Below the pieces are notes generated by a model. The model did not search any database and was not told the DNA's origin. It was given only the letters and a program-made list of their open reading frames with translations. From assembly GCA_021404525.1 (NCBI GenBank), contig JAAWWE010000001.1, positions 248,001 through 312,000 of the forward strand: a stretch of 64,000 nucleotides of DNA, written 5' to 3'. This DNA comes from Rhodobiaceae bacterium (GTDB lineage: Bacteria > Pseudomonadota > Alphaproteobacteria > Parvibaculales > Parvibaculaceae). Positions 1 through 64,000 of this stretch are shown here, one piece after another. The translations under genes and the position numbers were made by a program. Within the stretch, counting starts at the first letter, position 1; each line of letters begins with the position of its first letter.

Positions 1-493
1 TGCCCTCTGACAACAGGCGTCGTACGTGAAAATCTGGATGATCAACCCATTCACTCATAATGTTGAGGGCGCGCTCCTGATCTTCAATGAGGAAATACCG
101 CACATCAAACTCTGAAGAGAAGTGACCCGTCATATCTCTCAGGAGGTTGAGTGAGCCCTCGAAGTCCTTCAATCCGTGCTGCCCCACCACCATGCCAAGT
201 GGAAACATGCCCCAACCGGTAATTCCGTCGGCATCGCTCTGTTGGCCTTTTTCAGTTCCGTGTGGATGCAGCATCGCGCGAATGATTTTGGCGCGTTTTT
301 TTGGCGCAGACGGCAATGCCTCATGCAGGTGATCAGCGATGAGCTGCGCCCGATCTTTTAATTCTAATTCATCCAGATCTTTCAGGATGGAAGTCTCAAA
401 ACCCTTGGGTTCAAAGCCAGTGACCTGGAACTGCAATTGCGCGCTGATCTGTCGGACAAGGTCAGCAGAGATTCTGTTCTTGAACGGTTCCAT
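1..493 (-). CDS. DNA alkylation repair protein, AlkC-like (3' end beyond window)
   Basis: Reading the minus strand from an ATG at 493-491 gives 164 uninterrupted codons that run off the window start, so the C-terminus is missing. The protein begins MEPFKNRISADLV and contains a GWGMFPLG segment, a helical stretch with FDVRYFLIEDQERAL, and the end HPDFHVRRLLSEG. This pattern matches the N-terminal half of AlkC-type HEAT-repeat DNA glycosylases, which remove N3-alkylated purines. It is divergent from dusA with about 130 bases between the starts. The assignment rests on remembered family pattern only; catalytic residues lie outside the window. Confidence 0.75.
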   Translation of the reverse strand, partial: MEPFKNRISADLVRQISAQLQFQVTGFEPKGFETSILKDLDELELKDRAQLIADHLHEALPSAPKKRAKIIRAMLHPHGTEKGQQSDADGITGWGMFPLGMVVGQHGLKDFEGSLNLLRDMTGHFSSEFDVRYFLIEDQERALNIMSEWVDHPDFHVRRLLSEG

Positions 494-625
494 AGGGCTC
501 TGCCTGCTGAAATAACATCAGATTTTCGCGGTCTTGGTAGTCGAAGGCTCCTGCCACCAGACTGTCAGGAGAGTATAGAGCAGACGGACTTGCCGGGAGG
601 GAATAGCTCGGGCATAGATGTTCCT

Positions 626-1651
626 ATGAGCAAGATCCCTGAGCCCAGCCGCCGCTTCTCTGTGGCACCGATGATGGAGTGGACTGATCGTCATGATCGG
701 TTCTTCCTCAGGCTCATCACGCAGAAGGCCCTTCTCTATACAGAGATGGTGACAGCGCCGGCGATCATTCACGGGAAGCGGGACTATCTTCTCGGCTTCG
801 ATGAAGCTGAACACCCTGTCGCGGTGCAGCTTGGGGGTAGTGATCCGAAAGAGCTGACCGAAGCGGCGCGAATTGCCGAGGGGTACGGGTATGACGAGAT
901 CAATCTGAATGTTGGCTGTCCGTCAGATAGAGTGCAATCCGGCCGCTTTGGTGCCTGCCTTATGAAAGAGCCAGACCTGGTCGCGGACTGTGTCGCGGCT
1001 ATGTCCGCCGAGGTGACGGTGCCCGTGACGGTAAAATGTCGGATCGGGGTGGATGATCAGGACCCGCGAGAAGCCCTGCCAACCCTGATCGAAAAAGTGC
1101 GTGCCGCCGGGTGCCGGACAATCATCGTGCATGCCCGAAAGGCCTGGCTTGAAGGTCTGTCGCCCAAGGAAAACCGGACCGTGCCGCCGCTGGACTATGA
1201 GCTGGTCTACGAAATGAAACGAGCCTTTGCCGATCTTGAAATCTGTATCAATGGTGGCGTCACGACGCTCGACGAAACAGAAGAGCACCTAACCCAGGTT
1301 GATGGCGTGATGATGGGGCGCATGGCTTACGAACGCCCGTATGTTTTGGCAGGTGTTGACCAACGCCTGTTTGGCGTTGCAACGCCTGCCCGAACGCGTC
1401 ATGAAGTAATTGACGCCTTCCTGCCTTACATCGCGCGGCGACTGGAAGAAGGCGTGAACCTTCACGCCATGACCCGCCACATTCTGGGTCTCTTTCAGGG
1501 CATGCCGGGCGCGCGGGCCTGGCGGCGGCATATCAGTGAAAACGCCTATAAAAAGGGTGCCGATATCTCCGTGGTTACCGAGGCATTGTCGAAAATTCAA
1601 ACAAACGCGACAGCTGAGCCGTCAGGCGACGTCGAACGCGTGGGGACTTAA
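626..1651 (+). CDS. dusA: tRNA-dihydrouridine(20/20a) synthase DusA
   Basis: Flavoenzyme that reduces uridine 20/20a in the tRNA D-loop with NADPH. The 341-residue protein starts with SVAPMMEWTDRH (residues 12-23), the FMN-barrel signature of DusA, and carries NVGCPS with the catalytic Cys at 98, followed by FGACLM. The AYERPY segment and the helical C-terminal tRNA-binding domain are present, so it is full length. The open frame extends 63 codons upstream, but that part has no family similarity and overlaps the divergent AlkC-like start, so the ATG at 626 is preferred. Its Shine-Dalgarno is weak. The sulfite-exporter-type gene follows after 3 bases, suggesting co-transcription. Confidence 0.93.
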   Translation: MSKIPEPSRRFSVAPMMEWTDRHDRFFLRLITQKALLYTEMVTAPAIIHGKRDYLLGFDEAEHPVAVQLGGSDPKELTEAARIAEGYGYDEINLNVGCPSDRVQSGRFGACLMKEPDLVADCVAAMSAEVTVPVTVKCRIGVDDQDPREALPTLIEKVRAAGCRTIIVHARKAWLEGLSPKENRTVPPLDYELVYEMKRAFADLEICINGGVTTLDETEEHLTQVDGVMMGRMAYERPYVLAGVDQRLFGVATPARTRHEVIDAFLPYIARRLEEGVNLHAMTRHILGLFQGMPGARAWRRHISENAYKKGADISVVTEALSKIQTNATAEPSGDVERVGT

Positions 1652-1654
1652 GCC

Positions 1655-2494
1655 ATGGAGTTTATGGGACTGGAGCTCGGCGAACTGATCTTGTTCGCGG
1701 GTGCGCTGCTGGTGACCGGTGTTATTGCAGGCATTCTCGCGGGGCTATTGGGTGTCGGCGGCGGCATTGTGATTGTGCCGGTGCTCTTTCACATGTTTAC
1801 CCTGATCGGGATTGACGAAAGCGTGCGTATGCATCTCGCTGTTGGCACATCGCTTGGGACGATTATTCCCACATCCATTCGCTCGGTGCGGGCCCATCAC
1901 AAAAAAGGGGCGGTTGATATCGACCTGCTTAAGCGTTGGGCTTTGCCCATGCTCATCGGCGTCGCAATCGGCACCGCCGTCGCGGCCTACGTGAATGGCG
2001 CAATGCTGACAGCCGTCTTTGCTACCGTGGCACTTCTTGTTGCCTTCAATATGGCCTTCGGTAAAGAAGAGTGGCGCCTGGGAGACGAATTGCCAGGACC
2101 GGCGGGGCAGGGCGCCATCGCCAGTTCCATCGGGGGCGTATCAGCCATGATGGGCATTGGGGGCGGCACCTTCGGCGTCACCATAATGACGCTTTTCGGC
2201 AAACCAATTCATCAGGCGGTGGCGACTTCCGCTGGCTTGGGGCTTCTAATCTCAGTGCCCGGCGCCATTGGCTTTATGATATCCGGCATCGGCGTGGAGG
2301 CGCGCCCAGCGTTGAGCGTCGGCTATGTCAATCTGATCGGGCTAGCGCTGATTGTACCAGCGACCGTCCTGGCTGCACCTTGGGGTGCAAATTTGGCCCA
2401 CGCGATTAGCCGCAAAGCACTGGCGCGCGCTTTTGCGTTCTTTCTGCTTCTGACATCTCTCAGAATGTTTTACGGCCTGTTCAACGGTGTCTGA
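1655..2494 (+). CDS. TauE/SafE (TSUP) family inner-membrane permease
   Basis: 279-residue polytopic membrane protein with the two-fold TSUP repeat: GVGGGIVIVPVL near residues 33-44 and a second GIGGGTFGV near 168-176, each followed by hydrophobic helices. Members export sulfite, sulfoacetate or related organosulfur anions; the substrate here cannot be read from sequence. It begins 3 bases after dusA and ends next to the stop of the convergent phosphomannomutase gene. Length and repeat structure are normal for the family. Confidence 0.85.
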   Translation: MEFMGLELGELILFAGALLVTGVIAGILAGLLGVGGGIVIVPVLFHMFTLIGIDESVRMHLAVGTSLGTIIPTSIRSVRAHHKKGAVDIDLLKRWALPMLIGVAIGTAVAAYVNGAMLTAVFATVALLVAFNMAFGKEEWRLGDELPGPAGQGAIASSIGGVSAMMGIGGGTFGVTIMTLFGKPIHQAVATSAGLGLLISVPGAIGFMISGIGVEARPALSVGYVNLIGLALIVPATVLAAPWGANLAHAISRKALARAFAFFLLLTSLRMFYGLFNGV

Positions 2495-3994
2495 TCAGAT
2501 TTTCTGATCATACTCGCCAACATCCGGCTCTTCTGCGAGAAGCGCGTCCAACGTGTCGAACATGGCTTTTTTGTTGGCGTCTGAAGTCGGACTCTCGACA
2601 ACAACTACCAGGCCCGGTTTGTTCGATGACGCGCGGATCAGGCCCCACGTGCCGTCCTCTACTGTCACCCGAACGCCATTCACGGTGACGACACTCCGGA
2701 TAGGCTGGCCAATCAGCTGATCACCCTTTTCCGCCATGTTCTGGATGCGCGCGATGATGCGATCCACGACGCCATATTTTTTGTCGTCCGGGCAGTGGGG
2801 CGACATGGTGGGCGATCCCCAGGTTTTCGGAAGTGCACGTTTCAGGTCTGCCATGCTCTGGTCGGGTGCCCGGTCGAGCATGTCGCAGATCGCGATGGCT
2901 GACACCAGTCCGTCATCATAACCACGGCCAATCGGCGGGTTGAAGAAATAGTGTCCGCTCTTCTCAAAACCAACCAGCGCGTCCAATTCATGCGCGCGGC
3001 GCTTAATGTAAGAGTGACCGGTTTTCCAGTAATCCGTCTTGGCACCGTTTTCGATCAATACCGGGTCAGTTAGGAACAGGCCCGTCGACTTCACATCCAC
3101 GACAAACTGCGCACCATCATGATTTGCAGATAGGTCCCGTGCCAACATCACGCCAACCTTATCGGCGAAAATCTCTTCGCCTTCATTGTCAACGACGCCG
3201 CAGCGATCACCATCTCCATCGAAGGCGAGGCCCACATCAGCACCAGTTTCAAGAACCTTGTCCCGCATCGCATGGAGCATTTCCATGTCTTCCGGGTTTG
3301 GGTTGTAGCGAGGGAAGCTATGGTCCAGCTCGCAATCAAGCGGGATCACCTCAACACCAATGCCTTCAAGAACCGGCGGCGCGAAGATGCCAGCAGTGCC
3401 ATTGCCACAGGCAGCAACCACTTTGAGCTTGCGCTTTATCTTGGGGCGATCAATCAGGTCGGCAATGTACCTGTCCCGCATGTCAGTAACGTAGGTGTAA
3501 CTCCCGCCAGGGCGCGCCTGATAGGTGCCGTTCAGAACAATTTCACGAAGCGCGCTCATTTCGTCTGGCCCGAAGGTAAGAGGACGGGCAGCACCCATTT
3601 TCACCCCGGTCCAGCCATTTTCATTGTGGCTTGCGGTGACCATGGCAACTGCAGGCACATCCAATGCAAACTGGGAGAAATAGGCAGTGGGTGAAAGGGC
3701 CAGGCCGATATCAAAAACTTCTGCGCCAGCCGCCATCAGGCCATTCATCAGCGCCTGCTGGATCGAGCCGGAATAGGAACGATAGTCATGCCCCACAGAG
3801 ATCCGAGGGTCGACTTTCAAATCGTGTAACAAAGTCCCAAGACCCATGCCCAGCGCCTGAATGCCGCGCAGATTGATTTCATCTGGGAAGAGCCAGCGGG
3901 CGTCATACTCGCGAAACCCTTGCGGGGCGACGAGAGGTGCTGTCTCAAACTCTTCGGAGTTCGGCGCAATCGAAGGGCTGGGCTTAGGCAACAT
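2495..3994 (-). CDS. phosphomannomutase/phosphoglucomutase (alpha-D-phosphohexomutase)
   Basis: Interconverts hexose 6- and 1-phosphates (mannose and/or glucose) for sugar-nucleotide and envelope polysaccharide synthesis; cytoplasmic. The 499-residue protein has the phosphoserine loop TASHNENGW with Ser122, the metal loop DGDGDR at 259-264, a sugar-binding GFEKSGHYF stretch and the C-terminal phosphate-binding RASSNKP, in normal order. I chose the ATG at 3994 because AAGGA lies about 10 bases upstream; the frame is open 13 codons further. The N-terminal 25 residues are low-complexity and likely disordered. It is close to AlgC/ManB-type bifunctional enzymes; specificity is uncertain. Confidence 0.9.
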   Translation of the reverse strand: MLPKPSPSIAPNSEEFETAPLVAPQGFREYDARWLFPDEINLRGIQALGMGLGTLLHDLKVDPRISVGHDYRSYSGSIQQALMNGLMAAGAEVFDIGLALSPTAYFSQFALDVPAVAMVTASHNENGWTGVKMGAARPLTFGPDEMSALREIVLNGTYQARPGGSYTYVTDMRDRYIADLIDRPKIKRKLKVVAACGNGTAGIFAPPVLEGIGVEVIPLDCELDHSFPRYNPNPEDMEMLHAMRDKVLETGADVGLAFDGDGDRCGVVDNEGEEIFADKVGVMLARDLSANHDGAQFVVDVKSTGLFLTDPVLIENGAKTDYWKTGHSYIKRRAHELDALVGFEKSGHYFFNPPIGRGYDDGLVSAIAICDMLDRAPDQSMADLKRALPKTWGSPTMSPHCPDDKKYGVVDRIIARIQNMAEKGDQLIGQPIRSVVTVNGVRVTVEDGTWGLIRASSNKPGLVVVVESPTSDANKKAMFDTLDALLAEEPDVGEYDQKI

Positions 3995-4111
3995 GCGAAC
4001 TGATCCTTTGCATTCTGCAATTCCCGCTTGCAAACCGAAGCGGCGCAGGTCTTATACAGATATTTGGGTAAAGGGTCTGCGAAATTGAGGCCACAGTGCT
4101 CGACGTCGCAA

Positions 4112-4807
4112 TTATTCCCGCAGCATGAGCCTGTCACCAGAAAGCTCGACTGCGCTCAGTTCACTGAGAAAGCTCATTCCCAGGAGCGACTGGGAAAGAC
4201 CACCCTGAGACACGGATGCTCGCACATCCTGCACGGTAATCGAGCCGACCGAGATTTCATAAAGCGTAACAACGGCTGCATAGGCTGTGCCGTTGGCAGT
4301 CTGATAGGGGATGCGATAGTCAAGCTCGTCCAAATCAAACCCAAGGCGCTGTGCATCAAATGGGGTGAGCGCAACATGGCTCGCGCCGGTATCGACCAGG
4401 AAACGTACATGGGTCCCGTCCACATTGGCGTCCGCAAAAAAGTGCCCATTACCAGTCCCCCCAAGACTGACGACGCCTGGTTGGCTGTGGACAGCGGGTT
4501 TTGCCAAATGCTGCACAGCCGGGAGAGGGAGGATATGGGTCAGGTCTTGGCGATGGGCATATCCGATGACCAGAGTGAGCGCGATGGCGACCCAGCTCAT
4601 AGCTTGGCGCAGCGCAAACCCCGCATTTGCCCGCCAACCAACAAGAACGCTGACCGCCACAAGGCCCAGCAGGCCCGCAGCCGGGAGCACCGGTGATTGA
4701 TGCTGCAGGGGTGCAACCAGCGCTGGCTGCATTTGCAGCGCGGCAAATAGAAAGGCGGTAAACGTAAGCCCGGCCAGCCCAGCCCATGTCCATGTGTTTC
4801 TTCGCAT
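4112..4807 (-). CDS. membrane-anchored retropepsin-like aspartic protease (TIGR02281-type)
   Basis: 231-residue protein with three predicted N-terminal membrane helices (about 9-25, 43-58, 69-84) followed by a soluble single-lobe aspartic protease domain. The active-site DTGAS is at 139-143 in FLVDTGASHV, and a hydrophobic-hydrophobic-Gly flap partner (SLLGMSFL) lies near the C-terminus. Single-lobe enzymes act as homodimers; this clan AA family is widespread in Alphaproteobacteria and of unknown substrate. The ATG at 4807 sits directly before the first helix; an upstream in-frame TTG at 4858 would add 17 polar residues. It is divergent from cobA. Confidence 0.85.
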   Translation of the reverse strand: MRRNTWTWAGLAGLTFTAFLFAALQMQPALVAPLQHQSPVLPAAGLLGLVAVSVLVGWRANAGFALRQAMSWVAIALTLVIGYAHRQDLTHILPLPAVQHLAKPAVHSQPGVVSLGGTGNGHFFADANVDGTHVRFLVDTGASHVALTPFDAQRLGFDLDELDYRIPYQTANGTAYAAVVTLYEISVGSITVQDVRASVSQGGLSQSLLGMSFLSELSAVELSGDRLMLRE

Positions 4808-5013
4808 GAGCTGATTATGAGCACTGGTCTTTGCTGGAGAGTGAACAATAAGCGGCAAATTCTAAGGGTTTTAAGTTTACCTAAGCGCCGATTTAGGTTG
4901 TTTTCCGCCTGAAACCGCCCCATTCATAGATTTCAGCTTGATAGCGCCTGTTTGGCATCCTATTTACGTGTTTCAATCGGATAAATACTAGTTTCACATC
5001 AAAGAAACGTAAA

Positions 5014-5910
5014 ATGAGCGAAGCGGACAAAATTGTGCCTCTTGCAGGCGCCCGAGGCAAAGCGACATCTAACTCAGTCGTGGGTCTTGAGCTGCCCACA
5101 TTTGAGTCTGGTTGGGTTTGGCTTGCAGGGGCTGGCCCCGGGGACCCAGGTCTGCTCACATTGCACACAGTAAACGCGCTGCAACAGGCGGACGTCATCG
5201 TCCACGACGCTCTCGTAAGCCAAGAGATTCTCGCGCTCGCGTCGCCCGGTACTGAAAAATTCTATGCGGGCAAGCGCGGCGGCAAGCCGAGCGCCAAGCA
5301 GCGCGACATTTCAGCAAAACTCATTGAGCTGGCACGACAGGGCAAACGTGTATTGCGCTTGAAAGGCGGCGACCCGTTCGTATTTGGCCGCGGCGGCGAA
5401 GAAGCACTTAGCCTTGTTGAGGCTGGCATTCCTTTCCGGGTGATCCCGGGCGTCACAGCAGGCATTGGCGGCCTGGCCTATGCAGGCATTCCGGCGACCC
5501 ATCGCGACACCAATCACGCGGTGACCTTTGTCACGGGCCATATGGCAGGCGGCGATGTGCCGGAAAATCTTGATTGGGCGGCAATCGCAAAAGGCTCGCC
5601 TGCCATTGTGCTCTACATGGCCTTGTCCCATCTCGATGCGATTGTGAAGCTCCTCCTCGAGAATGGCCGTCTCCCAAGCGAACCGATCGCTTTTGTGCGG
5701 AACGCAAGCTTGGCCGATCAGGAAGTGCTGGAAGCAACGCTTGGCGGCGCCGTGAGCGAAGTGGAACGCACGGGCTTCAAGGGCCCCGCCATTATTGCCA
5801 TTGGTGAGATTGTCAGTATGCGCCAAAGTCTCGATTGGCTTGGCGCGTTAAACGGAAAAGTGCTGAAAACAGACCCGCTCGGAACACGCGCGGTCGAAGA
5901 TAGCGCGTAA
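5014..5910 (+). CDS. cobA: uroporphyrinogen-III C-methyltransferase (SUMT)
   Basis: SAM-dependent methylation of uroporphyrinogen III at C2 and C7 to precorrin-2, the branch to siroheme and cobalamin. The 298-residue protein carries GAGPGDPGLLT (39-49), GGDPFVFGRGGEE (118-130) and PGVTAG (145-150), the standard tetrapyrrole-methylase motifs. It lacks the CysG dehydrogenase/chelatase half and has about 30 extra N-terminal residues. A DUF1289 gene ends 3 bases beyond its stop on the other strand, and a CobT-like gene follows, so a tetrapyrrole/corrinoid context is likely, although no other cob gene is in the window. Confidence 0.93.
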   Translation: MSEADKIVPLAGARGKATSNSVVGLELPTFESGWVWLAGAGPGDPGLLTLHTVNALQQADVIVHDALVSQEILALASPGTEKFYAGKRGGKPSAKQRDISAKLIELARQGKRVLRLKGGDPFVFGRGGEEALSLVEAGIPFRVIPGVTAGIGGLAYAGIPATHRDTNHAVTFVTGHMAGGDVPENLDWAAIAKGSPAIVLYMALSHLDAIVKLLLENGRLPSEPIAFVRNASLADQEVLEATLGGAVSEVERTGFKGPAIIAIGEIVSMRQSLDWLGALNGKVLKTDPLGTRAVEDSA

Positions 5911-5912
5911 CT

Positions 5913-6107
5913 CTATTCCGGCGCGACGAGTCCAGCTTCCGCAAAGCGCCCGGCGAGTTCATCCATTATGACATCGCGCTCTTCGTGGCTGTATTGGCTC
6001 CAGCCACCGATCTCTTTCAGCGTACGACCGCATCCGCGACAAAAACCCATACGTCCATCGACTGCACAGAGCCGTTTGCAGGGGCTTTTGATGGGATCAG
6101 TCGACAT
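5913..6107 (-). CDS. DUF1289 small Cys-rich protein
   Basis: 64-residue protein with four cysteines at 10, 14, 23 and 26 in the pattern SPCKRLC ... GFCRGCGRT, then a short helical tail with the WSQYSHEERD segment typical of DUF1289. The cysteines probably bind a metal, but the family has no established function. The ATG at 6107 is preferred because a GAGAGA stretch precedes it; the frame is open 19 codons further without family similarity. It lies antisense between cobA and the CobT-like gene and overlaps neither. Confidence 0.85.
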   Translation of the reverse strand: MSTDPIKSPCKRLCAVDGRMGFCRGCGRTLKEIGGWSQYSHEERDVIMDELAGRFAEAGLVAPE

Positions 6108-6217
6108 GGGTTCATTCTCTCTCTTGAAGTCGCGACCATACAAGCCAAGGCTGGATTTGGCCATTGGGCTCTGAACGCTCTATATAGCTCACCAAATGTT
6201 AAAGTCAGGAGCCACCG

Positions 6218-7189
6218 ATGGACCGCGCCGCAACCGGCCTGCCGTTTGATGATATTCGCCGATTGATTGAGGGACCGCCGCTTCCCGACACTGAAGCTGC
6301 CGACAGCGTGCGCACCCAGAGCGAGTCAGGCCTGGGCAAACTTCAAGAGCTTGGCGAGTGGCTGGCCGCCTGGCAGGGCCGCCCTGATCCTGCAATCACG
6401 CAGCCACTGGTCGCGGTTTTTGCCGCAAATCACAACATTCTCGACCAGGATGTCGCCGAAAACCCTATGTCGGCGACCCAGGAGCGCGTGGAGCTCATCG
6501 CCGCTGGTGGGGCGGCGGTCTCCCGCGCGGCCCTTCAGAGCAATGTTGGCCTGAAAGTTTTTGACCTGGCTCTGGATCTGCCAACTCCCGATATCACGCG
6601 CGAAGACGCGCTGGACGAGGCAGCTTGTGCTGCCACCATGGCCTTTGGCATGGAAGCCATTGCCGGGGGGGCGGACCTTCTTTGTGTGACCGATATTGGT
6701 GTCGGGAATCGCACGGTCGCAGCTGCCCTTGCTTTGGCGCTTTTTGGCGGGACGGCAGAAGAGTGGCTGCCGGGGGAGCCAACAGACATAAAAGGACAGA
6801 ACCAAAAACACGCTGTGGAGACCGCCATTGCCCGACTCGGGGGCGATACGACTGACCCCTTGGAAGTACTCCGTCGGGTCGGGGGGCGCGAATTTGCCGC
6901 AATCGCTGGTGCAATCCTGGCGGCTCGCTATCAGAAAATCCCGGTTCTTCTTGATGGCCCGGTTTCCGTCGCGGCAGCTGCTGTTCTGAGGGCATTGAAC
7001 CCGGCAACGATTGCGCATTGTCGCGCAACCCATTCAGATGCAGACAGCGGCCATCAACGCCTCTTGACGGAACTGGGGTTAGAGCCACTTCTTGATCTCG
7101 AACTGCGCGGCAGCAGTGGCTTGGGCTCGGTCCTGGCAGTCGATCTGTGCAGATCTGCTGCCATCGCTGTTCAGAAACCAGGCGCTTAG
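6218..7189 (+). CDS. cobT: CobT-like nicotinate-nucleotide:base phosphoribosyltransferase homologue, altered active site
   Basis: CobT enzymes transfer the phosphoribosyl group of nicotinate mononucleotide to dimethylbenzimidazole for the lower cobalamin loop. This 323-residue protein has the family fold signals FAANHNI (68-74), FDLALDLPTPD (115-125), GGREFAAIAGAILAA (222-236), IPVLLDG (241-247) and SGHQ (277-280). It departs from the family at two key places: the usual GEMGIGN is TDIGVGN (Asp159), and the usual C-terminal LGEGSGA reads RGSSGLGS, placing Ser300 where the catalytic Glu is expected. An AGGAG precedes the ATG. It may be a paralogue with changed substrate or no transferase activity. 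Confidence 0.78.
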   Translation: MDRAATGLPFDDIRRLIEGPPLPDTEAADSVRTQSESGLGKLQELGEWLAAWQGRPDPAITQPLVAVFAANHNILDQDVAENPMSATQERVELIAAGGAAVSRAALQSNVGLKVFDLALDLPTPDITREDALDEAACAATMAFGMEAIAGGADLLCVTDIGVGNRTVAAALALALFGGTAEEWLPGEPTDIKGQNQKHAVETAIARLGGDTTDPLEVLRRVGGREFAAIAGAILAARYQKIPVLLDGPVSVAAAAVLRALNPATIAHCRATHSDADSGHQRLLTELGLEPLLDLELRGSSGLGSVLAVDLCRSAAIAVQKPGA

Positions 7190-7302
7190 TTCCCTTGCAG
7201 ATTGACAGTTTGTCAGTAAAATCCGGCCAAATCTAATCGCCGGAGACCCCCCTTCGGCAATTGGGCAGAATGCCCAGCCAGAACACCCAGGAGGTACTTC
7301 CT

Positions 7303-8493
7303 ATGGACATGAGTTTCTCGTCAGAAGATCTGGCGTTTCGCGATGAAGTCCGCACCTTCATCGACGAAAACTATCCACGCATCACAAATACGCGGTCTCG
7401 CGGTGACATGAGCCGTGACGACATGCTCGCCTGGCACAAGATCCTCGCAAAGAAGGGCTGGGTTGCACCGCATTGGCCAGCGGAGCATGGCGGCTCAGGC
7501 TGGACCATCACGCAGCGCTACATCTGGAATGAAGAATGCGCGCGTGCTGAAACCACACCATTGCTTCCTTTCGGCCTCTCCATGGTCGGCCCGGTGATCT
7601 ACACCTATGGCAATGAAGAACAGAAAAAGCGGTTCCTGCCAGGTATCTACAATGGCGAGGACTGGTGGTGTCAGGGCTATTCTGAGCCTGGTGCGGGGTC
7701 TGACCTTGCGTCGCTGAAGACGAAAGCCGTCCGCGAGGGTGACCATTACATCATCAATGGTCAGAAAACCTGGACAACGCTGGCACAGTTCGCCGACTGG
7801 ATGTTCTGCCTCGCGCGCACCGATCCCGATGCGAAGATGCAGGAAAGCATCTCCTTCTTCCTGATCGACATGAAGACGCCCGGCATTGAAGTCCGTCCCA
7901 TCATCACGATGGATGGCGCGCATGAGGTGAATGAGGTTTACCTCGACAATGTCAAAGTGCCTGCTGAGAACATGATCGGCGAGGAAAACAAAGGCTGGAC
8001 TTACGCTAAGTTCCTCTTGGGCAATGAGCGCTCCGGGATTGCTGGCGTGGCTCGTTCGAAAAAGGCCGTCGAACGGTTGAAAAACATCGCAGGCAGCGAA
8101 CTGCTTGATGGCGAACCGCTTATCAAGGACGGTGAGTTTGGTCGGAAGATTGCAGAAGTAGAGATCGACCTCTCAGCGCTGGAAGTGACAGAATTGCGCA
8201 CGCTCGCCGCGGAAAGCCGCGGGCAGGGGCCTGGGCCTGAAAGCTCCATCCTCAAGATCAAAGGGACCGAAATCCAGCAGCGGATCACGGAGCTTGCTCT
8301 GGAAGCTGTCGGGAACTACGCCTTTGTATATGCGCCACATGGTCAGCAAGAAGGCGACAATGCCTTCACACCAGGGCCTGAATACTCAATTGGGGTGGCC
8401 CAGAACTATCAGAACATGCGGAAAACGTCGATCTATGGCGGATCGAACGAAATTCAGCATAACATTATTGCCAAAATGGTGTTGGGCCTCTAA
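7303..8493 (+). CDS. acyl-CoA dehydrogenase, first of an adjacent unlike pair
   Basis: FAD-dependent oxidation of an acyl-CoA thioester to the 2-enoyl-CoA. The 396-residue protein has the N-terminal helical domain, the flavin segment WWCQGYSEPGAGSDLASL (121-138), the beta domain with TWTTLAQFADW, and the C-terminal SIYGGSNEIQ. The position that is Glu in the medium-chain-type YEGTS motif is Gly here, as is common in FadE-like and heteromeric enzymes. The ATG at 7303 follows a strong AGGAGG; the longer frame from 7261 is not supported. It is close to the protein at 12780 and is followed after about 100 bases by an unlike dehydrogenase. Confidence 0.92.
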   Translation: MDMSFSSEDLAFRDEVRTFIDENYPRITNTRSRGDMSRDDMLAWHKILAKKGWVAPHWPAEHGGSGWTITQRYIWNEECARAETTPLLPFGLSMVGPVIYTYGNEEQKKRFLPGIYNGEDWWCQGYSEPGAGSDLASLKTKAVREGDHYIINGQKTWTTLAQFADWMFCLARTDPDAKMQESISFFLIDMKTPGIEVRPIITMDGAHEVNEVYLDNVKVPAENMIGEENKGWTYAKFLLGNERSGIAGVARSKKAVERLKNIAGSELLDGEPLIKDGEFGRKIAEVEIDLSALEVTELRTLAAESRGQGPGPESSILKIKGTEIQQRITELALEAVGNYAFVYAPHGQQEGDNAFTPGPEYSIGVAQNYQNMRKTSIYGGSNEIQHNIIAKMVLGL

Positions 8494-8596
8494 CACATAA
8501 GCCCAATAGCCAATTAAAGGGTGTCGCCTGTGGAGCAATCTGCGCGCGACACCTCAAAAAAACACAGCAGAGCGACGACCGCAGGGAAGAACCATC

Positions 8597-9727
8597 ATGG
8601 ACTTTTCATTTACTGAAGAACAAACACTGCTGCGCAACACCGTGCAGAGCTTCCTTCAGGACAAATATGACTTCGATACACGCCGCAAGATTTCTGCGAG
8701 CGCGGACGGGTGGAGCAAAGAAATCTGGGGTCAGTTCGCTGAACTCGGCCTTCTGGCAGCTCCTTTCTCTGAAGAGCAGGGAGGCCTTGGTGGTGGTCCA
8801 ATCGAGACCATGATCCTTATGGAAGAATTTGGTCGCAGCCTTGTGATCGAGCCTTTCATGGAAACAGTTGTGATCTGTGGTGGCTTCCTTCGGGAAGCAG
8901 GCACGCCAGCACAGCAGGAAGCGCACATTCCTGGCATCATTGGTGGCGAGAATGTCTGGGCATTCGGTTATGCCGAACCTCAGGGTCGCTACAATCTGGC
9001 TGATCTGGTCACCACGGCGAAAGCGGATGGCGATGGCTATGTCATCAACGGCTACAAAGCTGTTGTTCTGGGTGCTCCTTGGGCCGACAAGCTCATCGTT
9101 TCAGCACGCACCAGTGGCGGTCAGCGTGACACAGACGGCGTCTCCCTCTTCATCGTTGATAAATCAGCCGCTGGCGTATCAACCCGCGACTATCCAACGG
9201 TCGACGGTCGCCGCGCGTCTGAAGTCACACTGGAAAATGTGAAAGTCGGCGCGGATGCCGTGATTGGCGAAATCGACAAAGCTCTTCCTCTCATCGAAAA
9301 AGTCACCGACCAGGCAATCGCAGCGTTGAGCGCGGAAGCTGCCGGCGGCATGAAAGAACTGAACGATGCGACGGTCGAATATTGTAAGACCCGCAAGCAG
9401 TTCGGTGTGCCAATCGGCAAGTTCCAGGTCCTGCAGCACCGCATGGTCGACATGTTCATGGCTTATGAGCAATCTGTCTCCATGACCTACATGGTGACCC
9501 TGAAGCTGGGTGAGAGCGAAGAAGAGCGCCTCAAAGCAGCATCAGGTGCAAAAGTTCAGATCGGCAAAGCAGGCCGTTTTGTAGGTCAGCAAGCTGTTCA
9601 GCTCCATGGCGGCATGGGCATGACCGACGAACTCAATGTCGGACACTACTTCAAGCGTCTGACAATGATCGACACTCAGTTCGGCAATGTAGATCATCAC
9701 CTGACACGTTATTCGTCAGCTGCGTAA
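8597..9727 (+). CDS. acyl-CoA dehydrogenase, second of an adjacent unlike pair
   Basis: 376-residue member of a different subfamily from its upstream neighbour. The flavin segment is degenerate (GYAEPQGRYNLADL near 118-131 in place of SEPGSGSD), while the helical C-terminal domain has RKQFGVPIGKFQ and LHGGMGMTDE. Adjacent unlike acyl-CoA dehydrogenases of this kind form alpha2beta2 heteromers in actinobacterial steroid side-chain degradation; a heteromer here is inferred from position and degeneracy only. An intrinsic terminator follows at 9750, closing a two-gene unit. Confidence 0.9.
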   Translation: MDFSFTEEQTLLRNTVQSFLQDKYDFDTRRKISASADGWSKEIWGQFAELGLLAAPFSEEQGGLGGGPIETMILMEEFGRSLVIEPFMETVVICGGFLREAGTPAQQEAHIPGIIGGENVWAFGYAEPQGRYNLADLVTTAKADGDGYVINGYKAVVLGAPWADKLIVSARTSGGQRDTDGVSLFIVDKSAAGVSTRDYPTVDGRRASEVTLENVKVGADAVIGEIDKALPLIEKVTDQAIAALSAEAAGGMKELNDATVEYCKTRKQFGVPIGKFQVLQHRMVDMFMAYEQSVSMTYMVTLKLGESEEERLKAASGAKVQIGKAGRFVGQQAVQLHGGMGMTDELNVGHYFKRLTMIDTQFGNVDHHLTRYSSAA

Positions 9728-9749
9728 GCCACTGACAATCAGTTTGAGA

Positions 9750-9780
9750 AAGCCGCGGGACCCAGGTCTCGCGGCTTTTT
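9750..9780 (+). terminator. intrinsic terminator after acyl-CoA dehydrogenase pair
   Basis: AAGCCGCGGGA pairs with TCTCGCGGCTT (one G-U pair) around a short loop and is followed by five T. It lies between the convergent dehydrogenase and histidine kinase genes. Confidence 0.85.
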
Positions 9781-9790
9781 GGTGTGCACT

Positions 9791-11245
9791 TTATGGATAG
9801 GCTTTCGAGAGGCGATTGATCGAAGCGGGATTTGCCGGTAGGACCCGTTTCGGCGGGAACGTCACGCTCGCGCGCGTGCCCACACCCAGTTTGCTCTCAA
9901 GGATGAACTGACCACCATGAGCCTCCGCAAGGCCCCGGACGATGCTCAGGCCAAGCCCTGTGCCAGAGCCGGGACGGGACACACCCTCCTTGCCCTGACC
10001 AAAGGTCTCCAGAACCTTCTCCAGCTCTTCCTTGGCAATCCCCGGACCTTCATCATGGACACCGATACAGATCGATCCATCGGCCTCGTAATCGGCCACG
10101 ATGTGAACGTGGCTACCGTTTGGAGCAAATTTTACAGCGTTGGTAAGAAGATTGAGCCAAATCTGACGAACGGCACGCTTGTCTGCATGCAGGTCTGGAA
10201 GCGCGCGACTGAAACGCCTTTTGATTTTAATATCATTGACGCTTGCCCGGAGCTCCAGAAGCTTGTGGCAATCCGCTGCGATAGCATCAAGATCGACACG
10301 TTCTTCAAAAATTGAATATTGCCCGGCTTCAATTTTGGACAGATCGAGGATGTCGTTGATAAGCGCAAGGAGGTGGCGACCACTTGAATGAATATCGCCT
10401 GTGTATTGGAGATATTTTTCATTCTCGAGCGGTCCAAAAACCTCGCGGCTGATGACCTCAGAAAAACCAATGATCGCGTTGAGAGGTGTGCGTAACTCGT
10501 GGCTCATATTCGCGAGGAATTGAGACTTTGCTCGGCTTGCATCTTCAGCTGCTGCCCGCGCTTCGTCTGACCGTTTCTTCGCTTGCGATAGGGCTTCGAT
10601 CAGTTCTGTCTTTTCGATCGACATTTCGATCATGGTGCGAGCAGCACGGTTGATACGAATGGCGTGCCCGGACATGGCGATGAAAAACATGCAATAGGCC
10701 ACGGCCATGGCCCAGTAGATCGGGTCGGGATGACTCAGGAGAGTGGTCAGCATGAAGACCGAGTTTGCTATTGCTGCGCCGAAGAAGTTCGGCAGGTATG
10801 CCGCGTTTAGCAGGGTGACAGGAGCGAGAGAGATCGCGATTAAGGCGAGCAGAAAGAAATTGTTCGCCAGTGCACCATCTATCCAGAAGAACACAATGCT
10901 GGAGGCCCAGATGCCGCTGTACAGGGCCGATGCTCCGACGAGCCGGAGTGTCCACACCATCTGTTGGTGCTGTGAAATGTTCTTATGTTCGGAGACTTTT
11001 AGAAATGCCCGCGCATTGGCCGAATTAATCAGTTGGGCTGCGGTGGTCGCTGTGAGCCATCCCAGGGCAACCCACCACTCAACCCAAAAGAGAAAAGTGG
11101 GAGCAATCGCAAAGACTGTCGGAAGGTTCTGCTTGTAACTATAGGCGTGGGTGGTCGCGAGTTGGCGCATAAGCTCCTGGACGACCGGACCATGCCGCTC
11201 GTCGACCGGCCAAAGGCCAGCCCACCAGTTCAGCAATTTATCCAT
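9791..11245 (-). CDS. membrane sensor histidine kinase (HisKA/HATPase)
   Basis: 484-residue sensor kinase. The N-terminal half has about five to six hydrophobic helices (roughly 43-63, 103-122, 129-150, 155-171, 177-194) with very short loops, so it probably senses something in or at the membrane. A coiled linker (about 210-240) leads to the phosphoacceptor FLANMSHELRTPLNAIIGFS with His249, then the ATPase with a LTNAVKF N-box, HDEGPGI and GTGLGLS. No response regulator is adjacent. The ATG at 11245 follows a GGGGGG run and begins a family-like N-terminus; an upstream in-frame GTG adds 31 unlikely residues. It is related to PleC/DivJ-like kinases by the H-box only. Confidence 0.9.
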   Translation of the reverse strand: MDKLLNWWAGLWPVDERHGPVVQELMRQLATTHAYSYKQNLPTVFAIAPTFLFWVEWWVALGWLTATTAAQLINSANARAFLKVSEHKNISQHQQMVWTLRLVGASALYSGIWASSIVFFWIDGALANNFFLLALIAISLAPVTLLNAAYLPNFFGAAIANSVFMLTTLLSHPDPIYWAMAVAYCMFFIAMSGHAIRINRAARTMIEMSIEKTELIEALSQAKKRSDEARAAAEDASRAKSQFLANMSHELRTPLNAIIGFSEVISREVFGPLENEKYLQYTGDIHSSGRHLLALINDILDLSKIEAGQYSIFEERVDLDAIAADCHKLLELRASVNDIKIKRRFSRALPDLHADKRAVRQIWLNLLTNAVKFAPNGSHVHIVADYEADGSICIGVHDEGPGIAKEELEKVLETFGQGKEGVSRPGSGTGLGLSIVRGLAEAHGGQFILESKLGVGTRASVTFPPKRVLPANPASINRLSKAYP

Positions 11246-11495
11246 TGTCCCAGAGCCCCCCGGCCACCGTGAGACCGAAAAACAATCGGTCTGTCTCTTC
11301 AAGTGCGGGGAGCCTCGGCCAAAAGTGTTAAAAACCACTTCGGCAGATTGGTTAAAAATCTTTTGGGGGGTCAGAAAACCGGTGGAAAACTGGGCCTGTT
11401 TCGTGCTGATCTACGGACAGTTGCCACATAAGCCTATAGAATAAAACAACAATTTCCGCATGGCGCGGATGGAACGCGGGGAAACAAAAAAGTCC

Positions 11496-12296
11496 ATGTC
11501 AGATCCACTTATTTTCGAAAAGAATGGCCACGTCGTCACACTCACCATCAATAGACCGGAAAGCCGCAACCCTTTAGGTGAGGCAGAGGACGCAGAAAAT
11601 TTCACGGAAGCGGCGCGCCGCATCAACGAAGACATGGATGTTCGCTGTGTGATTCTCACAGGTGCTGGGTCTGCATTCTCCGCAGGTGGCAACGTCAAAG
11701 CCATGCGCGAAAAGGGCGGCGGGTTTGGCGGCCCTGGTGTGCAGATTGCAGATCGTTACCGCAACGGCATACATCGCATCGTCAAATCGATTTGGAATAT
11801 GCAGGTGCCCGTGATCGCAGCCGTAAACGGCCCGGCGATCGGCCTCGGCAATGACGTGGCCTGCATGTGCGATACGCGCATCGCCTCTGACAAGGCGAAA
11901 TTCGGCGTGACCTTCCTCAAAATTGGACTCGTACCCGGCGACGGGGGGGCTTGGCTGTTGCCGAAGATCATCGGCATGGCCCGTGCGTCGGAGTTGTTCT
12001 TCACCGGCGATGTGATCAGTGCGGAGAAAGCAGAAAGCTGGGGCCTTGTGTCAGAAGTGGTCCCCCATGATGAACTCATGGCGCGGGCTAACGAGCTGGC
12101 GGAGCGCATCTGTGGTCAGTCCCCCAACGTACTGCGCATGACCAAGCGCTTGATGCGCGAGGGCATGATGAACTCCTATGACACCGTCATGGAAATGTCG
12201 GCCAATATGCAGGCTCTGGCGCACCACACAGAAGACCATCAGGAAGCGCTGGACGCCTTCTTTGAGAAGCGTCCGCCCTCCTACAAAGGCGAATAG
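11496..12296 (+). CDS. enoyl-CoA hydratase/isomerase (crotonase) family protein without the classical Glu pair
   Basis: 266-residue crotonase-fold protein. Oxyanion-hole elements are visible as FSAGGNVKAM (61-70) and NGPAIGLG (111-118). Aligned by eye to mitochondrial hydratase, the two catalytic glutamates fall on Asp120 (in GLGNDVA) and Phe140 (in FGVTFLKIG), so ordinary hydration of crotonyl-CoA is doubtful; isomerase, hydrolase or other crotonase chemistry is possible. GDGGAWLLPK and the C-terminal FFEKRPP are typical of the family. The ATG at 11496 is chosen over one at 11460 because GGGGAA precedes it and the family similarity starts there. It is divergent from the kinase. Confidence 0.88.
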   Translation: MSDPLIFEKNGHVVTLTINRPESRNPLGEAEDAENFTEAARRINEDMDVRCVILTGAGSAFSAGGNVKAMREKGGGFGGPGVQIADRYRNGIHRIVKSIWNMQVPVIAAVNGPAIGLGNDVACMCDTRIASDKAKFGVTFLKIGLVPGDGGAWLLPKIIGMARASELFFTGDVISAEKAESWGLVSEVVPHDELMARANELAERICGQSPNVLRMTKRLMREGMMNSYDTVMEMSANMQALAHHTEDHQEALDAFFEKRPPSYKGE

Positions 12297-12329
12297 AAAA
12301 AATACGCAGGGAAATCTTGGTGTTTCGAG

Positions 12330-12360
12330 GCGGTGCTGTACATATCTGCACCGCTTTTTT
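12330..12360 (+). terminator. intrinsic terminator after crotonase gene
   Basis: GCGGTGC and GCACCGC form a 7-bp stem with an 11-base loop, followed by six T. Confidence 0.85.
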
Positions 12361-12454
12361 GCTCGTTTTTGCAGAGGCTTTTCGTTGCTGAACGGGCCCT
12401 CAGCCATTAAAGTCCCGTCAAATTCAAAATCCACAATATTCAGGGAGAAATTCC

Positions 12455-12751
12455 ATGGGCGCGATTGGCGTTGTAGCGACATTGAAAGTACAGGCAGGCA
12501 AAGAAGCAGATTTCGAAGCAACCTTCAAAGACCTGCGTGACAAAGTGACATCAAACGAAGACGGCAATCTTCAGTATGACCTGACGCGCTCAAAAGCGGA
12601 TGCTCAGACCTATGTCATCATGGAGAAATATGCGTCCCAGGAAGCGCTCGAAGCGCACGGACAGACGGAATATTTCAAAGCAGCGGGCCCTGCACTCGGT
12701 GCAGTTCTCGCTGGTGCGCCGGACATTCAGTATCTCGACATCCTCGACTAA
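12455..12751 (+). CDS. antibiotic biosynthesis monooxygenase (ABM) domain protein
   Basis: 98-residue single-domain dimeric ferredoxin-like fold protein: VVATLKVQAGKE at the N-terminus, NEDGNLQYDLTRS in the middle, and YVIMEKYASQEALEAHGQTEYFK, which is the usual ABM signature (Glu-x-Tyr, then a His before the final helix). Members oxidise quinol-like compounds or simply bind small molecules; no substrate is evident. CAGGGAGA precedes the ATG. A terminator separates it from the crotonase, and an acyl-CoA dehydrogenase follows after 28 bases, suggesting a two-gene operon. Confidence 0.88.
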   Translation: MGAIGVVATLKVQAGKEADFEATFKDLRDKVTSNEDGNLQYDLTRSKADAQTYVIMEKYASQEALEAHGQTEYFKAAGPALGAVLAGAPDIQYLDILD

Positions 12752-12779
12752 TTTTAGTCAGTCGTAGTAGGAGACATTT

Positions 12780-13988
12780 ATGGACCTCTCTTTTAGTCCA
12801 GAAGACGAAGCCTTCCGCAAGGAAGTGAAAGACTTCATCGCAGAATGCTACACGGATGATATCCGTGATCAGGTCTCGCGATCAAAGAATGGCTATATCG
12901 ACAAGCACCTGCACGTGAAGTGGCAGAAGGCGCTGGCGAAAAAAGGTTGGGCGGCACCCAACTGGCCGGTTGAACATGGTGGACCAGGCTTCACGCAAAC
13001 TCAGAAATACATCTTCGATGTTGAGATGAGTGGCGCGCATGTGCCCCACACTGTGCCTTTTGGCATCACCATGGTGGCCCCTGTCATCATGAAGTTCGGT
13101 ACCGAAGAACAGAAGAAAAAGTTCCTGCCTGATATTCTGGAAACGAATGTCTGGTGGTGTCAGGGCTATTCAGAGCCAGGCTCTGGGTCTGACCTTGCGT
13201 CCTTGCAGATGAAAGCTGAAAACAAAGGCGATCATTATGTGCTGAACGGGTCCAAAATCTGGACATCCGTTGCACAGCATGCGGACTGGATCTTCTGTCT
13301 TGTGCGGACATCCAATGAAGGCAAACGTCAGGAAGGCATTTCCTTCGTGCTCGTCCCAATGGACTCGCCGGGAGTGAAGGTTGAACCCATCGTCTGTCTT
13401 GATGGATCACCGGCACCGCATCAGGAAGTGAACCAGGTTTTCTTTGATGATGTGAAAATTCCGATTGAGAATCGCATCGGCGAAGAAAACAAAGGTTGGA
13501 CCTACGCGAAATACCTGCTCGAATTTGAGCGCGGCAATGCCTATTCGCCAGGGCTCTACCACTCGCTTCAGAATATCCGCAAGATTGCGGCGGACACCGA
13601 CATTGACGGTGGCAAGCTGATTGATCAGCCGGAATTCAAAGCCAAGGTCTCTGACATTGAGAACCAGGTTCGCGCCATGGAATTCACCGAGCTACGGATT
13701 TTCTCCGCGCTTTCAACTGGCGGCAATGTCGGCCCTGAAAGCTCGCTCCTGAAATGCCGAGGCACGGAACTGCAGCAGGCTTGTACAGAGCTGGCGCTGG
13801 AAGCAGTAGGCTCTTACGCACAGCCTTATGTGGAAGACACGCTGATCCAATCCAACGAACCCGATGTCGGACCGTCTTATGCCAAGACAATCGCGCCTTA
13901 CTATTTCTCGGTTCGAAAGACGTCGATCTTTGCAGGCTCGAACGAAGTACAGCGCAACATCATGGCAAAAGCGGTGCTGGGTTTATAA
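12780..13988 (+). CDS. acyl-CoA dehydrogenase
   Basis: 402-residue FAD enzyme strongly resembling the protein at 7303: HWPVEHGGPGF-like opening, WWCQGYSEPGSGSDLASL flavin segment (about 122-139), GEENKGWTYAKYLL and SIFAGSNEVQRN at the end. The site occupied by Glu in medium-chain enzymes is Ala here, so any catalytic base must be elsewhere. It follows the ABM gene after 28 bases with a GGAGA ribosome site, and a terminator at 14058 ends the unit. Duplication followed by substrate divergence relative to the 7303 gene is the simplest explanation. Confidence 0.92.
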   Translation: MDLSFSPEDEAFRKEVKDFIAECYTDDIRDQVSRSKNGYIDKHLHVKWQKALAKKGWAAPNWPVEHGGPGFTQTQKYIFDVEMSGAHVPHTVPFGITMVAPVIMKFGTEEQKKKFLPDILETNVWWCQGYSEPGSGSDLASLQMKAENKGDHYVLNGSKIWTSVAQHADWIFCLVRTSNEGKRQEGISFVLVPMDSPGVKVEPIVCLDGSPAPHQEVNQVFFDDVKIPIENRIGEENKGWTYAKYLLEFERGNAYSPGLYHSLQNIRKIAADTDIDGGKLIDQPEFKAKVSDIENQVRAMEFTELRIFSALSTGGNVGPESSLLKCRGTELQQACTELALEAVGSYAQPYVEDTLIQSNEPDVGPSYAKTIAPYYFSVRKTSIFAGSNEVQRNIMAKAVLGL

Positions 13989-14057
13989 GCGTTTCAAGCA
14001 AAAGTGCCAAAATCAGACTTGGCCGGTTTTGCGTCCGGAAACGCGTCTATAGAATAG

Positions 14058-14087
14058 GGGAGTGGGTTTCGATCCGCTCCCTTTTTT
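14058..14087 (+). terminator. intrinsic terminator after acyl-CoA dehydrogenase
   Basis: GGGAGTGG pairs with CCGCTCCC (one G-U pair) over an 8-base loop and is followed by six T. Confidence 0.88.
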
Positions 14088-14172
14088 GATGAGCTGGCAC
14101 CCACTCTGGACGGACACAAACCCTGGAGCTAACCTTAGATTATTGCATATTTGAGTAAGGCGGAGGGACGAT

Positions 14173-14616
14173 ATGGATCTTCTCAATCAAGGCAAACATA
14201 CCTGGGAACGCTATACGGGCATGTCTCTAGGCCGGACGGTTGATTATTCAGGTGCAATTCTGGGCTTTCATGATGACGCCCATGTTGATGTGCTCTATCG
14301 ATGGGCGCCCAACGCCTATTGCCACTTTCATCGCCATTTTGCACCAGCCTCTTCAATCGTTCTGGAAGGCGAGTTCCACGTCTACGACTACGTTGACGGC
14401 AAAGAAGTTGGCCATCGTGTCCGTCAGGTCGGCGACTATTCGCACACGTCTGGAATTGAAGACCATATCGAGCAGGGTGGTCCAGTAGGAGCGCTGGTGA
14501 TATTCAGTCTTTATGCGCCTGACGGGGTGCTGACACAAAGACTGGATGACGATGGGTCGGTGATACAGACCGTTACGTTGGATGCGCTGAGATCAAAGCA
14601 TGAAGCACTATTTTGA
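14173..14616 (+). CDS. cupin-fold protein
   Basis: 147-residue protein with a single cupin barrel. Metal-binding motif 1 is visible as CHFHRHFAP ... VLEGEF (about 55-76), giving two to three His and a Glu, and a later GDYSHTSG covers motif 2. Nothing in sequence or context fixes the reaction; related small cupins are anti-sigma-like sensors, dioxygenases or dehydratases. GGCGGAGGG precedes the ATG. A GNAT acetyltransferase follows after about 90 bases on the same strand. Confidence 0.75.
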   Translation: MDLLNQGKHTWERYTGMSLGRTVDYSGAILGFHDDAHVDVLYRWAPNAYCHFHRHFAPASSIVLEGEFHVYDYVDGKEVGHRVRQVGDYSHTSGIEDHIEQGGPVGALVIFSLYAPDGVLTQRLDDDGSVIQTVTLDALRSKHEALF

Positions 14617-14707
14617 TTTTTCCGTCTTCACAAGAACTGAGGTGAGCGTAAAAGGAGCGTCCGCCGGTGATCTTATTGCAGGGAATTGATATGGAATTCG
14701 ATCTCTA

Positions 14708-15202
14708 TTGGGCGCACACTTGTCCGTTCACGATGTAAATATCCGCAAGGCAGTAGAAGCTGATATCCCGGCTCTTGCGCACGTTTGGAACGAGAGCTGG
14801 CATGCAGGCCATGCCCATCTGCAGCCTGAAGCAGCCAAGTACCGAGACCTTCCTTATTTCCAAGCCCGTGTCGGCTCCAACATTCAACGTATGATTGTTG
14901 CTGAGGAGGCCGACGAGATCGTTGGCTTCTCTGGATGGGAAGGCGACGGGATTGGACAAGTATTCGTTGTTCCAAGCCATTTCGGCAAGCAAGTGGCGCC
15001 ACGGCTCCTGGCAACCGTTGAGGCCATCCTCAAGTCGCAAGGCAACCAGTGCATCTGGTTGCATTGTGCCGAAGGCAATGATCGCGCACGCCATTTTTAT
15101 GAGAAACATGGCTGGTCTGTGACACGCACGTTTGATGCCGAGATCGGAACCCACAAAGGACCGATGCCGGATCGAGCCTGGCACATGGAGAAGGACCTTT
15201 AA
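14708..15202 (+). CDS. GNAT family N-acetyltransferase
   Basis: About 164 residues with the full GNAT core: the beta1 segment VNIRKAVEADIPAL near the N-terminus, beta4-alpha3 with QVFVVPSHFGKQVAPRLLA (acetyl-CoA pyrophosphate loop in variant form), and beta6-alpha4 with AEGNDRARHFYEKHGW, the usual end of the fold. The acceptor amine is unknown. The frame has no ATG before the fold; a TTG at 14708 (or a TTG four codons later) must start translation. An out-of-frame ATG at 14691 has the better ribosome site, so a leader or a sequencing error is possible. Confidence 0.82.
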   Translation: MGAHLSVHDVNIRKAVEADIPALAHVWNESWHAGHAHLQPEAAKYRDLPYFQARVGSNIQRMIVAEEADEIVGFSGWEGDGIGQVFVVPSHFGKQVAPRLLATVEAILKSQGNQCIWLHCAEGNDRARHFYEKHGWSVTRTFDAEIGTHKGPMPDRAWHMEKDL

Positions 15203-15336
15203 CGTTCCGCTTTTAGACCGCCCGTTGGCATCCGGTCATTTGCGCTTCCCAAAATTTACAAACTCAAACAGTTAAATATATGCTTGGGTAAGAAAAACCG
15301 CCTGCTACAGCGGCACTAATCAACTGGGAGAAGCTC

Positions 15337-16209
15337 ATGGGTTTTGTCCGTCCGGAATATTTGATTTCGCCTGAGGATCTCGCAGCAAAACTGCGCAATG
15401 ACAATTTGCGTCTGTTTGATGTGTCCTTCTATCTCAAGCCCAATCCAAAAGGCGGGATGATCCCATCCTCCGGCCAGCCCGAATATGACGAGGGACACCT
15501 TCCCGGTGCGGCCTTCATCAACCAGTATACCCACCTGTCGGACACCAAAAGCCCGTTCGGTTTTACCCGTCTTCCAGATGATGAGCTTATTCAGGCCTTT
15601 GCCAATGCAGGTGTGAGTGAAGACAGTGATGTGGTTTTCTATTCAACAGGTTCAACCATGTGGGCGACGCGTGCCTGGTGGTTGTTGAACTATTGTGGGC
15701 ACAGACGGGTTGCCATTCTCAACGGCGGATTGAACGCATGGAAGAACGCTGGACGAGAGGTATCTGCAGAAAAGGCGAACTACTCTCCTGCCGAATGGAA
15801 ATCAACGGCACTCGCTCAGCACTTTGCGACCAAAGATGACGTGTCAGCAGCGATAGACAATACCGGCATCTGCACGGTGAATGCGCTTCCGCCAGAAGTC
15901 TATGCCGGAACAAGCAATCATCACTATGGCCGCCGTGGGCACATTCCGGGCAGCATCAATGTCTTCTATGACACTCTCTTGGAAGATGAGAAATTTCGCT
16001 CACCTGAGGAAATCAAAAACTCACTGAGCGCAGCCGGCTTACTGGACGATCGACCTGTCATCGCCTATTGCGGCGGCGGGATATCCGCAACCATCGATGC
16101 TTTCTCCTGCCTGCTCGTCGGGAAGGAAGATGTGGCCGTCTACGATGGGTCAATGGGCGAATGGGCTGCTGACAAGTCTCTACCGCTTGTTGAGGGCAGC
16201 GAGCCATAA
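15337..16209 (+). CDS. sseA: sulfurtransferase (3-mercaptopyruvate/thiosulfate sulfurtransferase)
   Basis: Tandem rhodanese protein of 290 residues that moves sulfane sulfur from 3-mercaptopyruvate or thiosulfate to an acceptor. The first domain has no active Cys (STGSTMW), as usual, while the second has the persulfide Cys245 in YCGGGISA. The loop CGGGI rather than the CGSGVTA of mercaptopyruvate enzymes leaves donor specificity open. DEGHLPGA (51-58) and GHIPGS (201-206) are the paired rhodanese signatures. A CTGGGAGAA site precedes the ATG; it is convergent with the ABC transporter gene. Confidence 0.9.
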   Translation: MGFVRPEYLISPEDLAAKLRNDNLRLFDVSFYLKPNPKGGMIPSSGQPEYDEGHLPGAAFINQYTHLSDTKSPFGFTRLPDDELIQAFANAGVSEDSDVVFYSTGSTMWATRAWWLLNYCGHRRVAILNGGLNAWKNAGREVSAEKANYSPAEWKSTALAQHFATKDDVSAAIDNTGICTVNALPPEVYAGTSNHHYGRRGHIPGSINVFYDTLLEDEKFRSPEEIKNSLSAAGLLDDRPVIAYCGGGISATIDAFSCLLVGKEDVAVYDGSMGEWAADKSLPLVEGSEP

Positions 16210-16270
16210 AAGCCAAAGCATCGAAATTGACTCTTACCTGGCCTTTGGTTCACTCGCTATTGGGCTTACG

Positions 16271-18208
16271 TCAGCTCTCTCTCTGATTTGCTCCCTGCAG
16301 CAGTCTCTTAAGAGGCTGGAGAAGAGCAGGGCGTTTGATCTCCCGCTTGCCATAGGCTTGTGTGATCCGGTCAAATACGATGGCAAGGGCCACAATGGCA
16401 ATGCCCGCTGTGAGACCTTGACCCACATCGAGCCGTTGAATGCCGAGCAACACCTGTTCGCCGAGCCCGCGTGCGCCAATCATGGAGGCAATCACCACCA
16501 TGGAGAGCGCCATCATGATGGTCTGATTGATCCCCGCCATTATGTTGGGCAGCGCCAGCGGCATTTCAATATCGATCAATTGCTGCCAGCGTTCGGCCCC
16601 AAGATCTGCCGCGACTTCCGTAAAGGCATCAGAGACAAGACGAATGCCGAGATCTGTGAGCCGGATAAGAGGCGGCGTCGCATAAATGACGGTAGCAAAA
16701 ACAGCAGGCACTTTGCCCAACCCAAAGAGCATGAGTGCCGGAATGAGATAGACAAAGCTCGGCAGGGTTTGCATGGCGTCCAGCACCGGCAGCGAGAAGC
16801 GCCGCACTCGGGGCAGTTTCGCCAGCATCACCCCAAAGGGAATGCCAATGACGAGAGCCAGCAACACGGACACGGTGGTGAGCGCCAGAGTTTGCATGGC
16901 AAGGTCCCAAAGTCCCAACACGCCAACCGAGAAGAGCGCGACCGTGAACCCCACAGGGGCCCAAAGACTGCCTGTCGCGTGCCAGCCGACGATTGCTGCG
17001 ATGACAAGCACCAGCCACCAGGGCAGCGCCTGCAGTCCATCCTCCATCAGAAGAATGAGCTTCAGTACCTGATTGCCAGCGGCTTCAAAAAGCCCGCCAT
17101 AACTGGCCACAAAGCCTTCGATCCAATCATTGACCCAGGCGGAAATGGGAAACCGCCATTCCTTCGGGAAGGAGGAGGCGTCTTCTTCTTCACGGTCGCC
17201 CACAATGCGGGCGGCAATCTCGGGTGAGACCCATGTGCGCCAAATATCGGGGCGGGTTTCCAGGAAGTGCCGGGCGGCATCCCGCGACGTGGCTTCCTTA
17301 TTCGCATTGAGGAAGGCAAGCGCCTCACTCGCCATGGCGGAGGTTGTTCTGTACTGCTTGAGAAATGCAACGACCTGTGGCGCCTCCGCGGCGAACTTTG
17401 TATTCACCCCAATAGAGACTTCCGTCGTGGGATAGGCTGTCGGTGGCGCAGTGTCCGGATCATCACTGAAGGCTTCCCAGGCTTCGCGGGAATAGGGGGG
17501 CTCCTCTAAAAGCACCATGTCATAGCTGCCGAGCACCCAGGTGGGGCCCCAATGGTAGGCAACGATGGGCTTGCCGCGTGTGTAGGCCGATGCAATGGCG
17601 GCGGCGAGGGAGGAAGCGGCCCCCGGGCGGAAATTGGTGTAAGTCTCATCAAGCCCATAAGCGCGCAGCTTCGCACTGTTCAAGAGCTCGCACTGCCACC
17701 CAAGAATGCAATTGTAAAAGCGCCCCTTGCTCGGTTCTTCCGGGTCGGTAAAGAGAGAGGCGTAGCGTGGCAGGTCGTAAACGGATTTAAGCTCAGGCGC
17801 GGCGGCTTCAATGCCCCGTTCCGGATCGCCTTCCACGAGATAGCGCGGCACATACCAGCCTTGCACCGCATCAGGAAAGTTGATGCCGAGGTCGATGACG
17901 TCGCCGCGCTCAAGAGCGGCTGTCCAGGGCTCCACCAGATTGTCCCTCCAGACCTCCATCAGCACATCAATGTCGCCGCGGCCAAGACCTGTCACCAGTG
18001 GCAGGGTGGAGCCTGGAATGGAGTCCGTCTCGCAGCCATAACCTTCTTCAAGGATGATCCGTGCCACCTCATTGTGGAAGGCGGCGGAATCCCAATCGAG
18101 GCCGCCAAAAATGATCGGTCGATCAATGTCGCAGGTGTCGGCATGGGCGGTGGGCGCCAGCCATAAAAGACTGACGATGAAAACGCTGAAAAATCGGAAG
18201 TAAGAGAT
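16271..18208 (-). CDS. fused substrate-binding/permease protein of a glycine betaine/proline-type ABC transporter (non-standard start)
   Basis: The first half is an OpuAC-type binding protein (GGLDWDSAAFHNE, GYGCETDSIPGST, DVLMEVW, WGPTW, ARHFLETRP); the second half is a ProW-type permease with about six helices and the ATPase-contact loop LGAERWQQLIDIEMPLALP. It imports betaine-like osmolytes, but no ATPase gene is in the window. The first standard start (GTG, 18067) would delete the signal peptide. In the same frame, upstream codons encode a clear signal sequence FFSVFIVSLLWLAPTAHA followed by D, yet there is no ATG, GTG or TTG before the preceding stop. I therefore extend to an ATC at 18208 (645 residues); a single-base frameshift from the ATG at 18257 is the alternative. 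Confidence 0.85.
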   Translation of the reverse strand: MSYFRFFSVFIVSLLWLAPTAHADTCDIDRPIIFGGLDWDSAAFHNEVARIILEEGYGCETDSIPGSTLPLVTGLGRGDIDVLMEVWRDNLVEPWTAALERGDVIDLGINFPDAVQGWYVPRYLVEGDPERGIEAAAPELKSVYDLPRYASLFTDPEEPSKGRFYNCILGWQCELLNSAKLRAYGLDETYTNFRPGAASSLAAAIASAYTRGKPIVAYHWGPTWVLGSYDMVLLEEPPYSREAWEAFSDDPDTAPPTAYPTTEVSIGVNTKFAAEAPQVVAFLKQYRTTSAMASEALAFLNANKEATSRDAARHFLETRPDIWRTWVSPEIAARIVGDREEEDASSFPKEWRFPISAWVNDWIEGFVASYGGLFEAAGNQVLKLILLMEDGLQALPWWLVLVIAAIVGWHATGSLWAPVGFTVALFSVGVLGLWDLAMQTLALTTVSVLLALVIGIPFGVMLAKLPRVRRFSLPVLDAMQTLPSFVYLIPALMLFGLGKVPAVFATVIYATPPLIRLTDLGIRLVSDAFTEVAADLGAERWQQLIDIEMPLALPNIMAGINQTIMMALSMVVIASMIGARGLGEQVLLGIQRLDVGQGLTAGIAIVALAIVFDRITQAYGKREIKRPALLQPLKRLLQGANQRES

Positions 18209-18365
18209 GGGAACCTGCGCAGGTTGTGAAGACGTAGTCCGATTGTAGAGACACCATAGACGCGGTCAAACTGCCGCAAAAATCAGCGGGTCTCTCCCAT
18301 TAGCCAGGTCAATCAAACTCATTGACTGACAGCAAAGGTCACGACGCAGCGAATCTGCCGTTCAG

Positions 18366-20114
18366 CTAGTACCCAATCGCCGTGTCATCGTACCCACGTG
18401 TATCATCTGGTGCGCCGACGAGACTGCCATCATCCTCGACTAGGATCACTTCAAGGCGTCCGAGCTCCCAATCGAAGAACGGGTAAATCACGGGCGTCTG
18501 TCCCCGGAATAGCAATCCGAACAGTGTGAAGACGTCCGGGTTGCCCTGTTCCATCAGTATGACATCAGGCAGCCATTGCGCGTGCGATTTTCGTGCATCG
18601 ACTGCTTGTTGGGCGCTCATGCCAAAGTCGATGACGTTCAGGATGGACTGGAACACAGACGTGATGATTGTGGAACCGCCAGGGGAGCCAACCACCATGA
18701 AAAGGGCGCCGTCTTTTTCGACAATGGTCGGTGTCATGGAGGACAGCATACGTTTTTCTGGCTGGATCGAATTCTCCTCTGCGCCCACAAGACCAAATTG
18801 GTTCGGGTGACCGGGCTTGATGGAAAAATCATCCATCTCATTGTTGAGGAAAAACCCTGCGCCTTTCACCACGAGTTTGGAGCCAAACATGCCATTCAGC
18901 GTTGTGGTGACCGACACGGCATTGCCTTGGGCATCGACGATCGAATAGTGCGTGGTCTCAACACTTTCAATCACCTCAACGGTGCCGGGTTTCACCTCTT
19001 CGCTCGGCGTGGCGCTGTCCATATCAATTGCTGCCATGCGCGCGCTGACAAAACCGTCGCTCGTAAGACGGGGAATGTCGATCGCTACAAAGTCAGGATC
19101 GCCGAGATAGGTCGCCCGGTCCGCATAGACCCGCCGCGCAAGCTCTGTCATCAGGTGGATATGGTCTGTTGAATTGTGCCCCATGGCCGCCACGTCATAA
19201 GGCTCAATCCCTTTAAGAAGCTGGATGAGCGCGATGCCACCGGAAGAGGGCGGCGGCATGGAGATGATCCGGTGGCCTCGATAGGTCCCGACAATGGGGT
19301 CGCGCCAAACAGACCGATAGTCTGACAGGTCTTCCCGCGTGATGAGGCCTTTGCCCGCTTCCATCTCCTCGACGATGAGATCGGCGGTGACGCCTTCATA
19401 AAAGCCGGCACGGCCTTGGTCGCGAATGCGTGTGAGTGTTTCTGCGAGATCGGGATAGGCAATCCTGTCACCGGCCTCCCAGGGCGTGTCTTTAAGTGCT
19501 GCAGGCGTGAACCGGTTCACCCGACCAAAAGTCTCCCGGAACCGATTGAGAGAGCCCGCTCCTTTGGGCGTCAGCTCGTACCCTAGGCTTGCCAGAGCGA
19601 TGGCGGGCTGAACAAGGTCCGCAAAGGGCAGGGACCCAAAACGGGCATGAACCTCAACCATCCCGTCCACGGTCCCGGGAACGCCGACGGCAAGTGGGCC
19701 GGTGAGGCTGAGGCCAGGGACGACATTTCCCTCTTCATCCAGATACATGTCCCGGTGTGCAGATTTCGGTGCCCGTTCGCGATAGTCCAGCGTGCCCGTC
19801 GACCCATCAGCCTGTCGGTAGACCAGAAAGCCGCCCCCACCAATATTGCCTGCCTGGGGGTACACAACCGCCAGCGCAAACTGCACCGCGACAGCGGCGT
19901 CAAACGCATTGCCGCCTTGCTTCAGAACATCAACACCCACTTGGCTCGCCAGCTCATGGGCACTCACAACCATGCCATTTTGTCCGCGGATTTCACCTTC
20001 GCGGCCATACACGGCTGACTGCTTGCCCCAGTAAATAATCTGGTGTGTAAGCGCAATGCCGACCACCAGGACGGCGAGCAACGCGAGAAGGGAAAAGCCG
20101 ATTTTTTTGATCAA
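18366..20114 (-). CDS. ggt: gamma-glutamyltransferase
   Basis: Periplasmic Ntn-hydrolase that cleaves the gamma-glutamyl bond of glutathione. The 582-residue precursor has an N-terminal membrane/signal helix (5-25), GGNAFDAAVA (68-77), AGNIGGGGF (88-96) and the self-cleavage site ETTHYS with the nucleophile Thr388. The small subunit carries NNEMDDFS and the GSPGGS oxyanion loop, so it should mature normally. The frame starts with TTG at 20114 and no Shine-Dalgarno is evident; starting later would remove the signal helix. It stands alone on the minus strand, downstream of an SDR gene and its terminator. Confidence 0.93.
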   Translation of the reverse strand: MIKKIGFSLLALLAVLVVGIALTHQIIYWGKQSAVYGREGEIRGQNGMVVSAHELASQVGVDVLKQGGNAFDAAVAVQFALAVVYPQAGNIGGGGFLVYRQADGSTGTLDYRERAPKSAHRDMYLDEEGNVVPGLSLTGPLAVGVPGTVDGMVEVHARFGSLPFADLVQPAIALASLGYELTPKGAGSLNRFRETFGRVNRFTPAALKDTPWEAGDRIAYPDLAETLTRIRDQGRAGFYEGVTADLIVEEMEAGKGLITREDLSDYRSVWRDPIVGTYRGHRIISMPPPSSGGIALIQLLKGIEPYDVAAMGHNSTDHIHLMTELARRVYADRATYLGDPDFVAIDIPRLTSDGFVSARMAAIDMDSATPSEEVKPGTVEVIESVETTHYSIVDAQGNAVSVTTTLNGMFGSKLVVKGAGFFLNNEMDDFSIKPGHPNQFGLVGAEENSIQPEKRMLSSMTPTIVEKDGALFMVVGSPGGSTIITSVFQSILNVIDFGMSAQQAVDARKSHAQWLPDVILMEQGNPDVFTLFGLLFRGQTPVIYPFFDWELGRLEVILVEDDGSLVGAPDDTRGYDDTAIGY

Positions 20115-20198
20115 GGGACAAATCCATGTCTGGGTGTGTTTGTCGCCTGACTATGAAACGAGAGCGACAGAGAGACAAGCGTGCGTCGCATAGGCACG

Positions 20199-20225
20199 AA
20201 AAAGGGGAGCACAAGGCTCCCCTTA
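20199..20225 (-). terminator. intrinsic terminator of the SDR gene
   Basis: On the minus strand AAGGGGAGC and GCTCCCCTT form a 9-bp stem with a short loop, followed by five T. It lies just downstream of the SDR stop at 20247. Confidence 0.85.
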
Positions 20226-20246
20226 CCCGTAGAAGATGCAAACGGC

Positions 20247-21149
20247 TTATTTGCCGGAAGCTTTCTCGAAGAACTTGCCAGTCTGCTCACCGCCCATGAA
20301 GAACGCTTTGGCGTTGGACATGTCAGCAATCTTGTCGAAGTTCTCAGCAACGTCTTCAGCTGTGAGACCATCGCGGCCAAGATACATTCCGTCGGATTCC
20401 ATGATCTTCGCAACAGAGAAGACGCCAGCGCCAGCACACATGATCGTGCCTGTCGGTGCATCTTCTGAAACGAGATACATGGCAGCAGGCGTCACGCTTT
20501 CTGGTGTGAGCATCTGTTCTGCTTCAGGTGGCATCAGGTTTTCAGTCATCCGCGTGTAGGCAACAGGGGCGAGCGCGTTGCAACGGATATTGTCTTTCTG
20601 ACCTTCAAGCTTCAGCGTGTTGATGAAACCAACAACACCCAGCTTGCCAGCGCCATAATTGGTCTGACCGAAATTGCCGTAGAGGCCGGAAGATGAAGAC
20701 GTGACCATGATGCGGCCATAACCCTGTTCCTTCATGATCGGGAACACAGCTTTAGTAGGCTTCACAGTGCCGAACAGGTGAACATCGATCACCATCTGGA
20801 AGTCGCCCATTTCCATTTTCACGAAGCTTTTGTCGCGCAGGATGCCGGCATTGTTGATCAGAATGTCGATCCGACCGAACGCGTCCATGGTCTGGGACAC
20901 CATGTTGGCAACGCCCGCATCGTCAGTGACAGAAGATCCGTTCGCAATGGCTTCACCGCCAGCTGCTTTGATCTCTGCAACTACCGCCTCGGCAGCTGCG
21001 GAAGAGCCGTCCGATCCGTCGACAGAGCCGCCGAGATCGTTCACGACGACCTTGGCGCCGCGCTTGGCAAGATCCAGAGCGTGCGAACGGCCAAGGCCCC
21101 CACCTGCACCGGTAACGATCGCTACTTTGCCTTCAAAGCTAATGGTCAT
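20247..21149 (-). CDS. short-chain dehydrogenase/reductase, peroxisomal multifunctional-enzyme type 2-like
   Basis: 300-residue SDR with the NAD(P) loop TGAGGGLG (13-20), the NNAG motif (INNAGILRD) and the catalytic Tyr-x-x-x-Lys in NYGAGKLG. Conservation of VVNDLGG and of the RCNALAP region resembles the 3-hydroxyacyl-CoA dehydrogenase domain of MFE-2, so a role in beta-oxidation is plausible given the acyl-CoA dehydrogenases nearby. The ATG at 21149 has AAGGAG about 10 bases upstream; the open frame extends 67 codons further without similarity. It is divergent from the nucleoside transporter. Confidence 0.9.
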   Translation of the reverse strand: MTISFEGKVAIVTGAGGGLGRSHALDLAKRGAKVVVNDLGGSVDGSDGSSAAAEAVVAEIKAAGGEAIANGSSVTDDAGVANMVSQTMDAFGRIDILINNAGILRDKSFVKMEMGDFQMVIDVHLFGTVKPTKAVFPIMKEQGYGRIMVTSSSSGLYGNFGQTNYGAGKLGVVGFINTLKLEGQKDNIRCNALAPVAYTRMTENLMPPEAEQMLTPESVTPAAMYLVSEDAPTGTIMCAGAGVFSVAKIMESDGMYLGRDGLTAEDVAENFDKIADMSNAKAFFMGGEQTGKFFEKASGK

Positions 21150-21391
21150 GTCTGACTGTCTCCTTGTGAGATGTTTTCTTTTGAATATGCGAACGGCGCG
21201 TCCAAACTGGACCAAAGCCCCTCCGCCCGCTGATTTACGGGAAATTTGGCGCTCTTTGTGCCCGAGAGGGCCTCGGGGGTCAAGCGGCCGGGCGGGAAGC
21301 CAAAAAGGGCGTGATTTCAATGCTTTGTAGTTGCCGTGAGGGTCCTGCACCGTAAGATGCCGAGGTTTGTTGAGCGGCTTTTGGGGGCTTC

Positions 21392-22651
21392 ATGACGATT
21401 TACTCGGCGCAGAGCGCCTTTGGTCTGCTGGCGCTGACTGCGCTGGCATGGATGATCAGCGAGGACAGGTCGCGTCTTTCCTGGCGTCTGGTGGCTATAG
21501 GCCTTGGTCTGCAGGTCGTGATTGCGCTGGCGCTGACTAAGCTCCCCTTCGCCCGGGAGGCGTTGATAGCGCTGAATGGTGTCGTCGACACGCTGATGGC
21601 CGCAACCAATGAAGGCACCGCCTTTGTCTTTGGCTATGTTGGGGGCGGGGAGGCGCCGTTTGATGTCTCCAACCCGCAAAACGCCTTTGTTCTGGGCTTT
21701 CAGGCCTTGCCGCTGGTGCTTGTCGTATCTGCCCTCTCCGCACTGCTCTGGTATTGGCGCATCCTTCCTTGGGTCACCAAAGGCTTCTCGTTAGCCCTGC
21801 AGCATTCGTTCAATCTTGGAGGGGCTGTAGGTTTTGGCACGGCGGCGAACGTGTTTCTGGGCATGGTCGAATCTCCGCTGCTCATTCGGCCCTATATGGC
21901 GCGGCTGACCCGATCCGAATTGTTCATTCTGATGACGGTGGGGCTTGCCACCGTCGCAGGCACCGTGATCGTGCTCTACGCCTTTGTGCTCTCGTCAATT
22001 CTCGAAGGGGCCATGGGACAAATCCTCACAGCCTCGCTCATCTCGCTGCCAGCAGCCGTGCTGGTAGCAAAGCTGATGGTGCCAGGTGAGGCCGATGAGC
22101 AACCCACTGACGGAGAGGTCAGCGCCGACGACCTCGGCTATCAAAGCAGTATGGATGCAATCACCCGCGGCACGCTGGATGGACTGGCGCTCTTTCTGAA
22201 TATTCTGGCCATGCTTCTGGTCCTGGTGGCGCTCGTGGCTTTGGCGAATATACTGTTGGGCCTATTCCCAACTGTGGGGGATGCGCCTCTCACACTTCAG
22301 CGCATTTTTGGGTGGCTCTTTGCACCGCTCGTCTGGCTGATGGGTGTGCCATGGGGGGAGGCCGCGGTAGCTGGACAACTCATGGGCACCAAGACCATCC
22401 TCAACGAATTCCTGGCCTATGTGAGCCTGACCCAAACCCCTGTCGAGGAGCTCTCCGAACGCTCTCGCCTGATCATGGTCTACGGCCTCTGCGGTTTCGC
22501 CAATCTGGGCTCCGTGGGCATCATGATCGGCGGCCTCTCTGCCATAGTGCCAGAGCGACGTCCGGAAATTACATCATTGGCCATGAAGGCGCTCGTAGGG
22601 GGAACCCTTGCAGCCGCCATGACCGGCGCCACCATCGGAATGATTTCGTAA
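21392..22651 (+). CDS. concentrative nucleoside transporter (NupC/CNT family)
   Basis: 419-residue inner-membrane cation:nucleoside symporter with about ten helices. The CNT signature NEGTAFVFGYVGGG lies near residues 74-87, followed by the re-entrant and core regions FLGMVESPLLIRPY, TVAGTVIVLYA, and the C-terminal core GTKTILNEFLAY and CGFANLGSVGI, which bind sodium and nucleoside. Length is normal. The GST gene begins 18 bases after its stop, so the two are probably co-transcribed. Confidence 0.92.
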   Translation: MTIYSAQSAFGLLALTALAWMISEDRSRLSWRLVAIGLGLQVVIALALTKLPFAREALIALNGVVDTLMAATNEGTAFVFGYVGGGEAPFDVSNPQNAFVLGFQALPLVLVVSALSALLWYWRILPWVTKGFSLALQHSFNLGGAVGFGTAANVFLGMVESPLLIRPYMARLTRSELFILMTVGLATVAGTVIVLYAFVLSSILEGAMGQILTASLISLPAAVLVAKLMVPGEADEQPTDGEVSADDLGYQSSMDAITRGTLDGLALFLNILAMLLVLVALVALANILLGLFPTVGDAPLTLQRIFGWLFAPLVWLMGVPWGEAAVAGQLMGTKTILNEFLAYVSLTQTPVEELSERSRLIMVYGLCGFANLGSVGIMIGGLSAIVPERRPEITSLAMKALVGGTLAAAMTGATIGMIS

Positions 22652-22669
22652 CCCAAAAAGGAAGCACAC

Positions 22670-23278
22670 ATGAAACTCTATGATGATACCCGCGCGCCTA
22701 ACCCGCGCCGCGTCCGCATCTATCTGGCGGAGAAGGGCATCGACGTGCCTCTGGAACAAACACCGGTGATGGAACGTGCCAACAGGACGGAAGCATTCAA
22801 GGAGAAGAATGCCCTTCAGCAAATTCCCGTGTTGGAACTGGACGACGGAACCTGCATTGCTGAGAGCCTGGCGATCTGTCGCTATTTTGAAGCAGCAAAC
22901 CCGGACAATCCACTGTTCGGAGCAACACCGCTTGAGCAGGCCCGGGTTGAAATGTGGAACCGTCGCATTGAGTTTCAACTGCTGGGCACTGTCGGCGCCT
23001 ATTGGCGCCATTGTCATCCTCTGACGGCGGCCCTCGGCGGGCAGATCAAGGAAGCCGGCGAAGCGGGTAAGAAGCGCGCTGAATTCATTTTGAATTGGCT
23101 GAACGAAGACCTGGACGGTCGTGACTATTTTGCGGGCGACAGTTTTACAGTCGCCGACATCACGGCGCTCTGTGTGATCGACTTCGCAACCTTTGTGGGA
23201 ATTCCCATTCCTGACGATGCAGCGAACCTCAAAGCCTGGCACGAGCGTGTGTCGGCTCGACCGAGTGCTGCTGCTTAA
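22670..23278 (+). CDS. glutathione S-transferase family protein
   Basis: 202-residue cytosolic GST. The thioredoxin-like N-terminal domain has NPRRVRIYLAEKGI (12-25, replacing the catalytic Ser/Cys/Tyr position with Asn-Pro-Arg), the cis-Pro in LQQIPVLELDDG, and the gamma-glutamyl site ESLAICRYFE. The all-helical C-terminal domain carries GDSFTVADITA, the N-capping box. The substrate is unknown. It follows the nucleoside transporter with an AAGGAA ribosome site 18 bases after its stop. A long stem-loop follows at 23303. Confidence 0.9.
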   Translation: MKLYDDTRAPNPRRVRIYLAEKGIDVPLEQTPVMERANRTEAFKEKNALQQIPVLELDDGTCIAESLAICRYFEAANPDNPLFGATPLEQARVEMWNRRIEFQLLGTVGAYWRHCHPLTAALGGQIKEAGEAGKKRAEFILNWLNEDLDGRDYFAGDSFTVADITALCVIDFATFVGIPIPDDAANLKAWHERVSARPSAAA

Positions 23279-23580
23279 GGATTTGGGGAAGAAGAAAAAT
23301 GAGAGGGGCGAAGGCGGTGGCCGGGGGTACATTCAGACACCGCCTTGCCCCCTCAGGACCCAACCAGATAACGCATGACAATCTAGCCGGGGCATTCAGG
23401 CCGCTGTTCCCAGCGGTTGAGATGAAAATGGCAAGATTCACCTGAACGGTTCCTGAACTAGATGAACAGCTTTCTTTCAGGGGAAATTGTCTAATTTTTG
23501 GCTGTTTTCTGCAGTTTTTGGCGGGTCGTAAATTTGTGTTACTGTCTCGCCGCGAGCTTTGAGGGTCCAGGGGAGGTGTA
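23279..23580. other. 302-base gene-free interval with a strong stem-loop
   Basis: No supported gene is present between the GST and MFS genes. A stem-loop spans 23303-23354: GAGGGG, a two-base mismatch and AAGGCGGTG pair with CACCGCCTT, a mismatch and CCCCTC around an 18-base loop. No T-run follows on the plus strand. The last 60 bases are AT-richer and should hold the MFS promoter, ending in the Shine-Dalgarno AGGGGAGG at about 23569. Confidence 0.6.
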
Positions 23581-25062
23581 ATGTCGGCAAATAATCAGGC
23601 AGAGGAATCAGGCACCATGGCAGAAGACCATGTGCCGCTGGGGCGTTTGATCGCCTATGCCCAGATGACCCTGCCACTTGCCGTTATTGGCCTCCCAATC
23701 GCGATCTACATTCCTGCCTTTTACAGCGGCACGCTTGGTCTCAACCTTGCAGCTGTAGGCGTGGTCCTGATGCTTGCGCGGTTCTCCGACGTCATTACAG
23801 ACCCTCTTATCGGACGCATGAGTGATCGAACCCGTGGCAGATTTGGTCGTCGCAGGCCTTGGATTGCGCTCGGCGTGCCGCTGATGGCGCTGTCTGCCTT
23901 TATGTTGTTCGTGCCCAGTGAACCTGTTTCTCTTGGCTACCTGTTCCTTTGGATCTCAGCGATCTATCTCGGCTTCACATTGATCACCATCCCCTATGGT
24001 GCCTGGGGGGCGGAACTGTCGACGGACTATCGCGAACGCAGCCGCATTACCGGTGCCCGCGAGGTGTTTCTGCTGATTGGCCTGATCTCGGCAATCCTCA
24101 TACCTGTCGTTTGGTCGGTTGTTTCAGGTGTAGAGACCCAAAACGCGGAACTGAATTCAGTTTCTAAAGAAGCTATGGCCTCGCTTGGATGGATGGTGAT
24201 CCTTCTATTGCCTTTCTGTGCCGCGATCCTGTTCTGGAAAATTCGTGAACCCGCTCCGCAGACGACGCAGACAATATCTTTGGCGGATGGTCTCAAAGCC
24301 ATTATGCGCAACGGTCCCTTCCGCCGAGTGCTCATTTCAACAATGGTGAGTGCGCTGGCAGGGTCATTGAACGCAGCGGTTGCGATCCTGTTTTACGATC
24401 ATGTCCTGAAACTCGGCGAAGCCGGGTTCGTGCTCATCCTTGTCTTGTTTGGTGCCGCGGCGCTGGGCTCTCCATTCTGGGTGTCCCTGGGCAACAAGAT
24501 GGGGAAACACAGGGCGCTATGTGTTGCCGTCTTCCTGTCCATGCTTGCGTTCAGCTCCGTACCGCTCGTTGTCTATTTCATAGTTCCTGTGTCGCCTGAC
24601 TTTACCTTTGTCGCCATGTTCCTTGTCACCCTGGTTCAAGGCTTTGCCTTTGGGGCAGGGGCGATTTTGGGTGCCTCAATGCTTGCCGACGTAGTGGATC
24701 TCGACATGATGCGATCAGGTGAACACCGCACGGGTCTCCTGTTTGCATTTCTAGGGTTTGCCAGAAAGTTCTTCGAAGCTGCGGGTGTTGGTATTGCGCT
24801 GCCCCTCATCGCATTCTTGGGCTTTGACCCTCAGGCAGAGGCGCAAACAGAGAGCGGCACGTTTGGCATCGTGATGGTCTATTGCCTTCTGCCGCTTAGC
24901 CTTTGGACCATTTCGGCATTGGTGATCTGGAACTTCCCTATCACCGCTGAGCGTCTGACGCGTATCAGAGAAGCCTATGCCCGTCGGGCGATAAGGCGGG
25001 GTGACGCGGAACAGGGATCGGTCATTCCAGGCGTAACCGTGCAGCCGCTCCCGGCAGATTGA
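23581..25062 (+). CDS. MFS transporter of the GPH (glycoside-pentoside-hexuronide:cation symporter) type
   Basis: 493-residue, 12-helix carrier. The MelB-like signatures are clear: DVITDPLIGRMSDRTRGRFGRRRPWI in the loop between helices 2 and 3, including the cation-site Asp residues, and PYGAWGAELSTDYRER after helix 4. FGAGAILGASMLADVVDLD in the second half repeats the cation-site pattern. Substrate could be a sugar, glycoside or, as in many marine and sphingomonad-like members, an unrelated organic; the context does not help. The ATG follows a strong GGGGAGG. Confidence 0.88.
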   Translation: MSANNQAEESGTMAEDHVPLGRLIAYAQMTLPLAVIGLPIAIYIPAFYSGTLGLNLAAVGVVLMLARFSDVITDPLIGRMSDRTRGRFGRRRPWIALGVPLMALSAFMLFVPSEPVSLGYLFLWISAIYLGFTLITIPYGAWGAELSTDYRERSRITGAREVFLLIGLISAILIPVVWSVVSGVETQNAELNSVSKEAMASLGWMVILLLPFCAAILFWKIREPAPQTTQTISLADGLKAIMRNGPFRRVLISTMVSALAGSLNAAVAILFYDHVLKLGEAGFVLILVLFGAAALGSPFWVSLGNKMGKHRALCVAVFLSMLAFSSVPLVVYFIVPVSPDFTFVAMFLVTLVQGFAFGAGAILGASMLADVVDLDMMRSGEHRTGLLFAFLGFARKFFEAAGVGIALPLIAFLGFDPQAEAQTESGTFGIVMVYCLLPLSLWTISALVIWNFPITAERLTRIREAYARRAIRRGDAEQGSVIPGVTVQPLPAD

Positions 25063-25065
25063 GTC

Positions 25066-25572
25066 TCACGCACCGACCAAGAGACCTGAGATCCACAGAG
25101 TAGCTGCAATGAAGAGTGGCAGGCTGAAAGTGGCCAACCCAATAACCACTCCAACATCTCTTGCACTCAGATTGCGTTCTCGTTTTGCCTGGCGCAATAG
25201 CAACACGCAGAGCGGAAGATTGATCATCAATGCAGTGGCAACGCCGGGAACATAGCTGCCTGCGAAGAGTGCTGCTGGCACGTGAGGTAGAAAAACATTT
25301 GCCAGATAGACCGATGCAACGAAACAAACCAGCCAGGTTTTTTTCCGCGACGGCGTACCAATCGAGCCAACAACTACGAGTATTGCAGGCACAATGGTGA
25401 CTAGAAGAAGAGCAATTGCGAACACCGACCCAGAGGGTGCTGCTACAGAGACGCCCAACCGTTGGGCCAATATGACACCCACGTCTCCATACTGCGGTAG
25501 GGTCAGCCATTCTTCGAAGTTGTGAAGGGCAATCACCGGGATTAGAAGCCAAGATAAAACACTGTACCGCAT
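25066..25572 (-). CDS. HXXEE domain membrane protein
   Basis: 168-residue membrane protein with about five hydrophobic helices. The diagnostic His-x-x-Glu-Glu is visible as LHNFEEWLTLP at 16-26, near the end of the first helix, and a second conserved patch LPHVPAALFAGSYVPG follows mid-protein. The family is of unknown function; its paired His/Glu residues in membrane suggest metal binding or a redox/hydrolase active site. It is convergent with the MFS gene (3-base gap) and lies 20 bases beyond the start of the luciferase-like gene, with which it may form an operon. Confidence 0.85.
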   Translation of the reverse strand: MRYSVLSWLLIPVIALHNFEEWLTLPQYGDVGVILAQRLGVSVAAPSGSVFAIALLLVTIVPAILVVVGSIGTPSRKKTWLVCFVASVYLANVFLPHVPAALFAGSYVPGVATALMINLPLCVLLLRQAKRERNLSARDVGVVIGLATFSLPLFIAATLWISGLLVGA

Positions 25573-25592
25573 CCCGTTGGATCTCCCCCCCC

Positions 25593-26630
25593 TTATGCGT
25601 GCGCTACCTCAAAAGCTTCAGCCAGTAATTCGTATGACCGTTTGCGCGCTGCATGGTCCGGCGTGATCGTCAGGATGACAAAGTCATCAACGCCATACTC
25701 TGCCCCCATTTGAAGCAGGCGTCCGCGCACCTGTTCCGGCGTGCCGGTAATGCTACGTTGTTTCACACTTTGCATCATTTGCGCTTCATCAGGCCGGAGA
25801 GGAAAGGCGAGTGCATCATCAAGTGACTTGAAAGGCCCTGCTTTGTTTTGCAGGAGGTGCAGTACCCAGAGATTCCGTGACGCAGATTGGCGTTCAGCTT
25901 CTTCCTCTGTATCTGCAACCATCACAGAGACTCCAATAGAGCCGCGAGGTTGAGATGAGATCCGCGAGGGCCTGAAGCTCTTGCGATAAATTTCGAGCGG
26001 CGAGGGTCCTGCATCCTGGTTGATGAAATGCGCGAAACAATAGGGCATCCCAAACTGGGCGGCGTAGGCCGCGCCATCGGCGCTTGATCCGAGCATCCAC
26101 ATATCCGGCATGCCCGGCCCGCGAGGAACCGCATGAATGCCCTGATATGGATGATCAGTTGGCAGGCCACCTTCTTCACCTTGAAGGCCTTGAGCATCTT
26201 CCAGAAATTGCTGCAACAGTTCGACCTGTTGTGGAAAGACGTCAATCGGATAAGCCTGCGGTCCTGGCTGCAGCGCACGGCTCGTCTTCTGATCAGAACC
26301 GGGCGCGCGCCCAAGACCCAAATCGATCCGGTCCGGATAAAGCGCATGAAGCACCCGAAATATCTCGGCGACCTTGAGTGGACTGTAGTGAGGCAGCATG
26401 ACGCCACCGGACCCAACGCGAATGCGATTTGTAGCAGCAGCTATCGCACCGATCAGGATTTCTGGGGCAGAGCCAGCGAAGGAGGAGCCACTATGATGTT
26501 CGGCAACCCAATAGCGCTGATAGCCTGCAGCTTCACAGGCGCGTGCAAGGTCAATTGTCTCCTGCAGCGCCTGTGCACCAGTACCACCTTCGCGGATGGG
26601 AGATTGATCGAGAGCGCTGAGCGTAACCAT
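25593..26630 (-). CDS. LLM class flavin-dependent oxidoreductase (luciferase-like)
   Basis: 345-residue TIM-barrel FMNH2/F420-type oxidoreductase. The N-terminus LSALDQSPIREG, the AEHHSGSSFAGSAPEI loop (about 43-58), GSGGVMLPHYSPLKVAE and DLGLGRAPG are all typical of the subgroup annotated as MsnO8-like oxidoreductases. The ATG at 26630 is preferred over an in-frame TTG at 26639. A HXXEE gene lies downstream and a thioesterase upstream on the same strand, separated by 20-26 bases, suggesting a three-gene operon. The substrate is unknown. Confidence 0.9.
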   Translation of the reverse strand: MVTLSALDQSPIREGGTGAQALQETIDLARACEAAGYQRYWVAEHHSGSSFAGSAPEILIGAIAAATNRIRVGSGGVMLPHYSPLKVAEIFRVLHALYPDRIDLGLGRAPGSDQKTSRALQPGPQAYPIDVFPQQVELLQQFLEDAQGLQGEEGGLPTDHPYQGIHAVPRGPGMPDMWMLGSSADGAAYAAQFGMPYCFAHFINQDAGPSPLEIYRKSFRPSRISSQPRGSIGVSVMVADTEEEAERQSASRNLWVLHLLQNKAGPFKSLDDALAFPLRPDEAQMMQSVKQRSITGTPEQVRGRLLQMGAEYGVDDFVILTITPDHAARKRSYELLAEAFEVAHA

Positions 26631-26656
26631 GGAGAGCAACCTATCACAAAGTGGAG

Positions 26657-27073
26657 CTATTTGCGGATCCGCTTGATAACACCGCTGAAGTTGAGAAGCG
26701 TATCATCACCGCAGAACACCTGACCCCGCACAAAAACCATGGAGCGCGTATTGCGGACAACTTCGCCGGTTGCCTCGATCAGATTGCCGGATCCGACAGC
26801 AGAGATGAATTCTGAATTGAAGGAGACGGTCACGCCCGGTCCGTCCAACACGTCGCCGGCAAGTGCAAATAGGGCATAGTCGGCAAAGGTCATTAGCGAC
26901 CCGCCATGAAGAAAGCCGCCGCCATTGCAGTGGTGGGGCAGGGCTTCAAAGGCGCATTTGATGGAACCGTCTTCCATTTTTTTGAAGAAATAGGGTCCGG
27001 CATAATCCTCAAAAGGGTCTGTTCCGCCTTCCCAGGCCTGATATCCCGCAAGTCGTCCTGTCGGTGCGTTCAT
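26657..27073 (-). CDS. PaaI-type hotdog thioesterase
   Basis: 138-residue single hotdog domain. HHCNGGGFLHGGSLMTFADYALF (about 47-69) contains the His-Gly-Gly and the following Asp that position the CoA thioester and water in PaaI-like enzymes, and the strand GPGVTVSFNSEFI is normal. It probably hydrolyses an acyl- or aryl-CoA. It is the first gene of a minus-strand set leading into the luciferase-like and HXXEE genes. It is not closely alike to the second thioesterase at 33746. Confidence 0.88.
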   Translation of the reverse strand: MNAPTGRLAGYQAWEGGTDPFEDYAGPYFFKKMEDGSIKCAFEALPHHCNGGGFLHGGSLMTFADYALFALAGDVLDGPGVTVSFNSEFISAVGSGNLIEATGEVVRNTRSMVFVRGQVFCGDDTLLNFSGVIKRIRK

Positions 27074-27221
27074 GATCTGATGTCCTTCTTTTTGCTGTTT
27101 TGTCTCAGTTCGTGCGCGGAAAAGCCACCGAAATGGCCGCTTTTTGCCTCAGAAATGGCTGCCTGGGCCTCTATTTAGGTCTTCGTTAGGAGAATTCCAA
27201 CAGAATAGAAGGACGAGAGTG

Positions 27222-27782
27222 ATGAAGGCGGCATTGCAGATGGGACTCCCTAAAAAAACGGATGTTGTATCGTCCTACTCCAGCGAGGTATTGGAACTTC
27301 GCCGGAAGGTAGGTAATGATCAAATTCGGCTCGTCGAGTTGTCGGCTCTTGAGGCTGATCCGCTGCGTGAAATGCACGACTTCTGGAACAAGGCCCGCGA
27401 TGGCATGCCCATGCCGTGTTCATCTTGCATCGATCCTGTCGCACTTCCCAAACGCCTTTCGCAGGTCTTTGTTATTGCCGTTGAACACGACCCACTGTGC
27501 TTTCGCTTTCGCATCATGGGTGAAGATGTGATCAATGCATTTGGCGTGAATGTCTGCGGACAGGAAGTTTCCACAATCGAGTCTCATGGCCTGCCAACGG
27601 GCAAACTGCTTCATGAAACCTATGCGTGGGTGATAGAGCAAAGAAAGCCGGTGGCAATGGCAGGTCCCAATGGTGCGCTTCAGGATGGCTTCAAACGCCA
27701 TGAAATGATCTATCTCCCCTTCTCCAATGGGGGCTGTCAGATCACCAATATACTGGGTGCGTCGGTCTACTATCGGACCTAA
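27222..27782 (+). CDS. solo PAS-domain protein (PAS_5/DUF1488-like alphaproteobacterial type)
   Basis: 186-residue protein consisting mainly of one PAS domain: LREMHDFWNKARDGMPMPCSSCIDP as N-cap, FVIAVEHDPLCFRFRIMGEDVINAFGVNVCG as the core strands, and the C-terminal HEMIYLPFSNGGCQITNILG. The pattern (Trp-x-x-Lys-x-x-G-x-x-P, then phi-R-x-x-G) is that of alphaproteobacterial PAS_5 proteins. No output domain is attached, so it must act through a partner or as a sensor subunit. GAAGGA precedes the ATG at 27222; the frame opens 26 codons earlier without similarity. Confidence 0.8.
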   Translation: MKAALQMGLPKKTDVVSSYSSEVLELRRKVGNDQIRLVELSALEADPLREMHDFWNKARDGMPMPCSSCIDPVALPKRLSQVFVIAVEHDPLCFRFRIMGEDVINAFGVNVCGQEVSTIESHGLPTGKLLHETYAWVIEQRKPVAMAGPNGALQDGFKRHEMIYLPFSNGGCQITNILGASVYYRT

Positions 27783-27868
27783 ACCTCTCTCTGATCTGTG
27801 TTTTGACGCCCGCTAGCCCTATGGCCTAAAGTCCCGCAACTTTAGCAACAAGACTTAGCGGGGAACGC

Positions 27869-29023
27869 ATGGCCCTTGATCTCGAAACGCGCGATCAACT
27901 TTTGTCCACCATTCGGCGGTTTGTCGACGAACGGCTCCGGCCCATCGAAGACAAAGTGTCGGAAAACGACGAAGTACCTGAAGAGATCGTGCAGGAAATG
28001 CGTGATCTGGGCCTGTTCGGCATCTCGATCCCGACCGAATATGGCGGGCTTGGCCTGACCATGGAGGAGGAATGCCTGCTCCTTTTTGAACTGGGGCGAA
28101 CATCGCCAGCTTTCCGCTCCGTCATCGGGACAAATGTGGGTATCGGATCACAGGGCATCGTCATGCATGGTCGCCAGGACCAGAAAGAAGAGTGGCTTCC
28201 GAAACTTGCGACAGGGGAGGCGATTGCGAGTTTTGCACTCACCGAGCCTGAGGCTGGCTCAGATGCGGCATCTCTGCGCACAACGGCCATCCGTGATGGT
28301 GACCACTACATTGTAAATGGCACAAAGCGCTATATCACCAATGCAGCCAAAGCGAGCATGTTCACGCTGATGGCCCGCACCGACCCAGATACCCCTGGGG
28401 CGAAAGGCGTTTCGGCATTTGTATGTCCCGCAGATGCTCCGGGTATTTCGCTTGGCAAATCTGAGAAAAAGATGGGCCAGCAGGGCGCTCACATTTGTGA
28501 CGTGATTTTTGACAATGCCCGCATTCCGGCGAGCTGCCTTCTCGGTGATGAAGAGGGTAAAGGGTTTGTCACTGCCATGCAGGTGCTCGAACGGGGCCGC
28601 CTTCACATCTCGGCTGTGTGTGTGGGCGTCGCCGAACGCCTTATTGAAGACGCCACGAATTATGCGGCAGAACGGAAACAGTTCGGACAGCCGATCGGCA
28701 ACCATCAGCTGGTGCAGGCCATGCTTGCGGACTGCAAGACCGAAGCCTATGCAGCGCGCTGTATGGTTATGGACGCCTCCAAACGCCGTGACGCCGGAGA
28801 AGATGTCGGAACAGAATCGTCCTGTTGCAAATATTTTGCTTCAGAAATGGTCGGCCGTGTTGCCGACAAGGCTGTGCAGATCTTCGGTGGCGCGGGCTAC
28901 GTGGCCGACTATGGCGTCGAACGTTTTTATCGCGATGTCCGCATTTTCCGGATCTATGAGGGCACAAGCCAGATTCAGCAGATGATCATCGGTCGCAACA
29001 TGGTGCGCGAAGCATCCGCATAG
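27869..29023 (+). CDS. acyl-CoA dehydrogenase (medium/short-chain type)
   Basis: 384-residue FAD enzyme of the classical type. FALTEPEAGSDAASL (about 111-125) forms the flavin site, ERKQFGQPIGNHQLVQ the helical core, and FGGAGYVADYGVERFYRD with RIYEGTSQIQ the C-terminus; the Glu in YEGTS is the expected catalytic base, unlike the three other dehydrogenases in the window. It is followed after 11 bases by the uracil-DNA glycosylase gene, and a GGGGAA site precedes its ATG. Confidence 0.94.
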   Translation: MALDLETRDQLLSTIRRFVDERLRPIEDKVSENDEVPEEIVQEMRDLGLFGISIPTEYGGLGLTMEEECLLLFELGRTSPAFRSVIGTNVGIGSQGIVMHGRQDQKEEWLPKLATGEAIASFALTEPEAGSDAASLRTTAIRDGDHYIVNGTKRYITNAAKASMFTLMARTDPDTPGAKGVSAFVCPADAPGISLGKSEKKMGQQGAHICDVIFDNARIPASCLLGDEEGKGFVTAMQVLERGRLHISAVCVGVAERLIEDATNYAAERKQFGQPIGNHQLVQAMLADCKTEAYAARCMVMDASKRRDAGEDVGTESSCCKYFASEMVGRVADKAVQIFGGAGYVADYGVERFYRDVRIFRIYEGTSQIQQMIIGRNMVREASA

Positions 29024-29034
29024 GAGCTGAGCAG

Positions 29035-29649
29035 ATGAGCGCCAGGGCTCTCAATTCACTCGTAAAAGATATCCGCAAATGTCGGGTATGTTACGAGGAG
29101 GGAGGCAAGATACCGCTTCCCCATGAGCCCCGTCCCGTCCTGCAGGTATCGACCAAGGCACGCATCTGTATCGTGGGTCAGGCGCCGGGCACACGGGTCC
29201 ACGCGTCCGGCGTGCCCTTTGACGATCCCAGTGGCGACAGGCTGCGTGATTGGCTGGGGATGGACCGCGACACTTTCTATGATGCGACCAAGCTGGCCAT
29301 CGTGCCGATGGGGTTCTGCTTTCCCGGCCTTGATGCAAAAGGTGGCGATCTGCCGCCGCGAAAGGAATGCGCACCTCTCTGGCGGGAAAAGCTCTTTCAG
29401 GCCTTGCCGAACATGGAGCTGACGCTGGTGATCGGGCAATATGCGCAAGCCTATCATCTCGGTAAATCCAGGAAGAAAAACCTGACAGAGACGGTGGAGC
29501 ATTGGCGTGAGTACATGCCAACGCACCTGCCACTGCCACACCCTTCCTGGCGGAACAATGTCTGGTTGAAAAAGAACCCCTGGTTTGAAACCGACCTGCT
29601 GCCGGTCCTGCAAAAAGAGGTCAAAAGGCTTCTTAAAAAGAGCACGTGA
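29035..29649 (+). CDS. uracil-DNA glycosylase superfamily protein
   Basis: 204-residue protein of the single-domain UDG fold. Motif A is VGQAPGTRVHASGVPFDDPSGDRLRDWLG (about 44-72), with the GQAPG turn of family 4/5-like and related enzymes, and motif B is LPHPSWRN near 163-170, with the conserved His. Two Cys (CRVC) lie near the N-terminus but a full iron-sulfur set is not apparent, so it may belong to the uncharacterised UDG-like group rather than family 4. It sits between an acyl-CoA dehydrogenase and a lipoprotein hydrolase with spacings of 11 and 4 bases. Confidence 0.85.
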   Translation: MSARALNSLVKDIRKCRVCYEEGGKIPLPHEPRPVLQVSTKARICIVGQAPGTRVHASGVPFDDPSGDRLRDWLGMDRDTFYDATKLAIVPMGFCFPGLDAKGGDLPPRKECAPLWREKLFQALPNMELTLVIGQYAQAYHLGKSRKKNLTETVEHWREYMPTHLPLPHPSWRNNVWLKKNPWFETDLLPVLQKEVKRLLKKST

Positions 29650-29653
29650 GCGC

Positions 29654-30577
29654 ATGAGGCTCTGGGTCGCTGCTATCTTCTTTCTAGTCGGATGCGCGCC
29701 GCAAACACTCACCGTTGGAACGCCCGTTCGCCAGGCGGTGCTAGGTTCAGACAGCCTTATCATGGACGATGCCGCGCGACTGCCCGTGCGCGCGTGGCGG
29801 GCCGAGAAACCGCGGGCAATCATTCTGGGCGTCCACGGGTTTAACGACTACTCCCGCGCCTTTGATATGCCGGGTCCCTGGTTCGCCGACCGCGGCATTA
29901 CTTTCTACGCGTATGATCAGAGGGGCTTTGGCAAGGCACCCGCTCATGGCAAGTGGGCGGGCGCGGACATACTGACCGACGATCTTCGAACAGCAATCGC
30001 TCTTCTAAAAGACCGCCACCCCCATACGCCCCTCTTTGTGCTGGGGACGAGTATGGGCGGCGCAGTGACACTTGCCGCTATTGGGGAGGGGAGCCTCCCG
30101 GTTGACGGTGTCGTGTTGGTGGCCCCCGCAGTTTGGGGCTGGTCTACCCTGAACCCGCTCTATCGCAGCACACTCTGGCTCGCGGCACACACTGCGCCCG
30201 CATACACGCTGACCGGCGAAGGGCTGGAGCGGTGGCCGTCTGACAATATTGACATGTTACGAGCACTCTCGCGCGATCCCTTAGTGATCAAGGAGACGCG
30301 TATCGATGCCATCTACGGATTGGTGGATCTGATGGAGAAGGCTTATCTTTCGATCGAACACATCGCGCCTCCAGCTTTGCTCCTCTACGGCGATAAGGAT
30401 GAAATTGTTCCCCGCGGACCTGTCGACGATATCCGCAGGCGTTTCCGTAATGCACTGACCACTAGAGATTACCCAGACGGCTGGCACATGCTCCTGCGGG
30501 ATCTGCAGCGGGAAGATGTCTGGCAGGATATAGACAGCTGGATTTCCGATCTTGGGGGGGGCGCCGTCCCGGATTGA
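29654..30577 (+). CDS. alpha/beta-hydrolase lipoprotein, monoacylglycerol lipase-like
   Basis: 307-residue protein with a lipoprotein signal (RLWVAAIFFLVGC, lipid-modified Cys14). The hydrolase core shows the oxyanion HGFND, YDQRGFGKAPAHGKW typical of monoglyceride lipases, the nucleophile elbow GTSMGG, the acid in GDKDEIVP and the His in DGWHMLLRD. It should hydrolyse lysophospholipids or monoacylglycerols at the membrane surface. The ATG at 29654 is chosen because it starts the signal peptide, 4 bases after the UDG stop; the frame is open upstream within that gene. Confidence 0.9.
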   Translation: MRLWVAAIFFLVGCAPQTLTVGTPVRQAVLGSDSLIMDDAARLPVRAWRAEKPRAIILGVHGFNDYSRAFDMPGPWFADRGITFYAYDQRGFGKAPAHGKWAGADILTDDLRTAIALLKDRHPHTPLFVLGTSMGGAVTLAAIGEGSLPVDGVVLVAPAVWGWSTLNPLYRSTLWLAAHTAPAYTLTGEGLERWPSDNIDMLRALSRDPLVIKETRIDAIYGLVDLMEKAYLSIEHIAPPALLLYGDKDEIVPRGPVDDIRRRFRNALTTRDYPDGWHMLLRDLQREDVWQDIDSWISDLGGGAVPD

Positions 30578-30600
30578 TTTTCGTCAATTGAAGTTGCCGT

Positions 30601-30653
30601 CGAGCAGATTAAAGTCCTCCTATCAAGGGCTCGGGGCAAACAAGGAGGTACAC
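30601..30653 (+). promoter_or_regulatory. Shine-Dalgarno-sequestering hairpin, candidate RNA thermometer of hsp20
   Basis: CCTCCT at 30616-30621 is the exact complement of the ribosome site AGGAGG at 30643-30648, with a 21-base loop, and flanking GT/AC can extend the stem across one bulge. A second possible stem pairs CGAGC (30601-30605) with GCTCG (30629-30633), leaving the anti-SD in its loop. Heat-labile masking of the ribosome site is well known for alphaproteobacterial small heat-shock genes (ROSE elements); the primary sequence here is not an obvious ROSE copy, so the function is inferred. Confidence 0.5.
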
Positions 30654-31187
30654 ATGGCCCAAGCAGAAAAGGATCAAGAAAGCGGGAAATCCTCTTCCGT
30701 TCCGATAACCAGACCATTTGGTTCGTCCCTCTGGCATGAACCGTTCCATGGGTTCCGATCCGAGATGGATCATCTCTTCGATCGATTCTTCGGTCGCTCA
30801 CCCACCCTCTCGGACAATGGTGCTGTTGACCGGTTGGATTTCTTTAGCAGGGGGACCTTGTCTCCCAACATTGATGTCCGGGAGAGCGACAAATCCATCA
30901 CCCTAGAAGCAGAGCTCCCGGGCATGGACGAGAAGGATATTGATCTCACCGTTGACGATGGCGTTCTCTCGCTCAAAGGTGAAAAGCGCTACGAACATGA
31001 GGAGAAGGAAGAAGGCAAAGCCGTTCGCATAGAGCGGCAATATGGCTCTTTCCAGCGTAGCTTCACGCTTCCTTCCTACGTCGATGAGGAGAAAGTATCC
31101 GCGTCCTTCAAGAAGGGTGTCTTGACGATCGAACTGCCCAAACAGCCTGATGCGCCCGCAAAGGGCAGATCTATTCCGATAGGATAG
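30654..31187 (+). CDS. Hsp20/alpha-crystallin small heat-shock protein
   Basis: ATP-independent holdase chaperone of 177 residues. The alpha-crystallin domain runs from SPNIDVRES (about 70) through ELPGMDEKDIDLTVDDGVLSLKGEKR to FTLPSYVDEEKVSASFKKGVLTIELPK, and the C-terminal Ile-x-Ile anchor is visible as RSIPIG. The 65-residue N-terminal arm contains the DHLFDRFFG helix common to this group. The ATG at 30654 directly follows AAGGAGG, which is itself buried in a predicted hairpin. It is convergent with the patatin gene with a 4-base gap. Confidence 0.94.
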   Translation: MAQAEKDQESGKSSSVPITRPFGSSLWHEPFHGFRSEMDHLFDRFFGRSPTLSDNGAVDRLDFFSRGTLSPNIDVRESDKSITLEAELPGMDEKDIDLTVDDGVLSLKGEKRYEHEEKEEGKAVRIERQYGSFQRSFTLPSYVDEEKVSASFKKGVLTIELPKQPDAPAKGRSIPIG

Positions 31188-31191
31188 GCGC

Positions 31192-33633
31192 TTACTGGGT
31201 ATCTGTCGCCTCTCCGGCGAGGAGCGCGTCTGTTCGCTCGGAGAGTGTGCGCAAAAGCTTTGAGCTCTTGGTGAGATGCTCCGCTTCGTTTTTTAGAATG
31301 GACCTGAAGAGGCGGCTTTTCACCGCCTCTTCATTGATGGAAACGGTCTGCAATCCCGACGATGCAGCGTCGACCACAAAGTCCACCAGCCGTTCGGCCG
31401 CGTGCAAGCGTCCCCAGACATAATCATGTTCGCGTGCTTCGCGGCTGAAAAAGGCCCCGAAGTGTCCAAGTTCTCGTCCCCTCAACGCTGTGCGTGTCTC
31501 AGCGGTTTCAAGTGCCGTACAATCCTGTGGACTTATGCGCGCAACCAGCACTGTGTCCACATCATCCAATGGTTGCCATCTAAGCAATGGGAATGTCAGA
31601 ACGTCAAAGAAAGGGAAACTCAGATAAGCAAGGATCAGCTCTTTGCGGGTTTCGTCCGGCAGGAAATTCACGATCATGATCGAGAATTCATCATCAAGTA
31701 GCGTGTCAACTTCGACAAGCGATAGGGCGGCCCTCATTTCGGTAAGCAGAGGGTCCAGTTCTCCCGGTGACGCTTTGCCCCCAGTATTGGCCAGCAGCTT
31801 CCCGGCATTGTCATGAATTTCAGACTTAAAGAAGGAGCAAACATCTCTCCGCTGCAGCCGTTCCAAGGCTCGGTAGAGCACACCCTTAAATTCATCCAAC
31901 CCATGGCTGTCGAGAGGTGTCTCTGATTTGTCTGACGAGGCATAAAGCTCGTTGAGGCGACGGATGACAAATCGCAAGCGCCGTTGGCGAAAGCCCACAT
32001 CAAAATGCCTGAGGAACGTGACCCACCGCGCGGTGCTGGGGGAAAATTCGTCCGTCCGGTCGCCCGTTTCAAACTCGACTGGAAAAATCCCTTCGGCCCT
32101 AGCCCAATCTTCGACCGACATTGCCAGCGCTGCGCGGGCGCTTGGCTGGGCCACCTGCGGTGCGAGGTCTGCCAGCATGTCCGATATCCAACTAAGAACC
32201 GACAAGACCTTGGTCTGAATATACCCGTCATAGGCATAACCTGCGTCACGCGCCGCATGCCCGTTCGCGGTTTCGCGCAATTGCGCCAGTTGATGGGGCG
32301 TTGGATGAAGCGGCACACCATCAGGAAGAATACCGGTGATTGCGCGCTGAATATGTGGACGCGTCGCCTTCAGGACTTCCTGGTAGAGATGGACCTGCTG
32401 ACTGATCTCGTTGATTTCAGCGAGTTCATCTCGCACTGGCTCGTTGCGCGGGATATCCGAAAGAGAGGCCCGCAGGGTTTGGAAGAAACCCGGCAATGCA
32501 CCGCCGCGTTCTATTTCTCCGCTTTCCGGATCGGGATCGATATAGATCACACGCCGGTCGACCTCCCGGTAGGCAGGGCGATCTGACAGAACCGACACGG
32601 CTTCGGCAAAGGGTTTATTGTTGAGCACGCTGCCATCAATAAAGGAACTGGTCAGCGGGTTGTGCCCGATATCGATCATGGATTTGAAGCTTCGCGCGAT
32701 AAAACGATCCCGCGTCAGCCACTCCTCGCCGCGCTCGTTTAAGATCCGATCTATCTCATTGATCTGGGCAGGTGGAAACGCGCCAGGAAAAGAGGAGGTC
32801 GCCCGTGCAGCAAAAACGAGTCCTGGAATGTGCCGCGCGTCAAACTGACTTTGCACATCGCCGTCGGAATGTTGCAGATAGTCGAATCTCAAAACATGGC
32901 GGTGCTCACGTTCCGACACGATGGGCGGATCGTGCAGCGGAATGGTTTGTTCATAGCCATAAAAATCCGTAACACTCACGAACAGGTTGAGCTCCTGGCC
33001 GGTTGGCAGAAGGCTTGCGCGACGGGTTCGCGGTTCTCCCATGGCATGACAGGCATCCAGCAACATGTCGGTCATCAGGTGCCCGGAGAAGGGGGGCTCA
33101 AACCACCGCGAGCGCATGAAAGTAGAAAGTTTTTCGCGCATTTCAGGTTCGGGCGCGATCTTCTTCAGCCAGCGGTCATTAATGTCCCAGAAGAGCGGAC
33201 GTAGGAAGGCTTTGCTCCATTTTCCTGCAATGGTTTCTGGGTCCATCAGCGCGGTAATATCCGCTTTTTCAAGCCACATATGGCGATGGGCATCAAGCGG
33301 CAGGTCGTGGGCAAGGGCGCGCGCCAGCATCACACCATTAATGCCCCCGGCCGACGCGCCGGCGATGACATCGACAAACACCCGAAGGTCTAGCTCCTGG
33401 CCGATCTCCTGCAGCAGTTCGAAATAGACACTTTCTGTGTCTGTTTCTCGCACCGCATCATCGTTGACACTGAGATAGGTTTCATCAGCGCGGTCAGCAG
33501 GGTCGTTGATCTGGTGATAGAGCGCGGACGCACGAATGAGTTTTTGGAACTCTTTGGTCACGCCATGCATGTAGACGGCGAGGGACACGCCGCCGTAGCA
33601 CACCAGGGCCAGTCTGAGTTCTTTTTCCTTCAT
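31192..33633 (-). CDS. large patatin-like phospholipase (TIGR03607/DUF3376 type)
   Basis: 813-residue protein with an N-terminal patatin domain: oxyanion stretch CYGGVSLAVYMHGV (12-25), nucleophile GASAGG with Ser94, and the catalytic Asp in SFIDGSVLNNKPF (near 325). The remaining 450 residues are largely helical and correspond to the long extension of the patatin-related TIGR03607 group, whose role is unknown. No signal peptide is seen, so it is presumably cytoplasmic, where it would hydrolyse membrane phospholipids. It has no operon partner: its 3' end abuts hsp20 and the next gene upstream starts about 110 bases away. Confidence 0.9.
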   Translation of the reverse strand: MKEKELRLALVCYGGVSLAVYMHGVTKEFQKLIRASALYHQINDPADRADETYLSVNDDAVRETDTESVYFELLQEIGQELDLRVFVDVIAGASAGGINGVMLARALAHDLPLDAHRHMWLEKADITALMDPETIAGKWSKAFLRPLFWDINDRWLKKIAPEPEMREKLSTFMRSRWFEPPFSGHLMTDMLLDACHAMGEPRTRRASLLPTGQELNLFVSVTDFYGYEQTIPLHDPPIVSEREHRHVLRFDYLQHSDGDVQSQFDARHIPGLVFAARATSSFPGAFPPAQINEIDRILNERGEEWLTRDRFIARSFKSMIDIGHNPLTSSFIDGSVLNNKPFAEAVSVLSDRPAYREVDRRVIYIDPDPESGEIERGGALPGFFQTLRASLSDIPRNEPVRDELAEINEISQQVHLYQEVLKATRPHIQRAITGILPDGVPLHPTPHQLAQLRETANGHAARDAGYAYDGYIQTKVLSVLSWISDMLADLAPQVAQPSARAALAMSVEDWARAEGIFPVEFETGDRTDEFSPSTARWVTFLRHFDVGFRQRRLRFVIRRLNELYASSDKSETPLDSHGLDEFKGVLYRALERLQRRDVCSFFKSEIHDNAGKLLANTGGKASPGELDPLLTEMRAALSLVEVDTLLDDEFSIMIVNFLPDETRKELILAYLSFPFFDVLTFPLLRWQPLDDVDTVLVARISPQDCTALETAETRTALRGRELGHFGAFFSREAREHDYVWGRLHAAERLVDFVVDAASSGLQTVSINEEAVKSRLFRSILKNEAEHLTKSSKLLRTLSERTDALLAGEATDTQ

Positions 33634-33745
33634 GACCCTTATCGGTCCAGACTCTTTCAGTTGCGACCAGACTACCTCTTTTTGAACGCGCGTGCACCGG
33701 TACCGGCAAAGTTGCCATCAAACTTCAGTAGCTTCTGTGTGCCTA

Positions 33746-34156
33746 TCATCCCATCGGCACAAGGCGCACCGTCGACATGCCTTTGGCGATCACTGTTCCG
33801 TCGGGCGTCGTCAACCGTCCTTCGACAAAAGCCGTTTTCCGCCCAAGCCGTTCGATCCAGGCTTCTGCATGGACAAGGCCGGGGTGCGCCGCCGCATAGA
33901 AGGCTATTTTGATATCGAGCGAGAGCGGCAGAAGCTTCGCATCTGTTTTGGCGATGAGCGCTTGCGCCATGGCGGCATCTATCCAGCCGGTAACGAAACC
34001 ACCTTGTACGATGTTGCCTGAATGACATTGAGAGGGCTTGGCTTCAAACTCAAGCGCGACCCGCCCTTCGTCTGCGTCAACCGACAGGGTGCGGACCAGG
34101 CCCATGGTCTCCATGAGCGTGTTTTTCTCTGGAGCAGTCGTTTCTGTCTCTGACAT
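33746..34156 (-). CDS. PaaI-type hotdog thioesterase
   Basis: 136-residue hotdog protein: HSGNIVQGGFVTGWIDAAMAQAL (about 45-67) supplies the thioester-binding Gly-Gly and the Asp, with Gln-Gly-Gly replacing the usual His-Gly-Gly; the central strand LPLSLDIKIAFYAAAHPG and the C-terminal GTVIAKGMSTVRLVP complete the domain. An acyl-CoA hydrolase is expected. It is transcribed divergently from the CaiB/BaiF CoA-transferase with 132 bases between the starts, a pairing that suggests shared control of a CoA-ester pathway. Confidence 0.86.
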   Translation of the reverse strand: MSETETTAPEKNTLMETMGLVRTLSVDADEGRVALEFEAKPSQCHSGNIVQGGFVTGWIDAAMAQALIAKTDAKLLPLSLDIKIAFYAAAHPGLVHAEAWIERLGRKTAFVEGRLTTPDGTVIAKGMSTVRLVPMG

Positions 34157-34288
34157 GTCATTCCCAATGTGTTTGTAGATGAATGTGGATGCCGCAAGAA
34201 TGCAGATACGGCTCTTTAGCGCAACCGTGATTGGCGTTGCAGGCCAAATTGGTCAGAATGGGTCCATAACAATTGGGAAGGTGGTCAC

Positions 34289-35479
34289 ATGCCAGGTGCT
34301 TTAGATGGGGTCAGAATAGTCGACCTGACAACAATGATTTCGGGGCCCATCGCCACCATGATGTTGGCGGACCAGGGTGCCGACGTGATCAAGGTCGAAC
34401 CGAAAACAGGAGATTTGGTACGGGTCCTTGGGCCTGCCAAGGGGGACCGCACGGCAACGTTCCTCGCGGCCAATCGAAACAAACGCTCTGTGGTTTTGGA
34501 TTTGAAAAGTGCAGAGGGTCTTGAGGCGCTAAAAAAGCTGGTGGGCACCGCAGACGTGGTGGTTCAGAATTTCCGGCCCGGCGCTGCGGAACGAATGGGC
34601 ATTGGCGAAGCCGCCCTGCGGAAAGAACAACCGAACCTCATCTATGTGTCTATCTCCGGATTTGGAGAAACCGGGCCTTACGCAAAAAAGCGCGTCTACG
34701 ATCCTGTGATCCAGGCCCTTTCCGGATTGGCGGCGATTCAAGCAGATCGCGATACGGGCCGTCCACGTATGATCCGCACCATCATTCCCGACAAGCTCAC
34801 CGCGGTGACCGCTGCGCAGGCAATCACAGCCGCTTTGTTTGCGCGTGAGCGTACAGGCGAGGGGCAGCACATCAAGCTCTCCATGCTGGATGCCATGATT
34901 GCGTTTTTATGGGCCGAAGGCCTGGTCGCACTCACCTTTCCAGGTGGGGAAAAACATGCGGCCCGGGCGCAATTGTCTCAGGACCTCATCTATAAAACGC
35001 AGGACGGTTACATCACTGTCGGCGCGGTCTCGGATGACGAATGGACGGGACTCTGTGCGGCACTGGAGCAGCCCCAATGGCTGGAGGACGAACGCTTTAA
35101 CACGCCGAGTGGCAGGGTCGTGAATGCCCCGGCTCGGCTCTCCCTCACGCAAGAGGTTCTACAACACAAAACCAGCGCAGAGTGGCTGAGTGTATTGGAC
35201 GCAAACCAGGTCCCCTGTGCGCCGATCCTTGACCGCACAACTTTGCTGGATCATCCGCAGATCGAAGCAAATGAGATCATCAAGGAGCATGAAGAAGAGG
35301 ATCTCGGGTCTTTCCGTTTGCCACGCCCGGCGGCACGATTTAGCGGCACGCAGGCCGACATCAAACGTCAGGCCCCGCATCTGGGTGAACACACGGAACA
35401 GCTGCTCCTGGAGCTCGGATATGACCAAGAAACAGTCGCCGAACTCGTGGCCGCGGCAGGCCTCGCCGTGCATGGTTAA
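34289..35479 (+). CDS. CaiB/BaiF family III CoA-transferase
   Basis: 396-residue enzyme that moves CoA between carboxylic acids in an interlocked dimer. It begins LDGVRIVDLTTMISGPIATMMLADQGADVIKVEP, the family opening, continues with NRNKRSVVLDLKSAEG and NFRPGAAERMGIG, and the segment IIPDKLTAVTAAQAI near 165-180 carries the likely catalytic Asp, followed by RTGEGQHI. Length and motif order are complete. Donor and acceptor acids cannot be told from sequence. The short interval to the next gene contains no terminator. Confidence 0.92.
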   Translation: MPGALDGVRIVDLTTMISGPIATMMLADQGADVIKVEPKTGDLVRVLGPAKGDRTATFLAANRNKRSVVLDLKSAEGLEALKKLVGTADVVVQNFRPGAAERMGIGEAALRKEQPNLIYVSISGFGETGPYAKKRVYDPVIQALSGLAAIQADRDTGRPRMIRTIIPDKLTAVTAAQAITAALFARERTGEGQHIKLSMLDAMIAFLWAEGLVALTFPGGEKHAARAQLSQDLIYKTQDGYITVGAVSDDEWTGLCAALEQPQWLEDERFNTPSGRVVNAPARLSLTQEVLQHKTSAEWLSVLDANQVPCAPILDRTTLLDHPQIEANEIIKEHEEEDLGSFRLPRPAARFSGTQADIKRQAPHLGEHTEQLLLELGYDQETVAELVAAAGLAVHG

Positions 35480-35571
35480 CCATAAGTTACGATTTTCAGC
35501 GAGCATTCCAATCTCGTGGTAAATTCTGAACTCTGGGGAAGGGATGCTGTCACCTAAGAGCAGCACCTGAG

Positions 35572-36309
35572 TTGAGTTTGGGGGCTGGTGTTTTGTTTCC
35601 AGCAGTGCTGAGTAGGATTTTTCTGATCTTTTTGGCGATCATGGTTTTGGTCGCCTTCCTGCTGCAATGGGAGCAGCAATTGCGGCTGAAGTTTCTCGGC
35701 ATCGCCGTTGATTCCGATACCCTTTCCTTTGAAGTGGCGAACTATGGCACCTCTTATGTCGGGAAAACCGACTATGTGGGCAGCATCGCATTCCTGTCAC
35801 CAGATCAGAAATCTGTGTCGCTGTTCAAGGGTGCCATCGATCTCATTCCGCCCTCAAGGTCTGTAACTGCATCCCTTGGCTTCGATGCGCCGATCGTTCC
35901 ACCCACCATGGCGCCGACGGAAACCTCAGTGACGCAGCTATGTCTCTACACGCGGGGCCGTCTCTATTTCGACACCCATTTCCATAAAGTCTACTTTCGT
36001 CACCGTACAAGCGAAACAACCAGCCGGTTTGCCGAACAGCTGCCCGATCTTGAGATTGCGGAATACAAGCATGTCTTCTTCGGTCGCCCACCTTGCACTT
36101 TTGTAGGGTCAGGAAACTATTTCTCTTATGAGATCAACGCAGCCAACATAGAATGCAAATCGATTGGCGAGGTGAATGAGACCGTCTGCCATACCGAAGG
36201 AGTCGTGAAGTCGACCCTCGAGGGGATTTTCGATCCGGTTCAGACGTCTGTGGATTTTGACTTCCCCGATCGCCAGACGGTGCGTCCGCAGTCTCTGCTC
36301 AGAAATTAG
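35572..36309 (+). CDS. uncharacterised single-pass membrane protein
   Basis: I do not recognise the family. The 245-residue reading begins with a hydrophobic helix (about 10-28, FPAVLSRIFLIFLAIMVLVAF) and the rest is soluble and beta-rich, with four cysteines late in the chain (including PPCTF, IECKS and TVCHT) that could form disulfides in the periplasm. The start is uncertain: no ATG is in frame; TTG at 35572, TTG at 35593 (preceded by GGGGG) and GTG at 35605 are candidates. It precedes another uncharacterised gene on the same strand by about 75 bases. Confidence 0.65.
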   Translation: MSLGAGVLFPAVLSRIFLIFLAIMVLVAFLLQWEQQLRLKFLGIAVDSDTLSFEVANYGTSYVGKTDYVGSIAFLSPDQKSVSLFKGAIDLIPPSRSVTASLGFDAPIVPPTMAPTETSVTQLCLYTRGRLYFDTHFHKVYFRHRTSETTSRFAEQLPDLEIAEYKHVFFGRPPCTFVGSGNYFSYEINAANIECKSIGEVNETVCHTEGVVKSTLEGIFDPVQTSVDFDFPDRQTVRPQSLLRN

Positions 36310-36384
36310 GCACAGTCTGCAGTCGCCGATTGTCTTCCCTAAGCCATTCATTTGTGGCAGCGTCTCGTTTGGGGAGGACGATGA

Positions 36385-37560
36385 ATGGCGGAAAAAGCAG
36401 GTGGCCTAGGTGCCTTAACGACACTGGCGAGGTTCGCGGTTCCGCGCCTTGGTCGCTATCTCATGAGCGGGAACGCTGTCATTCAAAGCGCCTCTCTCAA
36501 AAGTCAGCTCACACCAATTCTGGCGAGTGAAGGAGATGGGGTGGTTGCAGACGCCTCGTATCATGCTTTGTCAGCTGAAGGCGGAGAGTGGACGGACACA
36601 GGGGTGACGGTCACAGCCGGCGAAGAAGTCACCCTGTTAGCGCAAGGGGTCTTCTGGATGTCAAAACCGCTGGACATAAGATTGCCGCCAAGCGCTGCTT
36701 TATGGGCACGGATCGGGGACGGTCATGTGTTCAAGGTGACCTCCAACGCGGCCACCGTCGTGGCAAAGGAATCTGGACGCCTTTCGCTCATTGCGGCGGG
36801 CCCGGGTGTCTGGGAAAACCAGCAGGGTGATTTTCTGGGTGGTGAGGTGCCGGTTGGTCCGAAAGGCGAGCTTGACGTCGCCGTCTTAAAGTTTGGGGGC
36901 AATGCTGCGGACGCACTCAAGACCCTGGCTGACAACGCTGAAACGCCGCTGGCAGATCTTCTGACAGAGGGGGTGAACCGCGTCACAAATGCGGCGGCTC
37001 CACCGGAAGGCTGGCAGTACCTCTGGCGATTGGGAGAGGGAGAGGTCTACACGCCAGCCAGCGAGCACGATGACAGCTGCATTCATTGTACAACTCACGA
37101 GGATGTGGGGATTTTGCAGATTCCAGCTGAACGCCCTCTGACAGACACGTTGACGCTGAACTGGGATTGGATCGCCCATCAGCTGCCTTCGAGCCTGCCG
37201 GAGGATATTGAACCGACACATGACTATCTCTCGATCGCGGTCGAGTTCGATAATGGTTTGGACCTGACCTACATGTGGTCTGCGGCCTTGCCTGCGGACA
37301 CGATATTCCAGTGTCCTCTCGCCTGGTGGGATGAACGGGAAACCCACTGGGTTATCCGGACCAAAAAGGATCTCGGAAAGTGGCTTTCAGAAGAACGCTC
37401 AATCCGGAAAGATTATGAGCGCGCAATTGGCGGCGAGGTTCCGGCAAAGGTCGTGCAGGTCTGGTTGATTGCGAACTCTCTGTTCCAGCGCGGTACCGGA
37501 AAATGCGACTACCGGGCCATCCGTTTAATGGATGGAGAGGATGTTCTGGATCTCTGTTGA
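36385..37560 (+). CDS. uncharacterised protein with a PA-IL-like N-terminal sandwich and a DUF3047-like C-terminus
   Basis: 391 residues in two parts. Residues about 55-165 (WTDTGVTVTAGEEVTLLAQG ... ALWARIGDG ... GRLSLIAAGPG) resemble the beta-sandwich of LecA/PA-IL-type proteins. Residues about 245-390 (DYLSIAVEFDNG, TYMWSA, PLAWWDERETHWVIRT, LSEERSIRKDYERAIGG, the final YRAIRLMDGED) resemble DUF3047. Both calls are by eye. No signal peptide is obvious. It follows the unknown membrane protein with GGGGAGG before the ATG, so the two may work together; the role is unknown. Confidence 0.7.
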   Translation: MAEKAGGLGALTTLARFAVPRLGRYLMSGNAVIQSASLKSQLTPILASEGDGVVADASYHALSAEGGEWTDTGVTVTAGEEVTLLAQGVFWMSKPLDIRLPPSAALWARIGDGHVFKVTSNAATVVAKESGRLSLIAAGPGVWENQQGDFLGGEVPVGPKGELDVAVLKFGGNAADALKTLADNAETPLADLLTEGVNRVTNAAAPPEGWQYLWRLGEGEVYTPASEHDDSCIHCTTHEDVGILQIPAERPLTDTLTLNWDWIAHQLPSSLPEDIEPTHDYLSIAVEFDNGLDLTYMWSAALPADTIFQCPLAWWDERETHWVIRTKKDLGKWLSEERSIRKDYERAIGGEVPAKVVQVWLIANSLFQRGTGKCDYRAIRLMDGEDVLDLC

Positions 37561-37563
37561 CGC

Positions 37564-38244
37564 TCAGAAGTGATCTGGCCGAAGCACCTTTAGGGCATCG
37601 GGCAAGGCGTCATAATGGTCGATCAGATGATCGGCGCCGAGATCGGGGGCAGGGATGTCCGTATAACCAAATGTGACACAGATCGAGGCAATGGATGCGG
37701 CTTCTGCCGCCCGGATGTCTGGACTGCTATCGCCCACCATGACTGTACCGTCCACCGCACCGCCAAGGCGGGTAACAGCTTCTGTCAGATGGAGCGGGTC
37801 GGGTTTCCTCACAGGAAGCGTGTCGCCGCCAATCACGACCGGGAAAAAGTGGTCTATTTCGAGGGTCTTGAGTAGCTGGTGGGTCAGCCGCTCCGCTTTA
37901 TTGGTGCAGACGCCGAGGTTGATATCGCGTGCGCGCAGCGCCTCAAGCTGATCCAGAACGCCAGGAAAGAGAACCGTATGGTCGGCAATATGATCCCCAT
38001 AATAGTCAAGGAACTCCTCAAACAGTCCGTCCAGCTGACCTTCATTGGCCGGGGCGCCCGTCGCCTCAAATGCCTTTTCCATGATTTTTCGTGCACCTGC
38101 GCCAACCATTGAGCGCATTTGCGTGTCCGGAACGGGCACACGTCCATGGCGCTCCAACAGCACATTCATCGTATGGCAGAGATCGAGTGCCGTGTCGGCA
38201 AGAGTGCCGTCGAGATCGAACAGGACGACTGCAGAAGAACTCAT
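37564..38244 (-). CDS. gph: phosphoglycolate phosphatase (HAD superfamily)
   Basis: 226-residue HAD phosphatase. Motif I is FDLDGTLAD with the nucleophile Asp10 and Asp12, motif II the Thr of CTNKAERLT, motif III the Lys of RKPDPLHL, and motif IV GDSSPDIRAA. The helical cap (about 17-85, MRSMVGAGARKIMEKAF) is that of Gph-type enzymes, which remove 2-phosphoglycolate arising from DNA repair or photorespiration-like reactions. Its stop is 4 bases from the convergent uncharacterised gene. Other HAD substrates remain possible. Confidence 0.88.
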   Translation of the reverse strand: MSSSAVVLFDLDGTLADTALDLCHTMNVLLERHGRVPVPDTQMRSMVGAGARKIMEKAFEATGAPANEGQLDGLFEEFLDYYGDHIADHTVLFPGVLDQLEALRARDINLGVCTNKAERLTHQLLKTLEIDHFFPVVIGGDTLPVRKPDPLHLTEAVTRLGGAVDGTVMVGDSSPDIRAAEAASIASICVTFGYTDIPAPDLGADHLIDHYDALPDALKVLRPDHF

Positions 38245-38456
38245 GAGCTGAAACCAATCTGACGGTAGGAATAAGTGAAGTGTGGATAAGTCATAAAGAG
38301 ATTCACTTTCAACCGCTTATTGCTCTAACCGGACTCAAATTCTAACCCAGCTGACACCTCATAGATGGGATGAGGATAACTCATTCATTTCACACATCCG
38401 TTGAATCAAAGTCTGAACCTCTTGATTCAATCTCTCAATGGGCACCTATAAAGAGT

Positions 38457-39593
38457 CTAATCCGCTGCGTCAGCACCGCGCCATTCAGCCAGGCCGGCGA
38501 GGGTCTGTTCATAAGTGGTGCGGGCATTTCTGATAACATTGGTACGGAAGCTCTCACGGTCAGGCGCGTAGTCTTCGCGAATTTCAGCGAGGTAGGAGGC
38601 CGCTTCTGGGGCATCCAACCCACCTTCAAACCGGAGCCATCGCTCCAGCATGGAGACACGAAGGGCTTCAGCGGCATTTGATTTCGGACTTGAAGAACGG
38701 AACTCCACAACGGCGCCGGCAAATGTGGCATGGGACGCTAGGGCCTCCTCAATCCCCCAGAACAGGATGCCATTCCGGGTCGGACGCTTAGAGCCCCAAA
38801 GCTGGTCCACATGGTCGGCGTTAAGCGCTTCACGGCCCCACCAGTGCTTTGCCTGTGCAAGGCCCGGACTTCCCGGCGGAGAAAAACAGAGATAGATGAG
38901 CTCTCCGTCCCCAACAGGTCCCGTGTGCCAGTCGATGAAACCAACCTGCCGGGTGGTCGCAAGTTCTCGCTCAACAAGCTCTTTTAACGTTGCGGTGGAC
39001 CATTCAAGGGACGTCCCCCCGAAGTGAAACCCGTCAGGATGGCTGTATTGACCGCGACTGATGGCATCTTCAATGGACCAAAGGCCGTGTTTTGCGATCA
39101 GGCGCGCTCCTTCGTTGAGGAGGCGTCGGATGGCTTTTTCGTCCATCCGTTTGGGACAGAGCAAGGGGTGGATCTGCTCATAGAGCGGATTTTCCGGGTG
39201 AGGTGCTGAATGATCCAGCCAGTTTCGGTTGAGATCGACATTGTTTTCTGTGCCCCTTAGACACCAGGCAAAGCCGAACGGGTTCACCGCATGGACCATG
39301 AGGACAGCCACTCCTGGCGGCAGGGTCGTCGGTCCTCCTTCTTTGATCCAGTCCAGTTGGGCCGCAGATCCTGCAAATCCCTCTGCGCCATGGGTACCAC
39401 AAGTGTTGAGCAGGACCGCACTGGCATCTCTTGGGCCGAACCAGGCAGTGTCCATGGAGAGTGTCTCGCCGGAGGGCCCCTTTGCGTGCGGGTTCACATA
39501 GTACTGCACATCTCCACCAGCTGCTTGAGCGGCCTCCAAGAAGCGATCTCGAGCGGTCGTATAAGTGTCAGAAAATGCGGCGGTCTCTGTCAT
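38457..39593 (-). CDS. M14 family metallopeptidase-like protein (DUF2817)
   Basis: 378-residue protein of the carboxypeptidase A fold. Zinc ligands are visible as His and Glu in CGTHGAEGFAGS (about 68-79) and the later His in IDWHTGPVGDGE, NNVDLNRNW is the substrate-carboxylate region, and VVEFRSSS supplies the general-base Glu. No signal peptide is seen, so a cytoplasmic peptidase or amide hydrolase is likely. The ATG at 39593 begins the conserved region; an ATG seven codons earlier is also possible. The 212-base gap to gph contains no gene. Confidence 0.85.
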   Translation of the reverse strand: MTETAAFSDTYTTARDRFLEAAQAAGGDVQYYVNPHAKGPSGETLSMDTAWFGPRDASAVLLNTCGTHGAEGFAGSAAQLDWIKEGGPTTLPPGVAVLMVHAVNPFGFAWCLRGTENNVDLNRNWLDHSAPHPENPLYEQIHPLLCPKRMDEKAIRRLLNEGARLIAKHGLWSIEDAISRGQYSHPDGFHFGGTSLEWSTATLKELVERELATTRQVGFIDWHTGPVGDGELIYLCFSPPGSPGLAQAKHWWGREALNADHVDQLWGSKRPTRNGILFWGIEEALASHATFAGAVVEFRSSSPKSNAAEALRVSMLERWLRFEGGLDAPEAASYLAEIREDYAPDRESFRTNVIRNARTTYEQTLAGLAEWRGADAAD

Positions 39594-39755
39594 TGACGGG
39601 CATCGTCCTCTCATTAGGGGCTCGTGTCGAATATTTTGTGTCGAATATGCGCGGGCGCAGAGACAGGGTCTTGATGCACCTGCATCAGAATGCGCAAGAT
39701 GATGTGAAGAAGGACCGCAATGGTCCGCTCAAAATGACCAAGAGGACACGACCCC

Positions 39756-41204
39756 ATGAACCTTCGCGATCCCGATCTCCTGCGCACACTTTGCTACATT
39801 GATGGGAGCTGGGCGGGTCAGGATGCAGCAAAAACGGCGGTGACCAATCCGGCGACGGGTGAGGTGATCGCAGAAGTGCCGGTGCTCGGGAAAGCGGAGA
39901 CAGAGCGGGCAATTGACGCGGCCTATGCTGCAGGCCCTGCCTGGGCCGCCCTCACTGCGAAAGAGCGAAGTGTCATCTTGCGGCGATGGTTCGATTTGAT
40001 GATGGAAAATGCCGACGATTTGGCTCTGATCCTCACAAGCGAGCAGGGCAAACCGCTGGCTGAAGCCAAGGGAGAGATCACATACGCTGCGTCCTTCCTC
40101 GAATTCTATGCGGAAGAGGCCAAACGCATTCATGGGGAAATCGTTCCCGCTCCTACCAATGACCGCCAGATCGTGGTCTTGAAGCAGCCGGTGGGGGTCG
40201 TGGCGTCCATTACACCGTGGAACTTCCCGGCCGCCATGATCACCCGGAAGGTTGGGCCTGCGCTGGCAGCGGGTTGCACTGTTGTCGCAAAGCCAGCGAC
40301 ACAAACGCCTTTGTCCGCTTTCGCCATGGCAGAGCTGGCGGAACGGGCAGGCGTTCCCAATGGGGTCTTTTCAGTGCTGACGGGTAAGTCAGGTGAGATC
40401 GGTGGCGAGCTCACGTCCAATCCTAAGGTGAGAAAGCTGACCTTCACCGGCTCAACGGAAGTTGGCCGCCTGTTGATGGAGCAGGGGGCATCAACCATCA
40501 AAAAAATGTCTATGGAATTGGGCGGCAACGCGCCTTTCATTGTTTTTGAGGATGCCGATATTGATGCGGCGGTGGAAGGCGGACTGGCTGCAAAATATCG
40601 CAACACCGGCCAGACCTGCATCTGTACGAACCGCTTCCTGGTCCATACCAGCGTCTACGATGAGTTTGTCGAAAAGCTCGCCACCAAAGCAGCGGAGCTG
40701 AAAGTGGGCAATGGCCTGGAAGAAGGTGTCGGTCAGGGCCCACTGATTGATATGGCTGGTGTCGAGAAGGTAGAGGAGCATGTTTCCGACGCAGTCGGGA
40801 AGGGCGCACGTCTTCTGACCGGTGGAAAACGTCACGCGCTGGGAGGGACGTTCTACGAGCCGACAGTTCTGGCTGATGTCACCACGGACATGAAAATCGC
40901 GAGCGAGGAGACATTTGGCCCGGTTGCACCGGTCTTCCGGTTCGAAACTGAGGAAGAAGCCATTAAACTGGCAAATGATACACCTTTTGGCCTTGCGGCC
41001 TATTTCTATGCCCGCGATATTGGCCGCTGCTGGCGAGTCGCCTCTGCCCTTGAATATGGCCTGGTAGGCGTCAACGCGGGGATCATCTCAACAGAGGTGG
41101 CCCCGTTCGGTGGCTGGAAGGAATCGGGTGTCGGTCGCGAAGGCGGCCAGTGGGGCATCGAGGAATTCCTAGAGATCAAATATGTCGCGATGGCCGGTCT
41201 CTGA
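39756..41204 (+). CDS. gabD: NAD(P)-dependent succinate-semialdehyde dehydrogenase
   Basis: 482-residue aldehyde dehydrogenase oxidising succinate semialdehyde to succinate at the end of GABA-type degradation. TPWNFPAAMITRKVGPALAAGC is the cofactor site, FTGSTEVGRLL the nucleotide turn, MELGGNAP supplies the general-base Glu and NTGQTCICTNR the nucleophilic Cys. VGPLIDMAGVEKVEEHV and the GLVGVNAGIIS end match GabD rather than betaine-aldehyde enzymes. rpiA follows after 27 bases on the same strand. Confidence 0.92.
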   Translation: MNLRDPDLLRTLCYIDGSWAGQDAAKTAVTNPATGEVIAEVPVLGKAETERAIDAAYAAGPAWAALTAKERSVILRRWFDLMMENADDLALILTSEQGKPLAEAKGEITYAASFLEFYAEEAKRIHGEIVPAPTNDRQIVVLKQPVGVVASITPWNFPAAMITRKVGPALAAGCTVVAKPATQTPLSAFAMAELAERAGVPNGVFSVLTGKSGEIGGELTSNPKVRKLTFTGSTEVGRLLMEQGASTIKKMSMELGGNAPFIVFEDADIDAAVEGGLAAKYRNTGQTCICTNRFLVHTSVYDEFVEKLATKAAELKVGNGLEEGVGQGPLIDMAGVEKVEEHVSDAVGKGARLLTGGKRHALGGTFYEPTVLADVTTDMKIASEETFGPVAPVFRFETEEEAIKLANDTPFGLAAYFYARDIGRCWRVASALEYGLVGVNAGIISTEVAPFGGWKESGVGREGGQWGIEEFLEIKYVAMAGL

Positions 41205-41231
41205 TCTGCCTCGCAGAGAGGCGAAGGCAGC

Positions 41232-41930
41232 ATGAGCGCAGACGACCAGAAGAAACGATCCGCAGAGCGCGCGCTCGATTTTGTTGAAGACGGGATGAAG
41301 CTCGGCCTGGGGACGGGCTCCACAGCAGAGCATCTCGTAAGGCTTTTGGGAGAAAAGGTCACGAAGGGACTGAATGTTCTCTGCGTACCGACTTCGGACC
41401 GCACGGCAGCTCTCGCCAAAGAGCTGGGTATCCCCCTCACAACGCTTTCTGACACCCCTCACCTTGATCTCACTATCGATGGCGCTGACGAGTTTGATGC
41501 GCAATTGCGGCTGGTGAAAGGTGGCGGCGGAGCTCTATTGCGAGAAAAAATTGTGGCAACCGCCTCTGACCGCATGATTGTGATCACGGACGCGTCCAAA
41601 CAGGTTGAGACGCTTGGGGCCTTCCCCTTTCCAATTGAAGTCATTCCGTTCGGGTGCCGCACGACAGTCGCCAAAATTGAGAAAGTGGCTGCTGAGCTTG
41701 GCTGCACAGGCTCGGTTGAACGCCGGGCGGATGAATATGGTGAGCCGTTCCTCACCGACAGCGAGAATTTCATTTATGACTGCCAATTTGGCGCAATTCC
41801 TGACCCGGACGGGTTGGAGAAGGCGTTGAATATGATTCCAGGCGTCGTCGATAACGGATTTTTTATCGGGATCGCCGATGTCGCTATTGTCGGAACCGAT
41901 GGCGGCACACATTTGGTAGAGCCGAAATAG
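41232..41930 (+). CDS. rpiA: ribose-5-phosphate isomerase A
   Basis: 232-residue enzyme interconverting ribose 5-phosphate and ribulose 5-phosphate. [17 protein letters not shown] is the phosphate loop, TIDGADEFD carries the conserved acidic pair, [14 protein letters not shown] contains the catalytic Glu, and [18 protein letters not shown] closes the chain. Length is normal. It lies between gabD and gor with gaps of 27 and 58 bases, a run that links pentose phosphate NADPH supply to glutathione reduction. Confidence 0.95.
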
Positions 41931-41988
41931 GGTGATCTCCGCATCCGAGTGATCCGGAAAACAAACAAGAGCGTGAAGGGACTGCGCC

Positions 41989-43380
41989 ATGGCTGAGACA
42001 AACTTTGACTATGATCTTTTTGTGATCGGCGCAGGCTCAGGCGGGGTCAGAGCGGCGCGTATGTCAGCCTCACATGGGGCGAAGGTCGCAGTCGCGGAAG
42101 AATATCGCGTTGGCGGGACCTGCGTGATCCGAGGCTGTGTTCCCAAAAAGCTCTTTGTTTATGCAAGCCAGTTCCACGAGGAGTTTGAAGACGCCGCGGG
42201 ATTTGGCTGGACAGTGCCGGAAGCGAGTTTCGATTGGACAACGCTTCGGGACAATAAGGACAAAGAGATTGATCGGCTCAACCAGATTTACATCCGTAAT
42301 CTCAACAATTCAGGTGTTGAGATTATCGACAGCAGAGCGGTCCTGAAGGACGCTCATACCGTTCATCTGGTTGGTGAAGATCGCGATGTAACCGCTGACA
42401 AAATTCTCATCGCAACCGGCGCAACGGCCAATGTGGATGAGAAGCTTAAAGGTGCTGAACATGCCATCACGTCCAACGAGGCTTTTCATCTGGATGCATT
42501 GCCGGACAAGGTGATCGTTGCCGGTGGCGGATATATCGCGGTTGAGTTTGCGGGCATCTTCAATGGTTTGGGCATTGAGACAACACTGCTTTATCGCGGC
42601 GAGGAGATTCTCCGCGGCTTTGATGATGATCTGCGTGTCACGCTCCATGAAGAGATGGAGAAAAAAGGCATCCGGGTCGTCACGGGCAGTGTCTTCACAG
42701 AAATTGAGAAAACAGGTGAAGCCTATAAGGCGCACCTGAGCAATGGGGAGGTTCTGGATACAGGGCTTGTCATGTTCGCCATTGGTCGTGATCCCAACAC
42801 CAAAGGCTTGGGCCTCGAATCGGTTGGCATTGAGACCGGCCGCAAGGGAGAAATCCTGGTTGATGAATATTCGCGGACGAATGTCGAAAACATCTATGCC
42901 GTTGGCGATGTGACGGACCGGGCAAACCTGACCCCCATTGCGATCCGCGAAGGGGCAGCTTTTGCCGAGACGGTGTTCAACAACAATCCGCAAGCAGTTG
43001 ATCACTCCATCATTCCAACAGCCGTCTTCTCACAGCCAGAGATCGGGACGGTGGGCCTCACAGAAGAGCAGGCCCGCGCCGAATTTTCTGACATAGATAT
43101 CTATAAGTCGAAGTTCCGAGCCATGAAGCACACGCTGTCAGGTCGTGACGAACAGACCATGATGAAAATCATCGTCGACGCGGCAACAGACAAGGTTGTC
43201 GGCTGTCACATTATCGGGCCGCACTCAGGAGAGATGATCCAGGCCATTGGCATTGCCGTCACCATGGGCGCCACGAAAGCGCAGTTTGATATGACGGTCG
43301 CGGTTCACCCGACGGCTGCAGAAGAACTGGTGACCATGAAAGAAAAATGGGTCGCACCGGAACTGAAGGCAGCGGACTAG
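41989..43380 (+). CDS. gor: glutathione-disulfide reductase
   Basis: 463-residue FAD enzyme that reduces oxidised glutathione with NADPH. FAD loop VIGAGSGGVRAAR (12-24), the redox disulfide GGTCVIRGCVPKK with Cys45 and Cys50, the NADPH loop GGGYIAVEFAGIFNGLG, and the partner-subunit acid-base His in HPTAAEELVTM are all present. NADP preference is suggested by the basic residue after the second loop (LYRGEEI). Its TAG stop shares CTAG with the stop of the convergent TetR gene. Confidence 0.95.
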   Translation: MAETNFDYDLFVIGAGSGGVRAARMSASHGAKVAVAEEYRVGGTCVIRGCVPKKLFVYASQFHEEFEDAAGFGWTVPEASFDWTTLRDNKDKEIDRLNQIYIRNLNNSGVEIIDSRAVLKDAHTVHLVGEDRDVTADKILIATGATANVDEKLKGAEHAITSNEAFHLDALPDKVIVAGGGYIAVEFAGIFNGLGIETTLLYRGEEILRGFDDDLRVTLHEEMEKKGIRVVTGSVFTEIEKTGEAYKAHLSNGEVLDTGLVMFAIGRDPNTKGLGLESVGIETGRKGEILVDEYSRTNVENIYAVGDVTDRANLTPIAIREGAAFAETVFNNNPQAVDHSIIPTAVFSQPEIGTVGLTEEQARAEFSDIDIYKSKFRAMKHTLSGRDEQTMMKIIVDAATDKVVGCHIIGPHSGEMIQAIGIAVTMGATKAQFDMTVAVHPTAAEELVTMKEKWVAPELKAAD

Positions 43381-43979
43381 TCTGACGGCTGCAAACCGCG
43401 CAGGACTTCCTTAAGCAGCCCTTTTGCGAATTCCTCGTCGAGAGGCAGGTGGCCAATCAGCACCCGATAGAAAAGCGGCCCATAGATCATGTCGAGCGAT
43501 ATCTCGATATCCACATCCGTACGAATATCACCGGCGGAAATTGCGCGCGTCAGAAGCGCATGCCCTTCGACACGGCTTTTCAGGATGACCTGATTGCGGA
43601 ACCCTTTGGCGATTTCACTGTCTTGTTCCGCCGCCGCCAGCATGAGGCGAACCTGCCCGCCACGTTTGGTCGCGAATTTTTCGACCACTTTGAGGAGCTG
43701 CCCTTCTAAATCCGCCAGGGGAGAACCGCTCTCCTGAACAGTCGTCTGTGCGGTATCAGCTTCCATGAGGGTAGCCATGGCAAGCGCCTGGGCATTCGGC
43801 CAGGACCGATAAATCGTAGGCTTCCCAACTTTTGCGCGGGTTGCCACCGCTTCCATCGTAACGGCAGAAATGCCGCCTTCTTCCAATAGATCAGCTGCGG
43901 CGACAAGGATTGCCCTTCGGGCTGCTTGGCTCCGTGGTCGGCCACGTTTTGGTTTTTCCGTCTTGACTCTGTCGATCAT
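43377..43979 (-). CDS. TetR family transcriptional regulator
   Basis: 200-residue repressor-type protein. The N-terminal DNA-binding domain runs from RRAILVAAADLLEEGGISAVTMEAVATRAKVGKPTIYRSWPNAQALAMA (about 22-70), with the helix-turn-helix around 44-63; a basic KTEKPKRGRPRSQ arm precedes it. The ligand domain is unremarkable. It is divergent from a VOC-family gene with only 49 bases between the starts, and that interval holds a perfect 11-base inverted repeat at 43990, so it probably controls itself and that gene. Confidence 0.92.
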   Translation of the reverse strand: MIDRVKTEKPKRGRPRSQAARRAILVAAADLLEEGGISAVTMEAVATRAKVGKPTIYRSWPNAQALAMATLMEADTAQTTVQESGSPLADLEGQLLKVVEKFATKRGGQVRLMLAAAEQDSEIAKGFRNQVILKSRVEGHALLTRAISAGDIRTDVDIEISLDMIYGPLFYRVLIGHLPLDEEFAKGLLKEVLRGLQPSD

Positions 43980-43989
43980 TATGAAACAC

Positions 43990-44000
43990 TACGTAACGTA
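43990..44000. promoter_or_regulatory. putative TetR operator between the divergent TetR and VOC genes
   Basis: TACGT-A-ACGTA is a perfect inverted repeat centred in the 49-base intergenic region, 11 bases from the TetR start. TetR regulators commonly bind such sites at their own promoter. The same 9-mer CGTTACGTA occurs at 50841-50849 upstream of the MDR gene starting at 50756. Confidence 0.55.
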
Positions 44001-44028
44001 ATTTAATGGTTCTGGCAAGGAGATAGTC

Positions 44029-44481
44029 ATGCCCAATGTCACCGCCCACGGTCTGATGCCCTATATTGCTGTCCGAGATGGCGCGGCAGCGATTGATTTC
44101 TATACACGCGCCTTTGGGGCAGTGGAAAAGTACCGTCTGGAAGACCCGGCTGATGGTCGTATAGGTCATGCTGAACTGACACTAGGCAGTTCGACCCTGA
44201 TGTTGTCAGACGAATACCCGGATTTTGGGGCGATTTCGCCAGAAAGCCTCGGCGGGTCACCGGTAAAGCTGCATATCTATGTGGACGATGTAGACCGGGT
44301 ATTTGCCGGTGCTATAGAGGCAGGTGGTGTGGAACTCCGGCCGGTCAAAGACCAGTTTTTTGGTGACAGGAGCGGCATGTTGCAGGACCCCTTTGGCCAT
44401 ACATGGTTTGTTGCGTCACAGACAGAAGAGGTGTCACCTGCCGAAATGCAGAAGCGCTGGGCTGACGGCATGGCGGGATGA
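44029..44481 (+). CDS. VOC family (glyoxalase/PhnB-like) protein
   Basis: 150-residue protein with two beta-alpha-beta-beta-beta modules: GLMPYIAVRDGAAAIDFYTRAFGAVE in the first and LHIYVDDVDRVFAGAIEAGGVELRPVKDQFFGDRSGMLQDPFGHTWFVA in the second, ending in the conserved Asp-Pro-x-Gly-x-x-Trp. Glu and His metal ligands are only partly conserved (HAELTLG). It resembles the PhnB/YdcG-type proteins, whose substrates are unknown. AAGGAGA precedes the ATG. Its expression is probably set by the divergent TetR. Confidence 0.88.
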   Translation: MPNVTAHGLMPYIAVRDGAAAIDFYTRAFGAVEKYRLEDPADGRIGHAELTLGSSTLMLSDEYPDFGAISPESLGGSPVKLHIYVDDVDRVFAGAIEAGGVELRPVKDQFFGDRSGMLQDPFGHTWFVASQTEEVSPAEMQKRWADGMAG

Positions 44482-44683
44482 GCTTTTCACAGGCAGGTGA
44501 AAGCGATTGAATTGTCTAAAGGAACTAACCATCTCAAGCACTTAGCCTTTTCATTGGAACTGATTGGGCCTATAACTTCCCGCCTTCTGAGTACACCTGT
44601 CAGAACCCGGTGATTTAACTGGATGAGATGGGTCGACGTGTCAGAAGGTTTGCGAATAAGTGCTTTATTACAAGAGGTTAGCC

Positions 44684-46084
44684 ATGCCAGACGGCAGCGC
44701 ATCGAAAAATTGGTCCCCTTCGAGCTGGAGAGAGAAGCCTATTCTCCAGGTGCCGACCTATCCAGATGCGGCTGTGGTGTCAGACGTAGAGGCGACTCTT
44801 GCGAAATCTCCCCCGCTCGTATTTGCAGGGGAGGCCCGCAACCTGAAGAAGGATCTGGCCGAAGTCTGCGAAGGGCGCGCTTTCCTCTTGCAGGGCGGCG
44901 ACTGCGCGGAGAGCTTCGCCGAGTTCCACCCGGACAATATTCGCGACACGTTCCGCGTGCTTTTGCAGATGGCGGTGGTCCTTACCTATGCCGCAGCTGT
45001 GCCTGTAGTGAAGGTTGGTCGTATCGCCGGCCAGTTCGCAAAGCCGCGCTCGTCCGACAGCGAGACAATTGGCGATGTCACACTGCCAAGCTACCGCGGT
45101 GACATCATTAATGGCATTGAGTTCACGGAAGAAGCCCGTGTGCCCGATCCCCGACGTCAGCTACAGGCCTACAGCCAGTCAGCGGCGGCGCTCAATCTCA
45201 TCCGCGCATTTGCGACCGGCGGGTATGCTGACCTCGACTATGTCCACCGCTGGACACTTGGCTTCGTCGGCGAGGGCGAAGGCAAGAAACGCTACGAAGA
45301 CGTTGCGCAGCGTATCACCGAAGCGCTCGACTTCATGCGGGCCTGCGGCATTGATGCGGACACCGTACCGCAGCTGCAGACGACCTCTTTTTACACAAGC
45401 CACGAAGCGCTTTTGCTGGGCTATGAGCAGGCCATGACCCGCGTCGATTCAACATCCGGCGACTGGTACGACACGTCAGCACATATGCTGTGGATTGGCG
45501 ACCGGACTCGTCAGGCAGACCATGCACATGTGGAATTCTGCCGAGGGGTGAAAAACCCAATTGGCATGAAGTGTGGCCCGTCGATGGAGCCGGACGATCT
45601 GCTGCGCCTCATTGATGCGCTGAACCCTGACAATGAGGCTGGTCGTTTGACCCTCATCTGCCGCTTCGGCGCGGAGAATGTTGAAAAGCATCTTCCAACA
45701 CTTGTCCAGGCGGTGGAAAAAGAAGGCCGTAAGGTTGTCTGGTCCTGCGATCCCATGCACGGCAACACAATCAAAGCCTCAACGGGCTACAAGACCCGTC
45801 CGGTCGACAGGGTGCTGGCTGAAGTGCAGCAGTTCATGAGCGTGCACCGAGATCTCGGAACTCATGCAGGTGGCGTCCATTTCGAGATGACCGGTCAGAA
45901 TGTGACTGAATGTCTCGGTGGAGCGCAAGCGATTGGCGAGGAAGACCTGTCAGATCGCTACCACACACATTGCGATCCACGATTGAACGCAAGTCAGTCC
46001 TTGGAACTCGCCTTCCTCATCGCCGAAGGCTTGAAGAAAGAGCGCGACAGCCGGACACCGGAAAACAACGTCGTTTCAATCTGA
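44684..46084 (+). CDS. class II 3-deoxy-7-phosphoheptulonate (DAHP) synthase
   Basis: First step of the shikimate pathway, condensing phosphoenolpyruvate and erythrose 4-phosphate. The 466-residue protein begins [19 protein letters not shown] and has [14 protein letters not shown] (with the metal Cys), [16 protein letters not shown], the [11 protein letters not shown] stretch, IGMKCGPSM and the metal ligands in DPMHGNT and [18 protein letters not shown]. This is the plant/actinobacterial-like class common in Alphaproteobacteria. The ATG at 44684 follows AAGAGG; an upstream frame extension of 8 codons is not supported. A strong terminator follows. Confidence 0.94.
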
Positions 46085-46107
46085 CGGCAACAAAACATAT
46101 TGAAAGA

Positions 46108-46140
46108 GGCGGGCTCTGTGTACAGAAGCCCGCCTTTTTT
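46108..46140 (+). terminator. intrinsic terminator after DAHP synthase
   Basis: GGCGGGCT and AGCCCGCC form an 8-bp stem with an 11-base loop, followed by six or more T. It sits between convergent genes and may work in both directions, although the minus-strand T-run is poorer. Confidence 0.9.
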
Positions 46141-46141
46141 G

Positions 46142-47155
46142 TTAGCTCACTTTGACAAGCCGCCGCCCAAAGTTTTCGCCTTCAAAGAGGCCCGCAAAAG
46201 CAGCAGGTGCGGTCTCAAGTCCTTCGCTGATATCTTCGGTGTAGATCAGCTTGCCCTGCATGATCCATCCACCCATTTCTGCCTGGGCATCGCGGAACTG
46301 CTTGAAATAATCAAAGACGACAAGCCCTTCCATGCGCAGGCGATGGGTGATGAAGCGGAGCGTATTGCGAATACCGCGCGGTTCGGCCTTGTTATATTCT
46401 GATACAGCGCCGGAGATGATGATCCGCGCACGTTCATTGGTGTTGGCGATGGCAGCGTCCAGCATCTCACCACCCACATTATCAAAATAGATATCCACAC
46501 CGTCAGGGCAGGCACCTTTGATGGCATCTTCCAGGTTCGCCACTTCTTTGTAATTGATGCAGGCATCAAACCCGAGTTCACCGGTGACGTAAGCACATTT
46601 CTCTTTCGAGCCGGCGATGCCAACGGTACGGCATCCCTTCATTTTCGCAATCTGTCCGGCGGTAGCGCCGACAGGCCCGGCTGCTGAAGAAATCAGAACC
46701 GTTTCGCCTTCTTTCGGCTGCCCAAGATCTTGCAAACCGAAATAGGACGTAAGCCCAGGAATGCCAAGTACGCCAATGGCGGCGGTAACGCGAAGGGGCC
46801 CCTGGAACATGGCAGCATCAAGCTTTGCAAGACCGCGTCCGTTGGAGAGCGCATGGGACTGCCACCCAAAACCACCTGTGACCAGATCGCCAACTGCGAA
46901 CTTTTCATTATTGGACTGGATGACTTCGCCAACCATGGCGCCTTCGATGACCTCACCAACCTGCAGCGCAGCTGCATAACTGTCTGCGGAGAGGCGCGAT
47001 CGCATGCCAGGATCAATGGAAATATACTTGGCCTGGATCAACAGCTCATGCTCACCGGGATCAGCAAGTTCAACCTCCTCCAACCGGAAGTTTTCAGGAG
47101 CGGGTTTCCCATCAGGTCGGGATGCAAGCACCCAGCGTTGGTTCGTCGTCGGCAC
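46142..47155 (-). CDS. NADP-dependent MDR oxidoreductase (prostaglandin reductase/LTB4 dehydrogenase-like), third of three
   Basis: 337-residue zinc-free medium-chain reductase that probably reduces the double bond of alpha,beta-unsaturated carbonyl compounds. SSAAGPVGATAGQIAK (about 150-165) is the nucleotide loop, with GSKEKC and the NADP-binding Tyr-Lys of ACINYKEV, and YFDNVGGEMLDAAIA and RIIISGAVSEYN complete the fold. It starts with GTG at 47155, supported by GGAGG eight bases upstream. It is the last gene of a four-gene minus-strand run with two paralogues and a sulfatase. Confidence 0.92.
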   Translation of the reverse strand: MPTTNQRWVLASRPDGKPAPENFRLEEVELADPGEHELLIQAKYISIDPGMRSRLSADSYAAALQVGEVIEGAMVGEVIQSNNEKFAVGDLVTGGFGWQSHALSNGRGLAKLDAAMFQGPLRVTAAIGVLGIPGLTSYFGLQDLGQPKEGETVLISSAAGPVGATAGQIAKMKGCRTVGIAGSKEKCAYVTGELGFDACINYKEVANLEDAIKGACPDGVDIYFDNVGGEMLDAAIANTNERARIIISGAVSEYNKAEPRGIRNTLRFITHRLRMEGLVVFDYFKQFRDAQAEMGGWIMQGKLIYTEDISEGLETAPAAFAGLFEGENFGRRLVKVS

Positions 47156-47169
47156 GGTCGTGATCCTCC

Positions 47170-47200
47170 AAAAGACAACCCGGCAGCAGATGCCGCCGGG
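47170..47200 (-). terminator. hairpin between two MDR genes, possible terminator/attenuator
   Basis: CCCGGC (47179-47184) pairs with GCCGGG (47195-47200), and three inner base pairs extend the stem. On the minus strand it is followed by TTGTCTTTT, so it could stop part of the transcription leaving the 47242 gene before the last MDR gene. Confidence 0.5.
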
Positions 47201-47241
47201 CCATAAATTTTAGCAATGGGGATGGCGAAAAGCCACCCGGC

Positions 47242-48267
47242 TTATGCAGATGGATCGTCGCTGATCTTCACCAGCATCTTGCCGAAATTGGCACCTGAGA
47301 ACAGATTAAGGAAGGCCTTGGGAGCATTCTCAATGCCTTCTTCCACTGTCTGCTCGGTTTTCATCTGACCGCTGCTGATGAGCTTCGCCATCTCCGCATA
47401 GAAATCCGGAATGATGTCGAGATGGTTGGAAACAATAAAGCCTTCGAGCTTCAGGCTCTTACCGACAATCTGGATGAGATTGTTCGGGCCTGGACGTGGC
47501 TCTTTGTCGTTGTACTGCTCGATCATGCCGCAAAGTGCTGCACGACCATGCGGGTTCATATAGTTGATGGCCGCCTGAAGATGGGCGCCACCCACATTCT
47601 CGAAATAGACATCAATGCCTTTTGGGAAGGCATCGCGGACAGCCGCGTCCAGATCGCCACAGGTCTTGTAGTTGATGGCTTTATCAATGCCTGCGACTTC
47701 TTCAAGCCATTTGCACTTGTCGTCAGAACCGGCTGAACCGACCACATAACACCCATGCGCCTTTGCGAGTTGGCACACGACCGCGCCCACAGCGCCGGAG
47801 GCTGCGGACACGAAAACGTTCTCACCGTCCTTGAGGCCGGCCACTTTGAAGAGCCCAGCATAGGCCGTCATGCCCGGCATGCCGAGCGTGCCGAGATTGG
47901 CCTCAATCGGTCCCATAGCTGGGTCGATCTTGTTCACCATGGCGCCGTCGGTCACATAGAGCTCGCGCCATCCATTCATGGAATTGACATAGTCGCCAAC
48001 GGCGAAGTTTTCATTGTTGGACTCGATCACCTTGCCAATGCAGCCGCCATCCATGGTTTCACCAATCTGGAACGGAGGCACATAGCTTTCCCGGTCCATC
48101 ATGCGGCCACGCATATAGGGGTCGACCGACATCCAGAGGTTTTGAACGAGGAATTCACCAGCGCTTGGTGCCGTAACTGGTACCTCAACGATTTGAAAGT
48201 CGCTGTCTTTGGGCTCCCCGTCGGGTCGTGCAGCCAACTGCACTTCTTTACTGATCATGTTTGACAT
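47242..48267 (-). CDS. NADP-dependent MDR oxidoreductase, second of three
   Basis: 341-residue enzyme with the same architecture as its neighbours: SVDPYMRGRMMDRESYVPPFQIG near the N-terminus, SAASGAVGAVVCQLAKAHGC as the nucleotide loop, AINYKTC, YFENVGGAHLQAAI and ALCGMIEQYNDKEPRPGPNNL, the last being close to the quinone/enal reductases of bacteria such as YncB-like curcumin reductases. CAGGAGA precedes the ATG. It follows the sulfatase with a 37-base gap. Confidence 0.92.
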   Translation of the reverse strand: MSNMISKEVQLAARPDGEPKDSDFQIVEVPVTAPSAGEFLVQNLWMSVDPYMRGRMMDRESYVPPFQIGETMDGGCIGKVIESNNENFAVGDYVNSMNGWRELYVTDGAMVNKIDPAMGPIEANLGTLGMPGMTAYAGLFKVAGLKDGENVFVSAASGAVGAVVCQLAKAHGCYVVGSAGSDDKCKWLEEVAGIDKAINYKTCGDLDAAVRDAFPKGIDVYFENVGGAHLQAAINYMNPHGRAALCGMIEQYNDKEPRPGPNNLIQIVGKSLKLEGFIVSNHLDIIPDFYAEMAKLISSGQMKTEQTVEEGIENAPKAFLNLFSGANFGKMLVKISDDPSA

Positions 48268-48304
48268 ATCTGTCTCCTGTTAGATTGGGTGGTGGTTGGA
48301 TTGT

Positions 48305-49732
48305 TCAGTTTCTTGGGTCTGTATCCCAGGGAATGACGTCTGCGGTCTCGACCATCCATGTAAGGATACGGTCTTTCATTTCCCTGATTTTTGTTTGGTG
48401 CGTTGGATCATTGATGAGGTTGCGCTCCTCTAAAGGGTCGTTTGTCCGGTCGTAAAACTCATCACTCTCATACAATCGATAGATGTAGGCCCAGTCCTGG
48501 CTGCGTACGGAGATGGCCTTGCCAGCAAGTTTGGGGTCTTGCTGTTGCAACCCTGCTTTCAGGTCATAGGGAAAATCTGCCTGCTCCACGAGATCCGCTT
48601 CGGTGTCAGTGTATCCGCCTTCAGAGAAAGCGAATTCACGATGCGGCGTTGAGGGGTCTGCAAGAACGGTCTTCAGGCTTTTCCCGAAATGGGTGTGGTT
48701 TGCGTCAATGCACGCATAGTCGAGCAGGGTAGGGAGGAGATCGACCATCTCTACCATGGTGTCCGCGGTACTCCCTTGGGCAACGCCTGGTCCGCCGATA
48801 ATGAGCGGGTTGCGCACCAGGCATTCATCAAGACCGCTTGACCATTTTTCCACCTGATCAAAATCACCGGCATATTCACCATGGTCGGTGAAGAAGAGGG
48901 TCATCGTGTCATCAGCGTGCCCGCTGGCATTGAGCACCTCCATCAACCGGCCAAATTGTGCATCGATGCGCGAGATCATGCCGTAATAGGTCGCGACAAT
49001 TTCCTGCCACTCATCATCGCTCAAGCGATCCCGCCCGTGGGTCTCTTTCAGCGTTTGCATGAAGCGCGGTTTGGTCGAGAGATCTGCCTCAGCCCGCCGA
49101 GGCATCTCACCTCGATCATGAAGGCTGAAAAAAGGTTCCTCCACTTCAAAGGGAAGGTGCGGAAAGATCTGCGCGATGAACAGTACCCAAGGGCCCTCTG
49201 GCGCATCTTCGAGCCATTGAAGGGCTGTCTGAAGGTTGGCCTCGTCTAGGTCAAGGAAAGGTCCGTCGCCCGTACCATCCTTGCCCTTGCGTTCACCATG
49301 ATAGAAGGCCCGTGCCAGCGCATCTTCCCGGGGCGTTTTGTCGAACTCGAAAAACATGGACGGGTAGGTTGTGAAGCCATGAAAGTCTGTACTTTCCTCC
49401 AACACACCCGGTGCGAAAGTGTCACCGCGTGCGCCGGCCCAGGCGACATTGTAGCCGCCATCTTTCAGGAGCTTTAATAGGTTGGGCTCCCAGGGCTTGA
49501 TGAGGTGGGTGAGAGTGCGATGACCTCGCACATGCGGATACCAGCCGGTAAACATGGAAACCCGGCTCGGGCTGCAGACGGAGTTCTGACAAAACGCGTT
49601 GGTGAATCGCGTTCCCTGGGCGGCAAACGCATCCAGGTTTGGCGTTTGCACAATAGGGTTGCCAAATGCACCAACGCAATCGGCGCGCAACTGGTCCGGC
49701 ATGAAGATCAGAAAATTTGGTCGTTTGCTCAT
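48305..49732 (-). CDS. sulfatase family hydrolase
   Basis: 475-residue type I sulfatase. The formylglycine site is CSPSR with Cys53, flanked by FCQNSV and VSMFTGWYPHVRGHR; metal-binding residues are MPDQLR (Asp13) and TDHGEYAGD near 272-280. FTDHGEYAGDFDQVEKWS and NPLIIGGPG resemble arylsulfatases/choline-sulfatase-like enzymes. No signal peptide is seen, so a cytoplasmic enzyme or a phosphonate/phosphodiester homologue is possible. Its position between MDR reductases, 10 and 37 bases from them, points to one operon acting on a sulfated organic compound. A maturase gene is not in the window. Confidence 0.9.
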   Translation of the reverse strand: MSKRPNFLIFMPDQLRADCVGAFGNPIVQTPNLDAFAAQGTRFTNAFCQNSVCSPSRVSMFTGWYPHVRGHRTLTHLIKPWEPNLLKLLKDGGYNVAWAGARGDTFAPGVLEESTDFHGFTTYPSMFFEFDKTPREDALARAFYHGERKGKDGTGDGPFLDLDEANLQTALQWLEDAPEGPWVLFIAQIFPHLPFEVEEPFFSLHDRGEMPRRAEADLSTKPRFMQTLKETHGRDRLSDDEWQEIVATYYGMISRIDAQFGRLMEVLNASGHADDTMTLFFTDHGEYAGDFDQVEKWSSGLDECLVRNPLIIGGPGVAQGSTADTMVEMVDLLPTLLDYACIDANHTHFGKSLKTVLADPSTPHREFAFSEGGYTDTEADLVEQADFPYDLKAGLQQQDPKLAGKAISVRSQDWAYIYRLYESDEFYDRTNDPLEERNLINDPTHQTKIREMKDRILTWMVETADVIPWDTDPRN

Positions 49733-49742
49733 GAGAGCTGCA

Positions 49743-50756
49743 CTAAATGACTTTTACCATGCGTTTGCCGCGGTTCTCGCCCGCAAGCAAGCCGATCAAG
49801 GCGGCGGGTGTATTCTCCAGGCCGTCAATAATGTCTTCCTGAACCTTGATCTTGCCCTCAGCCACCCAGCCTTCCAGGTCCTTCAGCGCTTTCTCCCGCT
49901 CATTAGGGAAGTCAGACATGATGAAACCGCGCAGATTGAGGCGCTTGGTCACGATGAGGCCAGGCACACCGCGTGGGCCAGCGGAAGGTGGGGCACCATC
50001 ATACTGAGAGACAGCACCGCAACACGCGATACGACCAAAATTGTTCATGCGGAAAAGAGCGGCTTCCAGAATGTCGCCACCCACATTGTCGAAATAGACG
50101 TCAATGCCCTGAGGCGCGACAGCTTTCAGAGCTTTAAACACCGGCTCTGTCTTGTAGTTCACGGTGGCGTCAAACCCGAGCTCGTCTTTGAGCCATTGGC
50201 ATTTCTCGTCAGACCCGGCAATTCCGATCACGGTGCAGTCCGGTACGGCGGCTTTGGCGATCTGGCCAACGAGTGTGCCGACAGATCCAGCCGCTGCGGA
50301 AACCAGTATGGTCTCGCCTGCTTTTGGGGTTGCGCAATTAAGAAGGCCAAAATAGGCGGTGAGACCCGCAACGCCATAAACGCTCAGAAGATGCGTTTTT
50401 GGCTCCATTGACGGCACTTTTTGCGCGCCCTTCGCTGGAACCACCGCATAATCCTGCCAGCCCGTATCAGCGAAAACGAGATCGCCTGACGAGAAATCAG
50501 GGGACTTGCTTTCAACCACTTCAGCAATGGCCCCGCCGGCCATCACCTGACCGGACTCAACCGCGTCACGATAGGTCGCGCCCTGCATCCAGGCCCGGTT
50601 GGCGGCATCAAGGGAGATATAATGGGTCCGCACCAGCAGCGTGCCCTCATCGGAGAGCGCGGGCACTGCCGTTTCAGCCATTTTGAAGTGTTCCGCGCCA
50701 AGCTTGCCCTGCGGCGTTTCCACAAGCAGGATCTGACGATTTGTCGCCTCAGCCAT
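49743..50756 (-). CDS. NADP-dependent MDR oxidoreductase, first of three
   Basis: 337-residue member of the same group: YISLDAANRAWMQGATY replaces the usual SVDPYMRGRM region, followed by SAAAGSVGTLVGQIAKAAV, VNYKTEPVFKAL, YFDNVGGDILEAALF and IACCGAVSQYDGAPPSAGPRG. The divergent substrate-side sequence suggests a different enal/enone from its paralogues. The ATG at 50756 is preceded by GGGGAGA; in-frame ATGs at 50771 and 50837 lack family sequence. It heads the four-gene minus-strand run and is divergent from nadE with 180 bases between. Confidence 0.92.
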   Translation of the reverse strand: MAEATNRQILLVETPQGKLGAEHFKMAETAVPALSDEGTLLVRTHYISLDAANRAWMQGATYRDAVESGQVMAGGAIAEVVESKSPDFSSGDLVFADTGWQDYAVVPAKGAQKVPSMEPKTHLLSVYGVAGLTAYFGLLNCATPKAGETILVSAAAGSVGTLVGQIAKAAVPDCTVIGIAGSDEKCQWLKDELGFDATVNYKTEPVFKALKAVAPQGIDVYFDNVGGDILEAALFRMNNFGRIACCGAVSQYDGAPPSAGPRGVPGLIVTKRLNLRGFIMSDFPNEREKALKDLEGWVAEGKIKVQEDIIDGLENTPAALIGLLAGENRGKRMVKVI

Positions 50757-50840
50757 CCTATTTCTCCCCATTTTTAATGTTTGTTGCCGCCAGCATATAG
50801 ACAGGGAGAGGGTGATGCACCACCTGTAAAACCCCATATT

Positions 50841-50849
50841 CGTTACGTA
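50841..50849. promoter_or_regulatory. possible second site for the 43990-type operator
   Basis: CGTTACGTA, which begins the 8-base palindrome TTACGTAA, lies between the MDR operon start (50756, minus) and nadE (50937, plus). It shares nine bases with the inverted repeat beside the TetR gene at 43979. Short, so chance is not excluded. Confidence 0.3.
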
Positions 50850-50936
50850 AATTGCGGACCCTATTGTTCATGCACGAACAGCAAGCTAGAAACACGTTCC
50901 CGATCTGACAGAGAGTTGAGTCTAAAGCCTTTACCC

Positions 50937-52598
50937 ATGACCGATCAGTTGAAAATAGCCCTTGCCCAGTTGAACCCGACTGTCGGCGACATTGCGGGCA
51001 ATATGGCGAAAGCCCGAGCTGCGCGTGCCGACGCCGCTGAGGCAGGGGCCGATCTGGTCATGTTCCCGGAGCTCTTTCTGATCGGTTATCCGCCGGAAGA
51101 TCTGGTGTTGAAGCCCTCCTTCCAGCTGGCTGTGGACGAGGCCCTCACAGAACTTGCGAAAGACACGTGCGATGGCGGGCCGGGCTACCTGATCGGCGCC
51201 CCGTCCCGCGAAGAGACGGGCCTGCATAACTCCATGGTCCTGATCGACGGCGGCGAGATCGTTGGGAAGCGCCACAAGGTGCATCTGCCAAACTATGGCG
51301 TCTTTGATGAGCCGCGTGTGTTTGCAGCAGGCAGCATGCCAGGGCCTTTGCCATTCCGGGGCGTGCGCTTAGGGGTGCCCGTCTGCGAAGACATCTGGTT
51401 TGAAGATGTAACCGAATGCCTCGAAGAAACCGGCGCAGAAATGCTTCTTGTTCCAAATGGCTCGCCCTTTGATACGGAGAAGCACGACGCCCGCATGCAG
51501 CATTGTGTTGCCCGGATCAACGAGACCGGATTGCCACTGGTCTATCTCAATCAAATCGGCGGTCAGGACGAGCTCGTATTTGATGGCGCGTCATTTGTCC
51601 TGAACAGCGACTTGTCCCTTGCCTCGCAGATGCGGGCCTGGGAAGAAACTGTCCTTGTGACAACTTGGGCCCGCGAAGGCAGCGGCTGGGTATGCACCAA
51701 GGAAGAGGCCGCTGACATCCCGGATGGGGACGAAGCCATCTACAATGCCTGCGTATTGGGCCTGCGCGATTATGTGACCAAGAACCGTTTTCCGGGCGTG
51801 GTCCTCGGCCTGTCTGGTGGCGTCGACTCGGCGATCTGTGCGGCCATGGCGGTGGATGCGCTGGGCGCGGACAAAGTGCATTGCGTGATGCTGCCGTACA
51901 AATACACAGCCGATGAGAGCGTCAGCGACGCGGAGCAATGTGCCGCTGCGCTCGGTGTACGCTATGACAGCATTCCCATTGAGGGGCCTGTGAAGGGTTT
52001 TCTTTCAGCGCTCGATCCTATGTTCGCGAACACCCAGTCCGACACGACGGAAGAAAACCTGCAGTCACGGACCCGCGGCACCATTCTGATGGCACTCTCT
52101 AACAAGTTTGGCAGCATGGTGGTGACGACGGGCAACAAGTCTGAGGTCTCCGTTGGGTACGCCACGCTCTATGGCGACATGAATGGGGGCTACAACCCGA
52201 TCAAGGACCTCTACAAGCTCCAGGTGTTTGCGCTCTGCCGCTGGCGGAACGCGAACAAGCCGTCAATTGGCCTTGGGCCGGAGGGTGAGGTGATCCCGGT
52301 CAACATCATCACCAAGCCTCCGTCGGCAGAGCTTCGCGAAGATCAGAAAGACGAAGACTCATTGCCACCCTACGAGGTGTTGGACGACATCCTGGAATGT
52401 CTCGTTGAGAAAGAAATGCCGTTCGCGGAGATTGTCGAACGCGGTCATGACCGTGACCTTGTAAAACGCATCGAGCACTTGCTCTACATTGCCGAATATA
52501 AGCGCCGTCAGGCAGCCCCTGGCGTCAAGGTAACGTCCCGCAATTTCGGGCGGGACCGTCGCTATCCCATCACCAACGGTTATCGCGACGCGCGGTAA
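50937..52598 (+). CDS. nadE: glutamine-hydrolysing NAD+ synthase
   Basis: Last step of NAD synthesis. The 553-residue protein joins an N-terminal nitrilase-type glutaminase (Glu45 in FPELF, Lys114 in GKRHKVHLPNYG, Cys150 in GVPVCEDIWF) to a C-terminal synthetase with the ATP pyrophosphatase loop LGLSGGVDSAI and TTGNKSEVSVGYATLYGD. The ATG at 50937 begins the nitrilase domain; the open frame extends 52 codons upstream but is unlike the family. gltX begins 8 bases after its stop, a clear operon. Confidence 0.95.
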   Translation: MTDQLKIALAQLNPTVGDIAGNMAKARAARADAAEAGADLVMFPELFLIGYPPEDLVLKPSFQLAVDEALTELAKDTCDGGPGYLIGAPSREETGLHNSMVLIDGGEIVGKRHKVHLPNYGVFDEPRVFAAGSMPGPLPFRGVRLGVPVCEDIWFEDVTECLEETGAEMLLVPNGSPFDTEKHDARMQHCVARINETGLPLVYLNQIGGQDELVFDGASFVLNSDLSLASQMRAWEETVLVTTWAREGSGWVCTKEEAADIPDGDEAIYNACVLGLRDYVTKNRFPGVVLGLSGGVDSAICAAMAVDALGADKVHCVMLPYKYTADESVSDAEQCAAALGVRYDSIPIEGPVKGFLSALDPMFANTQSDTTEENLQSRTRGTILMALSNKFGSMVVTTGNKSEVSVGYATLYGDMNGGYNPIKDLYKLQVFALCRWRNANKPSIGLGPEGEVIPVNIITKPPSAELREDQKDEDSLPPYEVLDDILECLVEKEMPFAEIVERGHDRDLVKRIEHLLYIAEYKRRQAAPGVKVTSRNFGRDRRYPITNGYRDAR

Positions 52599-52606
52599 GG
52601 AAGATT

Positions 52607-53953
52607 ATGACTGCTTGTCTAAGATTTGCCCCGAGCCCTACCGGCACCATTCATGTCGGCAATGTTCGCACGGCCTTGTTCAATTGGCTGCTGGCAAAGA
52701 AAGAGGGCGGGACCTTTATTCTCCGTCTGGACGATACAGATACAGAGCGCTCAACCCAGGAATATGCCGACAAGATCATTGCGGATATGGCCTGGCTTGG
52801 CCTCACCCATGACAAGACCTTTCGTCAGTCGGACCGGTTCGACCGCTATGCAGAGACAGTTGAGAAGCTGAAAGCAGACGGACGGCTCTACCCCTGTTAC
52901 GAAACACCCGACGAACTTGACCGCAAACGCAAACGTCAGCTCGGCCGAAAGCTTCCGCCAGTATACGACCGCGCGGCACTCAACCTGACAGATGAAGAGA
53001 AGGCCGCCTTCGAAGCAGAAGGTCGCCAGCCCCATTGGCGCTTCAAGCTCGATCCGGAAGTCGTGGAATTCGATGACCTCTTTTTAGGACAGGTCAAGGT
53101 CGACACGAAGAGCCTGTCTGACCCGATCCTCATCCGTGGCGACGGTTCTTATCTCTATACGCTGCCAAGTGTTGTGGATGACATTGATATGGAGATTACC
53201 CATATCGTGCGCGGTGAAGATCACGTGACCAATACCGGCGCACAGGTGCAGGTGTTTCGGGCGCTGGGTGCAGAGCCACCCATCTTCGGTCATCATTCAC
53301 TGTTGCTGAATGAAGAGGGCCAGCCGCTTTCCAAGCGCCTGCGCGGCGAATACTCAATCGAAGCGCTGCGCGACGCAGGCTTTGAGCCTATGGCCGTGAC
53401 GTCATTCCTTGCGAAGCTGGGCACGTCGGATGCGGCAATTGCCAGGTCCGACCTTAAGATCTTGGCAGATGAGTTTGAGCCAGGCGAGGTAGGGCGCTCT
53501 GGCCACCGATTTGATAAGCGGGAACTGGAGCGCGTCAACGCAGCGCTCATGCACATGACGCCATTCGAAACGGTATCTGACCGATTGGCAGAGCGCGGCA
53601 TTGAGGGCGGCGCAGAGTTTTGGGACGCCGTGCGCCCCAACCTCACCCTTTTTGATGGGGTGGCCGAGTGGTGGCACGTGGCTCATGGGCCTGTAGAGCC
53701 CGTCATCGAAGGGGACGATGCAGACTTTATCGCGGCAGCAGCGGCTGCATTGCCCGCGGAGCCCTGGGATGAGACCACCTGGAAGTCCTGGACCGGTGCG
53801 CTGAAAGAAGAAACCGGGCGCAAGGGCAAGGGCCTCTTCATGCCGCTGCGCCTGGCGCTCACGGGTCTTCGGCATGGACCTGAGCTTGCAAACCTGCTAC
53901 CTCTTCTAGGGCGCGAGCGGGCATTGGCTCGTTTGGGCGGGCAAAAAGCATAA
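52607..53953 (+). CDS. gltX: glutamate--tRNA ligase
   Basis: 448-residue class Ib synthetase. RFAPSPTGTIHVGNVRTALFN carries the HIGH-type motif as HVGN (16-19), RLDDTDTERS is the glutamate-adenylate region, and the KMSKS loop reads PLSKR. The length matches the shorter alphaproteobacterial GluRS2, which in related species can mischarge tRNA-Gln for the transamidation route or act on tRNA-Glu; which applies here is not decidable. It is the second gene after nadE with AAGGAAG as ribosome site. Confidence 0.94.
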   Translation: MTACLRFAPSPTGTIHVGNVRTALFNWLLAKKEGGTFILRLDDTDTERSTQEYADKIIADMAWLGLTHDKTFRQSDRFDRYAETVEKLKADGRLYPCYETPDELDRKRKRQLGRKLPPVYDRAALNLTDEEKAAFEAEGRQPHWRFKLDPEVVEFDDLFLGQVKVDTKSLSDPILIRGDGSYLYTLPSVVDDIDMEITHIVRGEDHVTNTGAQVQVFRALGAEPPIFGHHSLLLNEEGQPLSKRLRGEYSIEALRDAGFEPMAVTSFLAKLGTSDAAIARSDLKILADEFEPGEVGRSGHRFDKRELERVNAALMHMTPFETVSDRLAERGIEGGAEFWDAVRPNLTLFDGVAEWWHVAHGPVEPVIEGDDADFIAAAAAALPAEPWDETTWKSWTGALKEETGRKGKGLFMPLRLALTGLRHGPELANLLPLLGRERALARLGGQKA

Positions 53954-53983
53954 GATTGAAGCAATAACGGCGAGACCGATCCG

Positions 53984-54034
53984 ATGAACCTCATCAACGC
54001 GATCATTATTAAGGGTCTGATTATCAGCGGCTAA
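53984..54034 (+). CDS. isoleucine-rich leader peptide of the cimA attenuator
   Basis: A 16-codon frame, MNLINAIIIKGLIISG then TAA, lies about 175 bases upstream of citramalate synthase. Six of sixteen codons are Ile, in runs of three and two, plus two Leu. Such a leader is the hallmark of ribosome-mediated attenuation of branched-chain amino acid operons (ilv/leu leaders in enterobacteria); here it would measure Ile-tRNA charging for the isoleucine-specific citramalate route. The ribosome site is weak (GGCGAGA about 10 bases upstream). Expression is inferred. Confidence 0.62.
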   Translation: MNLINAIIIKGLIISG

Positions 54035-54150
54035 TAGCATTGGCCGCCGCCGTTCGAGCACGTTTTCTTCAGAAATTCAGACGTTAAGAACCGGCCGGTG
54101 GCGACACAGGGAACACGGTTGGGCGGACATGTGTCCGTTGAGCATTTTCA
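54027..54150 (+). promoter_or_regulatory. attenuator region between leader peptide and cimA
   Basis: Two mutually exclusive pairings can be drawn: GCGGCT (54027-54032) with GGCCGC (54042-54047), covering the leader stop, or CGCCGCCG (54045-54052) with CGGTGGCG (54096-54103). Further on, CGGAC (54124-54128) pairs with GTCCG (54133-54137), followed after a few bases by TTTT at 54145. Which stem is terminator and which antiterminator cannot be decided by eye. Confidence 0.45.
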
Positions 54151-54208
54151 GCAAAAGTGTGTAGCGGTTTTGCGGTGCGAAAATGCGATCAACAAATGGA
54201 CAAGTAAA

Positions 54209-55852
54209 ATGAGCAAAGAACGGCTTTACCTCTTCGACACGACATTGCGCGATGGCGCGCAGACGCAGGGCGTGGATTTCTCTGTCGAGGACAAGCGGCT
54301 CATTGCGGGCTTGCTCGACAAGCTCGGTCTCGACTATGTGGAAGGCGGCTATCCCGGGGCCAATCCAACGGACACAGATTTCTTCTCCGCCGATCCAGGT
54401 CTGAAGCACGCCACATTTACCGCCTTTGGCATGACCAAACGGGCAGGGCGGTCTGCGGATAACGACCCGGGTCTTGCCGCCATTCTCGACAGTTCAGCCT
54501 CAGCTGTGTGTCTCGTGGCAAAAAGCTGGGACTTCCATGTAGATGTCGCCCTCGGCATCACCAATGATGAGAATCTGGAGACCATCACCGACAGCGTACG
54601 AGCCATCATCGCCCGTGGCCGTGAAGCTATGATCGATTGCGAACATTTTTTTGATGGCTACAAGGCAAATCCGGACTATGCGCGGGCTTGCGTAAAAGCT
54701 GCGCTCGATGAAGGTGCGCGCTGGGCGATCCTCTGTGACACCAATGGGGGCACGCTCCCCCATGAGGTTCAGCAGATCGTGACCGATCTCACGAAGGACT
54801 TCCCCGGCGACCGCCTCGGTATTCATTGTCACAATGATACAGAGAACGCAGTTGCCAATACGCTGGCAGCGGTTCGCGCGGGCGTGCGCCAGATCCAGGG
54901 CACGCTCAATGGCCTTGGCGAGCGCTGTGGCAATGCCAACATGGTCTCACTTATTCCGACACTTCTGCTGAAGCCAGAATATGCTGACCGCTTTGAGATC
55001 GGTGTTACGGAAGGTCAGCTCAAAGACATCACTCATGTGTCGCGCACGCTGGACGAATTGCTGAACCGTGCGCCGGATCGCTATGCGCCTTATGTGGGCG
55101 ACAGCGCTTTCGCATCCAAAGCGGGCATCCACGTTTCGGCCATTTTGAAAAACCCATCGACCTATGAGCATGTAGAACCGGAGAGCGTTGGCAATAAGCG
55201 CCATATCTCTGTGTCCGATCAGTCAGGGCGCTCTAATGTATTGGCGCAGTTTGAAGCGGCGGGCATCGACGTTGACAGCAAGGACCCGCGCATCAACCGT
55301 CTGTTGGACGAAGTGAAAGAGAGGGAATATCTGGGCTATTCCTACGACGGCGCGGAAGCCTCATTCCAGCTGCTGGCGCGCCGCATGCTGGGGCAGGTGC
55401 CGGAATATTTCACGGTGAATTCTTTCCGTGTCCTCGTAGAACGGCGATACAACGCCTTGGGAGAGTTGGTGACTGTGTCAGAAGCAACCGCCAAGGTAGT
55501 TGTGGATGGAGAGCAGTTTATTTCTGTGGGCGAGGGGAACGGCCCGATCAATGCTCTCGACGAAGCACTCCGCAAGGATCTCGGCAAGTACCAGTCCTAT
55601 ATCGACGAAATCCGTCTGGTGGACTTTAAGGTTCGTATCCTCACCGGCGGCACGGAAGCGGTCACCCGTGTATTGATCGAAAGCGCGGACGCAGACGGCA
55701 ACCGGTGGTTCACGGTCGGTGTCTCCCCTAACATTGTGGATGCGTCTTTCCAGGCCCTAACCGACAGCATTACCTACAAGCTCTTGCGGGATGGCGCTCC
55801 GGCTCCCCTGTCTTCAGACAGTCAGGCAACGCTGAAGCAGCCGGGAAGCTGA
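54209..55852 (+). CDS. cimA: citramalate synthase
   Basis: Condenses pyruvate and acetyl-CoA to citramalate, the threonine-independent route to isoleucine. The 547-residue protein has LFDTTLRDGAQTQGVDFS (8-25), DYVEGGYPGANPTD, the metal site HCHNDTENAVANT and GTLNGLGERCGNANM; the YPGANP stretch separates CimA from homocitrate and isopropylmalate synthases. The C-terminal 150 residues form the dimeric LeuA-type regulatory domain for feedback by isoleucine. The ATG at 54209 begins the family sequence; its Shine-Dalgarno is poor. Upstream lies an Ile-rich leader. Confidence 0.94.
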   Translation: MSKERLYLFDTTLRDGAQTQGVDFSVEDKRLIAGLLDKLGLDYVEGGYPGANPTDTDFFSADPGLKHATFTAFGMTKRAGRSADNDPGLAAILDSSASAVCLVAKSWDFHVDVALGITNDENLETITDSVRAIIARGREAMIDCEHFFDGYKANPDYARACVKAALDEGARWAILCDTNGGTLPHEVQQIVTDLTKDFPGDRLGIHCHNDTENAVANTLAAVRAGVRQIQGTLNGLGERCGNANMVSLIPTLLLKPEYADRFEIGVTEGQLKDITHVSRTLDELLNRAPDRYAPYVGDSAFASKAGIHVSAILKNPSTYEHVEPESVGNKRHISVSDQSGRSNVLAQFEAAGIDVDSKDPRINRLLDEVKEREYLGYSYDGAEASFQLLARRMLGQVPEYFTVNSFRVLVERRYNALGELVTVSEATAKVVVDGEQFISVGEGNGPINALDEALRKDLGKYQSYIDEIRLVDFKVRILTGGTEAVTRVLIESADADGNRWFTVGVSPNIVDASFQALTDSITYKLLRDGAPAPLSSDSQATLKQPGS

Positions 55853-55857
55853 TGTCC

Positions 55858-56445
55858 CTAGCTTTTGGTCGATAGACCTGTGATCAGGTGTCGGATCGAC
55901 GCCTCGAGCTCTTTCTGGGGTACCCGCTTGTCACTATGCAGTGCGACCAGAGCGGCCTCTGCAAGCACAGCGTTGAGAAACCGAGCAGCAATCTCAATGG
56001 AAGGCACCTCAATTTCGCCGGCCTCTGCAGCTGCCTTCAGACCTGAGGTCATGAGGCCAAGGCTTGTGGCGGCTTCCAGATCCCGCGCCCGTTCCCAGCC
56101 GAGCACCTGCGGCGCCTGATCAATCAGAATTGTCGCAATCTCAGGCTTTCGGACTTCCTTGAGCCAGGAAAGACAGGCGTTGATCAGGCTCTCCAGCGGC
56201 GAATCTGATTTCTTCGCGGCGCGGCCTGAGCGCTTGATCGCCCCATCAGATGTCGCGACAAAAACCGCCTCAAACACCTCCCGCTTTGTGGGGAAGTGAT
56301 AGTACATCGCGCCTCGACTCACCCCGGCGGCAGCCAGGATGTCCTCTGTTGAGGTGCCGTCAAATCCTTGAGTTACAAAGAGTTTTTCGGCTGAACTGAT
56401 GAGGGAGGTGCGCGTTGCCGCCCGTCTTTCTGATTGAGTTGCCAT
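55858..56445 (-). CDS. TetR family transcriptional regulator
   Basis: 195-residue regulator. The DNA-binding domain spans about 8-55: RTSLISSAEKLFVTQGFDGTSTEDILAAAGVSRGAMYYHFPTKREVFEAV, with the recognition helix at 40-49. The ligand domain has the KPEIATILIDQAPQVLGWERARD pattern common in alphaproteobacterial members. It is divergent from a SnoaL-like gene, and the interval holds a long perfect inverted repeat at 56478, very probably its operator. It is convergent with cimA (5-base gap). Confidence 0.92.
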   Translation of the reverse strand: MATQSERRAATRTSLISSAEKLFVTQGFDGTSTEDILAAAGVSRGAMYYHFPTKREVFEAVFVATSDGAIKRSGRAAKKSDSPLESLINACLSWLKEVRKPEIATILIDQAPQVLGWERARDLEAATSLGLMTSGLKAAAEAGEIEVPSIEIAARFLNAVLAEAALVALHSDKRVPQKELEASIRHLITGLSTKS

Positions 56446-56477
56446 AAACCCACTTTACAACATGTTTGGGTGAAGGT

Positions 56478-56500
56478 AAAACCGACAGACAGTCGGTTTT
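56478..56500. promoter_or_regulatory. TetR operator: 23-base inverted repeat between divergent genes
   Basis: AAAACCGAC, a 5-base AGACA spacer and GTCGGTTTT form a perfect 9+9 inverted repeat. It lies 33 bases from the TetR ATG and 18 bases before the SnoaL-like ATG, where a bound repressor would block both promoters. Confidence 0.75.
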
Positions 56501-56517
56501 TATATTGGAGAAAATTG

Positions 56518-56889
56518 ATGAGAAATTACCCCGAGAATTTCGACCACATGCTGGCGGCCTGGAATGAACATGATCTATCCAAAGTTCGTGGACACCTGGA
56601 AAAGGCAGTGGCACCAGACGTGCACTTTCTCGATCCGAACAAGGACGTGACGGGCATCGATGCTTTTGTTGAAATGGTTCACGAATTTCGCACGGAGATA
56701 GCGCCAGACGCCGTAAACTCTCGAGCGAGCGGCGTAGATGGGCACAACGGCTTGTATCGCTACAATTGGGCTATACATAGTAAAGGCGAATTGGTCCTGA
56801 CCGGATTCGATATGTGCATGACGAACGATGACGGCATGATTTCGAAGGTCTATGGTTTCTTCGGACCTTTGCCTGAACTTGAGTCCTGA
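56518..56889 (+). CDS. SnoaL-like (NTF2-fold) protein
   Basis: 123-residue cone-shaped NTF2-fold protein: MLAAWNEHDLSKVRGHLEKAVAPDVHFLDPNKDVTGIDAFVEMVHEFR is the typical opening of polyketide-cyclase-like SnoaL domains, followed by the strands YRYNWAIHSKGELVLTGFDMCMTNDDGMISKVYGFFGPLPE. These domains act as isomerases, cyclases or plain ligand binders. The divergent TetR and its operator suggest induction by a small hydrophobic compound that may be its ligand. TTGGAGA precedes the ATG at 56518. Confidence 0.85.
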   Translation: MRNYPENFDHMLAAWNEHDLSKVRGHLEKAVAPDVHFLDPNKDVTGIDAFVEMVHEFRTEIAPDAVNSRASGVDGHNGLYRYNWAIHSKGELVLTGFDMCMTNDDGMISKVYGFFGPLPELES

Positions 56890-56951
56890 TTTTCAGCCCG
56901 ACGCTAAAGCGGAAGCCCGCTCAGCCGGGCTTCCGAACATGGTGAGCCGGG

Positions 56952-57878
56952 GTGAGTACGAATTCCGAGAAGGATGTTGGTCGCGAGGCCCTGTTGGGCG
57001 GTATCGGCGCAGCGTCAGGGTATGCCTTCTGGGGCCTTACCGTTATTTTCTACAAACAGCTCACCCATGTGTCTGCCTACGAGGTTCTGGCACACCGCAC
57101 ACTCTGGAGTGTGGTGCTCACTGTCGGCCTTATCTTTCTTTTTAAGCGGCGGGCAGCCTTTTTTGCGGCACTGACCAACAAACGTCTTCTGCTGACCTTG
57201 ACCGCGACAAGTTTGATCATTGGGACCAATTGGTTCGTCTTCATCTATTCGATCAACGAAGAACGCGTGCTGGAAACGAGCCTTGGCTATTACATCAATC
57301 CCTTGATCAGTGTCTTGATTGGTGTGGCCTTTCTGTCGGAAAAGCTGACTCGGCCGCAGATTGCAGCTGTGGTGCTGGCGGCCATTGGGGTCATTGTCAT
57401 GACCATCGATTTCGGCACGGTCCCGTGGATATCGCTCTTCCTTGCTGTGACCTTTGCGATATACGGGTACCTGCGCAAAATCACCAATGTTGAGCCATTG
57501 GAAGGTCTCTCCATAGAAGTGCTGATCCTGTTGCCTTTCGCCATTGGCTATCTGGTCTTTATTGAAAGCGATCAGGGCACGGCGCTGATGCACGAGAATG
57601 GCTGGACCGTGTTTTTGTTGATGCTGGCGGGACCCATGACGGTCATTCCGCTCTTTCTTTTCAATTATGGGGCGCAGCGTATTCGCCTCGCGACCTTGGG
57701 CCTGATGCAGTACCTCGCCCCGACCGTTCAACTGGTGATTGCCGTTTGGATCTATGGGGAAGCATTGACGGATACCCACCTCGTCACTTTTGGTCTTATC
57801 TGGGCGGGCCTCGCGCTCTTCAGCTGGGACACCTGGCGCCGCGAGAGGGAACTCCGCCGCGTCGCTCGGGCCGCCTAG
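56952..57878 (+). CDS. rarD: EamA family transporter RarD
   Basis: 308-residue inner-membrane protein with ten predicted helices in two EamA repeats. ASGYAFWGLTVIFYKQLTHVSAYEVLAHRTLWSVVL is the RarD opening, NWFVFIYSINEERVLETSLGYYINPL the diagnostic segment between helices 4 and 5, and PLFLFNYGAQRIRLATLGLMQYLAPT the second-repeat counterpart. The GTG at 56952 is the in-frame start; a nearby ATG at 56939 is in another frame. The transported substrate is unknown, although the family name comes from chloramphenicol sensitivity. Confidence 0.92.
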   Translation: MSTNSEKDVGREALLGGIGAASGYAFWGLTVIFYKQLTHVSAYEVLAHRTLWSVVLTVGLIFLFKRRAAFFAALTNKRLLLTLTATSLIIGTNWFVFIYSINEERVLETSLGYYINPLISVLIGVAFLSEKLTRPQIAAVVLAAIGVIVMTIDFGTVPWISLFLAVTFAIYGYLRKITNVEPLEGLSIEVLILLPFAIGYLVFIESDQGTALMHENGWTVFLLMLAGPMTVIPLFLFNYGAQRIRLATLGLMQYLAPTVQLVIAVWIYGEALTDTHLVTFGLIWAGLALFSWDTWRRERELRRVARAA

Positions 57879-58034
57879 GGCCTTTCAAGAGCGAATCGTT
57901 GATTTGAATACCAGAGAGCCATAGCCTCTCGTAAGGCTTGGCCCGAGCCTCCCCCCTCCATTGGGGAAGCATCTGACATGTAGGGTTCCTAACTCATCGA
58001 ACCATCTGTTCGAGCTGGCACATAAGGAGGGATT

Positions 58035-58778
58035 GTGACGACCGCTCGCAATGGAGGTTCTCCAATGAGACTATCTGCTCCAATCTATCGATTGAAACGT
58101 CAGGCGAAACTGCTGTCGCGTGAGCAGGGGGTAACCCTGCACAAAGCGCTGGATCGTATTGCCAAGGGAGAAGGCTTTAAAAGCTGGAGCCATCTGGCAA
58201 AGCGATATGCGGAAGACCGACCAGCCTCACATATCCTGTCCGAGCTCACGCCAGGCGACCTGGTTCTGCTCGGCGCAAGGCCAGAGCATGGCAAGACCCT
58301 GATGGCGCTTGAGATCATCATGGAGGCCATGAAATCGGGCGCGGAAGGGGCGTTCTTTACCCTCGACTATAACGACACAGACGTTGCGCATCGCTTGCAG
58401 TCGATTGGCAGTGATCCGCAAAAGATGGGGGCGACCTTCCTGCTGGATACCTCTGATGAGATTGACGCTGATCACATTGTCGAACAGCTGAAGGGGAAAC
58501 CCCGTGGCACGGTTGTGGCCATCGACTATCTGCAGGTGCTGGATCAAAGGCGCAGCAGTCCGGAGATCAATCAGCAGATTGAGACCTTGCGCGCTTTTGC
58601 GAAAGAGGCCGGTCACATCATCATTCTGATCTCACAGATCGACCGGAAGTATGAGCTGGGTACGCAGGATCTGCCGACGCTGGCGGATGTGCGCACACCC
58701 AATCCGCTGAACCTGTCGCTCTTCACCAAGTCCTGCTTCTTAAGAGAGGGTGAGGTGAGGCTCGAGGCGGTCGCCTGA
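58035..58778 (+). CDS. DnaB-like solo RecA-fold ATPase
   Basis: 247 residues (237 from a second start). A helical N-terminal module (about 10-60: IYRLKRQAKLLSREQGVTLHKALDRIAKGEGFKSWSHLAKR) precedes a RecA-type core with Walker A GARPEHGKT (about 80-88), FFTLDYND, Walker B VVAIDYLQVLD and an arginine-rich SQIDRKYE sensor region, all in the style of replicative helicase DnaB but without its N-terminal collar. GTG at 58035 (AAGGAGG six bases away) and ATG at 58065 (GGAGG eight bases away) both have good ribosome sites. It is usually annotated as a helicase; the function is unknown and it has no replication neighbours. Confidence 0.82.
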   Translation: MTTARNGGSPMRLSAPIYRLKRQAKLLSREQGVTLHKALDRIAKGEGFKSWSHLAKRYAEDRPASHILSELTPGDLVLLGARPEHGKTLMALEIIMEAMKSGAEGAFFTLDYNDTDVAHRLQSIGSDPQKMGATFLLDTSDEIDADHIVEQLKGKPRGTVVAIDYLQVLDQRRSSPEINQQIETLRAFAKEAGHIIILISQIDRKYELGTQDLPTLADVRTPNPLNLSLFTKSCFLREGEVRLEAVA

Positions 58779-58982
58779 GTGCGCAAATTCAGGAACCGGG
58801 GCGCACGTTCCGGTTCCACCTCCAATGATTTTCCGTCGGGGCTTCACCAGGAAAATTTCGACGTCGCGATAGAACTTTCGATGGCTGCGACCCGTTGATA
58901 TGAAGACGGGGCAAGTTGGCAATCCATCCAGGCTGGGCCTGTTGACCTGCATCAGATGTAGAACTGTTGAACGGGGAATGAG

Positions 58983-60257
58983 ATGAGATTGGGACGAGAA
59001 CTGATGGTCATTGCAGTTACGGTAGCTTTGCTCGGCTGCTCTGAAGATGACACGGACAACGAAACTTCTGCGACTATTGAACCTTCCACCGTCGCAACAC
59101 CAGATACGCGCTACACGCTGGGCGATGGCGGCGTCTCTGCCTTCTATCACTATGAGGGAGAAATTCCTGAAGGGCCCGGAACATTACTCCGGCAAGAACC
59201 TCTGGAGGCGCATCAATCCGTTCCCAGTGCTGCCGAGAACATTCGCTTACTCTACACCTCCATCGACGGCCTGGATGGCGAAACGCCGATCATTGTTTCA
59301 GGTGCCCTTTTTCTTCCGGCTGGTACGCCGCCGGAAGGTGGTTGGCCGTTGCTTTTGTGGTCGCATGGCACTGTTGGTATCGCAGACATTTGTGCCCCAA
59401 CTTGGACTGGATATGTCCCTTTTCATCAGGAGCATCTGAAACGATGGATCGAAGAGGGCTATGCGATCGTCGCATCTGACTATCAGGGACTTGGGACGAC
59501 AGGCACGCATCCCTATCTTGCTACCCGCCCGGCAGCCTACAACAATTTGGATGTTATTCGGGCGGTTCAGGCAGCAGACTTTCCTCTGACGGATAAAGTT
59601 GTTATTGCGGGACAGTCACAAGGGGCGGGGGCGGTCATCGCGACAGCAGGTCATGCGCCGACCTATGCGCCAGACATTGATCTTCGTGGTGTGGTAGCGA
59701 CGGGCGTTCCCTTCTTTTCCCCGGAGGGTCTGGTTGCTGTGCGCGAGATGCGTCCACAGGACGTGGTCGACCCGATGCTCGGGTACAACTTCCTGGCTCT
59801 GACGCTGATCCAGCAGATCAACCCAGATTTCAATATCGAAGACTACGTGTCCGACGCTGCGCTGCCGATGGCTCAAGGTGTTGCCAATATCTGCAACCGA
59901 GATATGAGAGCAAAAATCGAGGAAGCCGGCCTCACTTATAATATGACATTTAAGCAGTCTCCTTCAGAACACCTTATTGAGGCATTCAGGAAGATGCAGT
60001 TCCCGAGTTTGAAATTGCCAGTACCTCTGTTCGTTGGATCTGGCGCCATCGACCGCGATACGCCACTGCGCATGCAGGCGGGTTTCGTGAAGCAGGCCTG
60101 TGCTGCTGGATCAACCGTTGAGGCACACCTCTATGAGGAGCACGACCATCTCACCACCCTGAATCACTCAACAATGGATTCAACAAAGTTCGTTGCTGCA
60201 GCATTTTCAGACACTGAAATTTCCGGAAATTGCGAGAGTTTGCCGTTTGATGATTAG
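58983..60257 (+). CDS. lipoprotein secretory-type lipase/esterase (PF03583-like)
   Basis: 424-residue alpha/beta-hydrolase with a lipoprotein signal (ELMVIAVTVALLGC, Cys19), so anchored in the envelope. SHGTVGIADICAPTW carries the oxyanion region, ASDYQGLGTTGTHPYL is the family hallmark, the nucleophile lies in GQSQGAGAV and the catalytic His in EEHDHLT. Secretory lipases of this group cleave triacylglycerols or related esters. It starts 205 bases after the solo ATPase. Its stop overlaps the stop of the convergent LOG gene by 4 bases. Confidence 0.88.
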   Translation: MRLGRELMVIAVTVALLGCSEDDTDNETSATIEPSTVATPDTRYTLGDGGVSAFYHYEGEIPEGPGTLLRQEPLEAHQSVPSAAENIRLLYTSIDGLDGETPIIVSGALFLPAGTPPEGGWPLLLWSHGTVGIADICAPTWTGYVPFHQEHLKRWIEEGYAIVASDYQGLGTTGTHPYLATRPAAYNNLDVIRAVQAADFPLTDKVVIAGQSQGAGAVIATAGHAPTYAPDIDLRGVVATGVPFFSPEGLVAVREMRPQDVVDPMLGYNFLALTLIQQINPDFNIEDYVSDAALPMAQGVANICNRDMRAKIEEAGLTYNMTFKQSPSEHLIEAFRKMQFPSLKLPVPLFVGSGAIDRDTPLRMQAGFVKQACAAGSTVEAHLYEEHDHLTTLNHSTMDSTKFVAAAFSDTEISGNCESLPFDD

Positions 60258-60802
60258 AGCGCAGCTTCGATCCGCGGCAGCACGTCTTCAACGCGATCCA
60301 CAACCGCATACTGCCCGCGGATGGATGATCCGACGAAACCTTGATCGATCATGTGATCAAACAACCCGATGAGCGGATCCCAGAAGCCGTTGAGATTGAG
60401 AAAGAGAATAGGGCGGTTGTGGCGCCCGAGTTGCGCCCAGGTGAGCATCTCGATCACTTCTTCCAGTGTGCCAATCCCGCCGGGCAGGGCAAGGAAGGCG
60501 TCGGCACGATCAAACATCTTCTGTTTGCGCTCATGCATGGATCCCACGACAAGCAGCTCGCTCACCTCATTATAGGCAATCTCTTTGGTCTGCAGAAAAT
60601 CGGGGATGATGCCGGTCACGTGGCCGCCTTCCGCCATGACCGTCCGCGCACAAATGCCCATAAGGCCGATGCCGCCGCCGCCATAGACCAGGCCAACACC
60701 GTTCTGGGCGAAGGTACGGCCCAGCTTTTCCGCCATTTCTGCGAAGTCGGGCGTGTCCCCTTTGCTGGAGCCGCAATAGACACAGACATTTAGTCGAGGC
60801 AT
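60254..60802 (-). CDS. LOG family (TIGR00730) phosphoribohydrolase-like protein
   Basis: 182-residue Rossmann-like protein. VCVYCGSSKGDTPDFAE opens the fold, VYGGGGIGLMG binds the phosphoribosyl group, and LPGGIGTLEEVIEMLTWAQLG carries the PGGxGT motif and catalytic Glu of cytokinin-activating nucleoside 5'-monophosphate phosphoribohydrolases. Bacterial members cleave purine nucleotides to base and ribose phosphate. The ATG at 60802 has GGGAGG five bases away; an upstream start at 60859 is not supported. Confidence 0.92.
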   Translation of the reverse strand: MPRLNVCVYCGSSKGDTPDFAEMAEKLGRTFAQNGVGLVYGGGGIGLMGICARTVMAEGGHVTGIIPDFLQTKEIAYNEVSELLVVGSMHERKQKMFDRADAFLALPGGIGTLEEVIEMLTWAQLGRHNRPILFLNLNGFWDPLIGLFDHMIDQGFVGSSIRGQYAVVDRVEDVLPRIEAAL

Positions 60803-61015
60803 GGGGCCTCCCAGAGCCGTTGGGGCGACAGAGGCTTCAAATTGGTGCCGTATTTGCACTCTAACGTCATGAACAATGTGTACTCTGTTCTGTGTCCCGG
60901 TGCGGAACAGGTATTAACCATGCGATGGGCTGAGGGAAGCATTTTCCGCCAAGCCAGGTAGCATGGATCATTAGAATAACCAGGACGGAAGAAACCGAAA
61001 GAGGGGTCTGTGCCA

Positions 61016-61981
61016 ATGTCATCGCAAAACCTAGCCATTGGCGGTGCGGTAGCCGCAGCAGTCATCGCTATCATCGTCGCTTTGTTCCTGTTTATGGGCG
61101 GCGAGGAAGAAACCGAAACGATTGCCACAACCCCCGCCAGTCAATCGCAGCAGACGGCACCCTCTGAAGAAGTTGCTGAAAAGACTGTCCCGACCTTCGA
61201 CATTGTCCGTGTTGAACGCGATGGCATGGCCGTCATTGCCGGGCGCTCAGAACCGCGCGCTACGATAACGCTCAAAAGAAATGGTTCTGCGATTGCGACG
61301 GCTGATGCAGACGGTCGCGGCGAATGGGTGATCGTCCTCGACACCCCGCTGGCACCGGGGGATGTCGAACTCACGCTTACTGCGCGCAACCCGGATGGCA
61401 GCGAGATTGACTCAATCCAGTCTGTCTCTGTGTCGGTTCCTGAACAGGAGGGCGGGCAGGCGCTCGTTGTCCTTGCCGAACCAGGCAAGGCGAGCCGTGT
61501 GTTGCAGGGCCCTGGCGTTCCCTCCGATGCAGGAAACCTGGTGCTTGAGGCTGTGGATTACGATGAGAACGGTAACGTCATCATCTCCGGCATCACCGAA
61601 CCGAACAGCACGGTGCGAATTTATCTGAACGATAAGCCAATCGGTGACGCGGCCTCAGATGCGGAAGGCCGCTGGGAGCTTCGCCCCAATGGGGCGGTGG
61701 AACCGGGCACCTACACCATGCGGATCGATCAGCTCGACGCCAATGGTCAAGTTTCCGCTCGGGTCGAAGTGCCCTTCGAGCGCGGCGTGGCAGAAGACGT
61801 TCGCCGTCAGATTGCAGAGGGCCAGGTCGTCATCCAACCGGGCAACAACCTGTGGAACATTGCCCGCCAGCTCTATGGCAGCGGGTATCGCTACACCACG
61901 ATCTATCAGGCGAATCGGGACCAGATCCGTGATCCAGACCTGATTTATCCAGGTCAGGTCCTGTCGACGCCTGCCCAATAG
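61016..61981 (+). CDS. membrane-anchored Ig-like/LysM protein
   Basis: 321-residue protein with one N-terminal membrane helix (about 7-27) and a short acidic linker, then two tandem beta-sandwich repeats (FDIVRVERDGMAVIAGRSEPRATI and LEAVDYDENGNVIISGITEPNSTVRI, each with a DGRGEW/AEGRWEL turn) and a C-terminal LysM domain (VIQPGNNLWNIARQLYGSGYRYTTIYQAN ... PDLIYPGQVL). It should bind peptidoglycan from the cytoplasmic membrane. The ATG at 61016 is preferred over a GTG two codons earlier because GAGGGG is then nine bases away. Confidence 0.9.
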   Translation: MSSQNLAIGGAVAAAVIAIIVALFLFMGGEEETETIATTPASQSQQTAPSEEVAEKTVPTFDIVRVERDGMAVIAGRSEPRATITLKRNGSAIATADADGRGEWVIVLDTPLAPGDVELTLTARNPDGSEIDSIQSVSVSVPEQEGGQALVVLAEPGKASRVLQGPGVPSDAGNLVLEAVDYDENGNVIISGITEPNSTVRIYLNDKPIGDAASDAEGRWELRPNGAVEPGTYTMRIDQLDANGQVSARVEVPFERGVAEDVRRQIAEGQVVIQPGNNLWNIARQLYGSGYRYTTIYQANRDQIRDPDLIYPGQVLSTPAQ

Positions 61982-62069
61982 GGCTGTGACCGGCGCCTGT
62001 GCGCGCAGTCTGCACGGGCCCCTTGGCACGAAGGGGCATAAGCCCTAAATAATGAGAACGCTTGTTTCC

Positions 62070-62101
62070 CACCCCGGTCCCTCAGGCCGGGGTGTTTTCT
62101 T
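62070..62101 (+). terminator. intrinsic terminator after the LysM gene
   Basis: CACCCCGG and CCGGGGTG form an 8-bp stem with a 9-base loop, followed by TTTTCT. Confidence 0.85.
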
Positions 62102-62155
62102 CTGCATTCTGCGAAATCCGAAGAGATAGAGTGAACGGGCACCAGAGGAGGGCGC

Positions 62156-64000
62156 ATGACGCCACGCATTGGGGCAATGAGCGAGCCGGTTAATCTCTCT
62201 TTGCCGTCGCAAACGACCAGTACCTATCGTTCTGTGCTGCCGCTGCTTTGGCCGGAAGGCAGGGCAGATCTTCGTACGCGTGTCGTTCTAGCCTTCATTG
62301 CCATGTTCGCTGCGAAAGCGTTCACTGTCTACGCACCCTTTTTCTATCGTGATGCCGTCGATGCCCTAACCGCCGATGAGACGAGTACCGCAGCCATCGT
62401 CGCCGTACCAGTAGCCCTGGTAGTCGCCTACGGCGTTGCCCGCATCATGATGATTGCTATGGCGCAATTGCGCGATGGCCTGTTTGCCCGTGTGGGACAG
62501 AACGCTGTCCGGACATTGGCCCTGCGCACCTTCAAGCATATCCATGCGCTCTCTTTGCGGTTTCATCTGGAACGCCGGACAGGGGGATTAAGCCGGATTA
62601 TCGAGCGCGGCACCAAGGCTATTGAGTTTCTGCTGCGCTTTTCGCTCTTCAGCATTTTTCCGACCATCATCGAACTGCTGCTTGTCGCAGGCATTCTCTG
62701 GTGGAACTTTGATTGGCGCTACGCGGCGGTCACCGGCGGGGTCATTTCTCTCTATATCGCTTTCACTTACTGGGCGACGGAGTGGCGCACAGCTATTCGC
62801 CGGGAGATGAATGACCGGGACACAGAAGCGAACACCAAGGCAATCGACAGTCTGCTCAACTACGAGACCGTCAAGTATTTCGGCAATGAACGCCACGAAA
62901 GCGGCCGCTATGACAAAGCGATGGAAGGTTATGAAGATGCCGCCATCCGCACATCCACGTCGCTTTCAGTGTTGAATACCGGTCAGACCCTCATCTTCAC
63001 CTTTGGCCTGATCGCGCTCATGTTGATGGCCGCCTATGGGGTTGCCGCCGGGCAGCTGACCGTTGGTGAGTTTGTCATGGTGAATGCGTTCATGATCCAA
63101 CTGTCCGCGCCGCTCAATCTTCTGGGATCAGTCTACCGTGAGATCCGGCAAGCCCTTGTCGACATGGAAACCATGTTCGGACTGATTGCGGTGCCGCCTG
63201 AAATCGTTGATCAACCCGGCGCAGAAACGCTGAAGGTCTCAGGCGGTGCGATCCGGTTTGATGATGTTTCTTTTTCCTACGATCCAGATCGCGGCATTCT
63301 GAGCCACGTGTCCTTTGAGGTGCCAGCTGGCAAGTCCGTTGCCCTCGTGGGCCCGTCAGGAGCAGGAAAATCGACCATCAGCCGCATTCTTTATAGGTTC
63401 TATGATGTGCAGGAGGGGTCGGTCACCATTGATGGTCAGGAGATCTCAAGGGTTACCCAGGACAGTCTGCGTGCATCGATCGGGATTGTTCCCCAGGATA
63501 CGGTCCTCTTCAACGACACTATTCGTTACAATATTCGCTATGGACGTCCAGACGCCACGGATGCGGAGGTGGAAGAAGCCGCCCGTCTTGCCCAGATTTC
63601 AGACTTTATTTCCGGCCTCCCGAGGGGTTACGACACAATGGTCGGGGAGCGGGGTCTCAAACTGTCAGGCGGAGAGAAGCAGCGGGTCGCGATTGCCCGG
63701 ACGATCCTCAAAAACCCGCCTATCTTGATGCTGGATGAAGCGACATCGGCTCTCGACAGCGCGACAGAGCGTGAAATCCAGTCAGCGCTTGGCATTATCT
63801 CAGAAAATCGTACGACGTTGATCATTGCCCACCGCTTGTCCACCGTTGTAGACGCAGACGAAATTCTGGTTCTGGACAAAGGCCAGATCATTGAGCGAGG
63901 CAGCCACCGCGATCTCTTGGGCCTGGGCGGGACTTACGCGGATATGTGGAACCGTCAGCTGGAAGAAGCAGCTGAAACCCAAGCGTTAAGCGAACCCCAA
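62156..64000 (+). CDS. Atm1-type ABC exporter, permease-ATPase fusion (3' end beyond window)
   Basis: The ATG at 62156, with GAGGAGG just upstream, opens 615 codons without a stop up to the window end. About 330 residues form the membrane domain, with ERRTGGLSRIIERGTKAIEFLLRF and the NYETVKYFGNE motif that marks mitochondrial Atm1/bacterial heavy-metal and glutathione-conjugate exporters. The ATPase has Walker A GPSGAGKST (about 398-406), the signature LSGGEKQRVAIARTI, Walker B ILMLDEATSALD and the His of IAHRLSTV. Likely export of glutathione-complexed metals or sulfur compounds. Only the extreme C-terminus can be missing. Confidence 0.92.
   Translation, partial: MTPRIGAMSEPVNLSLPSQTTSTYRSVLPLLWPEGRADLRTRVVLAFIAMFAAKAFTVYAPFFYRDAVDALTADETSTAAIVAVPVALVVAYGVARIMMIAMAQLRDGLFARVGQNAVRTLALRTFKHIHALSLRFHLERRTGGLSRIIERGTKAIEFLLRFSLFSIFPTIIELLLVAGILWWNFDWRYAAVTGGVISLYIAFTYWATEWRTAIRREMNDRDTEANTKAIDSLLNYETVKYFGNERHESGRYDKAMEGYEDAAIRTSTSLSVLNTGQTLIFTFGLIALMLMAAYGVAAGQLTVGEFVMVNAFMIQLSAPLNLLGSVYREIRQALVDMETMFGLIAVPPEIVDQPGAETLKVSGGAIRFDDVSFSYDPDRGILSHVSFEVPAGKSVALVGPSGAGKSTISRILYRFYDVQEGSVTIDGQEISRVTQDSLRASIGIVPQDTVLFNDTIRYNIRYGRPDATDAEVEEAARLAQISDFISGLPRGYDTMVGERGLKLSGGEKQRVAIARTILKNPPILMLDEATSALDSATEREIQSALGIISENRTTLIIAHRLSTVVDADEILVLDKGQIIERGSHRDLLGLGGTYADMWNRQLEEAAETQALSEPQ

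Follow-up and report, generated by a model that had tools for sequence, protein, structure and literature searches.

The isoleucine-rich leader and its surroundings

In the window (the whole 64-kb stretch of DNA analysed here), a short open reading frame lies on the forward strand between gltX2, which ends at 53953, and cimA, which runs from its ATG at 54209 to 55852 and is the presumed target of control. The frame starts with an ATG at 53984 and closes with a TAA that ends at 54034, and its product, MNLINAIIIKGLIISG, has six isoleucines in sixteen codons. The sequence-only reading of this DNA had described such a frame in a 255-base gap before a citramalate synthase gene. All three points were borne out: the codon count and the length of the gap are as given, and the product of the downstream gene matches TIGR00977 with an E-value of 5.2e-187, above the cut-off. 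The citramalate route yields an isoleucine precursor without threonine. Rfam 15 gave no match at the gathering threshold in the window and none up to an E-value of 5 in 53900-54300, and a scan of 53600-54400 for sigma-70 promoters and intrinsic terminators returned no site of either kind.

Conservation of the leader in the family

A search of the window's family gave 40 genomes, and a search of the order gave the same 40. The 5′ end of cimA is present in 39 of these, the other genome (G026) having no cimA match at an E-value of 1e-100, and an in-frame isoleucine-rich leader precedes cimA in all 39. One script found 37 of the leaders, while those of L091 and L092 were added by reading the sequence and by a wider rule. 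Since near relatives are included (38 of the stretches are distinct), the 39 loci do not amount to 39 independent events. An RNA model built from the leader region also locates the element upstream of cimA in 39 of the 40 family genomes. Further weak matches were a second piece in G016 and one in G029; in G033, elements of equal score on contigs C33 and C187 are probably an assembly duplicate.

Pooled in their longest ATG form, the family leaders comprise 640 codons, 179 of them for isoleucine and none for cysteine, with three to seven isoleucines in each leader. Counting back from the stop, 37 of the 39 leaders have isoleucine at -4, 37 have it at -3 and 38 have it at -9. The leaders are 14-19 residues long in their shortest ATG form, the ATG is in frame every time, and insertions and deletions are multiples of whole codons; the peptides differ and the isoleucine pairs stay. 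L091 and L092, which belong to one genus, lack the -4/-3 pair and have isoleucine at -5 and at -9 to -11 (MALATRAIIIKGMITWGS). A Shine-Dalgarno-like 4-mer precedes just 23 of the 39 leaders. Conservation of the frame and of its isoleucine codons in relatives had been proposed in the sequence-only reading as a check on its own claim, which the claim has passed as far as sequence can tell.

The enrichment was assessed for all 20 amino acids by comparing the clustering of each in the best small upstream ORF with dinucleotide shuffles (p ≤ 0.03), a test that gives no amino acid preference. Isoleucine went beyond the shuffles in 33 of the 39 family regions upstream of cimA, followed by proline in 3 of 39. 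In the same regions, the antisense strand gave isoleucine in 2 of 39, and the highest count there was that of asparagine (7 of 39), whose codon AAT complements ATT. Non-family cimA genes without cysS directly in front gave isoleucine in 1 of 33 cases (39 loci, of which 6 with less than 90 bases were left out). No leader was seen before ilvI of the window's own genome. Two hallmarks of leader-peptide cis-regulators are thus found at this locus, namely a short ORF rich in codons for the end product before the gene and the retention of these codons in relatives, and MNLINAIIIKGLIISG is confirmed as a genuine, conserved Ile-rich ORF, beyond chance.

A promoter-like pair inside gltX2

Two hexamers within gltX2 resemble a promoter on the forward strand: a -35-like TGGACC at 53875-53880, in the 3′ end of the gene, and a -10-like TACCTC at 53898-53903. 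All family loci but one have the pattern TGGACC-N17-TACC[TG]C (38 of 39; L102 ends at a contig end), and the 64-kb window contains it a single time, both strands counted. The standard sigma-70 scan does not find the pair. At the -10-like hexamer, the second leucine of the gltX2 motif LLP is encoded by CTA or TTA at all 38 loci that reach this far (L102 being cut off), compared with 1.9% of 934 other leucine codons in the same gene parts. Outside the family, the motif was located in 25 alphaproteobacterial gltX2 genes, of which 11 have both TGGACC and CTA/TTA and 14 have neither (Fisher one-sided 2.2e-7, uncorrected for relatedness).

The transcript is therefore likely to start near 53910, upstream of the leader. 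A start downstream of 54034 had been named as an observation that would count against the leader; the sequence points instead to the predicted promoter and to about 53910. Several of the 11 carriers outside the family (for example L157 and L182) have no space for a leader, which suggests that the promoter is older than the leader or independent of it. Distant alphaproteobacteria share the promoter-like pair in the gltX2 coding sequence, whether or not they have a leader.

Two mutually exclusive RNA pairings

Within the putative leader RNA we distinguished five regions on the forward strand. Region A (AACGGCG, 53966-53972) complements the 3′ half of region C in the minimum free energy (MFE) fold. 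Region B (GCGGCTAAT, 54027-54035) lies over the last leader codons and the stop, and in the window it forms a 9-bp hairpin with 54039-54047. Region C (GCCGCCGCCGTT, 54043-54054) is common to both pairings described below, region D (AACCGGCCGGTGGC, 54089-54102) is its long-range partner, and region E (54113-54122), from the MFE fold, is a possible partner of D with no U-tract after it. The order from 5′ to 3′ is B (GCGGC, in the last leader codons), C (GCCGCCGCC) and, about 35 bases further, D (CGGCCGGTGGC).

The pairings were evaluated in an alignment of 32 distinct rows, from which rows identical over the stretch, L085 (with an insertion within C) and L098 (whose B:C loop carries an inserted repeat) were left out. 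Of the 251 cells for B:C, 90.0% are paired, as are 94.4% of the 376 cells for C:D, and neither covariation score was matched by any of 500 shuffles. Related rows can give high covariation scores without structure, and as a control against this the partner was slid by one to three columns, upon which the pairing fell to 19-73% for B:C and to 15-74% for C:D. Pairs changed on both sides number three for B:C and three for C:D, a count that 27 and 302 of 500 shuffles reached, respectively. RNAalifold by itself predicted C:D and not B:C. Since C is common to both, B:C and C:D exclude one another, so that alternative pairings with one common strand, as in leader-peptide cis-regulators, are seen here as well. 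Comparison across the family shows the conserved frame with its isoleucine codons and the two exclusive pairings.

Thermodynamic folding was carried out on 38 loci, L102 being left out with its upstream DNA cut at a contig end. Compared with shuffles of the downstream DNA, C:D is the stronger at p ≤ 0.05 in 23 of these loci, with p = 0.08 for the window locus, while A:C exceeds shuffles at that level in 8 of 38 only and is accordingly put forward with more reserve. In ribosome-free folding, 27 of 38 loci favour pairing of C with A or B over pairing with D, and 11 do not. When a ribosome was placed over the last isoleucine pair, C:D with at least five pairs formed in 33 of 38 loci and failed to form in 5; this computation, run without a shuffled control, removes the RNA as far as the second base after the end of the leader, so that A and B are absent by construction and it bears only on whether C finds D. 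A stall computed at the first isoleucine cluster gave a mixed outcome, with C:B in 16 and C:D in 25 of the 38 loci. For the direction of the switch we follow the analogy with known attenuators.

In L098 (the L007 locus), the inserted repeat occupies the B-C loop, some 5-110 bases downstream of the leader stop, and both arms are intact. By eye the insert is similar to the REP-like repeat of the window, and it amounts to a natural test of the stem.

The terminator question

On average, hairpins between D and E do not clearly exceed shuffles in strength (mean z -0.4), and a hairpin-plus-U site was found at p ≤ 0.1 in just 11 of the 39 family loci. The best such site of the window (p = 0.1) lies past E, within a repeat, whereas L097, L108, L111, L112, L113 and L119 reach p = 0.03, the floor for 30 shuffles. 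As there is no consistent intrinsic terminator, that is, no regular U-run terminator hairpin between leader and gene, we do not file the leader as a member of the classical trp type, although it may still work like such an attenuator.

The repeat in question is a dispersed, palindromic, REP-like element on the forward strand at 54140-54196, located after the leader RNA and ahead of cimA. Matches to it occur in 17 plasmid records from Shinella, Rhizobium, Agrobacterium and their kin, and it has seven matches in its own genome, counting the query copy. The sister locus L084 has it, and L085, L086 and L099 do not.

cysS and its own leader in the family

In the window's own genome, cysS lies on contig C17 and cimA on contig C33. 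cysS is not the immediate upstream neighbour of cimA in any of the 39 family loci, in which cimA is preceded by the leader and, if the sequence reaches that far, by gltX2. cysS was matched in 36 of the 40 genomes, and among 30 family cysS loci examined, 24 have a Cys-rich leader, defined as an ATG ORF with at least two cysteines that ends 40-115 bases before cysS. These 24 leaders hold 93 cysteines and 9 isoleucines in 513 codons, and the same rule was satisfied by 47 of 600 shuffles. By a looser rule, a Cys-rich ORF occurs in 4 of the 39 family cimA regions. The unbiased test gave cysteine in 8, threonine in 7 and lysine in 5 of 29 split cysS loci, far weaker than isoleucine for cimA. Several family cysS loci have in common a leader start MTCR.C or a stretch TTCCRTS. 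The cysteine side is the weaker part of the case, and draws on a Cys-seeking score and on the recurring peptides, not on the unbiased test. The leader of the own-genome cysS (L200, genome G000, contig C17) reads MTCRCCRKNTTESPA and lies 151-103 bases before the gene.

Joined cysS-cimA loci outside the family

With stricter filters, the RNA model was also run on 385 sampled genomes of the class, where it matched only five family members and two genomes of one other genus. The two non-family matches (E-values 0.001 and 0.007) have the gene order gltX2-leader-cysS-cimA, with the leaders MARTPRNCRLIITG and MARICNQCCLIITG. To these we added 99 distinct regions before cimA, hand-chosen for family spread among the matches listed (202 of the 385 genomes match). 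The 99 consist of 60 and 39 regions and, one of the two model matches being among the 60 already, 100 loci were classed. In this sample of non-family loci, cysS stands directly before cimA in 61 (one of which, L238, is cut at a contig end, so that the region used as its upstream was the wrong one). It was not found there in 39, two of which (L167 and L225) are too short to tell; in ten of the 39, cysS lies further upstream on the same strand, 470-2878 bases from cimA.

An Ile-rich ORF within 500 bases before a non-family cimA was found in 1 of 62 loci (L040), a chance-like rate, L029 and L067 having less than 500 bases. This result had suggested that the leader is a feature of the family only, an idea that we rejected: the count is misleading, because where cysS directly precedes cimA a leader would sit before cysS.

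A score that rewards cysteine and isoleucine together (100 shuffles, p ≤ 0.02) was applied to loci L133-L194. It was passed by 18 of the 41 joined loci in this set and, among the 20 others, by L159 and L161, where the region tested precedes a cysS at a distance of 530 and 613 bases from cimA. Sixteen of the 18 have at least one cysteine and two isoleucine codons, examples of such dual leaders at joined loci being MKTAATIWCICCTIIIS, MTIAATTACICCTIIIS, MTRCQNQICQICIGCICCQSIICG, MMSARIAQIIITAGNTCCCRSKICA and MSNAHTIFICPIICR. One of the sixteen, that of L144, has a GTG start and is weak. The other two passing leaders, of L166 and L173, are Cys-rich with no and one isoleucine, respectively. L133, whose leader is MARTPRNCRLIITG, fails (p = 0.18). 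As this score is tilted towards cysteine and isoleucine, more weight falls on the unbiased test, which gave isoleucine in 10 and cysteine in 3 of 49 joined loci (12 of the 61, with less than 90 bases, were left out), and on the antisense strand neither isoleucine nor cysteine in any, methionine in 5 of 49 and serine in 4 of 49. With antisense methionine reaching 5 of 49, isoleucine is above background at the joined loci and cysteine is not.

Many joined loci are without a leader, often because gltX2 is too near. A C:D-like pairing exceeded shuffles at p ≤ 0.05 in 3 of 20 joined-locus leaders (L136, L140 and L155), so that the exact RNA architecture of the family is not established for them. 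At L163 (MTLTLNIRLIERISIAIATRC) and L262 (MKFARNIGSIERITVATRC), Ile-rich leaders with one cysteine at the extreme end stand before a joined cysS-cimA pair.

A model for the control of cimA and its alternatives

The ORF, in our judgement, probably encodes a leader peptide that belongs to a cis-regulator of cimA, ribosome-mediated and responsive to Ile-tRNA; attenuation by Ile-tRNA, as the sequence-only reading had proposed, is supported as a reading, short of proof. Transcription would start near 53910, from the promoter within gltX2. With ample charged Ile-tRNA, the ribosome would complete the leader and leave, C would pair with B (and A), D would be free and expression would be low. With charged Ile-tRNA scarce, it would stall at the last isoleucine pair (-4/-3) and cover B, upon which C:D would form and cimA would be on. 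We guess that D or D:E halts expression through a weak or Rho-dependent terminator.

A form of the same explanation keeps the leader and the isoleucine sensing and places the output in Rho-dependent termination or in translation and mRNA decay. Its probability overlaps with that of the parent explanation, and we consider it a serious possibility at somewhat less than an even chance. U-tracts are absent or poor in most members, and Rho has been proposed for the terminator-less Cys leaders of Actinobacteria (PMC1262725). L097, L118, L121 and the window accommodate long insertions between D and cimA, a finding that speaks against direct occlusion of the cimA ribosome site and is in keeping with upstream termination. 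Against this form of the explanation, the six loci named above do have hairpin-plus-U sites at the floor value.

The remaining alternatives dispense with the sensing of isoleucine codons. That the 5′ UTR of cimA holds a conserved structured RNA or a protein-binding site, with the ORF incidental, would explain why the nucleotides ATTATT-AGCGGCTGA are almost fixed, beyond the needs of the peptide. We think it unlikely, as the ORF varies by whole codons around its constant isoleucine pairs, the isoleucine and cysteine content of the leaders tracks the downstream genes, and Rfam has no match even at the permissive E-value given above. The C-terminal residues are also the best conserved part of the peptide, and related ends (ITG and ITA before the stop) occur outside the family, as would be expected if a peptide ending in GLIISG arrested the ribosome on a metabolite and not through Ile-tRNA. 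Position -2 varies (mostly S, R or T), however, as do -5 (L, I or V) and, widely, -7, and elsewhere runs of cysteine join or replace isoleucine, as codon sensing predicts, which leaves arrest by the peptide itself slightly less credible still. Small ORFs occur in any 255-base gap, yet a chance ORF is very improbable here, given the 33 of 39 loci beyond shuffles and the frame and codons conserved in 39 of 39.

If the Ile-tRNA-responsive leader operates as proposed, it would give the citramalate route an Ile-specific control, linked to the published cysS leaders of Rhodobacterales. In the window's family, isoleucine limitation would be predicted to raise cimA and cysteine limitation to raise cysS; in a joined operon with a dual leader, limitation for isoleucine or cysteine alone would raise both genes.

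Relation to known leaders

The enterobacterial leaders for branched-chain amino acids bear the names ilvL and ivbL. The leaders of ilvGMEDA and ilvBN, as summarised in PMC6123439, have 32 residues with 15 and 11 branched-chain amino acids, and act by attenuation. Our leader likewise ties codons for branched-chain amino acids to a gene for their synthesis; it differs in having 16 residues, in standing before cimA and in lacking a clear terminator.

The closest published relative is uORFC-8-2 (Brewer et al. 2021). It is a tandem-Cys leader before cysS in Rhodobacterales, described there as likely ribosome-mediated attenuation with a U run at its 3′ end; the main text of that paper contains no occurrence of 'cimA' (PMC8632094). 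The leaders of joined cysS-cimA loci are, like uORFC-8-2, ORFs before an alphaproteobacterial cysS. L172 and L173 resemble it in their Cys run, and also share their last bases with family leaders (see below); that these two loci are members of uORFC-8-2 or Rhodobacterales is a guess. The window leader, unlike uORFC-8-2, has no cysteine codon, stands before cimA and has no U-tract terminator. We considered membership in uORFC-8-2 and rejected it, since tandem cysteine codons directly before cysS are not what the family has: no cysteine occurs in its 640 codons, and the gene is cimA.

The leaders of actinobacterial cys operons, with runs of cysteine codons and, like ours, no clear terminator, for which Rho was suggested in the paper cited above, belong to another phylum and to other genes and another amino acid. 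In the open-access literature, as distinct from subscription papers and supplements, no report of a leader with isoleucine codons before cimA was recognised. The new side is thus, within that literature, the cimA/Ile leader, Cys leaders on cysS of Rhodobacterales having been published as uORFC-8-2. The cysS-cimA operon with its Cys and Ile leaders forms a wider context, beyond what the sequence-only reading had considered.

Ancestry of the leader

Across the loci compared, leader codons appear to follow operon content. On the simplest reading, the family Ile leader descends from a Cys+Ile leader of a cysS-cimA operon: cysS would have moved away, cimA would have retained an Ile-only leader, and cysS would have its Cys-rich one. 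We lean, by a modest margin, towards a more general proposal, in which an old alphaproteobacterial cysS-cimA leader reads both Cys-tRNA and Ile-tRNA and a split of the operon sends the Ile codons with cimA and the Cys codons with cysS, so that codon content would be a record of operon history. Split and joined operons would then form a natural experiment on which codons remain after the departure of a gene.

In a cimA tree of 28 rows, rooted at the midpoint, the eight family rows form one clade (100/99). A larger clade (83/90), whose internal order the tree leaves unresolved, holds the family, seven families labelled dual and one leaderless row; as for the labels, those of the two f5 rows were based on short leaders, in one case with cysS 530 bases from cimA, and one f126 row is unlabelled. 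The 12-base leader end ATTACCGGCTGA is identical in L103, L114 and L115 of the family and in L172 and L173 outside it, and L133, L134, L184 and L261 are one or two bases off.
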